A DNA stretch of 64,000 nt from Bradyrhizobium guangxiense (GTDB taxonomy: Bacteria > Pseudomonadota > Alphaproteobacteria > Rhizobiales > Xanthobacteraceae): positions 6,540,501 to 6,604,500 of the forward strand of contig NZ_CP022219.1 of the NCBI RefSeq assembly GCF_004114915.1. The letters are read 5' to 3'. A model generated the notes under the pieces. That model was given only the letters and a program-made list of their open reading frames with translations. It was not told the DNA's origin and made no database searches. Shown piece after piece: positions 1 to 64,000 of this stretch (position 1 is the first letter of the stretch; the number at the start of each line of letters is the position of its first letter). The position numbers and the translations under genes are program-made.

Positions 1-456
1 GCTTGGGAGCGGCCGATCGCATCGAGCCGGGCTTGTGCATCTATCTGGGACTTGCGACCGAACATCAAACAATCTCCATCTCGAAATGACGTGGACAGCT
101 GTTAGGGGAAGTGACCGTCGCGGCAAGACAGCCGTACTCAAACTACAATTCCCGCGAGTCCCTGCACTCGGATGCAGCTCGGACGAGTTCGCGCCGATGA
201 CAGCGGAGCGGGTACGCAGCATCATTCGTACGGGAAAAGCTCGAACAAAGTTCTAATTCTACTGTCGGGAATTCGACGGGGATGAATCAGCCCGCCCACG
301 CGAGAGCCGCCGGAGCGCGGACTGAAACAGCTCGGCAGGATTTGGAATGATGCTTCTCATTCAACGGGTTGGGAAAGATGCCTGGTCACTGGCTGACGTG
401 AACTGAACGTGCCGCATTCGGCTTTTCGCGACGCCCGGTCACGCATGTCCGTAGTC
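1..456. other. Leading segment with no recognisable gene
   Basis: A 73-codon open frame on the plus strand (35-256) has no recognisable motif, an Arg/Thr-rich low-information composition and no convincing ribosome binding site, so I do not call it. The rest, up to the stop codon of the membrane protein on the other strand at 457, holds no hairpin, repeat or promoter that I can support. The segment may contain the truncated flank of a gene outside the window. Confidence 0.4.
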
Positions 457-1266
457 TCACGGCGTCGGCCGCGCCTTGCGCATCGCGCGCCGACCAATTC
501 CCCACAGCGTCAGGTTCCAGGTGACGCAAGTGCCGAGCGCGAGAGTCAAACCGACGACCGAGCCGTACGACACCACCGCGACGTGCAGAACAGCGATCGC
601 CGCGCCGAATCCGAGCAGGCCCCAGGCAGAGTTGGCGAGCACGGCCGCGGTCGGCGGGCCGCCGATGCGCGGATGCAGGATCACCATGATGCTGGAGAAG
701 ACCACGGGATATAGCGCGATGATGCCGCTGATGCGCGGACCGACCCAGCCCGAGGTCGAAACGACGATGGCGACGAGCGTCGCGACCAGTGTTGCTCGCA
801 TCGGCACGTCGTACCAGCGGCGCGTCACCAGCGGCATTTTGACATGGCGGTAGCCGGCCAGGAGCGGAATGCAGATGCCGAAGGCGATCAGGTGGGCGGC
901 AAGCCCCGCCGTGAGCGGCCAGTCGAACTGGCGGATGATCGATGCAAGCACGATCCACACCGCGACCGCGCTTCCACAACTCACCAGAAGATTGTTCCGC
1001 TGCGCCAGCACGACATAGGTGAGGCACATGAAGATGGTCGCCGCATTGATCGGCAGGCTCGCCAGCGCACCCTGGGCGATGAAGGCGGCGTCATGATCGA
1101 TGGCGAGGAAGACGTAGGACGGACCGGCCGAGATCGGCAGGGGCGCGACCAGCGCTCCGATCACCGGACCCGCGCGCTCGGTGATGATCGACGCCGTCAC
1201 GACGAACGTCGCGGCGATCGCCATGCGCAGGAGCAGGAAGAGAATGAAGTGGAGGTCGGGGGACAT
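457..1266 (-). CDS. Polytopic inner-membrane protein, function unknown
   Basis: The 269-residue product is almost entirely hydrophobic, with about eight predicted membrane segments separated by short loops and an Arg-rich cytoplasmic C-terminus (last 12 residues). The N-terminal helix starts within the first 10 residues, so there is no separate signal peptide. It has no catalytic motif that I recognise. Small residues (Gly, Ala, Pro) are enriched in the helices around residues 30-50, which would fit a transporter-like or small permease fold, but that is only an inference. A palindromic repeat lies directly upstream at 1279-1437, between it and the codirectional OsmC gene, so the two are probably separate transcripts. 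No strong Shine-Dalgarno is visible; the start was taken at the first Met before the first helix. Confidence 0.65.
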   Translation of the reverse strand: MSPDLHFILFLLLRMAIAATFVVTASIITERAGPVIGALVAPLPISAGPSYVFLAIDHDAAFIAQGALASLPINAATIFMCLTYVVLAQRNNLLVSCGSAVAVWIVLASIIRQFDWPLTAGLAAHLIAFGICIPLLAGYRHVKMPLVTRRWYDVPMRATLVATLVAIVVSTSGWVGPRISGIIALYPVVFSSIMVILHPRIGGPPTAAVLANSAWGLLGFGAAIAVLHVAVVSYGSVVGLTLALGTCVTWNLTLWGIGRRAMRKARPTP

Positions 1267-1278
1267 TTTTGGCTTCTT

Positions 1279-1437
1279 ACCCTCCCCTGGAGGGGTAGGG
1301 TCGGCTCATATGGAGCGGAGCGAAGTATGAGACGGGGTGGGGTGACAGTCTCTCGACCGAGACAGTGCGCGAATGGAGAGATCACCCCACCCCGCTCGCG
1401 CTACGCGCGATCGACCCTCCCCCTCCAGGGGAGGGGT
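1279..1437. repeat. Long imperfect palindromic intergenic repeat
   Basis: The two ends are inverted copies: the left arm has CCTCCCCTGGAGGGG followed by TAGGGTCG, and the right arm has CGACCCT followed by CCCCTCCAGGGGAGG. An inner pair, CGGGGTGGGGTGA (left) and TCACCCCACCCCG (right), pairs around a central loop near 1350-1380. Each arm tip is itself a small hairpin. The unit fills the gap between two genes transcribed to the left. The element at 41795-41940 has the same architecture (CTCTCC/GGAGAG tips plus a GTCG/CGAC step), so this is a dispersed family. It could act as an RNA-stability or termination element. Confidence 0.75.
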
Positions 1438-1446
1438 TTTAGAGAG

Positions 1447-1956
1447 TCACATCCTCTGCATCGACACCGAGACCTTCGGGCCATTCTTGATGGTCTGGTA
1501 GACCACGCAATAGCGCTCGGTCAGCTTGAGCAGGAGATCGAGCTTGTCCTGCGGCGCCGGCGTGTCGACCTCGAAGCGCAGGCGGATCTCGGTGAAGCCG
1601 ACCGGGGTCTCCTTATCGATGCCGAGCGTGCCGCGGAAATCGAGATCGCCCTCGGCATAGACATTGCCGGTCTTCAAGGGCACCTCGATCGCGGTCGCGA
1701 CCGACTTCAGCGTGACGCCGGCACAGGCGACCAGGGCTTCGAGCAGCATGTCGCCGGAGCAGAGCTCGAGGCCGGAGCCGCCAGTGGCCGGATGCAGGCC
1801 TGCCATTGCGATGGCCCGGCCGGTCTCGATCTTGCAGGCGATACCCTCACTGTCGGTGGAGCCCTTGGCCTTCAATGTGATGAGCGCGGTCTTGGGATCG
1901 GCCTTGTAGCGCTCCTTGATCGGAGCCTGCATCTGGCGCAGCTCTGCAGCGTCCAT
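1447..1956 (-). CDS. OsmC/Ohr-family protein
   Basis: The 169-residue protein has the two conserved cysteines expected of OsmC/Ohr thiol peroxidases: Cys78 in the helix LLEALVACAGVTL, and Cys150 in TERYCVVYQTI near the C-terminus. Family members use this Cys pair to reduce organic hydroperoxides in the cytoplasm, although OsmC-like paralogues with other roles exist. The helix with Cys78 follows a Gly-rich turn (HPATGGSG), and the last 20 residues form a typical closing strand. Length is slightly above that of a standard OsmC because of an N-terminal helix of about 25 residues. A Shine-Dalgarno-like GGGAGTG precedes the ATG. No peroxide-sensing OhrR gene is adjacent, so I cannot place its regulation. 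Family assignment is firm; the exact substrate is not known. Confidence 0.85.
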   Translation of the reverse strand: MDAAELRQMQAPIKERYKADPKTALITLKAKGSTDSEGIACKIETGRAIAMAGLHPATGGSGLELCSGDMLLEALVACAGVTLKSVATAIEVPLKTGNVYAEGDLDFRGTLGIDKETPVGFTEIRLRFEVDTPAPQDKLDLLLKLTERYCVVYQTIKNGPKVSVSMQRM

Positions 1957-2094
1957 TTTCGTTCACTCCCGGAAAAATCGCTTCTCGATGTACCGGCTTG
2001 GCGGCGAATTGTCACCACCACATGGCCTGACCGGGACCCTGGGTTGCGTCACGGTCGGGCACGCTGCGGTCGAGTGACGTCAGCACACTTCGTT

Positions 2095-2832
2095 TGAAAT
2101 TCCCGAACAGCGGCTTCCTCGTAAACCGTGAGCACGCGGCGAGCTGCGTCCGGATAGTCTTTCAAGAACTGCTCGCGCACATTGAGGATTGCCCCAGGTG
2201 TTGGCGTCGGCCTCGCGGTAGAACCGCTTTGCGCCCTCCTCGGCCTGGGCCATCCTCGGGTCGAGGCCGGCCCAGGCATCGACATCACCGCGGATCAACG
2301 CGGTCTTGCCGTCGCCGTGCTGGAGCAGCACCGCCGCGATGTCCTTTTCGGTGAGGCCGGCACCGAGCAGCGCGCGCACAGGAAGATGTGCGGATCGGTG
2401 CCGCGCGTCACCGCGACGCGCTTGCCCTTGAGATCCGCGACATCAGCGATTTTTGCAGTCCTCGCCCGTCACCAGCGCGGTTCATTCAGGGCGCGAATAG
2501 ACGCAGATCGACTTGATGGGATGCTGATCTTGGCGACCAGCGCCGCCGAGCCCCTGATCGCGCCGAAATCGATCGAACCGGCATTGAGGAATTCGAGCGT
2601 CTTGTTGGAGCCGCCCGACGGCACCCAGGTGACGGTGATACCGTCCTTGGCGAACTCCTTCTCCAGCCCTTCTGCTTCATGACCATCGACACCAAATTAT
2701 AGGTCGCCCAGTCGATGCGGATTTCCTTGAGCGGATCCGCTTCCTTTCCCGCAGGAATCGCGGCGAGCGCAGCCGCCCCTGCCAGCAGGACGCGTCGTGA
2801 AATGGTCGCGCCCGAGCCATCGACAATTTCAT
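2095..2832 (-). pseudogene. Decayed aliphatic-sulfonate/nitrate-type ABC substrate-binding protein
   Basis: Pieces of one SsuA/NitT-type binding protein can be read in order on the minus strand, but only by changing frame several times. They are a Tat-like signal stretch (SRRVLLAGAAAL) and EIRIDWATYNLVSMVMKQKG near 2690-2800; then KEFAKDGITVTWVPSGGSN and FLNAGSIDFGAI in another frame near 2560-2660; then GLTEKDIAAVLLQHGDGKTA near 2300-2370; then NVREQFLKDYPDAARRVL near 2110-2190 in yet another frame. The C-terminal third is missing. At least four frameshifts and one internal stop make a functional product impossible. It is an isolated relic with no permease or ATPase genes beside it. The glnD gene begins 165 bp upstream on the opposite strand. 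Confidence 0.85.
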
Positions 2833-2996
2833 TGTTTTTCAACGAGTTATATCTAGATATCAACGAGAAGATCCGCCCCTCGAAAGCCCGTCGGCCGAGA
2901 ACCGATTTGCGCGAAGCCACAGCTTTCCAGCATGGAACGACTATTGCCAGAGAATGGCGGGGGACAGCGCCTGCCACCTCTTATATCCGGTGAGAC

Positions 2997-5786
2997 ATGG
3001 ACAGCGTCGCGACTGAGCACAAGGCCGAGGTGGATGATCGTTTCGACACCGCGCGGATCACCGCCGCGGTCGATGCGCTTGCCGAAAAGCATCAGGGACG
3101 CGAGGACGCGTTCCGCACGGCCATGGCGCAATTGCTCAAGGCCGAGCTGATCGCGGCGCGCGCCGCGGCCCAGGAAATCCTCTTGAAGGACCGCCACGGC
3201 CGTCGCTGCGCCGAGCGGTTGTGTCACGTCCAGGACGAGATCATCCGCATCCTGTATTCGGCGGCGACCCGGCATCTCTACCGCTCGCCGATCCCGAGCG
3301 GCGCCGAGCGCATGGCGGTGGTCGCGACCGGCGGCTACGGCCGCGGCCTGATGGCGCCCGAGTCCGACATCGATCTCCTGTTCATCCTGCCCTACAAGCA
3401 GACCGCCTGGGGCGAGCAGGTCGCCGAAGCGATCCTGTATTGCCTCTGGGACATGGGGCTGAAGGTCGGCCACGCTACGCGGTCGGTGGACGAGTCGATC
3501 CGGCAGGCGCGCGGCGACATGACTATCCGCACCGCGATCCTGGAGACGCGCTTCCTCACCGGCGACAAGCCGCTCTATGACGAGTTGGTCGCGCGCTTCG
3601 ACAAGGAGGTGGTGCAGGGCACCGCGTCGGAATTCGTCACTGCAAAGCTCGCCGAGCGCGAGGAGCGGCATCGCCGCGGTGGCCAGTCGCGCTATCTGGT
3701 CGAGCCCAACGTCAAGGACGGCAAGGGCGCCTTGCGCGACCTGCACACGCTGTTCTGGATCGCCAAATATGTCTACCGCGTGCGCGACACCAGCGAGCTG
3801 GTCGAGCGCGGCGTGTTCGACGCGCAGGAATACCGCACCTTCCGCCGCTGCGCCGATTTCCTCTGGTCGGTGCGCTGCAATCTGCACTTCTACTCCGGCC
3901 GCGCCGAAGAGCGCCTCTCCTTCGACCTTCAGCGCGAGATCGCGGTGCGGCTCGGCTACACCTCACATCCCGGCATGCAGGACGTCGAGCGCTTCATGAA
4001 GCACTACTTCCTGGTCGCCAAGGAGGTCGGCAATCTCACCGCCATCCTCTGCGCCAAGCTCGAGGACCAGCAGGCCAAGCCCGCGCCGGTGCTGAGCCGG
4101 ATGATGGCGCGGCTGCGGCCGAGCGCGGTGAAGCGGCGCGTCCCCGACAGCGACGACTTCATCGTCGACAACAACCGCATCAACGTCGCCGCGCCCGACG
4201 TCTTCAAGCACGATCCGGTCAATCTGATCCGCATCTTCCGCCTCGCGCAGAAGAACAACCTCGCCTTCCATCCGGATGCGATGCGCGACGTGACGCGCTC
4301 GCTGGGCCTGATCAACGCGCAGCTCCGGGAGAATCCCGAGGCCAACCGGCTATTCATGGAGATTCTCACCTCCAACGACGCCGAGACCGTGCTGCGGCGG
4401 ATGAACGAGACCGGCGTGCTCGGCCATTTCATTCGCGCCTTCGGCAAGATCGTCTCGATGATGCAGTTCAACATGTATCATCATTACACCGTCGACGAGC
4501 ACCTGATCCGCTGCATCGGCTTCCTGCAGGACATCGAGCGCGGCGGCGTCGAGGAGTTCGCGCTCGCCAGCGACCTCATGCGCAAGTCCCGGCCCGAGCA
4601 CCGATCGGTGATCTACATCGCGACGCTGCTGCATGACGTCGCCAAGGGCCGGCCGGAGGACCACTCGATCGCCGGCGCCAAGGTCGCGCGCCGGCTCTGC
4701 CCGCGGCTCGGCTTCAGCCCTGCCGACACCGAGCTCGTGGCCTGGCTGATCGAGGAGCATCTGACGATGTCCACGGTCGCGCAGTCGCGCGACCTCTCGG
4801 ATCGCAAGACCATCGAGAACTTCGCAGCGGTGGTGCAGTCGGTCGAGCAGATGAAGCTGCTGACGATCCTGACCACCGCCGATATCCGCGGCGTCGGCCC
4901 GGGCGTCTGGAACGGCTGGAAGGCGCAGCTCTTGCGCTCGCTCTATTACGAGACCGAGCCAGTGCTCACCGGCGGCTTCTCGGAGGTCGACCGGGGAAAA
5001 CGGCTTGCGTCCGCCCACGCCGAGTTCCGCATGGCGTTCGCCGAATGGCCGGCGGACGAGCTCGATGCCTATATCGGCCGGCACTATCCGGCCTATTGGC
5101 TCAAGGTCGAGCTGCCGCGCAAGATCCGCCACGCCCGCTTCGTCCGCTCCAGCGAGCAGGCCGGCCACAAGCTCGCGATCAATGTCGGCTTCGACGAGGT
5201 GCGCGGCGTCACCGAGCTGACGATCTTCGCGGCCGACCATCCCTGGCTGCTCTCGATCATCGCCGGCGCCTGCGCCTCAGCCGGCGCCAACATCGTCGAC
5301 GCCCAGATCTACACCACCACCGACGGCCGCGCGCTCGACACGATCTCGATCTCCCGGGAATACGACCGCGACGAAGACGAGGGACGGCGCGCCACCCGCA
5401 TCGGCGAGATGATCGAGGACGTGCTGGAAGGCAAGCTGCGCCTGCCGGAGGTGGTGGCGCGGCGCACCGTGCGCAGCAAGGCAAGACCCTTCGTGATCGA
5501 GCCGGAAGTGACCATCAACAACCAATGGTCCGACCGCTACACCGTGATCGAGGTCTCCGGCCTCGACCGCCCCGGCCTGCTCTACGAGCTGACCACGGCA
5601 ATTTCGAAGCTCAATCTCAACATTGCATCGGCCCACGTCGCGACCTTCGGCGAGCGCGCGCGCGACGTGTTCTACGTCACCGACCTCCTCGGCGCGCAGA
5701 TCAACGCGCCGACACGCCAGGCCGCGATCAAGAGCGCGCTGACCCATGTGATGGCCGGCGACAAGGCGGTTCAGCCGGCGGCGTAG
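2997..5786 (+). CDS. glnD: Bifunctional PII uridylyltransferase/uridylyl-removing enzyme
   Basis: GlnD senses glutamine and uridylylates or deuridylylates PII proteins (GlnB/GlnK), setting nitrogen assimilation state. All four domains are visible in the 929-residue product. They are a nucleotidyltransferase head with GGYGRG at residues 112-117 and metal-binding Asp124 and Asp126 (SDIDLL); a central helical region; an HD phosphohydrolase domain with LLHDVAKGRPEDHS around residue 545; and two C-terminal ACT domains starting near residues 740 and 845, which bind glutamine. Length is normal for alphaproteobacterial GlnD. The gene stands alone, upstream of a palindromic repeat and the convergent ogt gene. 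I see no PII or ammonium transporter gene in the window. The ATG follows directly on a purine-rich stretch, GGTGAGAC. Confidence 0.97.
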   Translation: MDSVATEHKAEVDDRFDTARITAAVDALAEKHQGREDAFRTAMAQLLKAELIAARAAAQEILLKDRHGRRCAERLCHVQDEIIRILYSAATRHLYRSPIPSGAERMAVVATGGYGRGLMAPESDIDLLFILPYKQTAWGEQVAEAILYCLWDMGLKVGHATRSVDESIRQARGDMTIRTAILETRFLTGDKPLYDELVARFDKEVVQGTASEFVTAKLAEREERHRRGGQSRYLVEPNVKDGKGALRDLHTLFWIAKYVYRVRDTSELVERGVFDAQEYRTFRRCADFLWSVRCNLHFYSGRAEERLSFDLQREIAVRLGYTSHPGMQDVERFMKHYFLVAKEVGNLTAILCAKLEDQQAKPAPVLSRMMARLRPSAVKRRVPDSDDFIVDNNRINVAAPDVFKHDPVNLIRIFRLAQKNNLAFHPDAMRDVTRSLGLINAQLRENPEANRLFMEILTSNDAETVLRRMNETGVLGHFIRAFGKIVSMMQFNMYHHYTVDEHLIRCIGFLQDIERGGVEEFALASDLMRKSRPEHRSVIYIATLLHDVAKGRPEDHSIAGAKVARRLCPRLGFSPADTELVAWLIEEHLTMSTVAQSRDLSDRKTIENFAAVVQSVEQMKLLTILTTADIRGVGPGVWNGWKAQLLRSLYYETEPVLTGGFSEVDRGKRLASAHAEFRMAFAEWPADELDAYIGRHYPAYWLKVELPRKIRHARFVRSSEQAGHKLAINVGFDEVRGVTELTIFAADHPWLLSIIAGACASAGANIVDAQIYTTTDGRALDTISISREYDRDEDEGRRATRIGEMIEDVLEGKLRLPEVVARRTVRSKARPFVIEPEVTINNQWSDRYTVIEVSGLDRPGLLYELTTAISKLNLNIASAHVATFGERARDVFYVTDLLGAQINAPTRQAAIKSALTHVMAGDKAVQPAA

Positions 5787-5812
5787 CGGGCAGTCGCGCG
5801 TCTCTCTCCGCT

Positions 5813-5917
5813 CGTCATTCCGGGGCGCCGCGCAGCGGCGAACCCGGAATCCATCAAGCCACTGGTGACGCGGATAAATGGATTCCGGGTTCGCGCTGCG
5901 CGCGCCCCGGAATGACG
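5813..5917. repeat. Palindromic repeat between convergent glnD and ogt
   Basis: The left arm CGTCATTCCGGGGCGC and its extension GAACCCGGAATCCAT are matched by ATGGATTCCGGGTTCG and GCGCCCCGGAATGACG on the right, giving a stem of more than 35 pairs with small interruptions around a centre near 5865. It lies between two converging genes, where it could terminate both transcripts. The sequence is typical of rhizobial dispersed palindromes. Confidence 0.8.
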
Positions 5918-5945
5918 AATGGAGAGAGTTCGGCGTACTACGTCT

Positions 5946-6476
5946 TCAAACCTCCACGCCCTCGTGCCGCAGCAGCCACCTCTTCCGCTCCAGGCCGCCG
6001 CTATATTTCACCAGCGAGCCGTCTGCGCCAATTAACCGATGGCACGGCAGCACGACGCTGATCGGATTGGAGCCGTTCGCATGACCAACCGCACGAATGG
6101 CCTTCGGCATATCGATCTTCGCAGCCATCGCGCCGTAGCTCATCGTGGTGCCGGCGGGAATCTTCGCCAGCGCAGTCCAGACCTTTTGCTGGAACGGCGT
6201 GCCGGCGATGCGCCAGGCGATGGACGAGAGCTGACCAAGCTCACCTTCGAAATAGCCCGACAGTGCCGTCCGCATGGCCGCGGGCGCAGGTCGGTCGCTC
6301 AGATTCACCGCGCCGTAGTGCAGACGCAGCAGCTCGCGCATGCGGTGCTCGTAGTCTTCCCAGTCGAGTGCGCGCAAGGCGCCCTCGGCATCGGTGACGA
6401 GCAGCGCGATGCCGATCGGCGTGGTCAGGCGATCGAGGCCGAAGCTAGCGAATGGTTTGGTCGGTCGGCTGGCCAT
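5946..6476 (-). CDS. ogt: Methylated-DNA-[protein]-cysteine S-methyltransferase
   Basis: This suicide DNA-repair protein moves the methyl group from O6-methylguanine or O4-methylthymine to its own active-site cysteine. The signature PCHRLIG is present with the acceptor Cys145, preceded by the helix-turn-helix-like region FQQKVWTALAKIPAGTTMSYG (residues 95-114) and the Asn hinge in AVGHANGSNP. At 176 residues it is the short Ogt type without an AdaA domain. It is divergent from the DUF1304 gene, whose start is 92 bp away, and convergent with glnD across a palindrome. No ada box or alkylation regulator is adjacent. The assignment rests on the complete active-site motif and is secure. Confidence 0.93.
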   Translation of the reverse strand: MASRPTKPFASFGLDRLTTPIGIALLVTDAEGALRALDWEDYEHRMRELLRLHYGAVNLSDRPAPAAMRTALSGYFEGELGQLSSIAWRIAGTPFQQKVWTALAKIPAGTTMSYGAMAAKIDMPKAIRAVGHANGSNPISVVLPCHRLIGADGSLVKYSGGLERKRWLLRHEGVEV

Positions 6477-6568
6477 TGCGGCACCATTGCATCGAAACGC
6501 GCCATCGCACTTGCCACGCCGGCCATGCTAACGTCCACCCGAAAGCTGACGCTTTTGGGGGGCTCACC

Positions 6569-6931
6569 TTGATCTTGATCGCCAATGTCCTGGTGGCGCT
6601 GGTCGCCGCGCTGCACGTCTTCTTCCTGATCCTGGAGATGTTTCTCTGGGACAAGCCGCAGGGCCTGAAGGTGTTTCGCAATACGCCGGAGAAGGCTGAG
6701 ATCACGAAGGTGCTGGCCGCCAACCAGGGCCTCTATAACGGCTTCCTCGCCGCCGGCCTGATCTGGGGTCTCGTCCACGGCAACCCGGCCTTTGCGTTCC
6801 AGGTCAAGGTGTTCTTCCTGCTTTGCGTGATCGTCGCCGGCGCCTATGGCGCCGCGACCGTCAGCAGTCGCATCCTGATGGTGCAGGCGCTGCCGGCGGC
6901 GGTCGCGCTGGTTGCATTGTTCCTGGCCTGA
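6569..6931 (+). CDS. DUF1304-type small membrane protein
   Basis: A 120-residue protein with four membrane helices is read from a TTG start: a GGGGGG ribosome binding site ends 8 bases upstream, and the product then begins MILIANVLVALVAALHVF. The frame is open further upstream, but that extension is polar and lies over the divergent promoter region of ogt. Family features are the first-helix HVFFLILEMFLW stretch, a polar loop with KVFRNTPE, and NQGLYNGFLAAGLIWG in helix two. DUF1304 proteins are small integral membrane proteins of unknown function. It is probably monocistronic; the next gene begins 162 bp downstream with its own ribosome binding site. Confidence 0.85.
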   Translation: MILIANVLVALVAALHVFFLILEMFLWDKPQGLKVFRNTPEKAEITKVLAANQGLYNGFLAAGLIWGLVHGNPAFAFQVKVFFLLCVIVAGAYGAATVSSRILMVQALPAAVALVALFLA

Positions 6932-7093
6932 CGCGCCTGACCTTAAGGCTCCCTGGCCTGAGACGGTACGGCGCAGCGCTGCAATCCTTGCGCGGCGGCA
7001 AGCCTTCCTCCACAATCTTCGGCAGCGATGGCGACCGTTGCAATCAACGGAAAAGACCGTCGGCCGAAAATTCCGTCAGGAGGAACACCCCAG

Positions 7094-8335
7094 ATGAGCA
7101 ATCGCAGAGCCTTTCTAGCTGCCACGGCGGCGCTCGCCTTCGCGTTCTCAGCGAGCCAAGCCTTCGTAAGTGAAGCCCTGGCCCAGAAGAAATACGACAC
7201 CGGGGCGAGCGACACCGAGATCAAGATCGGCCAGACCGTGCCGTTCTCGGGCCCCTATTCCGTCTACGCCAATATCGGCAAGACCCAGGCCGCCTACTTC
7301 AAGATGATCAACGATCAAGGCGGCATCAACGGCCGCAAGATCCACCTGATCCAATATGACGACGCCTATTCGCCGCCGAAGACGGTGGAGCAGGTGCGCA
7401 AGCTCGTCGAGGGCGACGAGGTGCTGTTTACCTTCCAGCTGATCGGCACCGCCGCCAATGCAGCCGTGCAAAAATATCTCAATGGCAAGAAGGTGCCGCA
7501 GTTGCTGGCGTCGACCGGCGCGGCTCGCTTCAACGATCCCCAGAACTATCCCTGGACCATCGCCTACAATCCCAACTACGTGTCCGAGGGGCGCATCTAC
7601 GCCAAATACATTCTCAAGGAGCACCCGAACGCGAAGATCGGCGTGCTCTACCAGAACGACGACATGGGCCGCGACTATCTCGCCGGCCTCAAGAGCGGCC
7701 TCGGCGACAAGGCCGCCAGCATGATCGTCGGCGAGGTCTCCTACGAGGTCACCGACCCCACCGTCGATTCCCAGGTGGTCAAGCTGAAGTCGATGGGTGT
7801 CGACGTGTTCTTCGACGCCTCGACCCCGAAATTTGCGGCACAGGCGATCAAGAAGCTTGCCGACCTCGGCTGGTCGCCCGTGCACATTGTCGACATCAAT
7901 GCGAGCCCGATCTCGGCGACGCTGAAGCCGGCCGGCCTCGATATCTCCAAGGGCATCATCTCGACCCAATATGGCAAGGAGCCCGGCGACCCGCAGTGGA
8001 AGGACGATCCGGGCGTGAAGGCCTTCTTCGCCTTCATGGACAAGTATTTCCCGGAAGGCGACAAGCTCAACACCGTCAACACCTATGCCTATTCGGTGGC
8101 GGAGCTGCTGGTGCAGGTGCTGAAGCAATGCGGCGACGATCTGACGCGTGAGAACATCATGAGGCAGGTCGCCAACATCAAGAACTTCACGCCGAGCTTC
8201 GCGCTGCCCGGCATCAAGATCAACACCGGGCCGAACGACTTCCGCGTCAACAAGCAGATGCAGATGATGAGGTTCAACGGCGAACGCTGGGAGCTGTTCG
8301 GACCAATCATCGAGGACACCGGACCATCGGGCTAG
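7094..8335 (+). CDS. Periplasmic ABC substrate-binding protein (HAAT/Leu-Ile-Val type), paralogue 1
   Basis: This is a secreted type I periplasmic binding protein of 413 residues. A twin-arginine-like start (MSNRRAFLAATAALAF) leads to a cleavage site near SEALAQ, and the mature protein begins with a KKYDTGASDTEIKIG segment typical of this subfamily. The ligand-binding fold shows the usual PFSGPYSVYA strand, a DDAYSPPKTVEQVRKL segment and the LYQNDDMGRDY hinge. A strong AGGAGGA lies 10 bases before the ATG at 7094; an upstream in-frame start at 7028 would bury the signal peptide. The gene is followed by a closely related paralogue but by no permease or ATPase genes, so it must feed a transporter encoded elsewhere. 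The substrate cannot be read from sequence; amino acids, amides and aromatic acids are all possible. Confidence 0.88.
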   Translation: MSNRRAFLAATAALAFAFSASQAFVSEALAQKKYDTGASDTEIKIGQTVPFSGPYSVYANIGKTQAAYFKMINDQGGINGRKIHLIQYDDAYSPPKTVEQVRKLVEGDEVLFTFQLIGTAANAAVQKYLNGKKVPQLLASTGAARFNDPQNYPWTIAYNPNYVSEGRIYAKYILKEHPNAKIGVLYQNDDMGRDYLAGLKSGLGDKAASMIVGEVSYEVTDPTVDSQVVKLKSMGVDVFFDASTPKFAAQAIKKLADLGWSPVHIVDINASPISATLKPAGLDISKGIISTQYGKEPGDPQWKDDPGVKAFFAFMDKYFPEGDKLNTVNTYAYSVAELLVQVLKQCGDDLTRENIMRQVANIKNFTPSFALPGIKINTGPNDFRVNKQMQMMRFNGERWELFGPIIEDTGPSG

Positions 8336-8379
8336 CACGTCCGGGATCCCCCGCCTCTGCCCGGGCAGAGTCACGTTGC

Positions 8380-8417
8380 GGACGCTCCGCACCCACGGTG
8401 CGGAGCGTCCTGCTTTT
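8380..8417 (+). terminator. Rho-independent terminator after first binding protein
   Basis: A perfect 14-bp stem (8380-8393 paired with 8397-8410, GGACGCTCCGCACC) with a CAC loop is followed by TGCTTTT. It starts 45 bases after the stop codon at 8335 and separates the two paralogous binding-protein genes into independent transcripts. Confidence 0.88.
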
Positions 8418-8600
8418 CACGCTGCCCACGTCGTCAACCATGCCTGCAGGTCCCCGTGCCGGTTCGACTAAAGTCGCTGCCGTGACCAGCATGTAATCTT
8501 GCGTCGCAGCAAAGCCTTCGCCACACTCGCGTCCAGCGATGACGTCCGCCGCCACGGTGGCGGAAAGATCGTCCGCGATAACAAACCGAGGAAATTGCGA

Positions 8601-9827
8601 ATGAGGAACGGACTTTTGCATCTGGTCACTGGCACGGCGCTCGCCTTGGCGCTGTCGGTCTCGGCAGCCAATGCCCAGAAGAAATATGATCCCGGCGCGT
8701 CCGACACCGAAATCAAGATCGGCCAGACCAACCCGTTCAGCGGCCCCGCTTCCGCCTATGCCACGATCGGCAAGACGCAGGCCGCCTATTTCAAGATGAT
8801 CAACGACAAGGGCGGCATCAACGGCCGCAAGATCAACCTGGTCCAGTATGACGACGCCTATTCGCCGCCGAAGGCCGTGGAGCAGGTGCGCAAGCTCGTC
8901 GAGAGCGACGAGGTGCTGCTCACCTTCCAGCTTCTCGGCACCCCGTCGAACGCTGCCGTGCAGAAATATCTCAACGCCAAGAAAGTGCCGCAGCTCTTCG
9001 CGGCCACCGGCGCCTCGAAGTTCACCGACCCCAAGAACTTCCCGTGGACGATGGGCTTCAACCCCAACTACTTCGTCGAAGGCCGCATCTACGGCCAGTA
9101 CATCATCAAGAACCATCCGAATGCCAAGATCGGCGTGCTCTACCAGAACGACGATCTCGGCAAAGACTATCTGAACGGCATCAAGGCCGGGCTTGGAGAC
9201 AAGGCCTCCAGCATGATCGTCGCGGAAGCTTCATACGAGGTGTCCGACCCCACCATCGATTCGCAGATCCTCAAGATCAAATCGGCAGGCGCCGACTTGT
9301 TCTTCAGCGCCACGACGCCGAAACAGGCCGCGCAGGCGATCAAGAAGATCGCCGAGCTCGACTGGCATCCCGTGCACATTCTCGACATCAACGCCACGTC
9401 GGTCGGCGCCGTGATGAAGCCCGCAGGCCTTGAAGCGTCCAAGGGCGTGATCAGCGTCAATTACGGCAAAGATCCGCTCGATCCGACCTGGAAGGACGAT
9501 CCCGGCATGAAGAAATATTTCGAGTTCATGGCCAAGTACTATCCGGACGGCGACAAGGACTCGAGCTTCAACAGCTACGGCTACTCGACCTCGCAGCTGA
9601 TGGCTTACGTCCTGCAGAAATGCGGCGACGACCTCACCCGCGAGAACGTCATGAAGGTCGCCACCAGCCTGAAGGACGTGGAGCTCGACCTGTCGCTGCC
9701 CGGCATCAAGGCCAACACCTCGCCGACCGACTACCGCGTCAACAAGCAGCTTCAGATGATGAAGTTCAACGGCGAGCGCTGGGAGCTGTTCGGCCCGATC
9801 CTGGAGGACGCAGGTCCGGCGGGTTAG
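8601..9827 (+). CDS. Periplasmic ABC substrate-binding protein (HAAT type), paralogue 2
   Basis: The 408-residue product is a close paralogue of the preceding protein. Long identical stretches include ASDTEIKIGQT, IGKTQAAYFKMIND, GGINGRKI, VQYDDAYSPPK and FNGERWELFGPI. The signal peptide is of Sec type (MRNGLLHLVTGTALALALS, cleavage near ANAQ), whereas paralogue 1 has a twin-Arg start. The chosen ATG at 8601 has GAGGAA about 8 bases upstream. Both genes have their own terminator, so they are expressed separately and the duplication is not an operon repeat. Differences cluster in the signal peptide and ligand-cleft loops (for example TVPFSGPYSVYA versus TNPFSGPASAYA), so the two may differ in ligand. 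No membrane component lies nearby. Confidence 0.88.
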   Translation: MRNGLLHLVTGTALALALSVSAANAQKKYDPGASDTEIKIGQTNPFSGPASAYATIGKTQAAYFKMINDKGGINGRKINLVQYDDAYSPPKAVEQVRKLVESDEVLLTFQLLGTPSNAAVQKYLNAKKVPQLFAATGASKFTDPKNFPWTMGFNPNYFVEGRIYGQYIIKNHPNAKIGVLYQNDDLGKDYLNGIKAGLGDKASSMIVAEASYEVSDPTIDSQILKIKSAGADLFFSATTPKQAAQAIKKIAELDWHPVHILDINATSVGAVMKPAGLEASKGVISVNYGKDPLDPTWKDDPGMKKYFEFMAKYYPDGDKDSSFNSYGYSTSQLMAYVLQKCGDDLTRENVMKVATSLKDVELDLSLPGIKANTSPTDYRVNKQLQMMKFNGERWELFGPILEDAGPAG

Positions 9828-9850
9828 TGGTTGGTCGATCTCTGAATGAC

Positions 9851-9881
9851 ATCGGCGGCCTGCGGGCCGCCGATTTTGTTT
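9851..9881 (+). terminator. Rho-independent terminator after second binding protein
   Basis: Stem ATCGGCGGCC (9851-9860) pairs perfectly with GGCCGCCGAT (9865-9874) around TGCG and is followed by TTTGTTT. It lies 23 bases after the stop codon of the second binding protein. Confidence 0.85.
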
Positions 9882-9903
9882 GAAGCAGGCTCAATCCAAC
9901 ACC

Positions 9904-10045
9904 GTCACCCTGAGGTGGCCGCTTCTTCAGCGGCCCTCGAAGGGCGACGGCCCGGCCGGCGGCCGCGCGGAAGCATCCGGGCCGTGCATCCTTCGAGGCT
10001 CCCCGCGCGATACTTTGCATCGCGCCGCTCGCACCTCAGGATGAC
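9904..10045. repeat. Palindromic repeat with CACCTCAGGATGAC ends
   Basis: The outer arms GTCACCCTGAGGTG (9904-9917) and CACCTCAGGATGAC (10032-10045) are inverted copies with one mismatch, and inner segments with CCCTCGAAGG and CCTTCGAGG pair as well. The element at 28087-28216 contains the same CCTTCGAG and CCTCAGGATGA blocks in a different order, so the two belong to one dispersed family. It fills the space between convergent genes. Confidence 0.75.
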
Positions 10046-10074
10046 GGGGAGAGAGAGTGGCGCGCGAATACACC

Positions 10075-10500
10075 TTATGCCGGTATCTCCCCAAAGTTCT
10101 TCCCCACCGGCAGCACCGCGTGCCGAATCAGCCGAGAATCCTCCACCGCGGCCTGGCGATGCTTGACCGCCTCGCGATAGACGGGATCGCGGATCATCTC
10201 GACGAAAGCCGCGACGCTCGGATACTCCGCGATGAAGCAATGGTCCCAGCGTTCGTCTTGCGGGCCGATCAGCATCAGCTCGAACCTGCCCTGCCAGACG
10301 ATGCGGCCGCCGAGGCGCTCGAACACCGGGCCGCTCTCGCGGCCATAGGCCGCATAGGCTTCCGCGCCGCTTGCCTTGCGGCCATCAGGGTAGGCCGCTT
10401 CTTTCCGCAACCGCACCAGATTGAGCATGTGGATCGGGCCGGGACGGTCGTTCTCCCGGAACTGCGCGAAGATCTCCTTGGTCGGATCGATATGGCCCAT
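10075..10500 (-). CDS. DUF1330-domain protein
   Basis: The 141-residue protein has the ferredoxin-like dimeric alpha/beta pattern of the DUF1330 family. Visible elements are PIHMLNLVRLRKEA near residue 20, GGRIVWQGRFELMLIGP around residue 65, and the segment FIAEYPSVAAFVEMIRDPVY near residue 90, where other members also carry the YPS/F..M..DP..Y pattern. These small cytosolic proteins resemble EthD and antibiotic-monooxygenase folds, but their substrate is generally unknown. A CGAGGAGCG ribosome binding site precedes the ATG at 10500. The gene is divergent from the penicillin-binding protein, with 178 bp between starts. Family membership is likely; function is not assignable. Confidence 0.8.
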   Translation of the reverse strand: MGHIDPTKEIFAQFRENDRPGPIHMLNLVRLRKEAAYPDGRKASGAEAYAAYGRESGPVFERLGGRIVWQGRFELMLIGPQDERWDHCFIAEYPSVAAFVEMIRDPVYREAVKHRQAAVEDSRLIRHAVLPVGKNFGEIPA

Positions 10501-10678
10501 GAGCGCTCCTCGTATGCTTCCTCTTCTTGTGCCGGCGATCCTAGCTTTGTCGCCGTGGATGCGGAACTGCGGCAGGCGAATGCCCCACCTCCTAATCACG
10601 CGTTAACACCGGGGGAACCGGGCCTTAAACAGCGACCGCTAGCGTCTCGGCGGGGCGGGCTGACCGGGCGGATTGCGT

Positions 10679-12895
10679 ATGGCGTGGGGAAAGAAAAAGG
10701 GTGGGCGGAAGGAGCCGCTGTTCGGCTTGCCCGCAGCGCTCGCCGATCTGCGCCTGAACCCGGCCGATCGCATTCCCGGCGGCGACGACAAGCCGAAGAA
10801 ACCAGCGAAATCATCCGCCAAGCGCAAGAGCGAGGATGCTGGCGACGAGCCGCCGCGCGAGCGCAAGGCGCCGGCCGGCCGCAGCGGCGCCAAGCGACGC
10901 ACGAAGTCGCGCGGCGGCTTCAGCCTTGGCCGCCTCGTCTATTGGGGCGCGGTGCTGAGTCTGTGGGGCTTCATCGCCGTGACCGGTGTCGTGATCTATG
11001 TCGGCGCCCATCTGCCGCCGATCCAGTCGCTGGAGATCCCAAAGCGTCCGCCGACGATCCAGATCGTCGGCATCGACGGCAGCGTGCTGGCGCAGCGCGG
11101 CGAGATGGCCGGCGCCAACGTCGCGCTGAGCGACCTGCCGCCTTACCTGCCGAAGGCGTTCATCGCCATCGAGGACCGCCGCTTCTATTCGCATTTCGGC
11201 ATCGATCCTGTCGGCATCCTGCGCGCCCTCGTCACCAATGTGCTCCATCGCGGCGTGTCGCAGGGCGGCTCGACGCTGACGCAGCAGCTCGCCAAGAATC
11301 TGTTCCTGACCCAGGAGCGCACCATGCAGCGCAAGCTGCAAGAGGCGGAGCTCGCGATCTGGCTGGAGCGCAAGCATTCCAAGAACGAGATCCTGGAGCT
11401 CTATCTCAACCGCGTCTATTTCGGCTCCGGCGCCTATGGCGTCGAGGCGGCGGCGCAGAAATATTTCGGCAAGTCGGCCAAGAACGTCACCGTCGCCGAG
11501 GCCGCGATGCTGGCCGGCCTCGTCAAGTCGCCCTCGCGCCTGGCACCGAACCGCAATCCCGAAGGCGCCGAGGCGCGCGCGCAGATCGTGCTCGCGGCGA
11601 TGGCGGATGCCAACTTCATCACCGACGCGCAGGCAAAGGCCTCGATCGGCCATCCCTCCTACAATGTGAAGCCGGCGGGGGCCGGCACCGTCAACTACGT
11701 CGCCGACTGGATCGGCGAGGTGCTGGACGACCTGGTCGGCCAGATCGACGAGAGCATCAAGGTCGAAACCACGATCGATCCGAAGCTGCAGAGCGTGGCG
11801 GAAGCGGCCATCATCGACGAACTCGCGGCCAAGAGCGTGAAGTTCAATGTCAGCCAGGGCGCGCTGGTGGCGATGACGCCCGACGGCGCTGTGCGCGCCA
11901 TGGTCGGCGGGCGGAACTATTCCGAGAGCCAGTACAACCGCGCGGTGACGGCCAAGCGCCAGCCGGGCTCCTCGTTCAAGCCGTTCGTGTACCTCACCGC
12001 GCTCGAGCAGGGCCTGACCCCGGACACGGTGCGGCAGGACGCGCCGATCGAGGTCAAGGGCTGGAAGCCTGAGAACTACACCCATGAATATTTCGGCGCG
12101 GTGACGCTGACGCAGGCGCTGGCGATGTCGCTCAACACCGTCGCCATCCGCCTCGGGCTCGAGGTCGGACCGAAGAACGTGGTCCGCACCGCGCACCGGC
12201 TCGGCATCTCCTCCAAGCTCGAGCCCAACGCCTCGATCGCGCTCGGCACCTCGGAGGTCTCGGTGGTCGAACTGGTCGGCGCCTATGCGCCGTTCGCCAA
12301 TGGCGGCTTCGCGGTCGCACCGCATGTGGTCACGCGGATCCGGACGCTCAGCGGCAAGCTGCTCTACATGCGCCAGCCCGAGGAGCGCAATCCGGTGATC
12401 GATCCCCGCTATGTCGGCATGATGAACGCGATGATGCGGGAGACGCTGATATCGGGCACCGCCAAGAAGGCCGAGATCCGGGGCTGGCCCGCGGCTGGCA
12501 AGACCGGCACCAGCCAGGATTATCGCGACGCCTGGTTCATCGGCTACACCGCCAACCTCGTTACCGGCGTCTGGCTCGGCAATGACGACAACTCGCCGAC
12601 CAAGAAGGCCACTGGCGGCGGCCTGCCGGTGGAAGTGTGGTCGCGCTTCATGCGCACCGCGCACGAGGGCGTGGCGGTGGCAGCCCTGCCGAGCTCGGCA
12701 GGCGGCTGGGGGCTATCGAACCTCGCACAGGCGGCCTCGCAGGTGTCACCGCCCACGGCGATCGCGCCCGCACCGGCTGCGGTCAACACGGGCGTCTATC
12801 GCCCACCGCCACCGACACGCGCCAATGCGCGGCCGGAGGCTGCGGCAGGGCTCGATGGCTGGCTGATGGACCGGCTGTTTGGCGGAAACCGATAG
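10679..12895 (+). CDS. Class A penicillin-binding protein (PBP1A type)
   Basis: This bifunctional peptidoglycan synthase polymerises glycan strands and cross-links peptides at the inner membrane. A Lys/Arg-rich cytoplasmic tail of about 80 residues precedes one membrane helix. The glycosyltransferase domain then shows EDRRFYSHFGID, GGSTLTQQLAKN and LELYLNRVYFG. The transpeptidase domain carries Ser431 in SSFK, the SLNT motif and KTGT with Lys near residue 608. The Pro/Ala-rich C-terminal tail after the transpeptidase domain is low complexity. A TTG codon at 10673 would add two residues; ATG at 10679 is preferred. The 738-residue length is normal. It is transcribed alone, divergent from the DUF1330 gene. 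The long basic N-terminal tail (GKKKGGRK and later KPKKPAKSSAKRK) is a notable variable feature. Confidence 0.94.
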   Translation: MAWGKKKGGRKEPLFGLPAALADLRLNPADRIPGGDDKPKKPAKSSAKRKSEDAGDEPPRERKAPAGRSGAKRRTKSRGGFSLGRLVYWGAVLSLWGFIAVTGVVIYVGAHLPPIQSLEIPKRPPTIQIVGIDGSVLAQRGEMAGANVALSDLPPYLPKAFIAIEDRRFYSHFGIDPVGILRALVTNVLHRGVSQGGSTLTQQLAKNLFLTQERTMQRKLQEAELAIWLERKHSKNEILELYLNRVYFGSGAYGVEAAAQKYFGKSAKNVTVAEAAMLAGLVKSPSRLAPNRNPEGAEARAQIVLAAMADANFITDAQAKASIGHPSYNVKPAGAGTVNYVADWIGEVLDDLVGQIDESIKVETTIDPKLQSVAEAAIIDELAAKSVKFNVSQGALVAMTPDGAVRAMVGGRNYSESQYNRAVTAKRQPGSSFKPFVYLTALEQGLTPDTVRQDAPIEVKGWKPENYTHEYFGAVTLTQALAMSLNTVAIRLGLEVGPKNVVRTAHRLGISSKLEPNASIALGTSEVSVVELVGAYAPFANGGFAVAPHVVTRIRTLSGKLLYMRQPEERNPVIDPRYVGMMNAMMRETLISGTAKKAEIRGWPAAGKTGTSQDYRDAWFIGYTANLVTGVWLGNDDNSPTKKATGGGLPVEVWSRFMRTAHEGVAVAALPSSAGGWGLSNLAQAASQVSPPTAIAPAPAAVNTGVYRPPPPTRANARPEAAAGLDGWLMDRLFGGNR

Positions 12896-13018
12896 ATTCT
12901 GTCTGAGGTCGCAGGTGACCTCAGAACAAAAATCGCGAAAACAAGCCCATGCACAGTAGCCGGAGATAACGAAATCAACGGCTTGCGCGGGCGGCAAAAA
13001 TACCGAACGGGCCCTACG

Positions 13019-13121
13019 CTGTCTCCCCGCGAAAGCGGGGCATCGAGTACGCCGCAGCTTCTCGACTCGACAACGGCGGTCTCTGGAATACTGGATCGCC
13101 CGCTTTCGCGGGCGATGACAG
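13019..13121. repeat. Palindromic repeat between convergent genes
   Basis: Left end CTGTCTCCCCGCGAAAGCGGGG and right end CGCCCGCTTTCGCGGGCGATGACAG are inverted copies, each also a hairpin around GCGAAAGC or GCTTTCGC. The element lies between the penicillin-binding protein and the convergent metalloprotease. The gap 12896-13165 otherwise holds nothing I can name. Confidence 0.7.
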
Positions 13122-13165
13122 TGCTTGCTGAGTTAGCGCCGAGGGCGTGATCTGCGGCCGAGGCC

Positions 13166-13921
13166 CTAATCCTCGGCCCCGTACCGGTGCAGATCGTTGC
13201 CGTAGGTGTCGAGCCACTTCTTGGCGCGCTCCATCGACGGGCAGACTTTTCCGCACACGCGCCAGAACCGCGCCGAATGGTTCATCTCGACGAGATGGGC
13301 GACTTCGTGCGCGGCGAGGTAGTCGAGCACGAAGGGCGGCGCGAGGATCAGGCGCCAGGAGAATGACAGCGAGCCGGCCGAGGTGCAGGAGCCCCAGCGG
13401 CTGGACTGATCGCGGATCGAGAGCCGCTTGACCCTGACGCCGAGCTCGGCAGCGTAGGCCTCCGCCGAACGCTGGAGGTCGCGGCGCGCCTCGCGCTTGA
13501 GGAAGTCCCCGACGCGGCGATCGACATGTTCGAGCCCGCCGGCGACGCAGAGGATGCGTTCGCCGCTATCGCGCATCTCGGTCCACACCGTGCCGCGCTG
13601 ACCGGCGCGATGAACGATGCGATGCGGCGTGCCGCGCAGCGGTATCACCGTGCCCGGCTGGAACGGCGCGGCCTTCGGCAGGCGACCGAGACGCGCGGCA
13701 ATCCACGCGCCGTGGCGCTGCGCAAAGTCCTTGGCCTCGGCCAGCGTGCCGCGCGGCGGCATGGTGAGGATGGCTTCGCGATCGCTCGGATGGATTCTGA
13801 GCGTGTAGCGGCGCGCACGGCGATGCCGGCGCAATCGGATGGCAAAAAACTGCGATCCGTGGGTGATGACGAGGGTCTTCGGTTCGTGAGGCCGACGATA
13901 GAGGAGTGCGCGAGTGGCCAT
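13166..13921 (-). CDS. SprT/YgjP-like (M48-type) zinc metallopeptidase
   Basis: The 251-residue protein belongs to the YgjP/DUF45 group. A beta-rich N-terminal half (residues 15-120) is followed by the zinc site: HEVAHLVEMNHSARFW supplies the HExxH motif (with a Val at the third position) and the downstream His of MNHS. Ahead of it stand the family signatures RDQSSRWGSC and SFSWRLILAPP. Members are cytosolic putative metalloproteases of unclear substrate. The ATG at 13921 was chosen because upstream in-frame codons give an unrelated Trp/Arg-rich leader. The gene faces the penicillin-binding protein across a palindromic repeat. Family assignment is confident; physiological role is unknown. Confidence 0.88.
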   Translation of the reverse strand: MATRALLYRRPHEPKTLVITHGSQFFAIRLRRHRRARRYTLRIHPSDREAILTMPPRGTLAEAKDFAQRHGAWIAARLGRLPKAAPFQPGTVIPLRGTPHRIVHRAGQRGTVWTEMRDSGERILCVAGGLEHVDRRVGDFLKREARRDLQRSAEAYAAELGVRVKRLSIRDQSSRWGSCTSAGSLSFSWRLILAPPFVLDYLAAHEVAHLVEMNHSARFWRVCGKVCPSMERAKKWLDTYGNDLHRYGAED

Positions 13922-14222
13922 GTCTGTCAGTCCGGGGGGCAGGAGAGCGCCCGGATTCTGCCATAACCGCCGCCAGGGAAAGCGCTCGGCGCAAAAACAA
14001 ATCATTTGCCCAATATACAGCGGTCTGGAGTCCGGGAGACCCTACAGACTGGGGTCGGAACCGGGTTTTTTCGCCCCCGCTGGACGCATGCGACACCCCC
14101 AAGGGGTGAGGACAGACTCACTCCTATAAAGCTACCTAAATACCGCGAATCTGGAGGAAAACAGACCCGGCCGGGACGTGCGGCAGGGTCTGATTTTTTG
14201 ACGGGAAAGCCGAAAACCCGGG
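13922..14222. other. Gap rich in hairpins, possible small-RNA locus
   Basis: No protein gene is evident between the metalloprotease and phaZ. The plus strand shows a TATACA hexamer at 14014-14019, then GACCC/GGGTC pairing around 14037-14055, a six-T run near 14066-14071, a CACCCC-CAA-GGGGTG hairpin near 14094-14108, and finally the bidirectional terminator at 14162-14199. A short untranslated RNA could start near 14025, but the -35 region is poor and conservation is unknown. Confidence 0.3.
14162..14199. terminator. Bidirectional terminator downstream of phaZ
   Basis: CAGACCC (14162-14168) pairs with GGGTCTG (14186-14192). On the plus strand it is followed by A and six Ts, and on the minus strand by TTTT. 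On the minus strand it begins about 24 bases past the phaZ stop codon. The stem is only 7 bp with a 17-base loop that is itself GC-rich. Confidence 0.6.
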
Positions 14223-15551
14223 TTATTCGGCGGCGCGAGCCTGCAATGAACTCGGATTCGCCGCCGAAACCATGAAGTCATGAATGCGCGGCACGATTTC
14301 CGACCTGAAGCGCGATCCATTGAACACGCCGTAATGTCCAACGCCCTTCTGGACGTAATGAACACGGCGATGATCGGGAATCGAGCTGCACAATGTGTGC
14401 GTCGCTTCGGTCTGACCGAGACCGGAGATGTCGTCGTTCTCGCCTTCGACCGTCATCAACGCGACGCGCGTGACCTTGGAGGGATCGACGCGTGTTCCGC
14501 GATGGGTCATCTCGCCCTTCGGCAGCGAGTGCTTCACGAAAACGGTATCGACGGTCTGCAGGTAATACTCGGCGGAGAGGTCCATCACCGCGAGATATTC
14601 GTCATAGAATTCGCGATGCTTGTCGACGAGGTCGCCGTCGCCCTTCACCAGATGGGCAAAGAGTTGCTTGTGGGCGTCCATATGCCGGTCGAGATTCATG
14701 CTGATGAAGCCGTTGAGCTGCAGGAATCCCGGATAGACATCACGCATCATGCCCGGATGCGGAAACGGCACCTTGGTGATGACGTGGTTGCGGAACCAGT
14801 CGATGCCGCGCTCCTGGGCGAGGTCGTTCACCGCGGTCGGATTGCGACGGGTGTCGATCGGCCCGCCCATCAGCGTCATCGAGATCGGCACGAAGGGATC
14901 GCGCCGCGCCTCCATGATCGAGACCGCGGCGACGACGGGCACCGAGGGCTGGCACACCGCCATGACGTGGGTGTTGCCGCCGAGAACGTGCAGCATCTCG
15001 ATGATGTAGTCGATGTAATCGTCGAGATCGAAACGGCCCTCGCTGAGCGGCACCATGCGGGCATCAGCCCAGTCGGTGATGTAGACCTCATGCGCGGGCA
15101 GGAAGGCCTCGACCGTGCCGCGGAGCAGCGTCGCATAATGGCCGGACATCGGCGCGACGATCAGCACGCGCGGCTGCGGGCTGCGCAGCGGACGGGTGAA
15201 TTTGCGATCGAAATAGAGCAGCCGGCAAAACGGCTTTTCCCAGACCGAACGGATCTCGACGGGGACGCGGATGCCATTGACCTCGGTGTCGTCGAGACCC
15301 CATTCCGGCTTGCCGTAGCGGCGCGTGGTGCGCTCGAACAATTCACAGGCCGCGGCGACCGACTTGCCCACCTCGGTGCGCGCCCAGGGATTGAGCGGAT
15401 TCTGAAACAGCAGCTTGGTGGCGTCGGTAACCGCACGTGCCGGATTGAGAGAGGCGTGCGCCATCTCATACATCCAGTACATCGGCGTCGTCAGGACCGG
15501 ACTGCCTTCGGCCGCCAGGGGCGGCGCGCCGCCAAACTCACCAATGGGCAT
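14223..15551 (-). CDS. phaZ: Intracellular polyhydroxyalkanoate depolymerase
   Basis: PhaZ mobilises stored polyhydroxybutyrate granules in the cytoplasm. The 442-residue protein has no signal peptide and shows the hallmark of the intracellular type: a cysteine in place of the lipase-box serine, Cys200 in MAVCQPSVPVV. The oxyanion-side motif VLIVAPMSGHYATLLRGTV precedes it near residue 130, and the catalytic His lies in GVGHYGVF near the C-terminus. The start is supported by GAAGAGGAA 8-10 bases before the ATG. It is monocistronic, followed by a bidirectional terminator. No phasin or polymerase genes lie in the window, although a second, secreted-type PHB depolymerase homologue is encoded at 25276-26466. 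Confidence 0.93.
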   Translation of the reverse strand: MPIGEFGGAPPLAAEGSPVLTTPMYWMYEMAHASLNPARAVTDATKLLFQNPLNPWARTEVGKSVAAACELFERTTRRYGKPEWGLDDTEVNGIRVPVEIRSVWEKPFCRLLYFDRKFTRPLRSPQPRVLIVAPMSGHYATLLRGTVEAFLPAHEVYITDWADARMVPLSEGRFDLDDYIDYIIEMLHVLGGNTHVMAVCQPSVPVVAAVSIMEARRDPFVPISMTLMGGPIDTRRNPTAVNDLAQERGIDWFRNHVITKVPFPHPGMMRDVYPGFLQLNGFISMNLDRHMDAHKQLFAHLVKGDGDLVDKHREFYDEYLAVMDLSAEYYLQTVDTVFVKHSLPKGEMTHRGTRVDPSKVTRVALMTVEGENDDISGLGQTEATHTLCSSIPDHRRVHYVQKGVGHYGVFNGSRFRSEIVPRIHDFMVSAANPSSLQARAAE

Positions 15552-15673
15552 CGCTATATTCCTCTTCGCATCGCAGCATACTGCCGAATGCGTAATATTG
15601 CGTCAATGCATGGTTCCGTACATCTACGTAGCCGAACCCGGGCAAAACAGCCTGAATCCACGAGAAAGTGACA

Positions 15674-16492
15674 CTATTCGCCGCCAGACAGCAGCGAGCC
15701 GTTTCGCTTGGCGCTGCGCAAAAGGGCAAGGAATGCCCCAAAAGATGCAACCAGAAGCACGGCATTGATGGCCAGTGCATCCAGCATCAGGTCGGTGCGG
15801 AAGCTGTTCTCGATCAGGAGCGCGCGCATGCCCTCGAACACGTAAGTCGGCGGCAGCGTCCAGGCGACGTATTGCAGCCAGACCGGCAGCACGCTGACGG
15901 GATAATAGATGCAGGCGAGCGGCATGATCGCGAACATCATCGTCCAGACGATGCTCTCGGCGCCAAGGCCGTTCCGCAGTACGAGGCCCGAGACGAAGAT
16001 GCCGACCGACCAGCTGGTGAAGATCAGGTTGCAGAAGAAGGCGATCAGCGGCAGGCCGAGCGCATAGACGTTGAAGTGAAACAGGAACAGCGCCAGCAGT
16101 GTCATCGGGATGATCCCGATCGCAAGCCGGATCAGGCTCATGACCGTCAGCGACAGCAGAAACTCGATCGGCCTTAAGGGGCTCATCATGAGGTTGCCGA
16201 GATTGCGCGCCCACATCTCCTCCAGGAACGAGATGGAGAAGCCGAGCTGGCCGCGGAACAGGATGTCCCAGAGGATGACGGCGCCGATCAGCGTGCCGCC
16301 GGCGCGGGCGAAGAAGCTGGCGTTCTGCGCGATGTAGTACTGGATAAAGCCCCAGGTTATGACCTGCAGCGCCGGCCAGTACAAGAGCTCGAGCAGCCGC
16401 GGCCAGGACGACAGCAGGAGATACCAATAGCGCAGGATCATCGCGCCGATGCGATGGACCGAGATGCCGCGGTGGAGGGAGACGGCGGTCAT
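15674..16492 (-). CDS. ABC-2 type exporter permease
   Basis: The 272-residue protein has six hydrophobic segments and the layout of ABC-2 (DrrB/NodJ-like) permeases, with a cytoplasmic N-terminus, an amphipathic segment (ILRYWYLLLSSWPRLLELLYWP) and the family-typical EEMWARNLGNLMMSPLRPIEF loop between helices two and three. Such permeases pair with one ATPase to export polysaccharides, lipids or drugs. Its partner is the gene immediately upstream, whose stop is 31 bp from this start. NodI/NodJ share this pattern, but there is no nodulation context, so I do not use those names. The substrate is unknown. Confidence 0.88.
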   Translation of the reverse strand: MTAVSLHRGISVHRIGAMILRYWYLLLSSWPRLLELLYWPALQVITWGFIQYYIAQNASFFARAGGTLIGAVILWDILFRGQLGFSISFLEEMWARNLGNLMMSPLRPIEFLLSLTVMSLIRLAIGIIPMTLLALFLFHFNVYALGLPLIAFFCNLIFTSWSVGIFVSGLVLRNGLGAESIVWTMMFAIMPLACIYYPVSVLPVWLQYVAWTLPPTYVFEGMRALLIENSFRTDLMLDALAINAVLLVASFGAFLALLRSAKRNGSLLSGGE

Positions 16493-16523
16493 GGCGCTCT
16501 CCCGTAGCCATTCAGAGATTTGC

Positions 16524-17327
16524 TCACCTCACCGCCTCCTTGGCGCCATTCGCCCGGCCGCGCGCGACATCCAAAAACACCTCCTCCAGCGTGGTGCGGT
16601 TGTAGCGGGCCATGATCGCCTCCGGTGTGTCGTCGTCCTCGATGCGGCCGCGCTTCATGATGATGACGCGGTCGCAGAGCCGCTCGACCTCGAGCATGTT
16701 GTGCGAAGCCAAAAGGATGGTGGCATTGTTCTGCTTGCGATAGCGCTCCAGATGCGCGCGCACCCAGTCGGCGGTATCAGGGTCGAGCGAGGCGGTCGGC
16801 TCGTCCAGGAGCAACAGCTCGGGCTGGTTGATCAGCGCCTTGGCCAGCGCGACGCGGGTCTTCTGCCCGGCGGAGAGCTTGCCGTTGGCACGGTCGATGA
16901 AGTCGGTGAGGTCGAGATCCTCGGCAAGCTCGGCAATGCGGCCGGCGAGGTTCTTCACGGCATAGAGCTTGCCGAAAACGGTGAGGTTCTGTCGCACCGT
17001 GAGCCGCATCGGCATGTCGACATAGGGGCTCTCGAAATTCATCCGCCCCAGCACGGCCGCGCTCTCCTCGGGCATCTCATGACCGAGCACCTGGACGCGG
17101 CCGGAGGTCGGCAGCACCAGGCCCATGATCATCGCGATGGTCGTGGTCTTGCCGGCGCCGTTGCCGCCCAGAAGCCCGGTGATGCTGCCGCGCGGCAGCG
17201 AAAAGGAGATGCCGTCGACGGCGCGGGTCTGCTTGTAGACCTTGACGACGTGATCGACCGCGATCGCCGCGGACGGGATGTGCTCCGCGACAGTCGGCCG
17301 GCTTGAAGCCTTTTCGTTCTCGGTCAT
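16524..17327 (-). CDS. ABC exporter ATP-binding protein
   Basis: The 267-residue nucleotide-binding subunit shows Walker A GGNGAGKTT, a Q-loop region, the signature as a variant LSAGQKTRVALAKALIN, Walker B LLLLDEPTASLDP and the switch His in LLASHNML. The sequence resembles ATPases of the ABC-2 exporter class. The ATG at 17327 gives a product beginning MTENEKASS; the frame is open much further upstream, but that segment overlaps the divergent regS promoter region and reads as low-complexity shadow sequence. It forms a two-gene operon with the permease and is divergent from regS, with 106 bp between starts. Redox control through RegR is possible from position alone but not shown. Confidence 0.9.
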   Translation of the reverse strand: MTENEKASSRPTVAEHIPSAAIAVDHVVKVYKQTRAVDGISFSLPRGSITGLLGGNGAGKTTTIAMIMGLVLPTSGRVQVLGHEMPEESAAVLGRMNFESPYVDMPMRLTVRQNLTVFGKLYAVKNLAGRIAELAEDLDLTDFIDRANGKLSAGQKTRVALAKALINQPELLLLDEPTASLDPDTADWVRAHLERYRKQNNATILLASHNMLEVERLCDRVIIMKRGRIEDDDTPEAIMARYNRTTLEEVFLDVARGRANGAKEAVR

Positions 17328-17433
17328 GCTGACCGTTCTTCTGCTATTGCGGCAGGGAGCGCAAGGCTTGTAATCCGGTGGTTCCGCGAGCCCAGCGTAT
17401 GTGACCTTAGAAGGCGCCGCCACATTGGCCGAT

Positions 17434-18756
17434 ATGACCGAAATTGCCGCCTCCAGCTTCCGCCACGCGCAGCGGCATATCCGCCTGGACACGATCCTCC
17501 GGCTGCGCTGGCTCGCGGTGCTGGGCCAGCTCGCCGCGATCTTCATCGTGGCGCAGGGGTTGGAGTTCAATGTCGAGATCGTTCCCTGCGTCAGCATCAT
17601 CGCCCTGTCGGCGTCGCTGAATCTGGCGCTCCAGACCGCGGTCAATCCGATGCAGCGGCTGGAGCCGATGCAGGCGGCTGGCCTGCTGGCGCTGAACATC
17701 GTGGAACTGGCTGGGCTGTTGTTCTTCACCGGGGGTTTGCAGAACCCGTTCTCGTTCCTGTTTCTCGCGCCAGTGCTGATCTCGGCCACGGCGCTGCCGG
17801 CGCGCTTCACATTCGGCCTCGGCCTGCTCGCGGTCGCCTGCGCTTCGGTGCTGTTCTTCTTCCCCCTGCCGCTGCCCTGGGATTCCGACGATCCGCTGGT
17901 GCTGCCGCCGATCTATCTCGTCGGCGTCTGGCTCTCGATCGCGCTCGCGATCGGCGTCACCAGCCTCTACTCGTTCCAGGTGACGGAAGAGGCGCGCAAG
18001 CTCGCCGACGCGCTGGCCGCAACCGAGCTGGTGCTGACGCGCGAGCAGCATCTGACCCAGCTCGACGGGCTCGCAGCCGCGGCCGCGCATGAGCTCGGCA
18101 CGCCGCTCGCCACGATCTTCCTGATCTCGCGCGAGCTGGAAAAGACGGTGAAGGACCCCAGCTTTGCCGCCGATCTGAAGACGCTGCGCGAGCAGACCCA
18201 GCGCTGCCGCGATATCCTCAGCAAGATCACCCAGCTGTCCTCCACGGGCGCGCCGTTCGACCGCATGAAGCTGTCGGAGCTGATCGAGGAGGTGGTGGCC
18301 CCACACCGCGATTTCGGCGTCGAGATCAAGGTGCGGATCGCGGTCGCCGCCGTGGCCGAGCCGGTCGGCTCGCGCAATCCGGCGATCCTCTACGGCTTTG
18401 GCAACATCGTCGAGAACGCGGTTGATTTCGCCCGCAGCACGGTCGAGGTGAACGCCTGGTGGAACAGGGACACGATCGAGCTTGTCATCTCCGACGACGG
18501 CCCCGGCATTCCGCCCGACATCCTCAACCGCATCGGCGAGCCCTATCTGTCGCGGCGCCGCAGCCAGGATGACGGCAGCGGCGAACGGCGCGGCCTCGGG
18601 CTCGGCGTGTTCATCGCGCGCACATTGCTCGAACGCACCGGTGCCAAGGTCTCGTTTACCAACCGGACCTTTCCGGAACACGGTGCCGTGGTCCAGATCA
18701 CGTGGCCGCGACAACGCTTTGAGGCTATCGAGACCCTCGAAGAAACAATAGGATAG
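17434..18756 (+). CDS. regS: RegB/ActS-type redox-sensing histidine kinase
   Basis: This membrane sensor kinase pairs with the response regulator encoded 194 bp downstream. Six membrane helices occupy the first 180 residues, including the quinone-binding signature GGLQNPFSFLF between helices. The phosphoacceptor is His219 in AHELGTPLATI, and the redox-active cysteine of RegB is conserved as Cys258 in QTQRCRDIL. The ATPase domain follows with NIVENAVDFA, DDGPGIP and GLGLGVFIA. In Bradyrhizobium, RegSR activates fixR-nifA and other redox-controlled genes. The frame extends 11 codons upstream to a GTG at 17401; neither start has a strong ribosome binding site. Everything needed for redox control is intact. 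Confidence 0.95.
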   Translation: MTEIAASSFRHAQRHIRLDTILRLRWLAVLGQLAAIFIVAQGLEFNVEIVPCVSIIALSASLNLALQTAVNPMQRLEPMQAAGLLALNIVELAGLLFFTGGLQNPFSFLFLAPVLISATALPARFTFGLGLLAVACASVLFFFPLPLPWDSDDPLVLPPIYLVGVWLSIALAIGVTSLYSFQVTEEARKLADALAATELVLTREQHLTQLDGLAAAAAHELGTPLATIFLISRELEKTVKDPSFAADLKTLREQTQRCRDILSKITQLSSTGAPFDRMKLSELIEEVVAPHRDFGVEIKVRIAVAAVAEPVGSRNPAILYGFGNIVENAVDFARSTVEVNAWWNRDTIELVISDDGPGIPPDILNRIGEPYLSRRRSQDDGSGERRGLGLGVFIARTLLERTGAKVSFTNRTFPEHGAVVQITWPRQRFEAIETLEETIG

Positions 18757-18802
18757 GCATGATCCCGGAAAAGTGTTCAGCGGTTTTCCGATAGGATCAT
18801 GC
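18757..18802. repeat. GCATGATCC palindrome between regS and regR
   Basis: GCATGATCC (18757-18765) and GGATCATGC (18794-18802) are perfect inverted copies, with inner CGGAAAA/TTTTCCG pairing. The element begins on the base after the regS stop codon. A second member sits at 50016-50060. It may attenuate or terminate regS transcription ahead of regR, which has its own ribosome binding site. Confidence 0.8.
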
Positions 18803-18950
18803 TGACAACAAGAACCGCGAGCGCGATGAGAATTCATCGCGCTTGAGGCCGCGACCTTGCGTCGCACAACGGGGCCGATCGACTATCGGCGGCCTTGGCA
18901 CCGCCCGATTGCGAGGCCATATGTAGACGCGCTGGAGAGAGGACAAAACC

Positions 18951-19505
18951 TTGAACGCCATCGCCGAACTGAACGAACAGACCGATCGCTCGCTGCTCAT
19001 CGTCGAAGACGACAAGCCGTTCCTGGAGCGGTTGTCGCGCGCCATGGAGACGCGCGGCTTTGCGGTGACGTCATGCGATACCGTCTCGGACGGCCTTGCG
19101 CAGATCGGCAAGGCAGCGCCCGCATACGCCGTGGTTGATCTGCGGCTCGGCGACGGCAACGGCCTCGACGTGGTCTCGGCGCTGAAGAAGAAGCGCCCGG
19201 ATGCGCGCGCGATCGTGCTGACCGGCTATGGCAACATCGCCACCGCTGTGACCGCGGTGAAGATGGGTGCGATCGATTATCTCCCCAAGCCCGCCGATGC
19301 CGACGACGTCGTCGCGGCGCTGCTGTCGACCAGTGCGGAGAAATCCGAGCTGCCGACCAACCCGATGTCCGCCGATCGCGTGCGCTGGGAGCACATCCAG
19401 CGCATCTACGAGATGTGCAACCGCAACGTCTCGGAGACGGCGCGCCGCCTCAACATGCACCGCCGCACGCTGCAGCGCATCCTGGCTAAGCGCGCGCCGA
19501 GGTAA
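18951..19505 (+). CDS. regR: RegA/ActR-type response regulator
   Basis: The 184-residue DNA-binding regulator is the partner of RegS. The receiver domain has the acidic pair EDD near residue 19, the phosphoacceptor Asp in YAVVDLRLGDG near residue 63, and the Lys of PKPAD near residue 113. A Pro-containing linker leads to the Fis-like helix-turn-helix at the C-terminus (NVSETARRLNMHRRTLQRIL), nearly invariant across RegA/ActR/PrrA proteins. The start is a TTG at 18951 with a GAGAGAGGA Shine-Dalgarno 7-8 bases upstream. It is convergent with mmcB, whose stop is 35 bp away. The 194-bp gap behind regS, with a palindrome in it, suggests regR can be transcribed separately. Confidence 0.95.
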   Translation: MNAIAELNEQTDRSLLIVEDDKPFLERLSRAMETRGFAVTSCDTVSDGLAQIGKAAPAYAVVDLRLGDGNGLDVVSALKKKRPDARAIVLTGYGNIATAVTAVKMGAIDYLPKPADADDVVAALLSTSAEKSELPTNPMSADRVRWEHIQRIYEMCNRNVSETARRLNMHRRTLQRILAKRAPR

Positions 19506-19540
19506 AGGCGTCGTAGGGTGGGCAAAGGCGCGTAGCGCCG

Positions 19541-20032
19541 CTACTCCCAAAAATCTGCGTGGCCCTGCGGATCGACCAGGCGGTTGATCCGCAAGGCCCC
19601 CGCCATTCCAAACCGGACCGTCATCTGCTTCCTGGTGGCGGCGGCGAGCTTGTGCTCGGGCGCTTCGCAGTGCATGTGCGCGCCGTAAGCGTCGGCGACG
19701 ATCAGGCCGGTGCCTTCCGGAAAGATCTCGCACGGCAGGTCCTGCGTGAAGGCGAAGAACAGCCGGTCGCAATGGGCGCGGTATTCGAGCCATTTCTGGT
19801 CGGCACGCAGATCCTCCACCGACGATTTGATCTCGACGATCCAGATTTCACCGCGCTCGTTCAGCGCCACCAGATCGGCACGCCGGCCCGATGGCAGCGG
19901 CAATTCGCTGATGCAGGAGAAGCCGAGCGAACGGAGCAGCCGGGACGTGCCGCGCGCAATCGCGAGCGCCGTCTCGGACTGGCGGCGATCGGGCGGTGGC
20001 ACAAGGGCGATGTTGCGGGCGGTGTTGTCCAT
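19541..20032 (-). CDS. mmcB: MmcB-family DNA repair protein
   Basis: The 163-residue protein matches the alphaproteobacterial MmcB/DUF1052 family. It has a restriction-nuclease-like fold: GRRADLVALNERGEIWIVEIKSS near residues 60-82 supplies the Asp and Glu-x-Lys of a PD-(D/E)xK-type site. It is followed by DLRADQKWLEY and ending segments with FPEGTGLIVADAYGA. The family is known from Caulobacter as SOS-linked DNA repair. The ATG at 20032 was chosen over a longer frame because upstream residues are poorly conserved-looking. It is divergent from the GH13 gene and convergent with regR. I found no LexA box upstream by eye. Confidence 0.85.
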   Translation of the reverse strand: MDNTARNIALVPPPDRRQSETALAIARGTSRLLRSLGFSCISELPLPSGRRADLVALNERGEIWIVEIKSSVEDLRADQKWLEYRAHCDRLFFAFTQDLPCEIFPEGTGLIVADAYGAHMHCEAPEHKLAAATRKQMTVRFGMAGALRINRLVDPQGHADFWE

Positions 20033-20153
20033 GGCGGGAGAGTAGCCGATTCCGTGAGAGGCGGACACTGCCCGATGGAGCCGCGGAACCTCACCTCCCC
20101 CACGCGCTTATCACGCAGCCGCCCAGCCGGGCGGAACCACCCAGGCTGCGCGC

Positions 20154-21854
20154 ATGATCGACGATCTCTGGTACAAGAACGGCGTGATCTATTGCCTGTC
20201 CGTCGGCTCCTATATGGACGCCAACGGCGACGGGGTCGGCGATTTCAAGGGCCTGTTGCGCCGGCTCGATTACCTTCATGGCCTCGGCATCACCACGATC
20301 TGGCTGATGCCGTTCCAGACCTCGCCGGGCCGCGACGATGGCTACGACATCGCCGATTATTACAGCGTCGATCCCCGCTACGGCACGCTGGGCGATTTCG
20401 TCGAGTTCGCCCATGGCTGCAAGCAGCGCGGCATCCGCGTCATCATCGACCTCGTCGTCAATCACACCTCGGACCAGCATCACTGGTTCAAGGAAGCGCG
20501 GCGCGACAAGAACTCGCCCTATCGCGACTGGTATGTGTGGTCCGACACAAAGCCGGCCGGCGCCAATAAGGGCATGGTGTTTCCCGGCGTGCAGAAATCG
20601 ACCTGGACGCGCGACAAGGAATCGGGCGCGTATTACTTCCACCGCTTCTACGATTTCCAGCCCGATCTCAACACGTCGAACCCGCATGTGCAGGCCGAGA
20701 TCCTCAAGATCATGGGCTTCTGGATCCAGCTCGGCGTCTCCGGCTTCCGCATGGATGCCGTGCCCTTCGTGATCGCGACCAAGGGCGCGAAGGTGAAGAA
20801 GCCGGTCGAGCAATACGACATGCTGCGCGCGTTCCGCGAATTCCTGCAATGGCGGCAGGGCGATGCTATCATCCTTGCCGAAGCCAACGTGCTGCCGAAG
20901 ACGGACATGGAGTATTTCGGCCGCGACGCCGACCGCATGCACATGATGTTCAACTTCCACGTCAACCAGCATCTGTTCTATGCGCTGGCCTCCGCCGACT
21001 GCCGTCCGCTGGCGAAGGCGCTGAAGGCGACCAAGCCGCGGCCCGCCACGGCGCAATGGGGCCTGTTCCTGCGCAATCACGACGAACTCGATCTCGGCCG
21101 CCTGACCAAGGCGCAGCGCGATGCCGTGTTCAAGGCATTCGGTCCCGACAAGGACATGCAGCTCTACGACCGCGGCATCCGCCGGCGTCTCGCGCCGATG
21201 CTGGGTGGCGACCGCAGGCGACTCGAGCTCGCCTACAGCCTGATGTGCACGCTGCCGGGAACGCCCGTGATCCGCTACGGCGACGAGATCGCGATGGGCG
21301 ACGACCTCTCGCTGCCCGAGCGCAATTGCGCGCGCACGCCGATGCAATGGTCAACGGAGCCGCATGGTGGCTTCACCAAGAGCGACAAGCCGGCCTGCCC
21401 GGTGATCGACAAGGGGCCGTATGGCTATCCGCACGTCAACGTCGCCAAGCAGCGGCGCGATCCGAACTCGATGCTGAACTGGACCGAGCGCATCGTCCGC
21501 ATGCGAAAAGAGGTGCCGGAGGTTGGCTGGGGCGATTTCACGGTCATTGCAACGCGCGATCCGGCCGTGTTCATCATGCGCTACGACTGGCGCAACAATT
21601 CGGTGCTGTTCGTGCATAATCTCGACGAGAAGCCGCGCGAGATCGCGTTCTCGGCGGGGCTGCCTGCTGATGCCGGCGCGCACCTGATCAATCTGCTCGC
21701 GGAGGACCACAGCCACGCCGACAAGCGCGGCCAGCACCGCGTCGTGCTGGAGCCTTACGGTTATCGCTGGTACCGCGTCGGCGGGCTGGATTATCTCTTG
21801 AAGCGGAGCGATATCGACCGGAATGCGGTGCGCGGGAAGAAGCATCCGGGCTAG
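20154..21854 (+). CDS. GH13 alpha-amylase-family enzyme, trehalose-synthase-like
   Basis: The 566-residue protein is a complete GH13 TIM-barrel enzyme. Conserved region I is DLVVNHTS, region II GFRMDAVPF with nucleophile Asp201, region III ILAEANV with acid/base Glu243, and region IV FLRNHDELD with Asp310. The features DANGDGVGDFKGL, DAVPF and the AEAN tetrad resemble TreS (maltose alpha-D-glucosyltransferase), which interconverts maltose and trehalose, more than classical amylases. The fused maltokinase domain found in some TreS is absent. The protein has no signal peptide, so it acts in the cytoplasm. Its 3' end faces a second GH13 gene across a 145-bp palindromic repeat. TreS is the best guess; other GH13 activities remain possible. 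Confidence 0.85.
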   Translation: MIDDLWYKNGVIYCLSVGSYMDANGDGVGDFKGLLRRLDYLHGLGITTIWLMPFQTSPGRDDGYDIADYYSVDPRYGTLGDFVEFAHGCKQRGIRVIIDLVVNHTSDQHHWFKEARRDKNSPYRDWYVWSDTKPAGANKGMVFPGVQKSTWTRDKESGAYYFHRFYDFQPDLNTSNPHVQAEILKIMGFWIQLGVSGFRMDAVPFVIATKGAKVKKPVEQYDMLRAFREFLQWRQGDAIILAEANVLPKTDMEYFGRDADRMHMMFNFHVNQHLFYALASADCRPLAKALKATKPRPATAQWGLFLRNHDELDLGRLTKAQRDAVFKAFGPDKDMQLYDRGIRRRLAPMLGGDRRRLELAYSLMCTLPGTPVIRYGDEIAMGDDLSLPERNCARTPMQWSTEPHGGFTKSDKPACPVIDKGPYGYPHVNVAKQRRDPNSMLNWTERIVRMRKEVPEVGWGDFTVIATRDPAVFIMRYDWRNNSVLFVHNLDEKPREIAFSAGLPADAGAHLINLLAEDHSHADKRGQHRVVLEPYGYRWYRVGGLDYLLKRSDIDRNAVRGKKHPG

Positions 21855-21882
21855 TAGCGCCCTACCGTAACCGCACACTCCA

Positions 21883-22025
21883 CTGTCGTCCCCGGAACGC
21901 GGGGACCCATAATCACAGGGAGGAGTTGAGGCGAGCAGGCAACTTCGAATCTTCGTCAAACTGCTCCCTGTGGTTATGGGTCTCGGATCTGCGCTCCGCT
22001 TCGCTGCGCTTGTCCGGGACGACAG
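21883..22025. repeat. Palindromic repeat between convergent GH13 genes
   Basis: The outer arms CTGTCGTCCC and GGGACGACAG are inverted copies, and the inner arms GGGACCCATAATCACAGGGAG and CTCCCTGTGGTTATGGGTC pair with two mismatches. The whole 143-bp unit separates two converging genes and could end both transcripts. Confidence 0.78.
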
Positions 22026-22029
22026 CCAG

Positions 22030-23628
<1,599 letters not shown>

Positions 23629-23790
23629 GCCGGAAGACCATCCAGAATCTGCGTCTTGCGCGGGAGAACGCGACAGCGCCGCCCCGGTTCAAATTGGCAA
23701 GCCAATTGGGACGGCCGTGTGACGGTTGTTCCGCGCGGGCGGCCCGAATCTTTTGCTTGGCGGCCTGACAAAAATCGGCATTGTGGCGCC

Positions 23791-24459
23791 ATGACCGAGC
23801 AAAATGACACCAAAGCCAAGGCGGGCGCGATCATCGTTCCCGTGACGCTGTTCGAACAGAACTGCACCATCATCTGGGACGAGCCCAGCAAGAAGGCCGT
23901 GGTGATCGATCCCGGCGGGGACGTGCCGAAAATCCTGGACGCGATCAAGCAGACCGGCGTCACCGTGGAGAAGATCTGGCTGACCCACGGCCATATCGAC
24001 CATGTCGGCGGCGCGGCCGATCTGCGTGATGCCCTGAAGGTGCCGATCGAAGGGCCGCATGAAGCGGACAAGTTCCTGCTCGACAACGTGGTCGAGAGCG
24101 GCGCCCGCTTCGGCATGACCGGCGTGCGCAACTTCGCGCCGGACCGCTGGCTCAACGAGGGCGACAGCGTGTCGATCGGCGATTTGCAGTTCGACATCTT
24201 CCACTGTCCCGGTCACTCCCCCGGCAGCGTGGTGTTCTTCAACAAGGAGCTGCGCTTCGCCCATGTCGGCGACGTCCTGTTCGCCGGCTCGGTCGGGCGC
24301 ACCGATTTGCCCGGCGGCAGCCACGCCACGCTGATCAACTCGATTCTGACAAAACTGCTTCCACTCGGCGACGACGTCGGCTTCATCTGCGGCCACGGCG
24401 CCGGCTCGAGCATCGGCCAGGAGCGGATGACCAATCCGTTCATTACCGGCGAGATGTGA
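23791..24459 (+). CDS. MBL-fold metallohydrolase (glyoxalase II/YcbL-like)
   Basis: The 222-residue protein has the metal-binding THGHIDHVGG motif (His66, His68, Asp70, His71), the third metal His in IFHCPGHSPGS, the bridging Asp in HVGDVLFAGSVGR and the final His in ICGHGAGSSIG. The short length and absence of a glyoxalase II C-terminal helical domain fit the YcbL group of small hydrolases acting on thioesters such as S-lactoylglutathione. The ATG at 23791 is the first Met that leaves a normal N-terminus. It ends 3 bp from the stop of the convergent HxlR gene, so the two 3' ends face each other with no room for a terminator. Confidence 0.88.
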   Translation: MTEQNDTKAKAGAIIVPVTLFEQNCTIIWDEPSKKAVVIDPGGDVPKILDAIKQTGVTVEKIWLTHGHIDHVGGAADLRDALKVPIEGPHEADKFLLDNVVESGARFGMTGVRNFAPDRWLNEGDSVSIGDLQFDIFHCPGHSPGSVVFFNKELRFAHVGDVLFAGSVGRTDLPGGSHATLINSILTKLLPLGDDVGFICGHGAGSSIGQERMTNPFITGEM

Positions 24460-24462
24460 GGT

Positions 24463-24831
24463 TTATTCCGCCGCGTCCACGAGCGCGGCGGTCTCACCGA
24501 GGTGACGTTCGCCCCACTCGCGGATCGCCGCGACGACGGGCACGAAGCTCTTGCCCTTGCGGGTGAGGCGATACTCGACCTTCGGCGGCACCTCGCCAAA
24601 ATCCCTGCGGTCGATCAGCCCGCTCGCGGTGAGCGCCTTCAGTTCGCGGCTGAGCACGCGCGGAGTGATCTCCGCGCTGCCGGTGGCACCGCGCAGCAGT
24701 CCGCTTCGGATCTCGCCATAGCGGCGCGGGCCGTCCTTGAGGTCCCAGACGATGCGCAGCTTGTATTTGCCGCTGATCATCTTCTGAAAGGCCGCAACCG
24801 GACAGCTGCGCGCCGGGTTCGCCCTTGCCAT
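24463..24831 (-). CDS. HxlR-family transcriptional regulator
   Basis: The 122-residue protein is a single winged helix-turn-helix of HxlR type. An early Cys10 precedes VAAFQKMISGKYKLRIVW. Then come YGEIRSGLLRG, the recognition region TPRVLSRELKALTASGLIDR and the wing VPPKVEYRLTRKGKSFVPVV. The lone Cys10, at a position used for redox sensing in HypR/YodB-like regulators, could sense quinones or electrophiles, but this is inference. It is divergent from a 100-residue monooxygenase-like protein, with 140 bp between the start codons. A duplicated GTCCATACT lies in that gap, the obvious candidate operator. Confidence 0.88.
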   Translation of the reverse strand: MARANPARSCPVAAFQKMISGKYKLRIVWDLKDGPRRYGEIRSGLLRGATGSAEITPRVLSRELKALTASGLIDRRDFGEVPPKVEYRLTRKGKSFVPVVAAIREWGERHLGETAALVDAAE

Positions 24832-24887
24832 GTCGTCTCCTCCATGCGCAGCCAGCTTGCCGAAAGGATAGGCGCGACGGCGAAAAA

Positions 24888-24914
24888 GTCCATACTATCA
24901 ATTTTGTCCATACT
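24888..24914. promoter_or_regulatory. Candidate HxlR operator: two direct GTCCATACT repeats
   Basis: GTCCATACT occurs at 24888-24896 and again at 24906-24914, start-to-start 18 bp, in an AT-richer stretch between the divergent HxlR and monooxygenase-like genes. HxlR dimers usually bind paired half-sites upstream of a divergent target. No biochemical support exists for this instance. Confidence 0.5.
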
Positions 24915-24971
24915 TGCAGGATTGCCTCCAAGCCGCAGATGATGACGCACAGGACGAACAGGGAGCGTCAC

Positions 24972-25274
24972 ATGAAGCACTTCATGATCAGATACGACTT
25001 CAGGAACGGCACGACGGAAGAATGGCACAGGGAGATCGGCCGCTTCGTCAAGGCGATCGACGGCGATCCGGAGCTCAAGGGGCGGATCGGCTATCGTGTG
25101 CTGAAGGCCCGCGACGGCAGCAGCTATTTCCACCTCGCCAGTGTCGCCGATGACGCCGCGCAGAAAGCGCTGCAATCGCGCGACTTCTTTAGGGCTTATC
25201 AGGAGATGACGCGCAAGGTCGCCGGCGGCGAGGTGACGGTGACGCCGATCGAGTGGATCGACCAGACAGCCTGA
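24972..25274 (+). CDS. Antibiotic-biosynthesis-monooxygenase-like small protein
   Basis: The 100-residue protein has a small dimeric alpha/beta barrel pattern (KHFMIRYDFRNGT, EIGRFVKAIDGDPE, IGYRVLKARDGSS, YFHLASVAD, AAQKALQSRDFFRAYQE). Such ABM-like proteins act as monooxygenases or degrade quinone-like compounds, though many are uncharacterised. Start at 24972, after GGGAGCGTCAC. It is divergent from HxlR across the direct repeats and sits 1 bp from the stop of the convergent esterase. The arrangement of an HxlR-type regulator with a small oxidoreductase is common in electrophile-response loci. It is likely the HxlR target. Confidence 0.7.
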   Translation: MKHFMIRYDFRNGTTEEWHREIGRFVKAIDGDPELKGRIGYRVLKARDGSSYFHLASVADDAAQKALQSRDFFRAYQEMTRKVAGGEVTVTPIEWIDQTA

Positions 25275-25275
25275 G

Positions 25276-26466
25276 CTACTTCATCAGCCCCGCCGCGGTC
25301 AGCGCGCGGGTGATGATCTGGCCGAGGTCGAAGCCGCGCCCCTGCTCACGCTTCGGCTCCGCCGGTTGTTCGGCAGCGCGGATCGAGCGGGCGAGATGGG
25401 GCGCGGGCGGGAGCACCGGCTTCGCGGCCGGCCTCGCTTCCGCCTTTGCCGCGTCCGCGATCCAGTCGGTGAGGCCGAAGAACTTTGCGATGTGATAGGA
25501 CGAGGAAATGCCGGCCTCGATCAGGAACGCGCCTTCGACGCCATAGCGCTGATCGTTATCGGCGAGCCCCAGCGGCGTGCCGTGGGCCATGTCGGTGATG
25601 GCGTAGGACTCGACCAGCGTCTCGCCGTCCTTGCCCCACCAGGCCTGACGCGGATAGCCGTCGACCATGGTTTCCGCCATCGGCGCTTCCGGCAGATCGT
25701 GCAGATCGAGCCATTGCTTGACGATCTCGTTGGCATTGCCGGGATTGACGGTGCGGTCGGCACTGCCGTGCCACACCGAGATTTTCGGCCAGGGACCACG
25801 ATGATCGGACGCGTTGCGCACGAGATCGCCGAGCTCGCGCGCCGGGCGCGCCGGCGAATGAAACATGCCGTCGAGCGCCTCGCGCAGGTTCGCGGCGATG
25901 CCATAGGGCAGTCCGGCAATCCCCGCGCCCGCCGCGAAGACTTCCGGATAGGTCGCGAGCATCACCGACGTCATGCCGCCGCCGGCGGACAGGCCGGTGA
26001 TGTAGACGCGCCTGGACTCGATGCGATGTGCCTTGACCATATGCGCGATCATCTCGCGGATCGAATGCGCCTCGCCGCTGCCTCGCGCAATGTCTTCCGG
26101 ATTGAACCAGTTGAAGCAGGTATTGCCGTTGTTGACGCGCTGCTGCTCGGGCATCACCAGCGCGAAGCCATAGTGCTGCGCCAATGTCGACCAGCCGGCC
26201 CCGAGGTCGTAAGCAGCCGCGGTCTGGCCGCAGCCATGCAGCACGACGACGAGCGCGCGCGGCTTCTGCAACTGCGGCGGCACGAACGCGAACATCCGCA
26301 AGGCGCCGGGATTGCTGCCGAAGCCGGTGACTTCCTGCAACGGGCTGGAGGCGTCAGCGCTGCGGCCAGGCTCGGCGAAGCGCAGACCGTCCAGCCTGGG
26401 CAGACGTCTCAACAGATCGACATTTCTAGCTAACGACACGGCAAATTCCTGGTGGGCGACGTTCAA
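25276..26466 (-). CDS. PHB-depolymerase-family esterase (LpqC/Fae type)
   Basis: The 396-residue protein has an alpha/beta hydrolase core. The oxyanion motif VLHGCGQTAAAYD at 76-88 and lipase box GLSAGGGM with nucleophile Ser160 are typical of short-chain-length PHA depolymerases and feruloyl-esterase-like enzymes. The catalytic Asp and His are likely in WHGSADRTVNPGNA and the MAHGTPLG region. There is no clear signal peptide, although the family is usually secreted. The C-terminal 60 residues are Pro/Ala-rich linker and a short helix. It lies beside the ABM-like gene, convergent with it with 1 bp between stop codons. The true substrate could be PHB oligomers or aromatic esters. Confidence 0.82.
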   Translation of the reverse strand: MNVAHQEFAVSLARNVDLLRRLPRLDGLRFAEPGRSADASSPLQEVTGFGSNPGALRMFAFVPPQLQKPRALVVVLHGCGQTAAAYDLGAGWSTLAQHYGFALVMPEQQRVNNGNTCFNWFNPEDIARGSGEAHSIREMIAHMVKAHRIESRRVYITGLSAGGGMTSVMLATYPEVFAAGAGIAGLPYGIAANLREALDGMFHSPARPARELGDLVRNASDHRGPWPKISVWHGSADRTVNPGNANEIVKQWLDLHDLPEAPMAETMVDGYPRQAWWGKDGETLVESYAITDMAHGTPLGLADNDQRYGVEGAFLIEAGISSSYHIAKFFGLTDWIADAAKAEARPAAKPVLPPAPHLARSIRAAEQPAEPKREQGRGFDLGQIITRALTAAGLMK

Positions 26467-26586
26467 CGTCTAGCCAAACCAGATAGTTGCTGCGGTGCAA
26501 AATAAAAAGACCGTGCGCTGTCAATCCAGCGGAAATCACGGCAAATCTACAGGGAATCTGCACGCATTAACCGCAATGCCTCAACT

Positions 26587-27993
26587 TCATGCAGATGCGC
26601 GGCGCAGCCACGACAGAAATGCGACGCAGATCATGATTAATGTCACAAACAGCACAAGCGAGACCAAAAATCCTGCGCGCGTTGATTGCAACGCGTCGAC
26701 CGCGAAAAATACCGCGCCGATTGCGGCCACTCCGGCCGCATTTCCGATCTGTGCAATGGTGCCGTAGATGCCGGAGGCGGAGCCTGCGGCGACGGGCTTC
26801 ACGGTCGAGAGCACCGCACCGGAGAGTGGCGCCATCACCAATCCCTGGCCGTAACCGAAGATGATCATGGTGAGCGCGATGAGGAGCGGCGACGGCGCAT
26901 CGACGCAGCCCGCAACAAGCGCGAGTGCGGCAAGGCCCGCGATCTGAAGCGCGCAGCCCTCGATCAGCACCTTGGTGCCACGATGCCGCGCCCGCGCGCC
27001 GCTGTGGCGCGACGCCACGACGAAGGCCAGCGCGAGCGGGATGAAGGCCATGCCGGCCGAGAGCGGCGGGATCTCGAGGCCTCGCTGCATGAACAGCGTC
27101 ATGACGAGGTAGAACGAAAGATTGGCGAAGAAGAAAAAGAAGGCGGCGCCGAGCCCGCGCAGGAAAGCGGAGTCCGCCAGCAGCGTCAGGTCGATCAGCG
27201 GCATGCCGCCGGCGCGCGCGACCGCATGCTCCAGCTTCAGGAACGCAGCCAGGATGACGCCGCCGACCGCCATCACGGCCCACAGCCAGGGGGCCCAGCC
27301 GACATCGTGACCGAACAGCAGCGGACCGATGAGGCACAGCAGCCCCGCGAACAGGACCATGCTGCCCTTGATGTCGAGCCTGGTACCCGATCGCCGCGGC
27401 ACCGAGGGCATGATGCACCAGGCGGCCGCCGCAATGGCGAGGCCGCAGGGAACGTTGACGAAGAACACCGACCTCCAGCCGGTGCCGGCAAGGTCCATCG
27501 TGATCAGGAGACCGCCGAGCAGGAAGCCGGCGGCGCCGGCCAGCCCGAGCACGATGCCGTAGACGGCGAAGGCGCGGCTGCGCGATTCATCGGTGAAGAG
27601 CAGATGCAGCGTCGCCAGCACCTGCGGCACCATCAGCGCTGCGGTGGCACCCTGCGCCAGCCGCGCGATGATCAGCTCCGCGCCGGATTGCGCGAGGCCG
27701 CACCACAGCGACGTCAGGGTGAAACCGAGCACGCCGGCGAGGAACACGTTCCTGGTGCCGTGGATGTCGCCGAGTCGGCCGCCGGTGACGACCAGCGTGG
27801 CATAGGCGATCAGATAGATCGCGATCACGGATTCGATCTGGGCCGGCGTCGCGTGCAGCTCGACCGCGATAGTGGGGATGGCGACGTTCACGATGAAGGC
27901 ATCGACGCCGAACATGAACTGCGCGGCGACCACGATCGCCAGCACCCACCAGCGGCGGGTCGAATCGACGGGCTTTGTGACGATTTGGTGCAT
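26587..27993 (-). CDS. MFS drug-efflux transporter (DHA2 type)
   Basis: The 468-residue protein has 14 predicted membrane helices, the number of the DHA2 subfamily. Motif A appears as GGRLGDIHGTRNVFL between helices two and three, and motif C as GLAGAAGFLLGGLL. A near-central hydrophilic loop (RSGTRLDIK) separates the first six helices from the rest. It is a proton-driven exporter for drugs or hydrophobic metabolites. The gene is alone; an approximately 130-bp palindromic repeat and an empty gap lie upstream. No adjacent TetR or MarR regulator is seen, unusual for an efflux gene. Confidence 0.88.
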   Translation of the reverse strand: MHQIVTKPVDSTRRWWVLAIVVAAQFMFGVDAFIVNVAIPTIAVELHATPAQIESVIAIYLIAYATLVVTGGRLGDIHGTRNVFLAGVLGFTLTSLWCGLAQSGAELIIARLAQGATAALMVPQVLATLHLLFTDESRSRAFAVYGIVLGLAGAAGFLLGGLLITMDLAGTGWRSVFFVNVPCGLAIAAAAWCIMPSVPRRSGTRLDIKGSMVLFAGLLCLIGPLLFGHDVGWAPWLWAVMAVGGVILAAFLKLEHAVARAGGMPLIDLTLLADSAFLRGLGAAFFFFFANLSFYLVMTLFMQRGLEIPPLSAGMAFIPLALAFVVASRHSGARARHRGTKVLIEGCALQIAGLAALALVAGCVDAPSPLLIALTMIIFGYGQGLVMAPLSGAVLSTVKPVAAGSASGIYGTIAQIGNAAGVAAIGAVFFAVDALQSTRAGFLVSLVLFVTLIMICVAFLSWLRRASA

Positions 27994-28086
27994 CGGTGTG
28001 GGCCTTTGGACTGTCGTTGCCCGATGATTTCAGACCGCATGCAGCCACGCGATTACCTCGCAGGTAAGGTTCGGAGCGCGCGCCTC

Positions 28087-28216
28087 GTCCTTCGAGACGA
28101 CCACTTCGCGGTCTCCTCAGGATGAGGCTAAGCAGCATCGGCGCCTGTTGAAGCTGCTCCCGCGCACTCCGACCTCATCCTGAGGAGCCCGCCATAGGCG
28201 GGCGTCTCGAAGGATG
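28087..28216. repeat. Palindromic repeat in an otherwise empty 380-bp gap
   Basis: The gap between the MFS and LLM genes (27994-28375) carries one large palindrome. The outer arms are GTCCTTCGAGACG (28087-28099) and CGTCTCGAAGGAT (28203-28215), with one mismatch. The inner arms CTCCTCAGGATGAGG (28113-28127) and CCTCATCCTGAGGAG (28173-28187) are a perfect 15-bp pair. It shares the CCTTCGAG and CCTCAGGATGA blocks with 9904-10045. I see no gene in the rest of the gap. Confidence 0.8.
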
Positions 28217-28375
28217 GCCACGAAGAAGCCGCTCAAGCGGGACAGGGAGCAGGAGCATCCAGCCTTCACGCATGCCGGCATTCCGTAACGCGGGACATCG
28301 CGCGATTGCGTTCGCGCGCGCCGGCACGTAGCCTCACTGTTTCAACAAGCAGAAAATCAAAGCCGGAGAAACGCC

Positions 28376-29611
28376 ATGGCGCGCCTGAAGTTCGGAGCCT
28401 TTCTTGCCCCGCATCACCCGATCGGGGAGCATCCGATGCTCCAGTTCCGGCGCGACCTCGACCTCGTCGAGCAGTTAGATGCGCTCGGCTATGACGAGTT
28501 CTGGTGCGGCGAGCATCATTCGTCCGGCTGGGAGATGATCGCCTCGCCCGAGATGTTCCTGGCCGCGGCCGGCGAGCGCACCAAGCGGATCAAGCTCGGC
28601 ACCGGCGTGGTGTCGCTGCCCTATCACCATCCCTTCAACGTCGCCCAGCGCATGGTGCAACTCGACCACATGACCGGCGGCCGCGCCATCTTCGGCTCCG
28701 GCCCCGGCGCGCTCGCCTCCGACGCACATACGCTCGGCATCGACCCGATGACGCAGCGCGACCGCCAGGACGAGGCCATCGGCATCATCCGCCGGCTCTT
28801 CAACGGCGAGCGCGTCACCGCCAAGAGCGACTGGTTTACCATGAACGACGCCGCGCTGCAGATCCTGCCGTTGCAGGAGAAGATGCCGTTCGTGGTGGCC
28901 TCGCAGATCTCGCCGTCAGGCATGACACTCGCCGGCAAGTACGGCATCGGCATCATCTCGCTGGGCTCGATGACCACGCAAGGGCTGATGTCACTGCAGC
29001 AGCAATGGCAGTTCGCCGAGGATGCAGCGAAGAAGCACGGCACGAAGGTCGACCGCGCCGACTGGCGCGTGCTCCTGACCTTCCACATCGCCGAGACCCG
29101 TGAGCAGGCGCGCAAGGAGGCCGGCGCCGGGCTGATGCGCTGGCACAACGAGTATAACGTCGGCACGCTGCAACGGCCGGGCCTGACCGCATTCTCCTCG
29201 CCGGATGAAGCCGTGGACAAGACCGCCTTCGTCGAGGGCGCGGCCTCCACCATCGGCACGCCCGACGATCTCGTCAAAACCATCAAGAACGTGATGCAGG
29301 TCTCCGGCGGCGTCGGCGCCATCATCGGTTTCGTGCACGACTGGGCCAATCCGGAAGCGACGCGCCGAAGCTGGGACATGGTGGCGCGCTACGTGGTGCC
29401 GGAGATCAACGGCTATATCGACGGCCTGCGCCGGTCGCAAAAATTCGTGATCGAGAACCGCGCGATCTTCGAGCGCGCGGGCCAGGCGGTGATGGCCAAG
29501 ATCATGGAGAACGAGAAGGCCGCCGAGGCGCTGAAGGTGACGGGCCCCGGCCGTGTCGCCATCCCCGCCGTCAACGCCCCCGATCTGCAGAAGGAAGCGG
29601 CGAAGCGGTAG
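28376..29611 (+). CDS. LLM-class flavin-dependent monooxygenase (limonene-monooxygenase-like)
   Basis: The 411-residue protein is a luciferase-like TIM-barrel oxidoreductase. It shows KFGAFLAPHHPIGEHP at the N-terminus, EFWCGEHHSSGWEM, RIKLGTGVVSLPYHHPF and GSGPGALASDA, the flavin-pocket features of the group to which limonene 1,2-monooxygenase (LimB) belongs. These enzymes use FMNH2 from a separate reductase. The ATG at 28376 follows a CGGAGAAACGCC ribosome binding site. A 7-bp hairpin (29625-29664) follows the stop, then a cytochrome P450 gene begins 148 bp after the stop in the same direction. The two may serve terpene or other hydrocarbon oxidation, but no substrate is proven. Confidence 0.85.
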   Translation: MARLKFGAFLAPHHPIGEHPMLQFRRDLDLVEQLDALGYDEFWCGEHHSSGWEMIASPEMFLAAAGERTKRIKLGTGVVSLPYHHPFNVAQRMVQLDHMTGGRAIFGSGPGALASDAHTLGIDPMTQRDRQDEAIGIIRRLFNGERVTAKSDWFTMNDAALQILPLQEKMPFVVASQISPSGMTLAGKYGIGIISLGSMTTQGLMSLQQQWQFAEDAAKKHGTKVDRADWRVLLTFHIAETREQARKEAGAGLMRWHNEYNVGTLQRPGLTAFSSPDEAVDKTAFVEGAASTIGTPDDLVKTIKNVMQVSGGVGAIIGFVHDWANPEATRRSWDMVARYVVPEINGYIDGLRRSQKFVIENRAIFERAGQAVMAKIMENEKAAEALKVTGPGRVAIPAVNAPDLQKEAAKR

Positions 29612-29624
29612 ACCGCACTCGACC

Positions 29625-29664
29625 CGTCGTCCCGGGAGGCGCGCAGCGCGAGCCCGCGACGACG
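29625..29664 (+). terminator. Hairpin between LLM oxidoreductase and P450 genes
   Basis: CGTCGTC (29625-29631) pairs with GACGACG (29658-29664), with inner CGCGC/GCGCG pairing around AG. There is no U-tract, so it may be a stability element or a short repeat rather than a true terminator. Confidence 0.45.
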
Positions 29665-29759
29665 CTGGTGGGTGTGACGATTTTGTACGCAAGACGACCG
29701 CAGCTCACCGCACCCGGATTGTGCTACGCTGGCGGGGCCTGCCAACCGGAGCAATCGTC

Positions 29760-31136
29760 ATGTCGATGCAGAATGTGGCCGCAACGGCGCCCGGCTTCAC
29801 CGCGCCCAAACGCAACGCCCTGACGCACATTCCCGGCGACGAAGGCTGGCCGATCATCGGCAAGACCCTGCAGGTGCTGGCCGACCCCAAGGGCCATATC
29901 GAGGCGAACGGTGCCAAATACGGCCCGGTCTACCGCACCCACGTGTTCGGCGAGACCAATGTCGTGCTGCTCGGGCCCGAGGCCAACGAGCTCGTGATGT
30001 TCGACCAGCAAAAGCTGTTCTCCTCGACCCACGGCTGGAACAAGGTCCTCGGCCTGTTGTTTCCGCGCGGATTGATGCTGCTCGATTTCGACGAGCACCG
30101 GCTGCACCGCAAGACCCTGTCGGTCGCGTTCAAGTCCGGGCCGATGAAATCCTATCTGGCCGATCTCGACCGCGGCATCGCCGCGCGCGTCGCGCAATGG
30201 AAGGCCAAGCAGGGGGAGATGCAGCTCTACCCCGCGATGAAGCAGCTCACGCTCGATCTCGCCGCGGCCTCGTTCCTCGGCGCCGACATCGGGCCGGAGG
30301 TCGACGAGATCAACCGCGCCTTCGTCGACATGGTCGCGGCTGCCGTGGCCCCGATCCGCCGCCCCCTGCCCGGCACCCAGATGGCGGCCGGCGTCAGAGG
30401 TCGAAAGCGCATCGTCGCCTATTTCCGCGAGCAGATCCCGCTGCGGCGCGGCAATCACGGCGGCGACGATCTGTTCTCGCAGCTCTGCCGTGCCACCCAT
30501 GAGGATGGCGCGCTGCTGTCCGAGCAGGACATCATCGACCACATGAGCTTCTTGATGATGGCGGCACACGACACGCTGACCTCGTCGCTGACCTCCTTCG
30601 TCGGCGAGCTTGCCGCCAACCCGGACTGGCAGGACAGGCTGCGCGCGGAGGGTCTCGCGCTCGGGCTTGCGGCGGATGCGCCGAGCAGCTTCGACGATCT
30701 CGAGAAGATGCCGCTGTCGGAGATGGCGTTCAAGGAAGCGCTGCGGATCAAGCCGCCGGTGCCCTCGATGCCGCGCCGCGCGATGCGCGATTTCACCTTC
30801 AAGGGCTTTACGATTCCGGCCGGCACCGCGGTCGGCGTCAATCCGCTCTACACCCATCACATGAGGGACATCTGGCCGGAGCCGGATCGCTTCGATCCCT
30901 TGCGCTTCACCGAGGAGGCGCAACGGAGCCGTCACCGCTTCGCCTTCGTCCCGTTCGGCGGCGGCGCTCATATGTGCCTCGGCCTGCACTTCGCCTATAT
31001 GCAGGCAAAATGCTTCGCCCGGCACTTCCTGCAGAACCTCGAGGTGTCGCTGGAGCCAGGCTACAAGCCGGACTGGCAGATGTGGCCGATCCCGAAGCCG
31101 CGGGACGGATTGCGGGTGAGGGTGAAGGCGGTTTAG
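29760..31136 (+). CDS. Cytochrome P450
   Basis: The 458-residue soluble P450 is complete. The oxygen-activation I-helix motif is AAHDTLTSSL, the K-helix ExxR is in EALRIKPP, and the heme-binding loop FGGGAHMCLG carries the axial thiolate Cys406. The N-terminus (GDEGWPIIGKTLQVL, DPKGHI) resembles the CYP120/CYP26-like retinoid group, which would fit hydroxylation of isoprenoid or fatty substrates; this is inference. It needs an electron-donor ferredoxin and reductase, none of which lies nearby. The ATG at 29760 has CCGGAGCAA upstream, while the frame's longer extension lies over the LLM gene's 3' end. No downstream operon partner follows. Confidence 0.93.
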   Translation: MSMQNVAATAPGFTAPKRNALTHIPGDEGWPIIGKTLQVLADPKGHIEANGAKYGPVYRTHVFGETNVVLLGPEANELVMFDQQKLFSSTHGWNKVLGLLFPRGLMLLDFDEHRLHRKTLSVAFKSGPMKSYLADLDRGIAARVAQWKAKQGEMQLYPAMKQLTLDLAAASFLGADIGPEVDEINRAFVDMVAAAVAPIRRPLPGTQMAAGVRGRKRIVAYFREQIPLRRGNHGGDDLFSQLCRATHEDGALLSEQDIIDHMSFLMMAAHDTLTSSLTSFVGELAANPDWQDRLRAEGLALGLAADAPSSFDDLEKMPLSEMAFKEALRIKPPVPSMPRRAMRDFTFKGFTIPAGTAVGVNPLYTHHMRDIWPEPDRFDPLRFTEEAQRSRHRFAFVPFGGGAHMCLGLHFAYMQAKCFARHFLQNLEVSLEPGYKPDWQMWPIPKPRDGLRVRVKAV

Positions 31137-31203
31137 CACTCACCGCTGAAGAAGCGCTGCACTGCGTCCGGGGACGAGGTCTCGCGGGGCGGCAAAGCGA
31201 AGC

Positions 31204-31246
31204 GTGCCCACCACGCCCTCCGGGTGCAAACATCGATGGTGGGCAC
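31204..31246. repeat. Short GTGCCCACCA inverted repeat
   Basis: GTGCCCACCA (31204-31213) and TGGTGGGCAC (31237-31246) form perfect 10-bp arms around a 23-base centre. It sits between the P450 gene and the convergent SDR. A related GGTGGGCAAAGGCGCGTAGCGCC fragment occurs between regR and mmcB near 19515-19540. Confidence 0.65.
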
Positions 31247-31296
31247 GGCGCGAAGAGCGCGCCTTTGCCAACCCTACGGCACCGTCGCCGGGGCTG

Positions 31297-32136
31297 CTAC
31301 GCCCCCTGATCGAAGGCCTTGCGCAAGGCTACATAGCCCTGCTGCTGCTGGCTCCAATTGCGGCCGCCGGTCATGGCGCCGTCGACGACGAGGTCGTGGC
31401 CGTTGATGAAGCTGGATTCGTCGCTCGCCAGGAACACGGCGGCCTGGGCGATGTCGTCCGGCAGGCCGGCCCGCGGGATCGGCTGCGCGGTCTTGTAGAC
31501 CTCGCGCATCACCGCCGGTGTCTTCTCCGCGGCGTCGGTCGAGAGTCCCAGCGCCTTGCCGAAGATGCCGGTCGCGATCGCACCGGGCGAGATCGCGTTG
31601 ACGCGCACATTGGACTCGCCGAGCTCCATCGCCACGCATTTGGTGAGGTGGATCACCGCCGCCTTGGCCGCGCTGTACACCATCGAGGACGAGAACCCGG
31701 CGAGACGTCCGGCGATGCTGCCATTGTTGATGATGCTGCCGCTACCCTGCCTCTTCATGTGAGGCGCGGCGTGCTTCATGCCGAGCATGACGCTGCGCAC
31801 CAGTGTTGCCATCGCCGCGTCGAAGCGCTCGACCTCGAGGCCCTCGATGCCGCCGGTCTGCGCCGGGCCGCCCGCATTGTTGAACAGGCAGTCGATCCGG
31901 CCGAACTTGTCGACCGCGAGCGCGATCAAGGCCTGCATCTGCGCTTCGACCGTCACATCGGTCTGGCGGAAGATGCAATTGGCGCCGAGCTGCTTCGCCA
32001 GCGCTTCGCCTTCCGGTACGCGCCGGCCCGCGATCACAATTTTGGCACCTTCGGCAACGAAGACTTCCGCAGTGCGCAATCCGATCCCGCTCGTCGCTCC
32101 CGTGATCACTGCAACCTTGCCGTCCAGCCTGCCCAT
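31297..32136 (-). CDS. Short-chain dehydrogenase/reductase
   Basis: The 279-residue classical SDR has the cofactor motif TGATSGIG at residues 13-20, NNAG at 86-89, and the catalytic residues Ser140, Tyr154 and Lys158 (YSAAK). Arg39 in AGRRV suggests NADP or NAD preference cannot be decided by eye, though an acidic residue after strand two is absent. SDRs of this form oxidise or reduce alcohols and ketones. The gene is convergent with the P450 and divergent from the sensor kinase at 32316. An extended C-terminus (GRNWSQQQQGYVALRKAFDQ) is longer than typical 250-residue members. The substrate is unknown; a role with the P450 and LLM enzymes is only contextual. Confidence 0.85.
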   Translation of the reverse strand: MGRLDGKVAVITGATSGIGLRTAEVFVAEGAKIVIAGRRVPEGEALAKQLGANCIFRQTDVTVEAQMQALIALAVDKFGRIDCLFNNAGGPAQTGGIEGLEVERFDAAMATLVRSVMLGMKHAAPHMKRQGSGSIINNGSIAGRLAGFSSSMVYSAAKAAVIHLTKCVAMELGESNVRVNAISPGAIATGIFGKALGLSTDAAEKTPAVMREVYKTAQPIPRAGLPDDIAQAAVFLASDESSFINGHDLVVDGAMTGGRNWSQQQQGYVALRKAFDQGA

Positions 32137-32315
32137 GGAATGTTCCTGTTTTCGAACGATTTGATGCCAAATGGCGAATATCGGCCGCTGTCATCGCGGC
32201 GGCGACTACTATCCCTGCCTGTCTCCGCCAAGGCAAGCTATGCTTGCGCGGACGGAATGCGTACCATCCTGATGGGCCGCTCGATTTTCCGACGCATATC
32301 GCAACTGGGCTGCGC

Positions 32316-33281
32316 ATGGGGAAGCTGATCGACGAATTCCGCAGGGGTTGGCAGGGTACGGCGCCGCCATCGCTCGGTCTGAGCATTGCCTTTGCGGTGG
32401 CTTGCCTGCTGGTTGCGACCCTGGCGCGCTGGGCGCTCGCGCAGGTGCGGCCCGATGTCTACTTCACGCCCTATTTTCCAGCCGTGTTCTTTGCCGCCGC
32501 GTTCGGAGGCTTCCGGATCGGGATCGTGACCGCGCTGGTCGGCGGCGTGCTCGGCGTCGTCGTGAATTTCGGCGATGCCTTTGCCGATCGCGCCCGGTTT
32601 GCCCTGCTCGCGCTCTATTGGGCGGTCTGCGCGCTCACCATCTGGGGCGTCGAGCACTATCGCACCTTGCTGGCGGAGCAGCGTCGAATCGCCAAGCGCC
32701 TGATCGAGGAGGAAGAGTATCGCAAGCTGCTGGTCGACGAGCTGCAGCACCGGCTGAAGAACAAGCTGTCGACCGTGCATGCCGTGCTGCACCAGGTGCT
32801 GCATGACCAGCCGGCGGTCTGGGCTCGGGTCGATCCGCGGCTGCGCTCGCTGGCCGCAACCGACGATCTGATCTCGCGAATCGACAAGGCCGGCTGCGAC
32901 ATCCGCGATCTCCTGATCTCGGAGCTCGGGCCTTACGGCCATGTTCGCTTCACCCTCAATGGCGAGCGGCTGTTCCTGCCGCCGAAGCTCGCGGTCACGC
33001 TATCGCTGATGTTTCACGAGCTCGCCACCAATGCGGGCAAGTACGGCGCGTTCTCCGCGCCGCGCGGTCTCTTGCAGGTCTCATGGACCGTCAGCGACGA
33101 CCGCCTGACCATCACCTGGGACGAAACCGGGGGACCGAGCGTGGACGAGGTGTCCGAGCCCGGCTTCGGCACCAAGCTGCTGAAATCGGCACTGTCCGCC
33201 TTCGACGGCAGAACCGAGATCACCTATTTGAAGACCGGGCTGCATTGCATCATGCAGTGTCGCATTCCCGAGAGCGGCTAG
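32316..33281 (+). CDS. Membrane HWE/HisKA_2-type sensor histidine kinase
   Basis: The 321-residue protein starts with two hydrophobic segments around residues 20-45 and 55-110, resembling the KdpD-like DUF4118 membrane module. The dimerisation region has the phosphoacceptor His145 in DELQHRLKNKLSTV, characteristic of HWE/HisKA_2 kinases, and the ATPase domain carries FHELATNAGKYGAFS. HWE kinases often work in general stress responses (PhyR pathway) or light and redox sensing, but there is no response regulator next to it. The ATG at 32316 was selected; an upstream in-frame start at 32244 would lengthen the N-terminus by 24 mostly polar residues. It is an orphan kinase. Confidence 0.85.
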   Translation: MGKLIDEFRRGWQGTAPPSLGLSIAFAVACLLVATLARWALAQVRPDVYFTPYFPAVFFAAAFGGFRIGIVTALVGGVLGVVVNFGDAFADRARFALLALYWAVCALTIWGVEHYRTLLAEQRRIAKRLIEEEEYRKLLVDELQHRLKNKLSTVHAVLHQVLHDQPAVWARVDPRLRSLAATDDLISRIDKAGCDIRDLLISELGPYGHVRFTLNGERLFLPPKLAVTLSLMFHELATNAGKYGAFSAPRGLLQVSWTVSDDRLTITWDETGGPSVDEVSEPGFGTKLLKSALSAFDGRTEITYLKTGLHCIMQCRIPESG

Positions 33282-33576
33282 ACCGCGATGTCGGGTTCGG
33301 AAGTCGCAAGGTGAGAGGGGGGCCGGCCTCGCCGCGCCGCGTTTCGATCCAGCAAATCCTGCGCTCGACTCTGTCCAACCGAAAGCGCATGAGCGCTCCG
33401 CTCGCGGTTTCTCGAGCGCCGTTGACCCTCTGTTAATGACGATCGTCGGCACGCGTCGCAACGTCGCAATTTTCCGCCAAAACACCCCCGTATTTCTCCT
33501 GACCCCTTAACCAAACTTAAGAGGGAACCGCGCAAGATCGCGCCCATTGCAAAAGCGCGCTGAAACAACAAGATTC

Positions 33577-35322
33577 ATGCCTTCTATGAACGACAACGAA
33601 TATTCCGGCGCGCTCGAAGCCGAGCTCGGTTTTCTCAAAGAAATCGTTAGAATGCTGCCGACCGGCCTGACCGTGCAGGATGCGCAAGGCGAGCTGCTGC
33701 TGGTGAACGATGCCGCGGCCGCGCAGCTCGGCATGGACGGCAGCCGCCCCTCACCCGATCTGACACCGCGCCGCGAAGCTTGTCGCCGGGCCCTGAGCGC
33801 CGGCCAGGCCGTCGTCACCGAGGAAGCGCTTCACGGCGGTGCCGCACGCCAGGTGCTGCTCACGACCCATCGTCCCGTTCGCCTCGCCGGGCGCGAGCTG
33901 CTGATCTCGGCGTCCTCCGACATCACCGAGCAGAAGAATTTCGAGGACCAGCTGTTCCGCTCGGCCTATTTCGACGAGCTGACCGGATTGCCTTCGCGGC
34001 GCGTGATCGAACATCGTGCCAACAGCCTGCTTGCGGACAATCGCGGCGGCTCGCGCTTCGCGCTCGCCTTCCTCGACGTCGACAATTTCAAGCACATCAA
34101 CGACTATTACGGCCACGCCGTCGGCGATGCGCTGCTGGTCGAGCTGTCGAAGCGGCTCGGACGCGACCTGCGCGATTCCGATATGCTGTCGCGCATCTCC
34201 GGCGACGAATTCCTGCTGCTGCTGTCGCCGGTCCAGAGCCAGCAAGAGGTCGCCGAATTCATGCAGTCGACGCTGGAGCGGCTGACGGCGCCGTTCTTCA
34301 TCGACAATTCGGAAGTCTTCGCCTCCACCTCCGTCGGCGTCAGCCTCTATCCCGATCACGGAAGCAGCTTCGAGACGCTGCGCCAGAACGCCGACATCGC
34401 GATGTACCGCGTCAAGAACGACGGCAAGGGATCGGCGGCCTTCTTCGACGCCAGCATGGAGCGCGAGGCGCTCGCGCGCATGAAGGTCGAGCAGTCGCTG
34501 CGGCTCGCGCTGCTGGAGAAGCGCTTCTGTTGCGCCTTCCAGTCCAAGGTCGACATCCGCACTCAGGCGGTGAAGGGCATCGAGGCGTTGGTGCGCCTGC
34601 GAGACGACGAAGGCGTGATCCAGGCGCCCGGCTCGTTCATTAATCTCGCCAGCGAGCTCGGCCTGATCGACGAGCTGACTCACCTCGTGCTCGCCGAGAT
34701 CGTCAAGTCGATCGACCCGATCAACGAGACGTTCGGCGCGGAAGCGACCATCAGCATCAACGTCGCCGCCAAGCAGGCCGGCAATCCCGAATTCATGCGC
34801 AGCTTCGCCCGGGCGCTGGATGAGACCGGCTTTCCGCAGCGCTTCATGATCGAGGTGACGGAAGACGCCTTCGTCGCCAAGAATCAGTTCCAGGCCGAGA
34901 TCCTGCCGATGTTCCGCAAGCTCGGCGTCGGCATCTCCATCGACGATTTTGGCACCGGCTACTCCTCGCTCTCGGCGCTGGCCGACATCACCGCGGACGA
35001 GATCAAGATCGACCGCACCTTCATCACCGACATTCATAAGCGCCCGCGCAGCCAGGGCATCCTGCGCGCGATCGAATCCTTGAGCGAAGCGCTCGGCATG
35101 ACCGTGATCGCCGAAGGCCTCGAATCCTACGAGGAGCTCGTCTATCTGCAGGCCGCGACCAAGATCCGCTACGCCCAGGGCTATTACTTCTCCCGTCCGA
35201 TCTTCCTGGAGGAGCTGAAGCTCGCAACCCCGCTCTCCAGCGAGTCGCGGGCAAGCGTCGCAAGCCGCCCGCACCAGCAGAACCGCCAAAGCTATTCGCG
35301 CGCGGGCGGATATCGGAGGTAG
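33577..35322 (+). CDS. PAS-GGDEF-EAL c-di-GMP turnover protein
   Basis: The 581-residue protein combines a PAS-like sensor (residues 15-120), a GGDEF domain and an EAL domain. The diguanylate cyclase site is SGDEF at 208-212, an accepted variant, with an inhibitory I-site RDSD five residues before it (199-202). The phosphodiesterase domain has EAL at 336-338 and DDFGTGYSSLSAL further on; the preceding position reads FQSKVD instead of the common YQPIV. No membrane helix is seen, so it is cytosolic. ATG at 33577 versus 33586 cannot be decided. A CtrA-like TTGA-N7-TTAA sits 141 bp upstream. It is a probable dual or regulated enzyme, with activity bias unknown. Confidence 0.92.
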   Translation: MPSMNDNEYSGALEAELGFLKEIVRMLPTGLTVQDAQGELLLVNDAAAAQLGMDGSRPSPDLTPRREACRRALSAGQAVVTEEALHGGAARQVLLTTHRPVRLAGRELLISASSDITEQKNFEDQLFRSAYFDELTGLPSRRVIEHRANSLLADNRGGSRFALAFLDVDNFKHINDYYGHAVGDALLVELSKRLGRDLRDSDMLSRISGDEFLLLLSPVQSQQEVAEFMQSTLERLTAPFFIDNSEVFASTSVGVSLYPDHGSSFETLRQNADIAMYRVKNDGKGSAAFFDASMEREALARMKVEQSLRLALLEKRFCCAFQSKVDIRTQAVKGIEALVRLRDDEGVIQAPGSFINLASELGLIDELTHLVLAEIVKSIDPINETFGAEATISINVAAKQAGNPEFMRSFARALDETGFPQRFMIEVTEDAFVAKNQFQAEILPMFRKLGVGISIDDFGTGYSSLSALADITADEIKIDRTFITDIHKRPRSQGILRAIESLSEALGMTVIAEGLESYEELVYLQAATKIRYAQGYYFSRPIFLEELKLATPLSSESRASVASRPHQQNRQSYSRAGGYRR

Positions 35323-35421
35323 GGGCGACAGCGATCGCCGAGCTGGCTTCAGCCCCCAATTCCCCCTTTGAAATTGCTGGCCTTTTGCTAATACACGGGC
35401 GGACCTCCCACGAGGTATGTC

Positions 35422-36864
<1,443 letters not shown>

Positions 36865-36881
36865 GTTTCGAGACACGCACC

Positions 36882-36906
36882 TGTCCGGAGTCTCGGATTC
36901 CGGACA
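36882..36906. promoter_or_regulatory. Candidate activator binding site (perfect inverted repeat)
   Basis: TGTCCGGA at 36882-36889 and TCCGGACA at 36899-36906 form a perfect 8-bp inverted repeat with a 9-base spacer. It begins 17 bases after the stop codon of the sigma-54 activator. Its centre is about 90-105 bp upstream of the -24/-12 promoter, the usual distance of an enhancer-like upstream activating sequence. Confidence 0.65.
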
Positions 36907-36984
36907 CGCTATGTCGCGGCTCGCTTCGCCCACAACAGCGGAAATTGCCGTGTTTTCAGCCAATTTGCCCAAACGGCCCGCATC

Positions 36985-37000
36985 TGGCGCGGACCTTGCT
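36985..37000 (+). promoter_or_regulatory. Sigma-54 (-24/-12) promoter of the MHS transporter gene
   Basis: TGGCGCG (36985-36991), then GACC, then TTGCT (36996-37000) match the RpoN consensus TGGCACG-N4-TTGCW at all but one base, with the invariant GG (36986-36987) and GC (36998-36999) 10 bases apart. The predicted start near 37011 leaves a leader of about 50 bases before the AGGGAGGA ribosome binding site of the transporter ATG at 37062. Confidence 0.8.
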
Positions 37001-37061
37001 CTTCGCTTTGCACAATGACGCATGCTGCACATGCGCATTCTCAAACCAGGGAGGACGCACG

Positions 37062-38372
37062 ATGAGTGAAGCGATCTCGGTCCATCAGCTTCAGGCGAGA
37101 CAGCCCTCGCACGTCACGGTCGCCACCGCGAGCCTGATCGGCACGGCGATCGAGTGGTACGACTTCTTCCTCTACGGCACCGCTGCGGCGCTGATCTTCA
37201 ACAAGCTGTTCTTTCCGACCTTCGACCCCATGATGGGAACGCTGCTCGCATTCGCAACCTACGCGCTCGGCTTCATCGCGCGTCCGCTCGGCGGCGTGGT
37301 GTTCGGGCATTACGGCGACAAGATCGGCCGCAAGACCATGCTGTATCTGACGCTGCTGATCATGGGCGCGGCGACCGCGGCGATCGGCTTCCTGCCGACC
37401 TACGAGACCGCCGGCATCTGGGCCGCCATCCTGCTCGTAGCCTGCCGGCTGATCCAGGGCTTTGGCTTGGGAGGCGAATGGGGCGGCGCGGTGCTGATGG
37501 CGGTCGAGCATGCGCCTGCGGATAAGAAAGGTTTTTATGGCAGCTGGCCGCAGCTCGGGGCGCCGCTCGGCCTCGTGCTCGGCACGCTGGTGTTCTCGGT
37601 GGTCTCGGCGATGCTGACCGACGCGCAGCTCTATGCCTGGGGTTGGCGCCTCCCGTTCCTGTTCTCGATCGCGCTGGTGCTGGTCGGGCTGTGGATCCGC
37701 TTCACCATCGCGGAATCGCCGGAGTTCCAGAGGGTCAAGGACACCAAGCAGGACGTGAAGATGCCGATCCTCGAGGCGATCAGGATGTACCCGAAGAACA
37801 TCCTGCTGGCGATGGGCGCGCGCTTCGCCGAGAACGGCTTCTTCTATATCTACGCGACCTTCGTGCTCGCCTATGCGACGCAATCGCTCGGCATGAACAA
37901 GCAGGACATGCTCAACGGCGTCCTGATCGGCGCGGCGATCGAGACCTTCACCATTCCCGTCTTCGGCGCGCTCTCCGACCGGCTCGGGCGGCGGCCGATC
38001 TACATCTTTGGCGCGGTGTTCTCGGCGCTGATGTCGTTCCCGCTGTTCATGCTGCTGGCAACCAAGAACCCGCAATATGCCTGGATCGCGATCGTGCTCG
38101 GTCTCGCGGTCGGACACGCTGCGATGTACGGGCCGCAGGCGAGCTTCCTGTCGGAGCTGTTCGGCACCAAGGTGCGCTATAGCGGCGTCTCGCTCGGCTA
38201 CAACCTCGCCTCGATCTTCGCCGGCGCGCTGTCGCCGCTGATCGCGACGGGATTGATGACGGCCTACGCGCCGGCGACCTGGCCGATCTCGCTCTACATG
38301 ATCGCGCTGGCGCTGATCACCGTCGTGTCGGTCTATTTCGCCACCGAGACACGCAAGATAGTGCAGTCCTGA
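37062..38372 (+). CDS. MFS transporter, metabolite:H+ symporter (MHS) family
   Basis: The 436-residue symporter has 12 membrane helices and MHS signatures: [19 protein letters not shown] in the first helix, [18 protein letters not shown] between helices two and three, and [12 protein letters not shown]. This group includes shikimate, citrate, alpha-ketoglutarate and proline/betaine carriers. The start has a canonical AGGGAGGA about 8 bases upstream. The gene is preceded by the sigma-54 promoter and palindrome described above. The downstream CoA-transferase gene, 97 bp on and across a hairpin, may act on the imported acid after activation, but this is inferred from adjacency. Confidence 0.9.
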
Positions 38373-38381
38373 TGCCCCTTG

Positions 38382-38419
38382 TCGCGGGGAGCGACCTATT
38401 CCAGGCCTGCTCCCCGCGA
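38382..38419. terminator. Strong hairpin between MHS and CoA-transferase genes
   Basis: TCGCGGGGAGC (38382-38392) pairs perfectly with GCTCCCCGCGA (38409-38419) over 11 bp with a 16-base loop. No T-tract follows, so it could be a Rho-linked terminator or an mRNA-stability element separating the two transcripts. Confidence 0.55.
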
Positions 38420-38469
38420 TAAGATCAACGACAACAACGGCATACGGTCGAGGGAACGGGAGGAACGCC

Positions 38470-40497
38470 GTGAGCCATCATCCAGCTCTGCCTTACCTGC
38501 GCAATTCCGAGAAGGGCAAGGTCGTCACCGCGACTGAGGCGGTCATGCTGATCCGCGACGGCGACACGGTGGCGACCGGCGGCTTCGTCGGCATCGGCTT
38601 TGCCGAGGAGATCGCGATCGCGCTGGAGGAGCTCTATCTCTCCAACGAGGGCGATGCGCCCTACACGCAGGGCAAGCCGCGCAACCTGACGCTGGTCTAT
38701 GCCGCGGGCCAGGGCGACGGCAAGCAGCGCGGCCTCAACCATTTCGCGCATGAGGGCCTGGTCCGGCGCGTGATCGGCGGCCATTGGGGGCTTGCGCCGA
38801 AATTGCAGCAGCTCGCGATCGCGGGGCAGATCGAGGCTTACAACCTGCCGCAGGGCGTCATCACGCACCTGTTCCGCGACATCGCGGCGCACCGGCCCGG
38901 CCATGTCACCCGCGTCGGCATGGGCACCTTCGTCGACCCCCGGCAGGGCGGCGGCAAGCTGAACGCGCGCACCACCGAAGATCTGGTGGAGCTGATCACG
39001 CTGCGCGGCGAAGAGTGCCTGCTCTACAAGACGTTTCCGATCGATGTCGGGATCATCCGCGCCACCACCGGCGATCCCGACGGCAACCTCACCATGGAGA
39101 AGGAGGCGCTGACGCTGGAGGCGCTAGCCATCGCCATGGCCGCGCATAATTCCGGCGGCATCGTCATCGCCCAGGTCGAGCGCGTCGCCGAGGCTGGCAG
39201 CCTCAATCCGCGCCAGGTCAAGATCCCCGGCATTCTCGTCGATTGCGTGGTCGTAGCGAAGCCGGAGAATCACTGGCAGACCTTCGGCACGCCTTACAAT
39301 CCGGCCTTCTCCAGTGAGATCCGCGTCCGTGCCGCCTCGCTGCCGGTGATGCCGGTCAGCGAGCGCAAGATCATCGCGCGGCGCGCCGCGCTCGAGCTCA
39401 AGGCCAACAGCGTCGTCAATCTCGGCATCGGCATGCCCGAGGGGATCGCCTCGGTCGCGAATGAGGAGCGGATCATCGACCTCATCACGCTGACGGCGGA
39501 GCCCGGCGTGATCGGCGGCATCCCCGCGAGCGGCATCGATTTCGGCGCGGCGATCAACACGCAGGCGGTGATCGACCAGCCCTACCAGTTCGACTTCTAC
39601 GACGGCGGCGGTCTGGATGCCGCCTTCCTCGGCCTCGCCCAGGTCGATCGCGCCGGCAACCTCAATGTCAGCAAGTTCGGGCCGAAGCTCGCGGGCGCCG
39701 GCGGCTTCATCAATATCAGCCAGAACGCCAAGGAGGTGATCTTTGTCGGCACCTTCGGCGCAGGCAAGCAGCGCATCGCGGTGAAGGACGGCAAGCTTGT
39801 CATTCTCGACGAGGCCAAGTCGCGCAAGTTCGTCGACGGCGTCGAGCACGTCACCTTCAGCGGCCCGTTTGCCGCCGCGCGCAGGCAGCGCACGCTGTAC
39901 GTCACCGAGCGCTGCGTGTTCGAACTCCGGGCCGGCGGGCTCGAGCTCACCGAGGTCGCGCCCGGCATCGACGTCGAGCGCGACATCCTGCGCCTGATGG
40001 ATTTCAAGCCGCTGATCCCGCGCGACCCGGCGCTGATGGACGACCGCATCTTCCGCGAGGGTCTGATGGACCTGCGCGAGCGCCTGCTTACCATCCCGCT
40101 AGACCAGCGGTTCACGCTGGACGAGCAGCAGAACCTGTTCTTCGTCAACCTGGAACGCTACCCGCTGCGCAGCAAGGCCGAGATCGACACCATCGCTGCG
40201 ATCGTCGAGGCCAGGCTCGCGCCGCTCGGCCGCCGGGTCTACGCCATCGTCAACTATGACAATTTTTCCATCCTGCCGGAGCTGATGGACGATTATTCGG
40301 CCATGGTGCGCAGCCTGGTCGACCGCTTCTATTCCGGCGTGTCGCGCTACACCACGTCGGGCTTCCTGCGCATCAAGCTCGGCGAAGCCCTGGAGAGACG
40401 CGGCGTCGCGCCGCATATTTTCGAGAGCGCCGAGGAGGCGCAGTCCGATCGGCGCCGGGCCGAGGGCGCCGGCAATGCGCGGTCGGCCCAGAAATGA
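38470..40497 (+). CDS. Acetate/3-ketoacid-type CoA-transferase (family I)
   Basis: A 675-residue single-chain family I CoA-transferase in which both half-domains are fused, as in YdiF. The N-terminal half shows [14 protein letters not shown], and the second half [14 protein letters not shown]. The catalytic glutamate is Glu344 in [10 protein letters not shown], followed by [19 protein letters not shown]. The last 150 residues form an extension with no motif I recognise. It moves CoA from acyl-CoA donors to free acids in the cytoplasm. The start is a GTG at 38470 with GGGAGGAA just upstream. Downstream lies an ABC transporter operon for an unknown solute, upstream an MHS transporter; together they suggest uptake and activation of a carboxylic acid. 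Confidence 0.85.
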
Positions 40498-40603
40498 TGC
40501 ATGTTCGAAAGTCCGGCACGCTCGGCCGTAAGGTTCAATTGCAATATTTGTAGTGTTGTGCAAATCGCTGTTGCCGAAAGGCATTCAATCAGGAGGGACC
40601 ATC

Positions 40604-41788
40604 GTGCGTCGATCACTCATCATAACAACAACCCTTCTCGCGCTCGCCGCGGGCACCTCCGCACGCGCCGACGATCTCAAGGTCGCGCTGATCTACGGCA
40701 AGACCGGCCCGCTCGAGGCCTACGCCAAGCAGACCGAGACCGGTCTGAAAATGGGCTTTGAATACGCCACCAAGGGCACGATGACGCTCGACGGGCGCAA
40801 GATCGTCATCATCACCAAGGACGACCAGGGCAAGCCGGACCTTGCGAAGGCTGCGCTCGCGGAAGCCTATCAGGACGACAAGGCCGACATCGCCATCGGC
40901 ACGACCTCGTCGGCCGCGGCACTCGCGATTCTCCCCGTCGCCGAGGAGAATAAGAAGATCCTGATCGTCGAGCCCGCCGTCGCGGACCAGATTACCGGCG
41001 AGAAGTGGAATCGCTACATCTTCCGCACCGCGCGCAATTCCTCACAGGACGCGATCTCGAATGCGGTCGCGATCGGCAAGCAGGGCGTCACCGTCGCAAC
41101 CCTGGCACAGGACTATGCGTTCGGCCGCGATGGCGTCGCCGCCTTCAAGGAGGCGCTCGCCAAGACCGGCGCGACGCTCGCCGCGGAAGAATATGCTCCG
41201 ACCTCGACCACCGACTTCACCGCGGTCGGCCAGCGCCTGTTCGACGCACTGAAGGACAAGCCCGGCCGCAAGGTGATCTGGGTGATCTGGGCCGGCGCCG
41301 GCAATCCGCTGGCCAAGCTCCAAGACATGGACCCGAAGCGCTACGGCATCGAGCTCTCCACCGGCGGCAACATTTTGCCCGCGCTCGCCGCCTATAAGGG
41401 CCTGCCCGGCATGGAAGGCGCGACCTACTATTTCTACGAGATCCCGAAGAACCCGGTGAACGACTGGCTGGTCGCCGAGCACCAGAAGCGCTTCAACGCG
41501 CCGCCGGACTTCTTCACCGCGGGCGGCTTTGCCGCTGCGATGTCCGTCGTCGCCGCCGTCACCAAGGCGAAGTCGACCGACACCGAGAAGCTGATCACGG
41601 CGATGGAGGGTCTCGAGTTCGACACGCCGAAGGGCAAGATGGTGTTCCGCAAGGAGGACCATCAGGCGCTGCAGAGCATGTATCACTTCAAGGTCAAGGT
41701 CGATCCGAACGTCGCCTGGGCCGTGCTCGAGCCGGTGCGCGAGCTGAAGATCGAGGACATGGACGTTCCCGTCCGCAACAAGCGGTGA
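40604..41788 (+). CDS. Periplasmic ABC substrate-binding protein of the HAAT operon
   Basis: A 394-residue secreted type I binding protein. A GTG start at 40604 with AGGAGGGA 6 bases before it gives a classical signal peptide (VRRSLIITTTLLALAAG, cleavage near ARADD). The mature protein opens with LKVALIYGKTGPLEAYAKQT, and the cleft strands include GTTSSAAALAILP and TLAQDYAFGRDG. It is the receptor for the four-gene transporter that follows after a 181-bp gap containing a palindromic repeat. Sequence style places it in the branched-chain amino acid/amide group, but ligands in this group range widely to aromatic acids, so the solute remains open. An extra-strong ribosome site fits high expression. 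Confidence 0.88.
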   Translation: MRRSLIITTTLLALAAGTSARADDLKVALIYGKTGPLEAYAKQTETGLKMGFEYATKGTMTLDGRKIVIITKDDQGKPDLAKAALAEAYQDDKADIAIGTTSSAAALAILPVAEENKKILIVEPAVADQITGEKWNRYIFRTARNSSQDAISNAVAIGKQGVTVATLAQDYAFGRDGVAAFKEALAKTGATLAAEEYAPTSTTDFTAVGQRLFDALKDKPGRKVIWVIWAGAGNPLAKLQDMDPKRYGIELSTGGNILPALAAYKGLPGMEGATYYFYEIPKNPVNDWLVAEHQKRFNAPPDFFTAGGFAAAMSVVAAVTKAKSTDTEKLITAMEGLEFDTPKGKMVFRKEDHQALQSMYHFKVKVDPNVAWAVLEPVRELKIEDMDVPVRNKR

Positions 41789-41794
41789 TGGTTT

Positions 41795-41940
41795 CACCTC
41801 TCCCATAGGGAGAGGTCGCGCCGAAGGCGCGGGTGAGGGGTTCTGCTCTCTCGTGAGACCTGAGCCCCCTCACCCGATAGCACTGGACGATACTTCGCAT
41901 CGCCAGGGACAAATCGACCTCTCCCCTCCGGGGAGAGGTG
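41795..41940. repeat. Palindromic repeat inside the ABC operon
   Basis: The outer arms CACCTCTCCC (41795-41804) and GGGAGAGGTG (41931-41940) pair. Each end is also a small hairpin (CTCTCCCATAGGGAGAG on the left, CTCTCCCCTCCGGGGAGAG on the right), and inner GTCG/CGAC and CCTCACCC/GGGTGAGG blocks pair too. It fills the gap between the binding-protein gene and the first ATPase gene. It has the same architecture as the repeat at 1279-1437. Confidence 0.78.
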
Positions 41941-41969
41941 TATCACCGGGCCGAGACACCTTACGAAAC

Positions 41970-42758
41970 ATGACGCTTTCCCTCGAAACCCGCGACCTCA
42001 CCATCCGCTTCGGCGGTCATGTCGCGGTCAACAGCGTAACGTGCAGCTTTCGCCCCGGCGAGCTCACCGCCATCGTCGGGCCGAACGGCGCCGGCAAGAC
42101 CACTTATTTCAACCTGATCTCGGGCCAGTTGCGCGCTTCCAGCGGCAGCATCCTGTTCGACGGCACTGACATCACACAGCATTCCGCGCCGATGCGGACC
42201 CGTGCAGGACTCGGGCGCGCGTTTCAGCTGACCAACCTGTTTCCGAACCTCACCGTGGAAGAGAACGTCCGCCTCGCGGTGCAGGCGGCGAACGGCACCC
42301 ATTACGACATGCTGCGGCCCTGGACGATGCGGCGCGACCTGATCGCGCGCGCCGATGCCATCCTCGACCAGGTCGCGCTCGGCAATCGTCGCGGCGTCAC
42401 TGCTACCGCGCTGTCGCATGGCGACCAGCGCAAGCTCGAGGTCGCCCTGATGATCGCGCTCGAACCTGATGTCTTCATGTTCGATGAGCCGACCGCGGGC
42501 ATGAGCATCGACGAGGTGCCTGTTGTCCTCAACCTGATCGCGCAGCTCAAGCAGGACAAGAGCAAGATCATCCTGCTGGTCGAGCACAAGATGGACGTGG
42601 TGCGCTCGCTCGCTGACCGCATCATCGTCCTGCACAACGGCCAGCTCGTCGCCGACGGCGCTCCTGCCGAGGTGATCGCCTCGCCGATCGTGCAGGAAGC
42701 CTATCTCGGCGTCGCGCCCAAGAACACTGCAGGCAACGCTGCAGGGAGTGCCTCATGA
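41970..42758 (+). CDS. HAAT-type ABC transporter ATP-binding protein (LivG-like)
   Basis: The 262-residue ATPase has Walker A GPNGAGKTT near residue 37 and the LivG-type segment RAFQLTNLFPNLTVEENVRLA. The signature motif reads LSHGDQRKLE rather than the usual LSYG-Q. Walker B is FMFDEPTAGMS, followed by the switch His in LVEHKMDVV. It energises import through the two permeases encoded downstream. Translation starts at the ATG at 41970, after the palindromic repeat. Its stop overlaps the start of the next ATPase by four bases (ATGA), so the four membrane/ATPase genes form one translationally coupled block. The unusual signature is worth noting but common variants do function. Confidence 0.9.
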   Translation: MTLSLETRDLTIRFGGHVAVNSVTCSFRPGELTAIVGPNGAGKTTYFNLISGQLRASSGSILFDGTDITQHSAPMRTRAGLGRAFQLTNLFPNLTVEENVRLAVQAANGTHYDMLRPWTMRRDLIARADAILDQVALGNRRGVTATALSHGDQRKLEVALMIALEPDVFMFDEPTAGMSIDEVPVVLNLIAQLKQDKSKIILLVEHKMDVVRSLADRIIVLHNGQLVADGAPAEVIASPIVQEAYLGVAPKNTAGNAAGSAS

Positions 42759-43477
42759 CCGACCTGCTCAGGCTCTCCGGCGTCCACACCCATATCGGGC
42801 GCTACCACATCCTCCAGGGCATCGATCTCGCCGTCCCGCAAGGGCAGACCACGATGCTGCTCGGCCGCAACGGCGCCGGCAAGACCACGACGCTGCGCAC
42901 CATCATGGGGCTGTGGCAGGCTTCCAGCGGCGAGATCAGCCTCGCCGGGATGCGCATCGAGAGCCGCGCCACGCCCGATATTGCAAGGCTCGGCGTCGGC
43001 TATGTTCCGGAGAGCATGGCCGTGTTCTCCGATCTCACCGTGAAGGAGAATCTCGTGCTGGCGGCGCGAGACGCTGCGATGGACGACAAGCAGCTGGAAT
43101 GGATCTTCGGCTTCTTCCCGGCGCTGCGCCGGTTCTGGCTGTCGCGCGCGGGAAGCCTCTCCGGCGGGCAAAAGCAGATGCTGTCGATCGCGCGCGCCAT
43201 CATCGAGCCGCGCAAGCTGCTCCTGATCGACGAGCCGACCAAAGGTCTGGCGCCGGCCATCGTGATGGCACTGATCGAGTGCCTGAAGGAGATCAAGCGC
43301 AAGGGCGCGACCATCCTCCTGGTCGAGCAGAATTTCTTCGCCGCCCGCGAGCTCGGCGACAACGTGCTGGTGATGGACAACGGCACCATCGTCCATCGCG
43401 GCGAGATGGCGGCGCTCGCCGCCGACGTGCCGCTGCAGGAGCGGCTGCTTGGCCTGAGCCTGGAGGCGCATCAGTGA
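42755..43477 (+). CDS. HAAT-type ABC transporter ATP-binding protein (LivF-like)
   Basis: The 240-residue second ATPase has Walker A GRNGAGKTT near residue 36, signature LSGGQKQMLSIARA, Walker B LLLIDEPTKGLAP and the LivF-typical VEQNFFAARELGD. As in other HAAT importers, the two different ATPases pair under the two different permeases. It starts on the ATGA that overlaps the stop of the LivG-like gene and ends on a GTGA that overlaps the permease start, showing tight coupling. Its length is exactly the family norm. Confidence 0.92.
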   Translation: MTDLLRLSGVHTHIGRYHILQGIDLAVPQGQTTMLLGRNGAGKTTTLRTIMGLWQASSGEISLAGMRIESRATPDIARLGVGYVPESMAVFSDLTVKENLVLAARDAAMDDKQLEWIFGFFPALRRFWLSRAGSLSGGQKQMLSIARAIIEPRKLLLIDEPTKGLAPAIVMALIECLKEIKRKGATILLVEQNFFAARELGDNVLVMDNGTIVHRGEMAALAADVPLQERLLGLSLEAHQ

Positions 43478-44484
43478 CTGACCTTGCCGCAACCGATCCT
43501 CTGCCGAAGCCGAAGCGCGACCTCGCGCCGATCCTGCTGCCGGTGGCGCTCGCGCTTGTCATGATCCCGCTGATCGGTTCGACCTCCTCCTGGCTGACCT
43601 TGACCGCCGCCAGTCTTGCCATGGGCATGATGATCTTCATCATGGCTTCGGGCCTCACGCTGGTGTTCGGCCTGATGGACGTGCTCAATTTCGGCCATGG
43701 CGCCTTCATCGCCGTCGGCGCCTATGTCGCGACCCTGGTGCTGGCGCCGTTCGCGGCCTCCATTCAGGCCGATTCGCTCTGGATGAACCTCGCGGTGCTG
43801 GCGCCGGCCGCGCTGCTCTCGATGGCGGTGTCGGGCGCGCTCGGCCTCGTCGTCGAGCGGGTGCTGATCCTGCCGGTCTATGGCCAGCATCTGAAGCAGA
43901 TCCTGATGACAACCGGCGGCCTGATCGTCGCCGAGCAGACGCTCTATGCGCTGTGGGGGCCGCAGATCATCCCAATGCCGCTGCCGGCCTCGCTGCGCGG
44001 CTCCTTCATCCTCGGCGACGTCGCAATCGCCAAGTACCGCGTGCTGGCGATGTTGATCGGGCTTGCCGTCTTCATCGCGATCCAGCTCGTGCTCAACCGC
44101 ACCAAGCTCGGCCTCTTGATTCGCGCCGGCGTCGAGAACCGCGAGATGGTCGAGGCGCTCGGCTATCGCATCCGCCGCCTGTTCCTCGGCGTGTTCATGA
44201 CGGGATCTGCGCTGGCCGGCCTCGGCGGCGTGATGTGGGCGCTCTATCGCGAGCAGGTCCACGCCTCCATGAGCGACGACCTTACCGTGCTGATCTTCAT
44301 CGTCGTCATCATCGGCGGGCTGGGATCGATCGGCGGCTGCTTCATCGGTGCGATTCTCGTCGCCATGATTGCCAATTACGGCGGCTTCCTGGTGCCGAAA
44401 CTCGCCCTCGTCTCCAACATCCTGCTGATGGTCGCCATTCTGATGTGGCGGCCGCGCGGCCTCTATGCGGTGACCAGCCGATGA
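43474..44484 (+). CDS. HAAT-type ABC transporter permease (LivH-like)
   Basis: The 336-residue inner-membrane subunit begins at a GTG that overlaps the preceding stop. It has about nine helices and the LivH signatures GLTLVFGLMDVLNFGHGAF near residue 60, RAGVENREMVEALGYRI for the coupling loop, and GGLGSIGGCFIGAI. It forms the translocation channel with the LivM-like protein. The N-terminal 20 residues (VTDLAATDPLPKPKRDLAP) extend beyond the common start of LivH and are cytoplasmic. Its stop overlaps the next start by four bases. Confidence 0.9.
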   Translation: MTDLAATDPLPKPKRDLAPILLPVALALVMIPLIGSTSSWLTLTAASLAMGMMIFIMASGLTLVFGLMDVLNFGHGAFIAVGAYVATLVLAPFAASIQADSLWMNLAVLAPAALLSMAVSGALGLVVERVLILPVYGQHLKQILMTTGGLIVAEQTLYALWGPQIIPMPLPASLRGSFILGDVAIAKYRVLAMLIGLAVFIAIQLVLNRTKLGLLIRAGVENREMVEALGYRIRRLFLGVFMTGSALAGLGGVMWALYREQVHASMSDDLTVLIFIVVIIGGLGSIGGCFIGAILVAMIANYGGFLVPKLALVSNILLMVAILMWRPRGLYAVTSR

Positions 44485-45563
44485 TGATCCTCTCAGGCGA
44501 TCCGCCGCGTAGCCGCATCCTCACGCTCGTTCTCGTCGTCATCATCCTGGCGCTGGCGGCGACGCCATTCCTGTTCCCTGGCGCCAAGGCGCTGAACGTC
44601 GCGGCCAAGATCTGTGTCTTCGCCGCGCTGGTCGCCTCCTACGACCTCCTGCTCGGCTATACCGGCTCGGTGTCGTTCGCCCACACCATGTTCTACGGCA
44701 TCGGGAGTTACGCCATCGCCATCGCGCTGTACGGGATGGGCCCGAATTGGGCCGCGGTCGCAACCGGCATCGTCGTCGGCCTGCCGCTGGCAGCCCTGCT
44801 CGCGCTCGCGATCGGCCTGTTCTCGCTGCGCGTCGCGGCGATCTTCTTCGCCATGATCACGCTCGCGGTCGCCTCCGCTTTCCAGGTGCTGGCCTCGCAG
44901 CTGTCCTGGCTGACCGGCGGCGAGGACGGGCGCAGCTTCCAGCTGCCGGAGCTGCTGCGTCCCGGCACCGTGCTGATCTCGAAGAACCTGTTCGGCTTCG
45001 AGATCAACGGCCGCATCCTGACCTTCTACCTGGTGTTCTCCATCTCTGCCCTGATGATCCTCGCTCTGTTGCGCGTGGTGAACTCGCCGTTCGGCCGCGT
45101 GCTGCAGGCGATCCGCGAGAACCGCTTTCGCGCCGAGGCGCTCGGCTTCCGCACCGTATTCCACCTGACCTATGCCAACTGCCTCGCCGCCCTTGTCGCC
45201 GCCAGCGCGGGCATCCTGAACGCGCTGTGGCTGCGCTATGCCGGTCCCGACACCTCGCTCAGCTTCTCGATCATGCTCGACATCCTGCTGATGGTCGTGA
45301 TCGGCGGCATGGGCACGATCTACGGCGCGATCATCGGCGCCACCATCTTCATCCTCGCGCAGAACTATCTGCAGTCGCTGATGGGCGTCGCCTCCAAGGC
45401 GGCGTCGGAAGCCGGCCTGCCGCTGCTGCCGGGACTGCTGCACCCCGACCGCTGGCTGCTGTGGCTCGGGCTGCTGTTCATCGCCAGCGTCTACTTCTTC
45501 CCGACCGGCGTGGTCGGACGGCTGCGCAATCCCGCCGGCAAGAGCGCCGGCAGTCCGCATTAA
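44481..45563 (+). CDS. HAAT-type ABC transporter permease (LivM-like)
   Basis: The 360-residue second permease starts on the ATGA overlapping the LivH-like stop. It shows the LivM signatures YDLLLGYTGSVSFAHTMFYG, the coupling loop AIRENRFRAEALGF, and VVIGGMGTIYGAIIGA. About ten helices are predicted, with a hydrophilic periplasmic segment near residues 145-170. It ends the operon; the next gene has its own long leader (175 bp) with a large ribosome binding site. The whole transporter (receptor, two ATPases, two permeases) is complete, so it can act by itself. Confidence 0.9.
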   Translation: MMILSGDPPRSRILTLVLVVIILALAATPFLFPGAKALNVAAKICVFAALVASYDLLLGYTGSVSFAHTMFYGIGSYAIAIALYGMGPNWAAVATGIVVGLPLAALLALAIGLFSLRVAAIFFAMITLAVASAFQVLASQLSWLTGGEDGRSFQLPELLRPGTVLISKNLFGFEINGRILTFYLVFSISALMILALLRVVNSPFGRVLQAIRENRFRAEALGFRTVFHLTYANCLAALVAASAGILNALWLRYAGPDTSLSFSIMLDILLMVVIGGMGTIYGAIIGATIFILAQNYLQSLMGVASKAASEAGLPLLPGLLHPDRWLLWLGLLFIASVYFFPTGVVGRLRNPAGKSAGSPH

Positions 45564-45738
45564 GCCTCAGTTAACGATGCAGCGCAGCGATTGCCGCACG
45601 CGCCGCACAACCGCGGCGCGATACCCGCTCCGCTGCATGCGGGCGCCATTGCGCAACTGGATTAAGGCTTAGGTAACTGGCTTTCCTAAGGTTTAGGCCA
45701 TTTGTGCGGTGTATTCGTGTTCCTCCAGGGAGGGGGGA

Positions 45739-48700
45739 ATGCGCCAGGTCTTTTCCACGGTGGCAGCCGGAATGTCTCTAGCCGCAAGGAGCGGCTGGGA
45801 GGGCTTGGCGCGGCGTGGTCCTGTGCTGTGGCTGACGCTGTGCGGCGTGTTGCTGGTCGCCGGCATCTTCGCCGTGACTGCCATGGCCGTCGGCGAGTTT
45901 CGCGAGCGCACCCTGGCCAATCGCGAACGCGAGCTGGAAAACACGGTGCAGCTGATCGCGCGGCACTTCGATCAGCAATTCGAGGATTCCGACGTCGTCG
46001 CCGCCGATCTGATCGGCCAGATGAACCTGATGGAGATCACCTCGCCGGCGATGTTCCGCGAACGCATGTCCGGACCTGCGGCACACCAGATGCTGCGCGG
46101 CAAGATCAGCTCCGTGTCCTATCTCGGCGATATCGCGATCTACGATGCCGACGGCGAGCTGATCAACTGGTCGCGCGCCCAGCCGCTGCCCAAGATCAAC
46201 GTGTCCTCGCGGACCTACTTCCAGACATTCAAGACCAATCCGCAGTCCGAACCGGTGCTGCTGGAATCCGTCCGCAGCTTCATCCTCAACAAATGGACGA
46301 CGATCGTCGCGCGCCGCTTGAACGGCGCGGACGGCACCTTCCTCGGCGCGATGGTCCGCCGGATCGATCCGGACAGCTACCAGCATTATTTCGCCTCCGT
46401 CGCACTTGCCGAGGGCACGGCCATCTCGCTGTTCGATCGCGAAGGCAAGTTGCTGGCGCGCTATCCGCATCGCGAGGAGCTGATCGGACGGAACTTCAAG
46501 GACGCGCCGTTAATGCAGAAGGTGCTGGCCCAAGGCGGCCAGCAGACGCTCCGCGGCAAGAGCCCCGTCGACGGCGAGGAGCGGCTCGGCTCGGCCGCGT
46601 CGCTGACGCACTTCCCGCTGGTCATCCTCGCCACCAACACGACGGCCGCGGCCCTGGCGGACTGGCGGCAGCAGACCGGCTTCATGGTCACGGCCGCCGC
46701 GGTTTCGGCAACGGTCATCGCATTGATGCTCTATCTGATCATTCGCCTGATCAACCGCCAGAACCGCGAGGCGCAGGAGCGGCTGGAAGCGGAGCGGCTG
46801 CGGCTCCACACCGCCCTCAACAACATGACCCAAGGGCTGATCCTGTACGACGCCGCGGGATACATCGTCACCTGTAACCGCCGTTACGCCGAGATGTTCG
46901 GCCTCTCCCACGACGTCATCAAGCCCGGCTGCCACATCCGCGAGGCGATGTATCATCGTAAGGAACGCGGCGCATTCGACGGCGATGTCGAAGCCTTTTG
47001 CGCCGATGTCATGAGGGTGGTTGCGGAAGGAACGGTCTCCACGCGTATACATCAGCTCGCTAACGGCCGTGCCTTCCAGGTGATAAATACCCCGCTGGCA
47101 CAGGGCGGCTGGGTCGCCACGATCGAGGACATCACCGAGCGCCGCAACCTGGAACAGGAGCGCGACCGCAACTACACGTTCCTGCGCGAGATCATCGACC
47201 ACATCCCGTCGCAGATCACGGTGAAGGACGCCCGCACGCGGCAATACCTGCTGCTGAACGGTGTCGCCGAGCAGCTGTTCGGCCAGTCCCGTCAGGACGT
47301 CGTGGGCAAGACCGCTTTCGACATCTTCCCGAAGGGGCCCGCCGGGCGCATCACCGAAGACGACAGCAACGCCCTGAAATCGACCAAAGGCTTGTTCAAG
47401 GACGAACACGCCTGGCAGATGCCCGGCACAGGGCTGCGCTACATTACCTCGACCCGGATCGGCATCCGCGACGACGCCGGCGAGCCGCGCTATCTCATCC
47501 ACGTCATCGACGACGTCACCGAGCGGCGCCGGGCCGACGAAAAGATCGCACACATGGCGCATTACGATGCGCTGACCGACCTGCCGAACCGCACGCTGTT
47601 CCGCGAGCAGATCGAGCACGAGCTGACCAAGGTCGCCGGCGGGGATCAGTTCGCCCTGCTCTATATCGACGTCGACGAGTTCAAGGGGATCAACGATTCG
47701 CTCGGGCACCACGTCGGCGACGAGCTGTTGAAGGCGATCGCAGGCCGTCTCCGCAGCTGCCTCAAGGAAGGCGATCTCATCGCGCGGCTGGGCGGTGACG
47801 AGTTCGCCGTGATCCAGACCGGAATCCAATCCTCTGCCGAGGTGCTGTCCTTCGTCACCCGGATCTACCAGGTAATCCGGCAGCCCTATCATTGTCTCGG
47901 CCATCAGCTCGCCACCGACGCGAGCATCGGGATCGCGCTGGCGCCGCAGGACGGCACCGACCTCGATCAGCTCATCAAGAACGCCGATCTCGCGATGTAC
48001 GGCGCCAAGGCCGAGGGCCGCCGCACCCATCGCTTCTTCGAGCCGGCGATGGACGCGAGCGCCAGGGCGCGCCTGAGCATGGAGCAGGATTTGCGGCAGG
48101 CGCTGGTGAACGGCGGCTTCGAGATCCACTATCAGCCGCTGGTCGACCTGCGCTCGGGCGAAGTCTCGGGCTGCGAGGCGCTGCTGCGCTGGCGTCACCC
48201 CGAGCGCGGCATGGTGTCGCCGGCGGAATTCATTCCGGTCGCCGAGGACACCGGCCTGATCACCGAGCTCGGCGACTGGGTGCTGCGCACAGCCTGCAAC
48301 GAGGCCGCGACCTGGCCGACGCATGTCCGCGTCGCGGTCAACGTGTCGCCGGTGCAGCTCAAATGCGACACGCTGGCGCTGCGGATCGCGGGCGCTCTCG
48401 CCGCCTCTGGCCTCGACCCGCGCCGGCTCGAGCTCGAGATCACCGAGGCCGTGCTGATCCGCGACGACGAGGCTGCGCTCTCGATCCTGCACCAGCTCCG
48501 TTCGATCGGCGTGCGCATCGCGCTGGACGATTTCGGCACCGGCTATTCCTCGCTCAGCTATCTCAAGCGCTTCCCGTTCGACAAGATCAAGATCGACCGC
48601 TGCTTCGTCGCCGACATCGCGGAGACCAGTGGCGCACCCGTGATCGTGCAGGCGGTGGTGAACATCGCCGCCGCCAGCAACATGACCACGGTCGCCGAAG

Positions 48701-48861
48701 GGGTCGAGACCGAGGCGCAGCGCGAGATGCTGCGCGCGCTCGGCTGCACGCAGATGCAGGGCTATCTGTTCAGCGCGCCGAAGCCGGCCAGCGAAGTGCG
48801 GAAGCTGTTCGGTCCGGGCGACGGCTTGCCCGGGACCTTGCCAGTGGCGGCGGGGGCCTGA
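45739..48861 (+). CDS. Membrane sensor GGDEF-EAL protein with two PAS domains
   Basis: The 1040-residue protein has two membrane helices (about residues 30-52 and 320-340) enclosing a periplasmic Cache-like sensor. Cytosolic PAS domains follow near residues 365-470 and 490-600, then GGDEF (intact GGDEF at 685-689) and EAL (EAL at 813-815, DDFGTGYSSLSYL). The residues five before GGDEF read KEGD, so the inhibitory I-site is lost. It can make or degrade c-di-GMP in response to an external ligand. A GGGAGGGGGGA ribosome binding site precedes the ATG at 45739. The stop overlaps the start of the next cyclase gene, TGATG, so the two are coupled. Confidence 0.93.
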   Translation: MRQVFSTVAAGMSLAARSGWEGLARRGPVLWLTLCGVLLVAGIFAVTAMAVGEFRERTLANRERELENTVQLIARHFDQQFEDSDVVAADLIGQMNLMEITSPAMFRERMSGPAAHQMLRGKISSVSYLGDIAIYDADGELINWSRAQPLPKINVSSRTYFQTFKTNPQSEPVLLESVRSFILNKWTTIVARRLNGADGTFLGAMVRRIDPDSYQHYFASVALAEGTAISLFDREGKLLARYPHREELIGRNFKDAPLMQKVLAQGGQQTLRGKSPVDGEERLGSAASLTHFPLVILATNTTAAALADWRQQTGFMVTAAAVSATVIALMLYLIIRLINRQNREAQERLEAERLRLHTALNNMTQGLILYDAAGYIVTCNRRYAEMFGLSHDVIKPGCHIREAMYHRKERGAFDGDVEAFCADVMRVVAEGTVSTRIHQLANGRAFQVINTPLAQGGWVATIEDITERRNLEQERDRNYTFLREIIDHIPSQITVKDARTRQYLLLNGVAEQLFGQSRQDVVGKTAFDIFPKGPAGRITEDDSNALKSTKGLFKDEHAWQMPGTGLRYITSTRIGIRDDAGEPRYLIHVIDDVTERRRADEKIAHMAHYDALTDLPNRTLFREQIEHELTKVAGGDQFALLYIDVDEFKGINDSLGHHVGDELLKAIAGRLRSCLKEGDLIARLGGDEFAVIQTGIQSSAEVLSFVTRIYQVIRQPYHCLGHQLATDASIGIALAPQDGTDLDQLIKNADLAMYGAKAEGRRTHRFFEPAMDASARARLSMEQDLRQALVNGGFEIHYQPLVDLRSGEVSGCEALLRWRHPERGMVSPAEFIPVAEDTGLITELGDWVLRTACNEAATWPTHVRVAVNVSPVQLKCDTLALRIAGALAASGLDPRRLELEITEAVLIRDDEAALSILHQLRSIGVRIALDDFGTGYSSLSYLKRFPFDKIKIDRCFVADIAETSGAPVIVQAVVNIAAASNMTTVAEGVETEAQREMLRALGCTQMQGYLFSAPKPASEVRKLFGPGDGLPGTLPVAAGA

Positions 48862-49964
48862 TGGCGAAACCAGTGAAGCCGTCGGGAAAGGCCTCAGCCA
48901 GGGGTTCAGGCAAGGCTCCAGGCAAAGCGGCGGCGAAGACCGTCGACGTCGCTGATTCCTACGCCGTGCGCCTGATGCAGCACCTGGTGGTGCCGACCTT
49001 CGTGATCGATCCGGAGCGCCGCGTCGTGATCTGGAACCGGGCCTGCGAGCGGTTGACCGGCCTTGCCGCCTCGGAGGTGATCGGCACCTCGAAGCACTGG
49101 CAGGCCTTCTACGAGACCAGGCGCCCCTGCCTTGCCGACCTCGTCGCACTCGACCAGCCCGAACGGCTTCCGGAGTTCTATTCCGAATATGCCGCGCGCG
49201 GCCATAACGGGCTCGGCTTTTCCGCGGAGAACTGGTGCACGATGCCGAAGCTCGGCAGCCAGCTCTATCTCGCCATCGATGCCGGTCCCATCCACGACGA
49301 GGCCGGCCATCTGATCGCCGTGGTGGAGACGCTGCGCGACCTCACCGCCCAGAAGCGCGCCGAGATGGCGCTGAAGGAGCTCGCCACCAAGGACGGGCTG
49401 ACCGGCCTGTCGAACCGCCGCTCGTTCGACCAGATGCTGATGAGCGAATGGGCGCGCGGCCAGCGCACGCAAAAACCGCTGGCGCTGCTGTTCGCCGACG
49501 TCGACCATTTCAAACTGTTCAACGACCACCATGGCCACCAGACCGGCGACGAATGCCTGCGCGCCGTCGCTGCCGTCGTCAGCCGGCACGCCGTGCGTCC
49601 GCTCGATCTCGCCAGCCGCTATGGCGGCGAGGAGTTCGCGCTGATCCTGCCGGACATGGATTGCGACAGCGCCTGCGTCATCGCCGAGGAAATCCGCGGC
49701 GCCGTCATGGCCTTAGCGATTACCCACGGCGCCGCGGGCGCGGGCGACCACGTCACCCTCAGCGTCGGCGTCGCCAGCCGCATTCCAGGCGCGGTCGACG
49801 GCGGCCCCGACCGTCTGCTGGGTGCGGCCGACGAGGCGCTCTATGTCGCCAAACGGCTCGGCCGCAACCGCGTCATCTGCGCCGAGCGGGTGCTGGCCGA
49901 GTTCGCCAGCCTCGGCCGGCGGGCCGCAGCGGTTCCGGGCCCTTTCCGGCGCAAATCGGCCTAA
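48861..49964 (+). CDS. PAS-GGDEF diguanylate cyclase
   Basis: The 367-residue protein makes c-di-GMP. A Lys/Ala-rich disordered N-terminus (about residues 1-27) leads to a PAS domain near residues 35-170, then GGDEF with active site GGEEF at 255-259 and an I-site RPLD at 246-249, so product inhibition is expected. It starts in the TGATG overlap with the GGDEF-EAL gene and shares its transcript. The product has no membrane helix. A synthase with an I-site translated next to an enzyme with both domains and no I-site suggests a local signalling pair. It is followed by a palindrome at 50016 and then tRNA-Arg. Confidence 0.92.
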   Translation: MAKPVKPSGKASARGSGKAPGKAAAKTVDVADSYAVRLMQHLVVPTFVIDPERRVVIWNRACERLTGLAASEVIGTSKHWQAFYETRRPCLADLVALDQPERLPEFYSEYAARGHNGLGFSAENWCTMPKLGSQLYLAIDAGPIHDEAGHLIAVVETLRDLTAQKRAEMALKELATKDGLTGLSNRRSFDQMLMSEWARGQRTQKPLALLFADVDHFKLFNDHHGHQTGDECLRAVAAVVSRHAVRPLDLASRYGGEEFALILPDMDCDSACVIAEEIRGAVMALAITHGAAGAGDHVTLSVGVASRIPGAVDGGPDRLLGAADEALYVAKRLGRNRVICAERVLAEFASLGRRAAAVPGPFRRKSA

Positions 49965-50015
49965 AGTGGGATGAGATTCAAATAAATCGTCACCGCGCTT
50001 TAGGTTATTGCTTGC

Positions 50016-50060
50016 GCATGATCTTTCCGGAAAGCCGCTTCGCACTTTTCCGGATCATGC
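50016..50060. repeat. GCATGATC palindrome after the cyclase gene
   Basis: GCATGATC-TTTCCGGAAAG is matched by CTTTTCCGGATCATGC, with ends at 50016 and 50060. It is the second window member of the family seen at 18757-18802. It could end the c-di-GMP operon 51 bases past its stop and insulates the tRNA gene. Confidence 0.75.
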
Positions 50061-50126
50061 TTTAGGGCCGATCCGGCGAGAAGCGGTTGCCCGCCCCTCG
50101 CCAATCGGCTAAATGAACCTCGACTA

Positions 50127-50203
50127 GCACCCGTAGCTCAGCTGGATAGAGCGTTGCCCTCCGAAGGCAAAGGTCACACGTTCGAATCGTGTCGGGTGCG
50201 CCA
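50127..50203 (+). tRNA. tRNA-Arg (anticodon CCG)
   Basis: A full cloverleaf reads from GCACCCG to GGGTGC plus discriminator G and an encoded CCA. The anticodon arm TTGCC-CTCCGAA-GGCAA contains CCG at positions 34-36, and the T-arm has TTCGAATC. It decodes CGG. No CDS for an integrase and no visible repeat of its 3' end lies nearby. Confidence 0.95.
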
Positions 50204-50230
50204 GTCTCGCCGCGGGCTTCGCGCCGCCGC

Positions 50231-50440
50231 TCACGTCAGCATCGAGATCATCGTCTGAATCTGATCGGACGCGACCGTCACCAACCCGTCATATGACGTC
50301 TGGCCGTGTGCGGCGGCGTTCAGGATGCATTCGGCGACGGCCGCCTTCAGGCCGAACACCGATTGATGGGCCGGCACGCTCGCCATCACGGTCTCCAGCG
50401 CTTGCCGCATCGTGTGAATGAGCTCGGAGCTGTATTGCAT
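50231..50440 (-). CDS. Small conserved-looking protein, unknown
   Basis: The 69-residue protein starts at an ATG with GCGGAGGACAAAG just upstream, a strong ribosome binding site. It is helical with no cysteines. The interior reads [27 protein letters not shown] and the C-terminus is short. There is no signal peptide or known motif. It lies 27 bp past the tRNA-Arg gene on the other strand. Its codon use and good ribosome site favour a real gene, but its role is unknown. Confidence 0.6.
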
Positions 50441-50536
50441 TGGCTTTGTCCTCCGCGACCTCATATTAGATCGCGCGGCCATGCTTGCCACTCACAAGCC
50501 TGGGATTCTTCTTTGAAGAACTCTCAGGTGAACACC

Positions 50537-50980
50537 TCAATTCAACCGCCAGATCGCCGCATTGAGCGCGCCGGCAAACGCGACCCAGGCTGCGTAGGGC
50601 ACGAACAAGGCGGCGGCCGGTCTGTCTCGGGACATCTCGAGGCTGATGTAGGTCACGATCGCAACGAACAGGCCGATCAGGATGACGAGCGCGGCGCCGA
50701 TCTGATGCAGCGTGAACATGACCGGCGACCAGGCGAAGTTCAGGGCCAGTTGCGCCGCCCAGACCAGCATCGCGCTGCTTCGGGGTCCATGCCGATAGGT
50801 CCGCCAGCCCGCAATTGCGATCATGACGTAGAGGATGGTCCAGGCCACCGGAAACGCCCAGTTCGGCGGCACGAAAGCCGGCTTGGCGAGGCTCGCATAC
50901 CATTCTCCCGGGAGATTGGTCGCGCCGATCAGCCAGCCGATGCCGACCACGCCCACCACGAAGACCAGCAACTGAAGCAT
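50537..50980 (-). CDS. TspO/MBR-family membrane protein
   Basis: The 147-residue protein has five membrane helices and the TspO pattern. WYASLAKPAFVPPNWAFPVAW near residue 28, followed by TILYVMIAIAGW, matches the conserved PPxWxFxxVW region, and LALNFAWSPVMF contains the family's N-x-x-W-x-P/F motif. TspO proteins bind porphyrins or other ligands and affect tetrapyrrole export and photosynthetic or stress responses in alphaproteobacteria. The start at 50980 is preferred; an ATG at 50995 adds five residues. It is divergent from dinB, with 42 bp between the starts. Confidence 0.88.
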   Translation of the reverse strand: MLQLLVFVVGVVGIGWLIGATNLPGEWYASLAKPAFVPPNWAFPVAWTILYVMIAIAGWRTYRHGPRSSAMLVWAAQLALNFAWSPVMFTLHQIGAALVILIGLFVAIVTYISLEMSRDRPAAALFVPYAAWVAFAGALNAAIWRLN

Positions 50981-51022
50981 CCCTACCTCGCGCATCTCAC
51001 CACGCAATTGTATCATGCTTGC

Positions 51023-52123
<1,101 letters not shown>

Positions 52124-52191
52124 ACGAAACTGAGCGCATGCGGCTGACGGTGACGGGTTTCACACCCGCCACCCATGAAAAGCCGATCCGC

Positions 52192-52485
52192 TCAATGCTT
52201 CATGTGCTCGAACACCACGATCACGCCGGTCGGCTCGGGCTCGTGCGCCATCAGGCGGGTCAGGTCGGAATCGCCCCAATCGGCGAGGCTGACGACTTCA
52301 CCGCTCTGGCGATCGGCGCCGAGCGATGGTGTGGGCTCGAGCACTTTGAGGCCCATCTCATCGACGAAAAAGGTGTGATCGCCGAACATGCTGTTGAGCT
52401 GCGGCATGGCCGGATGCTCGTCGGGCAGCACCTGAGCGCCGAGTTGGTTGACGGTCTGCTTCACCTGTTCGGATGTGAGCTTCAT
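52192..52485 (-). CDS. Small protein of unknown function
   Basis: The 97-residue product starts at an ATG with CGGAGCAG about 7 bases upstream. The sequence is acidic and has short motifs HPAMPQLNSMFGDHTFFVDEMGL and EPEPTGVIVVFEHM. It has no signal peptide or membrane helix. It lies convergent to dinB with 68 bp between stops. The function is unknown; I do not recognise the family, though such length and composition are common in conserved rhizobial hypothetical proteins. Confidence 0.6.
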   Translation of the reverse strand: MKLTSEQVKQTVNQLGAQVLPDEHPAMPQLNSMFGDHTFFVDEMGLKVLEPTPSLGADRQSGEVVSLADWGDSDLTRLMAHEPEPTGVIVVFEHMKH

Positions 52486-52699
52486 GAACTGCTCCGTTTC
52501 TGTGTCCGGTTTCATTGGCCCGGGCGGGAGCGCGCGTTCCCTGCACCCTTGTCCGCCTGGCTCCAGTCCGAACAGGTGCTGTGCACAAATGTTCCTGTGA
52601 AATGTATTTCGTGATCGTGCGTTCCGTCTGCCGCGCTCGCGGCATGAGATCGCCACACGATGTCCACGATCCAGCAGCCGATGGCGCTCTATCGACCCG

Positions 52700-53386
52700 C
52701 TACTCGCTGCGGTTCTCACCCACCGACAGCGCGCAGATTCGTGACAGATAGGTGTAGGACAGGCCAGTCTCCTCGGCCCAGGCATTGAACTGCGCCTGTA
52801 CCTTGGCGAGATCGCCCTTCGACTTCACCTCTTCGGCAATATCGAGACCAGCATCACGCAGGCAAACCACGACGTCCTTGGACGTGACGAAGCCGTCCCA
52901 GCCCACGAACCGCAGCAGCATCTGCCCGGTATTGCCGCCGAGCCGGCTGCCGCGCTTGTTGAGGAGATCGAGCAGTCCGATCTCGTCGGATGAGGGCCAT
53001 TTCGCCAGAAACTTGCCGAAACTGCCATGCTCCTTCGCGATCTCCTGCACGAAAGCTGCGTTGTCGCGCACCGACATGATCTTGGCGCCGTTGCGCACAA
53101 TGCGCGCGTCGCGCAGCAGGCCTTCCCAATAATCTTCCGGCTGGAAGCTGAGCTTGGCCGGCTGGAAATGCAGAAAGGCCGCTTCGAAACCGTCCCATTT
53201 CGAATCGATCACGCTCCAGGCAAAGCCGGCGCAAAACACACGCTTCGTCATCTCGGCAAGGATGCGATCGTCGCCGAGCTTGGCCAGACGCTTCAGGTCG
53301 GGCTTTGCCGGCATCAGCATTTCCAGGGCCTTGGGCCCGCCCTTGCGCTTCTCGGCGCGGGCACGAATGGTCTTGAAGGGAGGCAT
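52700..53386 (-). CDS. DNA-3-methyladenine glycosylase I-like protein
   Basis: The 228-residue protein resembles Tag-family glycosylases (helix-hairpin-helix fold, release of 3-methyladenine). The match covers MTKRVFCAGFAWSVIDSKWD near residue 46, the segment IVRNGAKIMSVRDNA near 97, and FGKFLAKWPSSDEIG near 120. GSRLGGNTGQMLLRFVGWDGFV supplies a Gly-rich turn. The canonical Tag zinc-binding Cys/His set is not obvious, so it may be a distinct branch. The ATG at 53386 gives MPPFKTIRARAEKRKGG. It is divergent from the metallophosphoesterase. Its role in alkylation repair would fit with Ogt at the other end of the window, but they are far apart. Confidence 0.75.
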   Translation of the reverse strand: MPPFKTIRARAEKRKGGPKALEMLMPAKPDLKRLAKLGDDRILAEMTKRVFCAGFAWSVIDSKWDGFEAAFLHFQPAKLSFQPEDYWEGLLRDARIVRNGAKIMSVRDNAAFVQEIAKEHGSFGKFLAKWPSSDEIGLLDLLNKRGSRLGGNTGQMLLRFVGWDGFVTSKDVVVCLRDAGLDIAEEVKSKGDLAKVQAQFNAWAEETGLSYTYLSRICALSVGENRSE

Positions 53387-53594
53387 GCGGACACGGACGG
53401 TTGGGGTACGCCACGACACCAGAATTCGACGATCCGGTCCAGCCCTCGCGTTGCCCGCCCCCTTGCGCTCTGCAGCGCACCGCAGCATGCTGGCGTTCCC
53501 CGGATTGACGCGTAGGGCACCCGGGCTGGTCTGCTTCTTGCTTTATGTCGTTTTGGAATTCCCTGACATTTTGATCTCTCGCGACGGATTTTTC

Positions 53595-54422
53595 ATGCGC
53601 TGCTTGGTCGTGGCCGACCTGCACTACTCGCTGCCGCAGCTCGACTGGCTGGTCAACGCGGCGCCGCAATTCGACCTCTTGATCTTCGCCGGCGATGCGC
53701 TCGACATCGGCTCGATGGGGGATTTTCGCGCGCAGATCGTGGTGGTGAAGAAGTACCTGGCGCTGCTTGCGGCAAAGACCCGCGTGATCCTCTGCTCCGG
53801 CAATCACGACCTCGACGAGCGCAATGTAGAGGGCGAAAAGATTTCGCGCTGGATCTCGGAGGTGCGCGAGCTTGGCATTGCCTGCGACGGCGACAGCCTC
53901 ACCATCGGGGACATCCTGTTCACGGTGTGCCCGTGGTGGGACGGGCCCCTGGTCAAGCAGCGCCTCGTCGAGCAGTTGCGCGATGCCGCCGCCAACCGGC
54001 CGCAGCGCTGGATCTGGGCACATCACGCGCCGCCGGCGGATTCACCGACCAGCTGGGGCGGCAAGCGCTTCTTCGGCGATGTCGAGCTGGTGCAGTGGAT
54101 CATGCAGTACCAGCCGTCGATGGTGATCTCGGGCCATGTGCATCAATCGCCCTTCATCACCAATGGATCATGGTTCGACCGGCTGGGACAGACCTGGGTC
54201 TTCAACACCGGCCTGCAACCGGGCCGCCCTCCGACCTACATCGTGCTGGATCTCGATGCAGAGAGGGCGTTCTGGCTGGCGGCCGGCGAAGCGCAGTGGA
54301 TCGACCTTGCTGCGCCGCTGAAGCGGCCCGCAGCTCCCATTGAAGCGCCACCCGACTGGCTCACATTCTTGGATCAGATTGCCGATCCGAGCCTGGCGAG
54401 ACCTCAAGCGGCGGCAGGTTGA
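53595..54422 (+). CDS. Calcineurin-like metallophosphoesterase
   Basis: The 275-residue protein has the complete metal site: VADLHYS (DxH), FAGDALD (GD), CSGNHDLDE (GNHD), WAHHAP and SGHVHQS (GHxH). These enzymes cleave phosphoesters with a dinuclear metal centre in the cytoplasm. The N-terminus at MRCLVVADLHY is the natural start, at 53595, although the frame extends 147 codons back without a credible start. The last 62 bases overlap the 3' end of the convergent cyclic-nucleotide-binding gene, an unusual antisense arrangement. No substrate can be given. Confidence 0.88.
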   Translation: MRCLVVADLHYSLPQLDWLVNAAPQFDLLIFAGDALDIGSMGDFRAQIVVVKKYLALLAAKTRVILCSGNHDLDERNVEGEKISRWISEVRELGIACDGDSLTIGDILFTVCPWWDGPLVKQRLVEQLRDAAANRPQRWIWAHHAPPADSPTSWGGKRFFGDVELVQWIMQYQPSMVISGHVHQSPFITNGSWFDRLGQTWVFNTGLQPGRPPTYIVLDLDAERAFWLAAGEAQWIDLAAPLKRPAAPIEAPPDWLTFLDQIADPSLARPQAAAG

Positions 54423-54846
54423 TCATGCTCTGCAGCACCTCGCCGACCATGGCCAGATGCGTGCCGTGGCCGGCATATTGCCGCTTGAGATCAGCAAGAT
54501 AGGTGTTGGCGACGTTGAGCCGCTGCGCCAGCATCTTGGCGATCAGCAACGCGATGCCCGGCTCCTGCTTGAGGAACGAGGCGGCGTCCTCGAACTCATA
54601 GACGACGGCATCGGAGCAGGCTCGCACCGTCGCCGTATGCGGCAGGCCCAGCAGCACGGACATCTCGCCGAGAATCGCGCCGGGTTCTGTGACGGTGGCG
54701 ACCACCATCTCGCCTTTGAGTACCTCGAGCTTGCCTTGCATCAGCACATAGAGATGACCGCTGGTGCCACCCTCTGTGACCACCAGCGTGCCGGCTGCAC
54801 CCCGCCGTTCCGTTCCGCCGGTGCAATAATCCAGGACTGCGCGCAT
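54361..54846 (-). CDS. Cyclic-nucleotide-binding domain protein
   Basis: The 161-residue protein has a single cNMP-binding beta roll: the GTLVVTEGGTSGHLYVLMQGKLEV start, the phosphate-binding cassette region GAILGEMSVLLGLPHTATVRA, and a short C-terminal helix. No effector or DNA-binding domain is attached. The motif lacks the classical RSA/Arg that contacts the cyclic phosphate (TATVRA at that place instead), so ligand binding is uncertain. It converges on the metallophosphoesterase with a 62-bp overlap of coding sequence, so antisense regulation is possible. It may act as a partner subunit or orphan sensor. Confidence 0.82.
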   Translation of the reverse strand: MRAVLDYCTGGTERRGAAGTLVVTEGGTSGHLYVLMQGKLEVLKGEMVVATVTEPGAILGEMSVLLGLPHTATVRACSDAVVYEFEDAASFLKQEPGIALLIAKMLAQRLNVANTYLADLKRQYAGHGTHLAMVGEVLQSMINLPPLEVSPGSDRQSDPRM

Positions 54847-54915
54847 CTTGCGAAAGCTCCCATCGCTGGGGATACCCCACCCGATACTAGAGCACGATCC
54901 GTGCCACGCGGCAAA

Positions 54916-55455
54916 TCAACGCGGGCGCGACAGGCGTTTGGCGAGGTGGACCGACTGCCAGTCTCCGAGCCCGGTGTCGTCGAAGCCCGCCTTCTTGGCG
55001 AGGCCACGCATCTCGACGTTCGTGCGCGCCGTCTCGGCGGCGATCATCTCGTGGCCGAGATCGATCGCACGCCTTTCCATCGCCGTCATCATCTGGAGGC
55101 CAAGACCCCGGCGCTGGAAGGCGTCGGCGATCGAGATGGCAAACTCGCCATGGCGCGCGGCCGCATCATAGGCGTATCGCGCTTCGCCGATGATCCTGCC
55201 CCGCCCCTCCTCCCTGAGCTCGGCGAGCAAGGTGAAATTGTCGAGACTGCTCCTGGCGATCCACTCCGCGGCGACCACGCCGGGGTCTGCGCGCGCACCG
55301 CTGAATCGCTTGTTGCGGGATGTCGCGGACAGGTCGATGAAATAGACCGACAGGTTCTCCACGTCGGACGCGCAGGCGGTCCTGATGCAGACGATACCCT
55401 TCGCTTCGGCCAGTTCGACCGGCGCGACGACCTCTCCCGGAAACGGCTGTGACAT
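54916..55455 (-). CDS. GNAT-family N-acetyltransferase
   Basis: The 179-residue protein shows a GNAT core. The strand GRGRIIGEARYAYD is followed by the acetyl-CoA pyrophosphate loop FQRRGLGLQMM (motif A: Q/R-x-x-G-x-G/A). The acetyl acceptor is unknown. The ATG at 55455 (MSQPFPGEVV) is taken as the start. It is the last gene of the normal-composition core before the accessory stretch that begins near 55527. Confidence 0.8.
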   Translation of the reverse strand: MSQPFPGEVVAPVELAEAKGIVCIRTACASDVENLSVYFIDLSATSRNKRFSGARADPGVVAAEWIARSSLDNFTLLAELREEGRGRIIGEARYAYDAAARHGEFAISIADAFQRRGLGLQMMTAMERRAIDLGHEMIAAETARTNVEMRGLAKKAGFDDTGLGDWQSVHLAKRLSRPR

Positions 55456-55526
55456 GCGCGGCGCCTTCGGCAAGTTGCTGAGAGCTGCACACCTAGCCGA
55501 GGCCACGCACCGTCCGCTTGGACAGT

Positions 55527-55591
55527 GCTGCCAATCATGCGGCTGAAAACGAACCGCGCGTTGTCATGTGCTGCGCGTCACACCCGCGAGC
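55527..55591. repeat. Left copy of island-flanking direct repeat
   Basis: This 65-base segment is a near copy (same orientation) of 57443-57502. Both begin TGCTGCCAATCATGC, contain GAACCGCGCGTTGTCATGTG and end CGCGTCACACCCGCGAG; they differ by a few bases and small indels. In the right copy, the end of the repeat is the last codons of uppS. Confidence 0.85.
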
Positions 55592-55722
55592 TGATCAACG
55601 CCGCCTTCGCCGCGGCATTGAGGATGGCGTCGCGCGCGGAATGGTCGACCGCGATGCGCAGGTGCAGCGTGTCGCCGTCGGCGATCGCCTCCTCGGCGCG
55701 CGTGATCGCGCCTGCGGTGATG
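55575..55722 (-). pseudogene. Fragment of an isoprenyl transferase (uppS) gene
   Basis: The stretch pairs with parts of uppS. Its first 17 bases equal the uppS 3' end (CGCGTCACACCCGCGAG); then, after a deletion that would span 57503-57763 of uppS, it continues as a near copy of uppS 57764-57890 (for example GCATTGAGGATGGCGTCGCGCGCGGAAT). It is thus an internally deleted piece of a second uppS copy, too short to work. The sequence beyond it (55723-55819) matches nothing I can name. Confidence 0.8.
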
Positions 55723-55819
55723 AAGGCTTGGGTTGCACCTGCGACGCCTGCCCGTCGAACTTGACGACGGATCGATCTGCATCATGGTCAAGATCAGGCC
55801 GGCGACACCGAACTGCGGA

Positions 55820-56043
55820 TAGCCGCCTTGGCCGCGCACTTCACTTGCGCATCAACAGCGACTCCTCGAACGAGTTGAATGGGCCGCGGCCAGCCGGAAC
55901 GTGCGTTGATACCCGGTTCCACGGATCGCCCTGGGCCAATCTCTTGCTGAAATCCTGTGAGGACTCCCGGTAATGGCTGACCGCGATGAGGACCCGGGCA
56001 ATATCAGCCATGCCCGCCGCGCGTACGATGGCCAGATAGCAGC
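55820..56043 (-). pseudogene. Fragment resembling a phage-type lysozyme
   Basis: On the minus strand the translation reads HYRESSQDFSKRLAQGDPWN and then RVSTHVPAGRGPFNSFEE before running to a stop; after a shift of one base, AVDAQVKCAAKAA continues in the adjacent frame. The pattern (ES-Q, AQGDPWN, VSTHVPAGRGPF, SFE, then A-DA) is familiar to me from rhizobial and prophage lysozyme-like proteins, recalled without a database check. It is truncated at both ends and frameshifted. The following 56044-56247 holds no gene I can support. Confidence 0.5.
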
Positions 56044-56247
56044 CCCGTGTTGGCGACGGCCGTCTTAGCCGGACGGATGAATTCAGGTTTATGGGTCAGC
56101 TTGGTGCGTTGCCAGCGGTCAGTACTCGCGCGGGTTAGCTCGTTGAGGTCTACATTTGATTTCCCAAAGAAAACGCCGCCCAGTGGGTCGCAAAGGTGGT
56201 GGTACGGGTTGATAGCGCGCGAACTGTGATGCTAGCTTCTCGCCGTC

Positions 56248-57360
56248 ATGTTTACGCTTGAGCGGTCTAAGAACGACACGTCGATCGGACTCGACCTATT
56301 GCGTGCCTTGGCGGCACAGATGGTGTGCGTCGGTCACGCATGGAATCTGACCTTCAACGATGGCAACGCCTTCAGCAATCACACCAATGCACGCTCTACC
56401 TTCATCCCGTACATCGGGGTGATGTTGTTCTTCGTACTGTCCGGTTTCGTTATCGCCTACACGCTGCACTCGAGATCGCGCCGTCCAGAGTATAGTTTTG
56501 GCGAGTATGCCATTGAACGCTTTGCGAGGATTTACTCCGCCTATCTTCCGGCGCTGATTTTGATCGCCGGTCTTGATGCACTGTCACTCTCCCTCGGCGC
56601 TCCGATCGAGCCGAATCACATCATCGATTTTCTTAAAAACCTGGTGATGCTGCAGGGCTATCCTGCTGACTGGGCTGGCTACACATTTGGGACCGCGGGG
56701 CAGCTCAGTTCGCTTGCTGCAGAATTTCACATCTACTTCTTTGTCGGCGGCGCGTTCTTTTTCTGCATCGGGCGAAATCGCATCGCTACGGCCCTGGTAG
56801 CGCTGGCCTTCGTTTTCATGCCGCTCTCCTATTTGCGGGAAGAAGCGATGAGTGATCGCAATCTTTTCGCATTGTGGCTTGCCGGATTCGGCGGCTACTT
56901 CATCTGCAACGGGATGCAGATCGAGCGACACGCCTGTCGCATTGCCGGCATTATTGCGATTATCGCGCTATGGTACTGGATATCTCGCAGGCATGGTGAC
57001 GGCGATGAATATCGGTTGTCGGCCTATCTTCCATTCGCCATAGCATTCGTCTGTTTCTGCATCGCGACACAGTCAACGCATATCTTGGCACGATTGGAGC
57101 GACCGATCACCGTAGCGGCCAACTACTCTTTCTCTCTTTTCCTGATCCACGTTTCAATCATCAAGCCACTTATTTATTGGTGGCCGCTTTCAAAAACCAG
57201 CGGTCTTCTTACCGCAATCGTCGTCGCCAATATCGCTGCCGCTGCGTTTGCGCAGCTTACTGAAGCAAAACACCGACAGCTTGCGTCTCGGCTAAAAGAA
57301 ACTTTTGGGATGGGACCTATGGTGGATCGGCAGGTTATTGGCGCCCAAAACACGCGATGA
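56248..57360 (+). CDS. Acyltransferase 3 family membrane protein (OafA/NodX-like)
   Basis: The 370-residue protein has about ten membrane helices. It opens with LDLLRALAAQMVCVGHAWNL, the family motif with the catalytic-type Arg and His, followed by GVMLFFVLSGFVIAYTL and FFVGGAFFFC. Such proteins O-acetylate surface polysaccharides, lipid A or signalling sugars. Its composition is unlike its neighbours: one 60-base stretch (57121-57180) has only 22 G or C. It lies between two direct repeats and gene debris, consistent with horizontal transfer. It has a weak ribosome binding site (AGCTTCTCGCCGTC) before the ATG. The acceptor is unknown; O-antigen or exopolysaccharide are plausible. Confidence 0.88.
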   Translation: MFTLERSKNDTSIGLDLLRALAAQMVCVGHAWNLTFNDGNAFSNHTNARSTFIPYIGVMLFFVLSGFVIAYTLHSRSRRPEYSFGEYAIERFARIYSAYLPALILIAGLDALSLSLGAPIEPNHIIDFLKNLVMLQGYPADWAGYTFGTAGQLSSLAAEFHIYFFVGGAFFFCIGRNRIATALVALAFVFMPLSYLREEAMSDRNLFALWLAGFGGYFICNGMQIERHACRIAGIIAIIALWYWISRRHGDGDEYRLSAYLPFAIAFVCFCIATQSTHILARLERPITVAANYSFSLFLIHVSIIKPLIYWWPLSKTSGLLTAIVVANIAAAAFAQLTEAKHRQLASRLKETFGMGPMVDRQVIGAQNTR

Positions 57361-57442
57361 AACTGTTAGCGAGCGGCGGCGTCGCTCCCGAGGGAGATGA
57401 CGTCGTCCCATGTTTTTGCAGCGCTATCATGGCTCTGCCGCT

Positions 57443-57502
57443 TGCTGCCAATCATGCGCCGAAACGAACCGCGCGTTGTCATGTGCGCGTCACACCCGCG
57501 AG
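57443..57502. repeat. Right copy of island-flanking direct repeat (overlaps uppS 3' end)
   Basis: This 60-base segment matches 55527-55591. The last 13 bases (57490-57502) are the stop and final codons of uppS on the minus strand, so the element boundary is at a gene's 3' end. That is a common integration site for tyrosine-recombinase elements, although no integrase remains. Confidence 0.8.
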
Positions 57503-58227
57503 AGCGACGGCACCTCTTCGGGCAGGATCGCCTGAAGGCCGCCGAAACGGCGCTCGCGGCCGTGGAAAGAGGTCAGGGCGGCGGCGAGATCGCCCGCGTC
57601 GAACTCGGGCCACATCCGCTCGGTGAAGTGCAGCTCGGCATAGGCGCCTTCCCAGAGCAGGAAGTCCGACAGCCGCTTCTCGCCCGAGGTGCGGATGATG
57701 AGATCGACGTCGCGCAAGCCGGCTTCGCCGGTCACGAGCTGCGAAAAGGCTTCGCGGGTGATGCTGGTCAACGCGGCTGCCTTCGCCGCGGCATTGAGGA
57801 TGGCGTCGCGCGCGGAATAGTCCACCGCGATGCGCAGGTGCAGCGCGCCGCCGTCGGCGGTCGCCTCCTCGGCGCGTGTGATCGCGCCTGCAATACCCTC
57901 AGGCAGGCGGTCGCGACGTCCGATCACGGTGAGGCGCACGCCGTTCTTGACCAGGCTCTGCACCTCGCTCGCGAGATAGAAGCGCAGCAAGGTCATCAGT
58001 GCGGCGACCTCCGCCTTCGGCCTGCGCCAATTGTCGGTGGAGAAGGCGTAGAGCGTCAATGTACCGATGCCCTGCTTCGGCGCGGCCTCGACGACGCGGC
58101 GGATCGTCTCGACACCGGCCTCGTGGCCGCGCACGCGCGACAGGCCGCTGCGCGTCGCCCATCGTCCGTTGCCGTCCATGATGATGCCGACATGAAGCTT
58201 CTCGCTACAGGACATGTCACTTTGCAT
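57490..58227 (-). CDS. uppS: Isoprenyl (undecaprenyl/decaprenyl) diphosphate synthase
   Basis: The 245-residue cis-prenyltransferase makes the C50-C55 lipid carrier used for cell-wall and glycan assembly. Asp18 in IIMDGNGRWA is the Mg-binding catalytic Asp. The YAFSTDNWRRP loop, the helix motif ADGGALHLRIAVDYSARD, and the RTSGEKRLSDFLLW and AYAELHF signatures are all present. It is the third gene of an operon behind a membrane protein and a winged-helix regulator, 31 bp after the latter's stop. A 17-bp palindrome covers its start codon. The usual genomic place for the main uppS gene is with frr/cdsA/dxr, so this could be a second paralogue. Its 3' end coincides with the island repeat. Confidence 0.93.
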   Translation of the reverse strand: MQSDMSCSEKLHVGIIMDGNGRWATRSGLSRVRGHEAGVETIRRVVEAAPKQGIGTLTLYAFSTDNWRRPKAEVAALMTLLRFYLASEVQSLVKNGVRLTVIGRRDRLPEGIAGAITRAEEATADGGALHLRIAVDYSARDAILNAAAKAAALTSITREAFSQLVTGEAGLRDVDLIIRTSGEKRLSDFLLWEGAYAELHFTERMWPEFDAGDLAAALTSFHGRERRFGGLQAILPEEVPSLSRV

Positions 58228-58235
58228 TGCAAAGT
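58219..58235. promoter_or_regulatory. Palindrome ACTTTG-N5-CAAAGT over the uppS start codon
   Basis: A 17-bp palindrome, ACTTTGCA-T-TGCAAAGT in one reading, covers the uppS ATG (58225-58227). It matches the operator at 59293-59309 in arm sequence and spacing (ACTTTG-N5-CAAAGT). If bound by the winged-helix regulator it could block translation or an internal promoter of uppS. Confidence 0.6.
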
Positions 58236-58258
58236 CTCCGGTCAAAAAGGGGGGAGGA

Positions 58259-58636
58259 TCAGGTCGAGACGATGCCGAGGCGGCCGAGCGGCGGCGCCTC
58301 GCGCCCGGCGGCCTTGGCGGCGTCGCGCACCAGGCGTTCGAGCACGGCGAGATAATCGAGGAAACGGCGGCGCCCGGTCTTGGTGAGGCGGCAGGTGGTG
58401 TGCGGGCGGTTGCCCTCATAGCCCTTGATCACGTCGACGAGGCCGGCCTCCTGGAGCACGGCAAGGTGCCGGCTGAGATTGCCGTCGGTGAGGCCGCACA
58501 GCTGCTTGAGATCGGCGAATGCCAGCCCCTTGGGATGCGCCATCAGCGAGGTCAGTAACCCGAGCCTCGCCTTCTCGTGGATCACGCGGTCGAGCCCTTC
58601 GTAGGAGAAGGGCGCGCTGTCAGTCTTCGACATCAT
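58259..58636 (-). CDS. Winged-helix transcriptional regulator
   Basis: The 125-residue protein is a single MarR/ArsR-like winged helix. It shows HEKARLGLLTSLMAHPKGLAF, then the recognition helix LTDGNLSRHLAVLQEAGLVD and a wing with TTCRLTKTGRRRF. It lacks cysteine pairs typical of metal sensors, so I expect a small-ligand or lipid-intermediate response. It overlaps the preceding membrane-protein gene by 17 bases and lies 31 bp ahead of uppS, a compact operon. Two matching palindromes (59293-59309 and 58219-58235) in the same operon suggest direct autoregulation. ATG at 58636 versus 58633 cannot be decided. Confidence 0.85.
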   Translation of the reverse strand: MMSKTDSAPFSYEGLDRVIHEKARLGLLTSLMAHPKGLAFADLKQLCGLTDGNLSRHLAVLQEAGLVDVIKGYEGNRPHTTCRLTKTGRRRFLDYLAVLERLVRDAAKAAGREAPPLGRLGIVST

Positions 58637-59237
58637 GGTCTCCGGATGCGAAATGCAGAATGCCCGCCATCACGGACTGCCCGATCACGAAGGGCAGACC
58701 CATGGTCCATGGCGAAAGCGTGTGGGTCTGGCTCGCGAGCACCACCACCGCAAAGCCAGACACGAAATACCAGGCGCCGGCGAGCGCGACGGTGCGCGGC
58801 AGGGAGCGGACTGAGGCGAAGATGCCGAGCGACACCAGGATCTGCCACAGGCCCGGGAGCAGCCACAGCGCCTCGCCCGCGAACTTCCACATCACCACCG
58901 CGAGCAGCACGCCGGCAACGCCCGCCGGCAGGAACTGCTCGACCGCCTGGTGGATCATGACGTCGGCCAGACCCGAATGATGACGGCGCGATCGCGCGCG
59001 CATCTCGATCCCGATCATCAGGACGGAGAGCGCGGCAGCGACGAACCAGCCGACGAAGAAGCCGAGCGGCTCGCCGGGGGGATCGCCGAGCAGCCAGAAT
59101 TGCAGGACCGCGGTGAGCAGAGCGACCACGGCGGTCGCGGCCATCGTCGCCGTGCCATAACCGCGGAACGCGGTGCCGGCCGCGATCTGGCTGCGGATCG
59201 CCACGATGTCGGCCAGTGCCTTGTCGAGATCACGCAT
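58620..59237 (-). CDS. Integral membrane protein, first gene of uppS operon
   Basis: The 205-residue protein has a charged N-terminal helix (RDLDKALADIVAIRSQIAA) and about six hydrophobic segments; the C-terminus ends in acidic GDHDVED. There is no catalytic motif that I recognise. Pairing of such a protein with a small winged-helix regulator is a recurrent arrangement in bacteria, with the membrane partner often of unknown function. Its 3' end overlaps the regulator by 17 bases. The palindromic operator and -10 element lie 56-72 bp upstream of the ATG at 59237. A role in lipid-carrier or envelope homeostasis is inferred from uppS. Confidence 0.75.
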   Translation of the reverse strand: MRDLDKALADIVAIRSQIAAGTAFRGYGTATMAATAVVALLTAVLQFWLLGDPPGEPLGFFVGWFVAAALSVLMIGIEMRARSRRHHSGLADVMIHQAVEQFLPAGVAGVLLAVVMWKFAGEALWLLPGLWQILVSLGIFASVRSLPRTVALAGAWYFVSGFAVVVLASQTHTLSPWTMGLPFVIGQSVMAGILHFASGDHDVED

Positions 59238-59292
59238 TGGCAACGCCAAAACCTCGCTCCGCGCATGCCCGCCGGGATCGTCAATACCACGT

Positions 59293-59309
59293 ACTTTGTA
59301 CCGCAAAGT
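59293..59309. promoter_or_regulatory. Palindromic operator ACTTTG-N5-CAAAGT upstream of the operon
   Basis: ACTTTG (59293-59298), TACCG and CAAAGT (59304-59309) form the same palindrome class as at 58219-58235; with flanking bases the arms are TACTTTG/CAAAGTA. A third half-site CAAAGTA lies at 59321-59327, 17 bp further. It overlaps the predicted -10 on the minus strand. Confidence 0.7.
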
Positions 59310-59334
59310 ATATAGCGACACAAAGTAGACGCAA
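59307..59334 (-). promoter_or_regulatory. Predicted promoter of membrane protein-regulator-uppS operon
   Basis: On the minus strand TTGCGT (59329-59334) is 16 bases from TATACT (59307-59312), a fair -35 and good -10. The expected transcript start near 59300 lies inside the palindrome, so bound regulator would block it. The leader to the ATG at 59237 would be about 60 bases. Confidence 0.5.
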
Positions 59335-59438
59335 GCCCGAAATCGCCGCGAGAGGATTTGCGCCGCGGCGGACAACTGCCGGTTGCACAAACCGTGCCTG
59401 CCCAGATAAGATGCGCTCGAAAGCGTCCGGGGGCTGGT

Positions 59439-60680
59439 ATGTGGCTTAGATCATTCATCATCGCGTCCTTGTTGCAGGTAGTTGTCGCGGGAGTTGCGAA
59501 TGCGGCGGGACCGTTCGGCAGCGTCAATGTCGGCAACTGGATCGGCGGCGCCTTCAGCAATGACCAGACGGGCGCCTTCTCCCATTGTGCGGCGACAACT
59601 CCTTACGCAAACGGCGTCATCCTCGTCGTGAGCCAGAATGCCGCCGGCACCTGGTCGCTCGCTTTTGCAAGTCCCGGCTACCGCTTCAACAAGGGTGAGA
59701 ACGCCGCGATCGACGTCACCTTTGACGGGCAGGAGCAAGCCAGGCTGTACGCGACGGCGTACCAGTCCAACATGCTCACGGCCATCATGCCGCTCAATGT
59801 CGTGCGGACGTTTCAGAAGGCGAGTCTTATGGTGGCGACGGCCGGCCGCGCCGTTTTGAATTTCGATCTGACATCGACCGGGCCGGTCATCGCGGCCCTG
59901 GCCAATTGCGTGAGCAAGGTGAAAGCCGACGGGCTCGACAAGGCCGGCGATTTCACCAAGGGTACGGCCAAGCCGGCAGCCACGGCAGAGAAGCAGGCCG
60001 CGCCGCCGGCCGGCAAGTCCGCCAAGTCCAAGAGTGGCACCGGCTTCGTGGTCAGCGCCAATGGGCACGTCGTCACGAACCACCACGTGATCGACGGTTG
60101 CAGTGACCTCAAGGGCAATCTCACGGGCGAGGCCGCAACGGCGTTGCGCGTCGTATCGAGCGATGCAACCAACGATCTCGCCCTCTTGCAGGCGCCGTCG
60201 ACGGCGACGTTCAAGGAGTTTGCCCGGATCCGCGACCGCTCGATCCGCTCGGGCGATTCCGTCGTCGCGATCGGCTTTCCCTACCGCGGGCTACTGAGCT
60301 CGGACTTCACCGTGACCACCGGTATCGTGAGCTCGCTCAGTGGCATGCGCAACGATTCGCGTTTCCTGCAGATCAGTGCGCCTGTGCAGCCAGGCAACAG
60401 CGGAGGCCCGCTGTTCGATACCGCCGGTCAGATCGTCGGCGTGGTCACGGGAAAGCTCGACAATCTGCGGATCGCGGTCGCAACCGGCAACATCCCGGAG
60501 AACATCAATTTCGCCATCAAGACCGGGGCGCTGCGCGACTTTCTCGACAATTCCGTGGTGCCGTACCAGACCGCCGAGCCCAAGGGCGAGCTGAAGACCA
60601 CCGACATCGCCGCCAACGCCCGCGCCTACACGATGCTGATCTCATGTACCGGCACGGAACAGGCCGACGCGAAGCGGTGA
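59439..60680 (+). CDS. Secreted trypsin-like serine protease
   Basis: The 413-residue protein has a signal peptide (MWLRSFIIASLLQVVVAG, cleavage near ANA-AGPF). An N-terminal domain of about 140 residues with no motif I recognise follows, then a Ser/Ala/Lys-rich linker (170-200) and a trypsin-fold domain. The catalytic triad is His216 in VTNHHVIDG, Asp246 in TNDLALL and Ser321 in PGNSGGPLF. No PDZ domain follows, unlike DegP, so it is a DegS/HtrA-like or simple periplasmic protease without PDZ. The start at 59439 fits the signal peptide; the longer frame is not needed. It converges with the DUF3551 gene, 7 bp between stops. Confidence 0.9.
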   Translation: MWLRSFIIASLLQVVVAGVANAAGPFGSVNVGNWIGGAFSNDQTGAFSHCAATTPYANGVILVVSQNAAGTWSLAFASPGYRFNKGENAAIDVTFDGQEQARLYATAYQSNMLTAIMPLNVVRTFQKASLMVATAGRAVLNFDLTSTGPVIAALANCVSKVKADGLDKAGDFTKGTAKPAATAEKQAAPPAGKSAKSKSGTGFVVSANGHVVTNHHVIDGCSDLKGNLTGEAATALRVVSSDATNDLALLQAPSTATFKEFARIRDRSIRSGDSVVAIGFPYRGLLSSDFTVTTGIVSSLSGMRNDSRFLQISAPVQPGNSGGPLFDTAGQIVGVVTGKLDNLRIAVATGNIPENINFAIKTGALRDFLDNSVVPYQTAEPKGELKTTDIAANARAYTMLISCTGTEQADAKR

Positions 60681-60687
60681 ATCGCTC

Positions 60688-60966
60688 TCAGTACGGTGCG
60701 ACGGGCCGCGTGCGCCGCGGCGGCCGTGGTTGCTGCGGCTGCCCCTGGCCGTACGCGAAGCGCGGGTTGCGATCGCAGTACAGCAGCCGGCCGGATACGC
60801 TGGCCTGGCATTGTTCATAGCTGCTGTAGGCGCATTCGCCGGGATAATCAAACTCGCCGCCCTGGGCGCACCAGGGATAGTCGCGGGCGGCTGCGGGCGT
60901 GATGGTGGCGAAGCCGGCCAGGATCGCCGCACCGAGCGTTAGCAGCACCAATTGCGTCTTGCGCAT
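60688..60966 (-). CDS. Small secreted DUF3551 protein
   Basis: The 92-residue product has a signal peptide (MRKTQLVLLTLGAAILAG, cleavage near AAARD) and then the DUF3551 pattern: YPWCAQGGEFDYPGECAYSS, then YEQCQASVSGRLLYCDRNPRF with four Cys, likely two disulfides. The C-terminus is Pro/Arg-rich (QPQQPRPPRRTRP). This family is very common and multicopy in Bradyrhizobium; function is unknown. The ATG at 60966 has GAGAGGAGTTGG upstream, a good ribosome binding site. Confidence 0.85.
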   Translation of the reverse strand: MRKTQLVLLTLGAAILAGFATITPAAARDYPWCAQGGEFDYPGECAYSSYEQCQASVSGRLLYCDRNPRFAYGQGQPQQPRPPRRTRPVAPY

Positions 60967-61063
60967 GATCCAACTCCTCTCTAGCAGGCACGAGCTACGG
61001 TGCCATCTATCATCAGGTTTCGCGGCGCTGTTTTATTCCAGATCAATTGGAACGAAACCCGCA

Positions 61064-61092
61064 AGAAAAAAGCCCTGCCAGGCGGCAGGGCT
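61064..61092 (-). terminator. Rho-independent terminator of the Bug/TctC-like gene
   Basis: On the minus strand AGCCCTGCC, GCCT and GGCAGGGCT (61071-61092) form a perfect 9-bp stem followed by seven bases that are mostly T (61064-61070). It lies 24 bases past the stop codon at 61117. Confidence 0.85.
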
Positions 61093-61116
61093 CCCTTCCC
61101 GGCTATCACAAGCTCG

Positions 61117-62091
61117 CTACTCGACCTTGAGGCCGGCGAACTCGACGACCTTCTTCCACTTCTCGGTCTCGGCCTTGATCTCCTCGCCGAACGCTTCCGG
61201 GGTCTGCACCCGCGGTTCGCCGCCGAGCTCGACCAGGCGCTTGGTCATGTCGGGCTCCTTCATCAGCGTGTTGATCTCGCTGTTGAGCTTGGTAATGATC
61301 TCCTTTGGCGTGTTCTTCGGCGCGCCCATGCCGAACAGCGCGCTGGCCTCGTAGTCCTTCACGGTCTCAGAGATCGCCTGCACGTCGGGCAGCTGCGGCG
61401 AGCGCTGCGCGGTGGTGACGCCGATTGCGCGCAGCGAGCCGGAGCGAATGTGCTGGATGATCGAGGGCATGTTGTCGAAGATCACCTGCACCTGGCCGCC
61501 GAGCATGTCGGTGATCGCAGGCGCCGCGCCGCGATAGGGCACGTGCTGCATCTTGCAGCCGGTCATGGCCATGAACATCTCGCCGGACAGATGCACCGAG
61601 GTGCCGTTGCCGGACGAGGCCATGTTGACCTTGCCGGGATTGGCCTTCACGTACTCGATGAACTCGGCGACGTTCTTCGCCGGCACGTCCTTGTTGACGG
61701 TCATCACGTTCGGCACGCGCTGGAACGAGGCGACCGGCGCGATGTCCCGCACGAAGTTGAACTTCAGATTGGCGTAGAGCGAGGCGTTGATGTAGTTGGC
61801 CGGATTGACCAGCTGCAGTGTGTAGCCGTCGGGCTCGGCGTTGACGACCGATTCGGTGCCGATGTTGTTGCCGGCGCCCGGCTTGTTCTCGATCACGAAT
61901 TGTTGGCCGAACTTCTCCGAGAGCCGCTGGCCGATCAGTCGCGCCAGGATGTCGGTGGCGCCGCCCGGCGGATAGCCGACCACCCATTTCACGGGCCGAG
62001 CCGGATAATCGGCGGCAAGGGCCTTCGACAGCGGGGTGGCTGCAAGCGGACTGGCGGCGAGCAGGCCCAGCGCGGTACGGCGAGTGATCAT
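61117..62091 (-). CDS. Bug/TctC-family periplasmic solute receptor
   Basis: The 324-residue secreted receptor has a twin-arginine-like signal (MITRRTALGLLAASPLAAT). The family body follows: YPARPVKWVVGYPPGGATDI, the Asn/Gly-rich NKPGAGNNIGTESV, the hinge SGNGTSVHLSGEMFMAMTG, and HVPYRGAAPAITDML. Bug receptors serve tripartite tricarboxylate transporters, but no TctA/TctB genes lie here, so this one is an orphan, typical of the family. GGGAGAACCCTTGAG precedes the ATG at 62091. It is divergent from the VOC gene and carries its own terminator. The ligand (a carboxylate) cannot be specified. Confidence 0.88.
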   Translation of the reverse strand: MITRRTALGLLAASPLAATPLSKALAADYPARPVKWVVGYPPGGATDILARLIGQRLSEKFGQQFVIENKPGAGNNIGTESVVNAEPDGYTLQLVNPANYINASLYANLKFNFVRDIAPVASFQRVPNVMTVNKDVPAKNVAEFIEYVKANPGKVNMASSGNGTSVHLSGEMFMAMTGCKMQHVPYRGAAPAITDMLGGQVQVIFDNMPSIIQHIRSGSLRAIGVTTAQRSPQLPDVQAISETVKDYEASALFGMGAPKNTPKEIITKLNSEINTLMKEPDMTKRLVELGGEPRVQTPEAFGEEIKAETEKWKKVVEFAGLKVE

Positions 62092-62214
62092 CTCAAGGGT
62101 TCTCCCAGTGTTGTTCTTGAAGCCAGATGGCTTGAGCCCGGCGTCGGTGGGGTTGTAACAAAGCTTGCCGCAGGCGGAAAGTGCACGGGGCGCATCACGA
62201 CGAAAGGATAAGAC

Positions 62215-62625
62215 ATGCCGGTCAAGGTCGAAGCTCTCGATCATCTCGTGATCAACGTCTCCGATGTCGCGACCACCGCGGACTGGTACCGCAGGATTCT
62301 CGGCATGGAAGTCAAGGTGTTCGATCCCGGCGGCGGCAAAGCGCCGCGGACTTCACTTCATTTTGGTAACCAGAAGATCAACGTCCGGCCGCGCGATGCC
62401 GACAAGGTGGAATGGTTCACCGCGGACCACCAGACCGCCGGCAGCGAGGACCTCTGCTTCCTGACCTCGGCAGCGCCCGACGAGGTGGTGGCGCATTTGC
62501 AGGCACACAACGTTGCGATCGAGGAAGGCCCGGGCCCCAGGCAGGGCGCGCGCGGAACGCTGCGCTCGGTCTATTGCCGCGATCCGGATGGCAGCTTGAT
62601 CGAGATCTCGTCCTACGGGGATTGA
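62215..62625 (+). CDS. VOC-superfamily protein (glyoxalase/dioxygenase fold)
   Basis: The 136-residue protein has the two beta-alpha-beta-beta-beta modules of the VOC fold: DHLVINVSDVATTADWYRRI in the first half and CRDPDGSLIEISSYGD in the second, giving His9 and a C-terminal Glu as metal ligands. The pattern ILGMEVKVFDPG is typical of VOC proteins that act as glyoxalases, ring-cleavage dioxygenases or fosfomycin-resistance-like enzymes. The AAAGGATAAGAC ribosome binding site supports the ATG at 62215. It shares a 123-bp divergent gap with the Bug receptor gene and precedes the acyl-CoA synthetase. Specificity is unknown. Confidence 0.82.
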   Translation: MPVKVEALDHLVINVSDVATTADWYRRILGMEVKVFDPGGGKAPRTSLHFGNQKINVRPRDADKVEWFTADHQTAGSEDLCFLTSAAPDEVVAHLQAHNVAIEEGPGPRQGARGTLRSVYCRDPDGSLIEISSYGD

Positions 62626-62724
62626 GGCGCTCCCCCGATTTGCTCCCTGCGTCGTCCGATGGCAGAAAGACGCAATCATCAAGAGGCAGCCGCCACCAAG
62701 ATGCAGGCTGCACGGGGAGGAGCC

Positions 62725-64000
62725 ATGTCACTTCAACAGAGCACAGCCGGAATCGTCGGCCCATTCGACGGGCTCGACGTGCCCTGGCTGCTCGAGATGC
62801 GCGCCAGGGTCCGTCGTGATCATCCGTTCCTGATCTGGGCGCCGTTCGACGCGCCGGCGCGGCGCTGGAGCTATGGTGAATTTCACGAGCGGGTCGGTGC
62901 GCTCGCCGCAGGCCTCGCCAAGCGCGGCGTGCGTCCAGGCGAATATGTGCTCATCCATCTCGACAATTGCATCGAGGCGCTGCTGGCCTGGTTTGCCTGT
63001 GTCGAGCTCGGCGCCATTGCGGTCACCACCAACACGCGCTCGGCGCCGGCGGAGATCGCATATTTCGCCGACCATTGCGGCGCGGTCGCCGCGATCACGC
63101 AGCCGGCCTATGTGGAAGTCGTCGCGCAGAACTGCCGCAACATTCGCTGGCTGGCGGTGACCTCGCACGATGCGGGCGCCGCGCCGGCACAGCCGGTCTC
63201 CCGCGGCGACAGCTTCGAATCCCTGTTCGCCGACAGCGCCGAGCGTCCGACGCGCGCGACCGATCCGCTCGCGCCGTGCAGCGTGCAATACACCTCGGGT
63301 ACGACGTCGCGGCCGAAGGCGGTGCTGTGGACCCACGCCAACGCGCTGTGGGGTGCCAAGATCAACGCCGCGCATGAGGACTTGCATGCGAGTGACGTGC
63401 ACCAGGCCTATCTGCCGCTGTTCCACACCAATGCGCTAGCCTATTCCATGCTCGCGACGCTGTGGGTCGGGGCCCCCTGCGTGATCCAGCCGCGCTTTTC
63501 CGCCAGCCGGTTCTGGGGCGTCGCGCGCGAGCACGGCGCGACGTGGACCTCGACGATTCCGTTCTGCATGAAGGCGCTGCTCGAGCAGGAGATCCCGAAA
63601 GACCACAAATTCCGTCTCTGGGGCTCGGCGATCAACGAGCCGCCGGCCTTCGCCGGCTTCGGCGTCAAGGTCATCGGATGGTGGGGCATGACCGAGACCA
63701 TCACCCACGGCATCGTCGGCGAGGTCGACCAGCCCAATATCCCGATGTCGATCGGCCGCGCCGCTCCCGAATATCAGATCCGCATCACCGACGATGACGG
63801 CCGGCCGACCGAGGTCGGCGGCACCGGCAATCTCGCGATCAAGGGCATCCCCGGCCTGTCGCTGTTCGCCGAATATCTGCACAACGAGAAGGCGACGCGC
63901 GAGAGTTTTGACGCGCACGGCTTCTTCCTCACCGGCGATCGCGTCGAGCGGCTTCAAGACGGCTACATCAAGTTCGGCGACCGCGCCAAGGACATGTTGA
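62725..64000 (+). CDS. AMP-dependent acyl-CoA synthetase/ligase, truncated by the window end
   Basis: An ATG at 62725 with GGGGAGG 5 bases upstream opens a frame that stays open to 64000, over 425 residues. The motifs are YTSGTTSRPKAVLWTH (P-loop A3), the WWGMTET (A5) region, and the FFLTGD (A7) motif near the end. It activates carboxylic acids to acyl-AMP and then acyl-CoA. The 3' end, with the Lys-containing C-terminal domain, lies beyond the window. It follows the VOC gene by 99 bp in the same orientation and may share its transcript. The acid cannot be inferred, but the short-chain crotonobetaine/carnitine-CoA ligase-like group is a possibility. Confidence 0.9.
   Translation, partial: MSLQQSTAGIVGPFDGLDVPWLLEMRARVRRDHPFLIWAPFDAPARRWSYGEFHERVGALAAGLAKRGVRPGEYVLIHLDNCIEALLAWFACVELGAIAVTTNTRSAPAEIAYFADHCGAVAAITQPAYVEVVAQNCRNIRWLAVTSHDAGAAPAQPVSRGDSFESLFADSAERPTRATDPLAPCSVQYTSGTTSRPKAVLWTHANALWGAKINAAHEDLHASDVHQAYLPLFHTNALAYSMLATLWVGAPCVIQPRFSASRFWGVAREHGATWTSTIPFCMKALLEQEIPKDHKFRLWGSAINEPPAFAGFGVKVIGWWGMTETITHGIVGEVDQPNIPMSIGRAAPEYQIRITDDDGRPTEVGGTGNLAIKGIPGLSLFAEYLHNEKATRESFDAHGFFLTGDRVERLQDGYIKFGDRAKDML

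Follow-up and report, generated by a model that had tools for sequence, protein, structure and literature searches.

The window, which is the whole stretch of 64,000 nucleotides of Bradyrhizobium guangxiense DNA analysed here, carries a three-gene operon with two copies of the palindrome ACTTTG-N5-CAAAGT. We consider it likely that these palindromes are the operators of the operon's own HTH_34 regulator, which would repress the operon from site 1 and would place a uppS-specific block at site 2. Such a module is autoregulation of a known general kind, while the conserved operator at a start codon is unusual. Comparison of sequences strongly suggests a self-regulating membrane circuit, uncharacterised so far, that is conserved in many alphaproteobacteria.

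The operon and its two palindromes

The genes are arranged on the minus strand in the order mem, reg, uppS2 (Table 1). Profile and sequence searches gave no family match for mem in Pfam, NCBIfam or PDB sequences. Its predicted structure was a six-helix bundle (pLDDT 84.6, pTM 0.78), and no clear structural relative of the model was found among the chains compared. The best-matching named protein was from Bradyrhizobium nitroreducens (96% identity). The reg product scored 73.8 bits with HTH_34 (PF13601, cut-off 27, residues 24-103) and barely passed the general ArsR fold model PF01022 (27.3, cut-off 22). With the NCBIfam ArsR/SmtB metalloregulator model it reached 32.8 bits, below the cut-off of 55, and the PadR family was absent from its five Pfam matches (E 0.001). 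The sole sequence matched by reg in the PDB was 1ub9 (E 5.3e-7, residues 18-101), that is PH1061 of Pyrococcus horikoshii, labelled as a hypothetical protein; we know of no operator for PH1061. Within the HTH region of reg, LCGLTDGNLSRH was invariant across 12 aligned regulators.

By family models uppS2 is a UppS, or cis-prenyltransferase, a predicted enzyme (PF01255, 245.7 bits, cut-off 27; NF011412, 418.1 bits, cut-off 334). There was a single other PF01255 gene in the genome, at G000:C1:3530731, which was taken as the housekeeping uppS. The uppS that the preliminary description had placed in the operon is present there as one of two paralogues. At 55526-55715, 2.2 kb from uppS2 and separated from it by an acyltransferase gene, we observed two stretches, 89-91% identical to an internal segment of uppS2 and to its 3' end plus flanking sequence, which look like a degraded partial duplication of this gene. 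On the other side of the operon there was a divergent gene of a trypsin-like serine protease (59439-60680, plus strand), with its start about 130 bases from site 1. It was not a conserved neighbour in 34 loci, in a test of low sensitivity.

Table 1. Positions in the window of the genes, candidate operators and associated elements.
Feature	Position	Strand	Remarks
mem	58620..59237	-	six-helix membrane protein, 205 aa
reg	58259..58636	-	HTH_34 winged-helix regulator, 125 aa; start overlaps end of mem by 17 bases
uppS2	57490..58227	-	second cis-prenyltransferase (predicted), 245 aa, NF011412 subfamily
Operator site 1, ACTTTG-N5-CAAAGT	59293..59309		candidate; over the -10 box and probable start site
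Operator site 2, ACTTTG-N5-CAAAGT	58219..58235		candidate; uppS2 start codon at its centre
-35 box TTGCGT	59329..59334	-	assigned by conservation
Third half-site ACTTTG	59321..59326	-	between -35 and -10, 17 bases upstream of site 1
-10 box TATACT	59307..59312	-	shares three bases with site 1
T-tract	58244..58248	-	ends 8 bases before site 2
Ribosome-binding site GGAG of uppS2	58236..58239	-	directly before site 2

Both 17-bp palindromes were found where the preliminary description had located them, and the letters of the plus strand are ACTTTGCATTGCAAAGT at 58219-58235 and ACTTTGTACCGCAAAGT at 59293-59309. Its statement that the pair is beyond chance held as well. No further exact match was present in the genome (8,200,121 bases in two contigs), and the reversed control pattern gave 0. 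When up to two mismatches were allowed, the palindrome had 72 matches genome-wide and the control 70; therefore, only the exact or near-exact sites of the operon stand out.

Further, we collected related loci. Close orthologues of the regulator (identity of at least 67%) were detected in 16 of 199 genomes of the order and in 5 of 289 genomes of the class, where nine more had remote relatives only. Thirty of the 42 close regulator matches in the genus became loci. From the search of named genomes we used the best 80 of 411 regulator relatives, and these 80 include Methylobacterium, Rhodoplanes, Faunimonas, Antarcticirhabdus and several metagenome assemblies. The pool of 129 loci was reduced to 120 distinct ones by removing identical sequences. 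They are related to each other, 74 of them being Bradyrhizobium-like, and the counts given below are not independent events.

We regarded a site as kept when no more than 2 of the 12 arm positions were mismatched. Site 1 was kept in 117/120 loci and site 2 in 108/120, while the chance background in the same loci was 8 matches per 974,272 positions, which corresponds to approximately 0.2 loci expected for 200-base windows. The preliminary description had named a lack of conservation at orthologous operons as evidence against its reading, and these counts show the sites conserved there. Both sites were present in every locus at or above 86% regulator identity (74/74 for each). In the divergent loci (regulator identity 63-85%) the flanking bases were changed, and site 1 was kept in 43/46 and site 2 in 34/46. 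Site 1 was missing in L079, L115 and L118; L118 is cut there by the contig end, and L079 probably is too. The 12 loci in which site 2 was absent all fall below 86% identity, and they include four Methylobacterium and two Rhodoplanes records. Since the operon was kept in most of these 12, site 2 would not be needed for the circuit. We observed mem, at least in part, upstream of the regulator in 120/120 loci and uppS in 118/120. Three metagenome records with the operon (L114, L130, L131) bear the titles Candidatus Kuenenia and Candidatus Binataceae; they may be misbinned alphaproteobacterial contigs.

The most frequent spacers at both sites obeyed one rule, YRNYR, and the arm changes were of the same kind and of similar frequency at site 1 and site 2. 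The distance between the sites, 1025-1247 bases across loci, revealed no helical phasing.

Around site 1 we observed conserved promoter elements. The -10 position read TATACT in 77 of the 117 loci with site 1, TATGCT in 8 and TGTACT in 8, and TTG(C/A) began 24-25 bases upstream of site 1 in 110/117. As both elements are kept at fixed places, the promoter is conserved around site 1. On the minus strand the last three bases of TATACT are the first three of site 1, which bears out the earlier proposal that site 1 overlaps a predicted -10 box and start site. The third half-site was exact in 55 of the 74 loci whose regulators are at least 86% identical and in 58/117 overall. A site 1 that covers the -10 box and the probable start point implies that the operon is repressed as a whole by one of its own gene products.

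The start codon of uppS2 and the T-tract

The ATG of uppS2 (58227-58225) is the centre of site 2, in agreement with the overlap noted in the preliminary description. Over the 108 site-2 loci the consensus was GGAgACTTTG. The ATG was at the same position of the palindrome in 102/108 loci, and GTG or TTG was found in 3. Codon 2 of uppS was CAA in 104/108 loci and codon 3 was AGT in 87 and AGC in 18. For the 74 nearest loci, from which none was dropped, the respective numbers were 73 for CAA, 63 for AGT and 11 for AGC. The counts beyond these 74 come only from the 34/46 loci where the site-2 sequence was found and are partly circular. In the same genes overall, Gln is encoded by CAA in 15% of cases and Ser by AGT in 1.6%. 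This lock on CAA-AGT/AGC, set against such rare usage, points to selection on bases. As judged from codon usage, selection at site 2 is thus on bases and not on amino acids, and a protein-level reason cannot explain the codons.

Alternatively, site 2 might be an RNA hairpin that carries the uppS start codon in its loop and tunes translation, with site 1 as the only DNA operator. Three site-2 stretches indeed folded at -5.4 to -6.9 kcal/mol with the start codon at the loop. However, a change that breaks the outer pair (A-C) was similarly common at site 2 (18/108) and at site 1 (14/117), a compensating G-C outer pair occurred at neither site, and the identical sequence in the promoter requires a DNA-binding explanation anyway. 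The like arm changes at both sites and the missing compensation favour DNA recognition over an RNA stem, and we regard the hairpin as unlikely.

The preliminary description had further suggested that the internal operator could set uppS output separately. An operator within the operon stands; for the means, a roadblock or a block at the start codon is likelier, as an internal promoter was not seen. If site 2 controlled such a promoter, uppS would be transcribed on its own. In the window, site 2 is closely preceded by TTGACC, and in L077 and L078 a terminator-like hairpin with a T-run, the reg stop being at the edge of the loop, lies between reg and uppS, so that uppS would need a new start there. 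Against this, there was no conserved -10 downstream, where the sequence following site 2 is freely variable, and a start placed after a downstream -10 would fall within uppS. The sigma-70 promoter scan was silent at site 2, which is weak evidence, since it also missed the promoter at site 1. As no conserved promoter was seen around site 2, a block on uppS is likelier than a separate promoter, which we hold to be quite improbable.

Upstream of site 2 there is a T-tract. A run of at least five T within 30 bases upstream of the site was present in 86/108 loci, compared with approximately 1% of random places. In 83 of these 86 the tract (T5-8) ended exactly 8 bases before site 2, while the sequence of the 8 bases between them varied among loci. 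Below 86% regulator identity, the T-tract was found in 21 of 34 loci with site 2 and in 1 of 11 without it (Fisher p = 0.004, relatedness of the loci being ignored in this p value). We considered whether the tract is a usual ribosome-binding design and rejected this, as T5-N4-GGAG-N8-ATG occurred twice in the genome, here and at one other place. A general terminator was rejected too, with no clear enrichment of hairpins before the tract in divergent loci. Hairpins of -9.5 kcal/mol or lower were present in 7/21 divergent T-tract loci (33%) and in 21% of random 40-mers from the same loci; at a cut-off of -8 kcal/mol the values were 7/21 and 28%. Good-looking hairpins adjoin the T-tract in L077, L078, L069 and L073. 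The tract could enhance translation, bend the DNA as an A-tract, or serve as a pause site that works together with the bound regulator.

Linkage to the regulator

We compared 60 genomes of the genus, in which a close regulator orthologue was defined by E below 1e-60. There were 42 such copies in 40 genomes and none in the other 20. An exact palindrome was present at the operon in 38/40 genomes with an orthologue, the exceptions being G040 and G045, while 2/20 genomes without one had any exact match. The motif is therefore rare genome-wide and goes with the regulator, whereas a common motif without such linkage is what the preliminary description had named as evidence against its reading. Together with the conservation of the sites, this linkage lends support to the autoregulated circuit of membrane protein, regulator and uppS that it had proposed, as far as sequence comparison can. 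In one genome (G011:C16) two regulator copies and four exact palindromes were present on one contig, which is a duplicated operon or an assembly artefact.

An unrelated and more global regulator could bind the palindromes, the proximity of reg being incidental; reg is, after all, a putative binder only. Such a regulator would be expected to have other targets. However, the operon accounted for 67 of the 75 exact matches counted in these 60 genomes, and the 8 elsewhere were at the level of the control pattern (7). Exact matching in the genus thus reveals no regulon beyond the operon. In addition, 18/20 genomes without an orthologue had no exact site. This explanation seems to us very unlikely, slightly more so than the internal promoter. 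Chance or plain sequence relatedness, for which it speaks that one genus supplies most loci, can practically be dismissed, given the sites kept amid changed flanks in the divergent loci and the synonymous codon lock at site 2.

The NF011412 model was passed in 6/385 genomes of the class (G000, G021, G175, G403, G485, G518). All of them had a regulator orthologue, and each had a second match below the cut-off. From these genomes, which with n = 6 are few, the presence of this UppS subfamily appears linked to that of the regulator.

We also examined 29 loci with more distant relatives of the regulator and obtained a match in 27 (34-44% identity, within L083-L113). An open reading frame with at least two predicted membrane stretches ended just upstream of the regulator in 23/27. 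A palindrome of the form ACTYTR-N5-YARAGT was located in the zone 100-730 bases upstream of the regulator in 15/27, the distances being 130-720 bases, with a threshold (three mismatches at most, and 5 or 6 of 6 arm positions matching) that is loose and a sample that is small. Of the 18 such palindromes in the remote stretches read, 16 fall within this zone, and some are ACTCT/AGAGT variants. In L101, L107 and L108 the palindrome was 133-169 bases upstream, and a membrane open reading frame before the regulator was not found. Twelve of the 27 loci had no palindrome in the zone, including a second HTH_34 group within the genus (L098, L099, L110). We looked for uppS in ten remote loci (L083-L092) and found none. 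Apparently this type of operator is shared by a portion of the regulator family, and in one lineage uppS is its client.

Proposed circuit and known systems

We infer binding, repression, a roadblock and a sensing role of mem as follows. The regulator on site 1 would cover the -10 box and start site and repress its own operon (negative autoregulation). On site 2 it would cover the uppS start codon and impose a second block specific for uppS, most likely as a barrier that halts the elongating polymerase. For the membrane protein, the most likely role would be to sense the state of the envelope or of lipids and to lift repression, which would allow a dedicated spare UppS to be produced when needed.

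Internal operators are known to act as roadblocks for LacI, GalR and others, where the repressor is bound within the transcribed part of the operon. Compared with those, the putative operator described here encloses the start codon and adjoins the ribosome-binding site, an arrangement kept in 108/120 loci.

Signalling from mem to reg is suggested by the constant pairing and by analogy with two groups of PadR-type systems. The dyads of HAAS proteins with PadR-like winged-helix regulators were proposed as an alternative to two-component systems in which the partner signals to the regulator; in them, the gene of a small winged-helix regulator stands beside that of an often multi-transmembrane protein (PMC11237479). 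The operon shares this arrangement, as mem adjoins reg in 120/120 loci. Unlike in those dyads, the regulator here is of HTH_34 type without a PadR match. A Pfam search of 37 mem members at E 1 gave no HAAS/DUF1700 match. The second group consists of LstR and Lmo0599/LltR of Listeria, which mainly control their own operons, and these operons likewise hold transmembrane proteins or an FtsW/RodA cell-wall homologue (PMC6624303). These regulators are of PadR type and Gram-positive, which sets them apart from the present module, and the abstract of that paper does not mention an operator at a start codon. Considering the gene order and these analogies, mem may feed a membrane signal to reg. A literature search found no published description of this operon or motif, which is a weak negative, since many queries were empty.

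A bolder reading, which we put forward tentatively and hold to be rather doubtful, is that mem and HTH_34 form a widespread undescribed membrane-signalling pair with an operator family ACTYTR-N5-YARAGT, which in one lineage of alphaproteobacteria captured a dedicated UppS paralogue and controls it through a repressor-dependent terminator on the ribosome-binding site. The start-codon operator would stand at a fixed distance from a U-tract, the bound regulator would stall the polymerase near this tract, and the transcript would be shed. The absence of a clear hairpin enrichment before the T-tract counts against it.

In summary, specific candidates for operator, regulator and target are now at hand for a pair of membrane protein and HTH_34 regulator that is uncharacterised so far. 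As a design of gene control, the operator at the start codon with its T-tract at a constant distance can be put to the test. The supply of polyprenyl carrier bears on the synthesis of peptidoglycan, O-antigen and exopolysaccharide, and why some bacteria have two UppS enzymes is, to our knowledge, an open question. Our findings suggest that Bradyrhizobium, Methylobacterium and their relatives control a second polyprenyl-carrier synthase conditionally.
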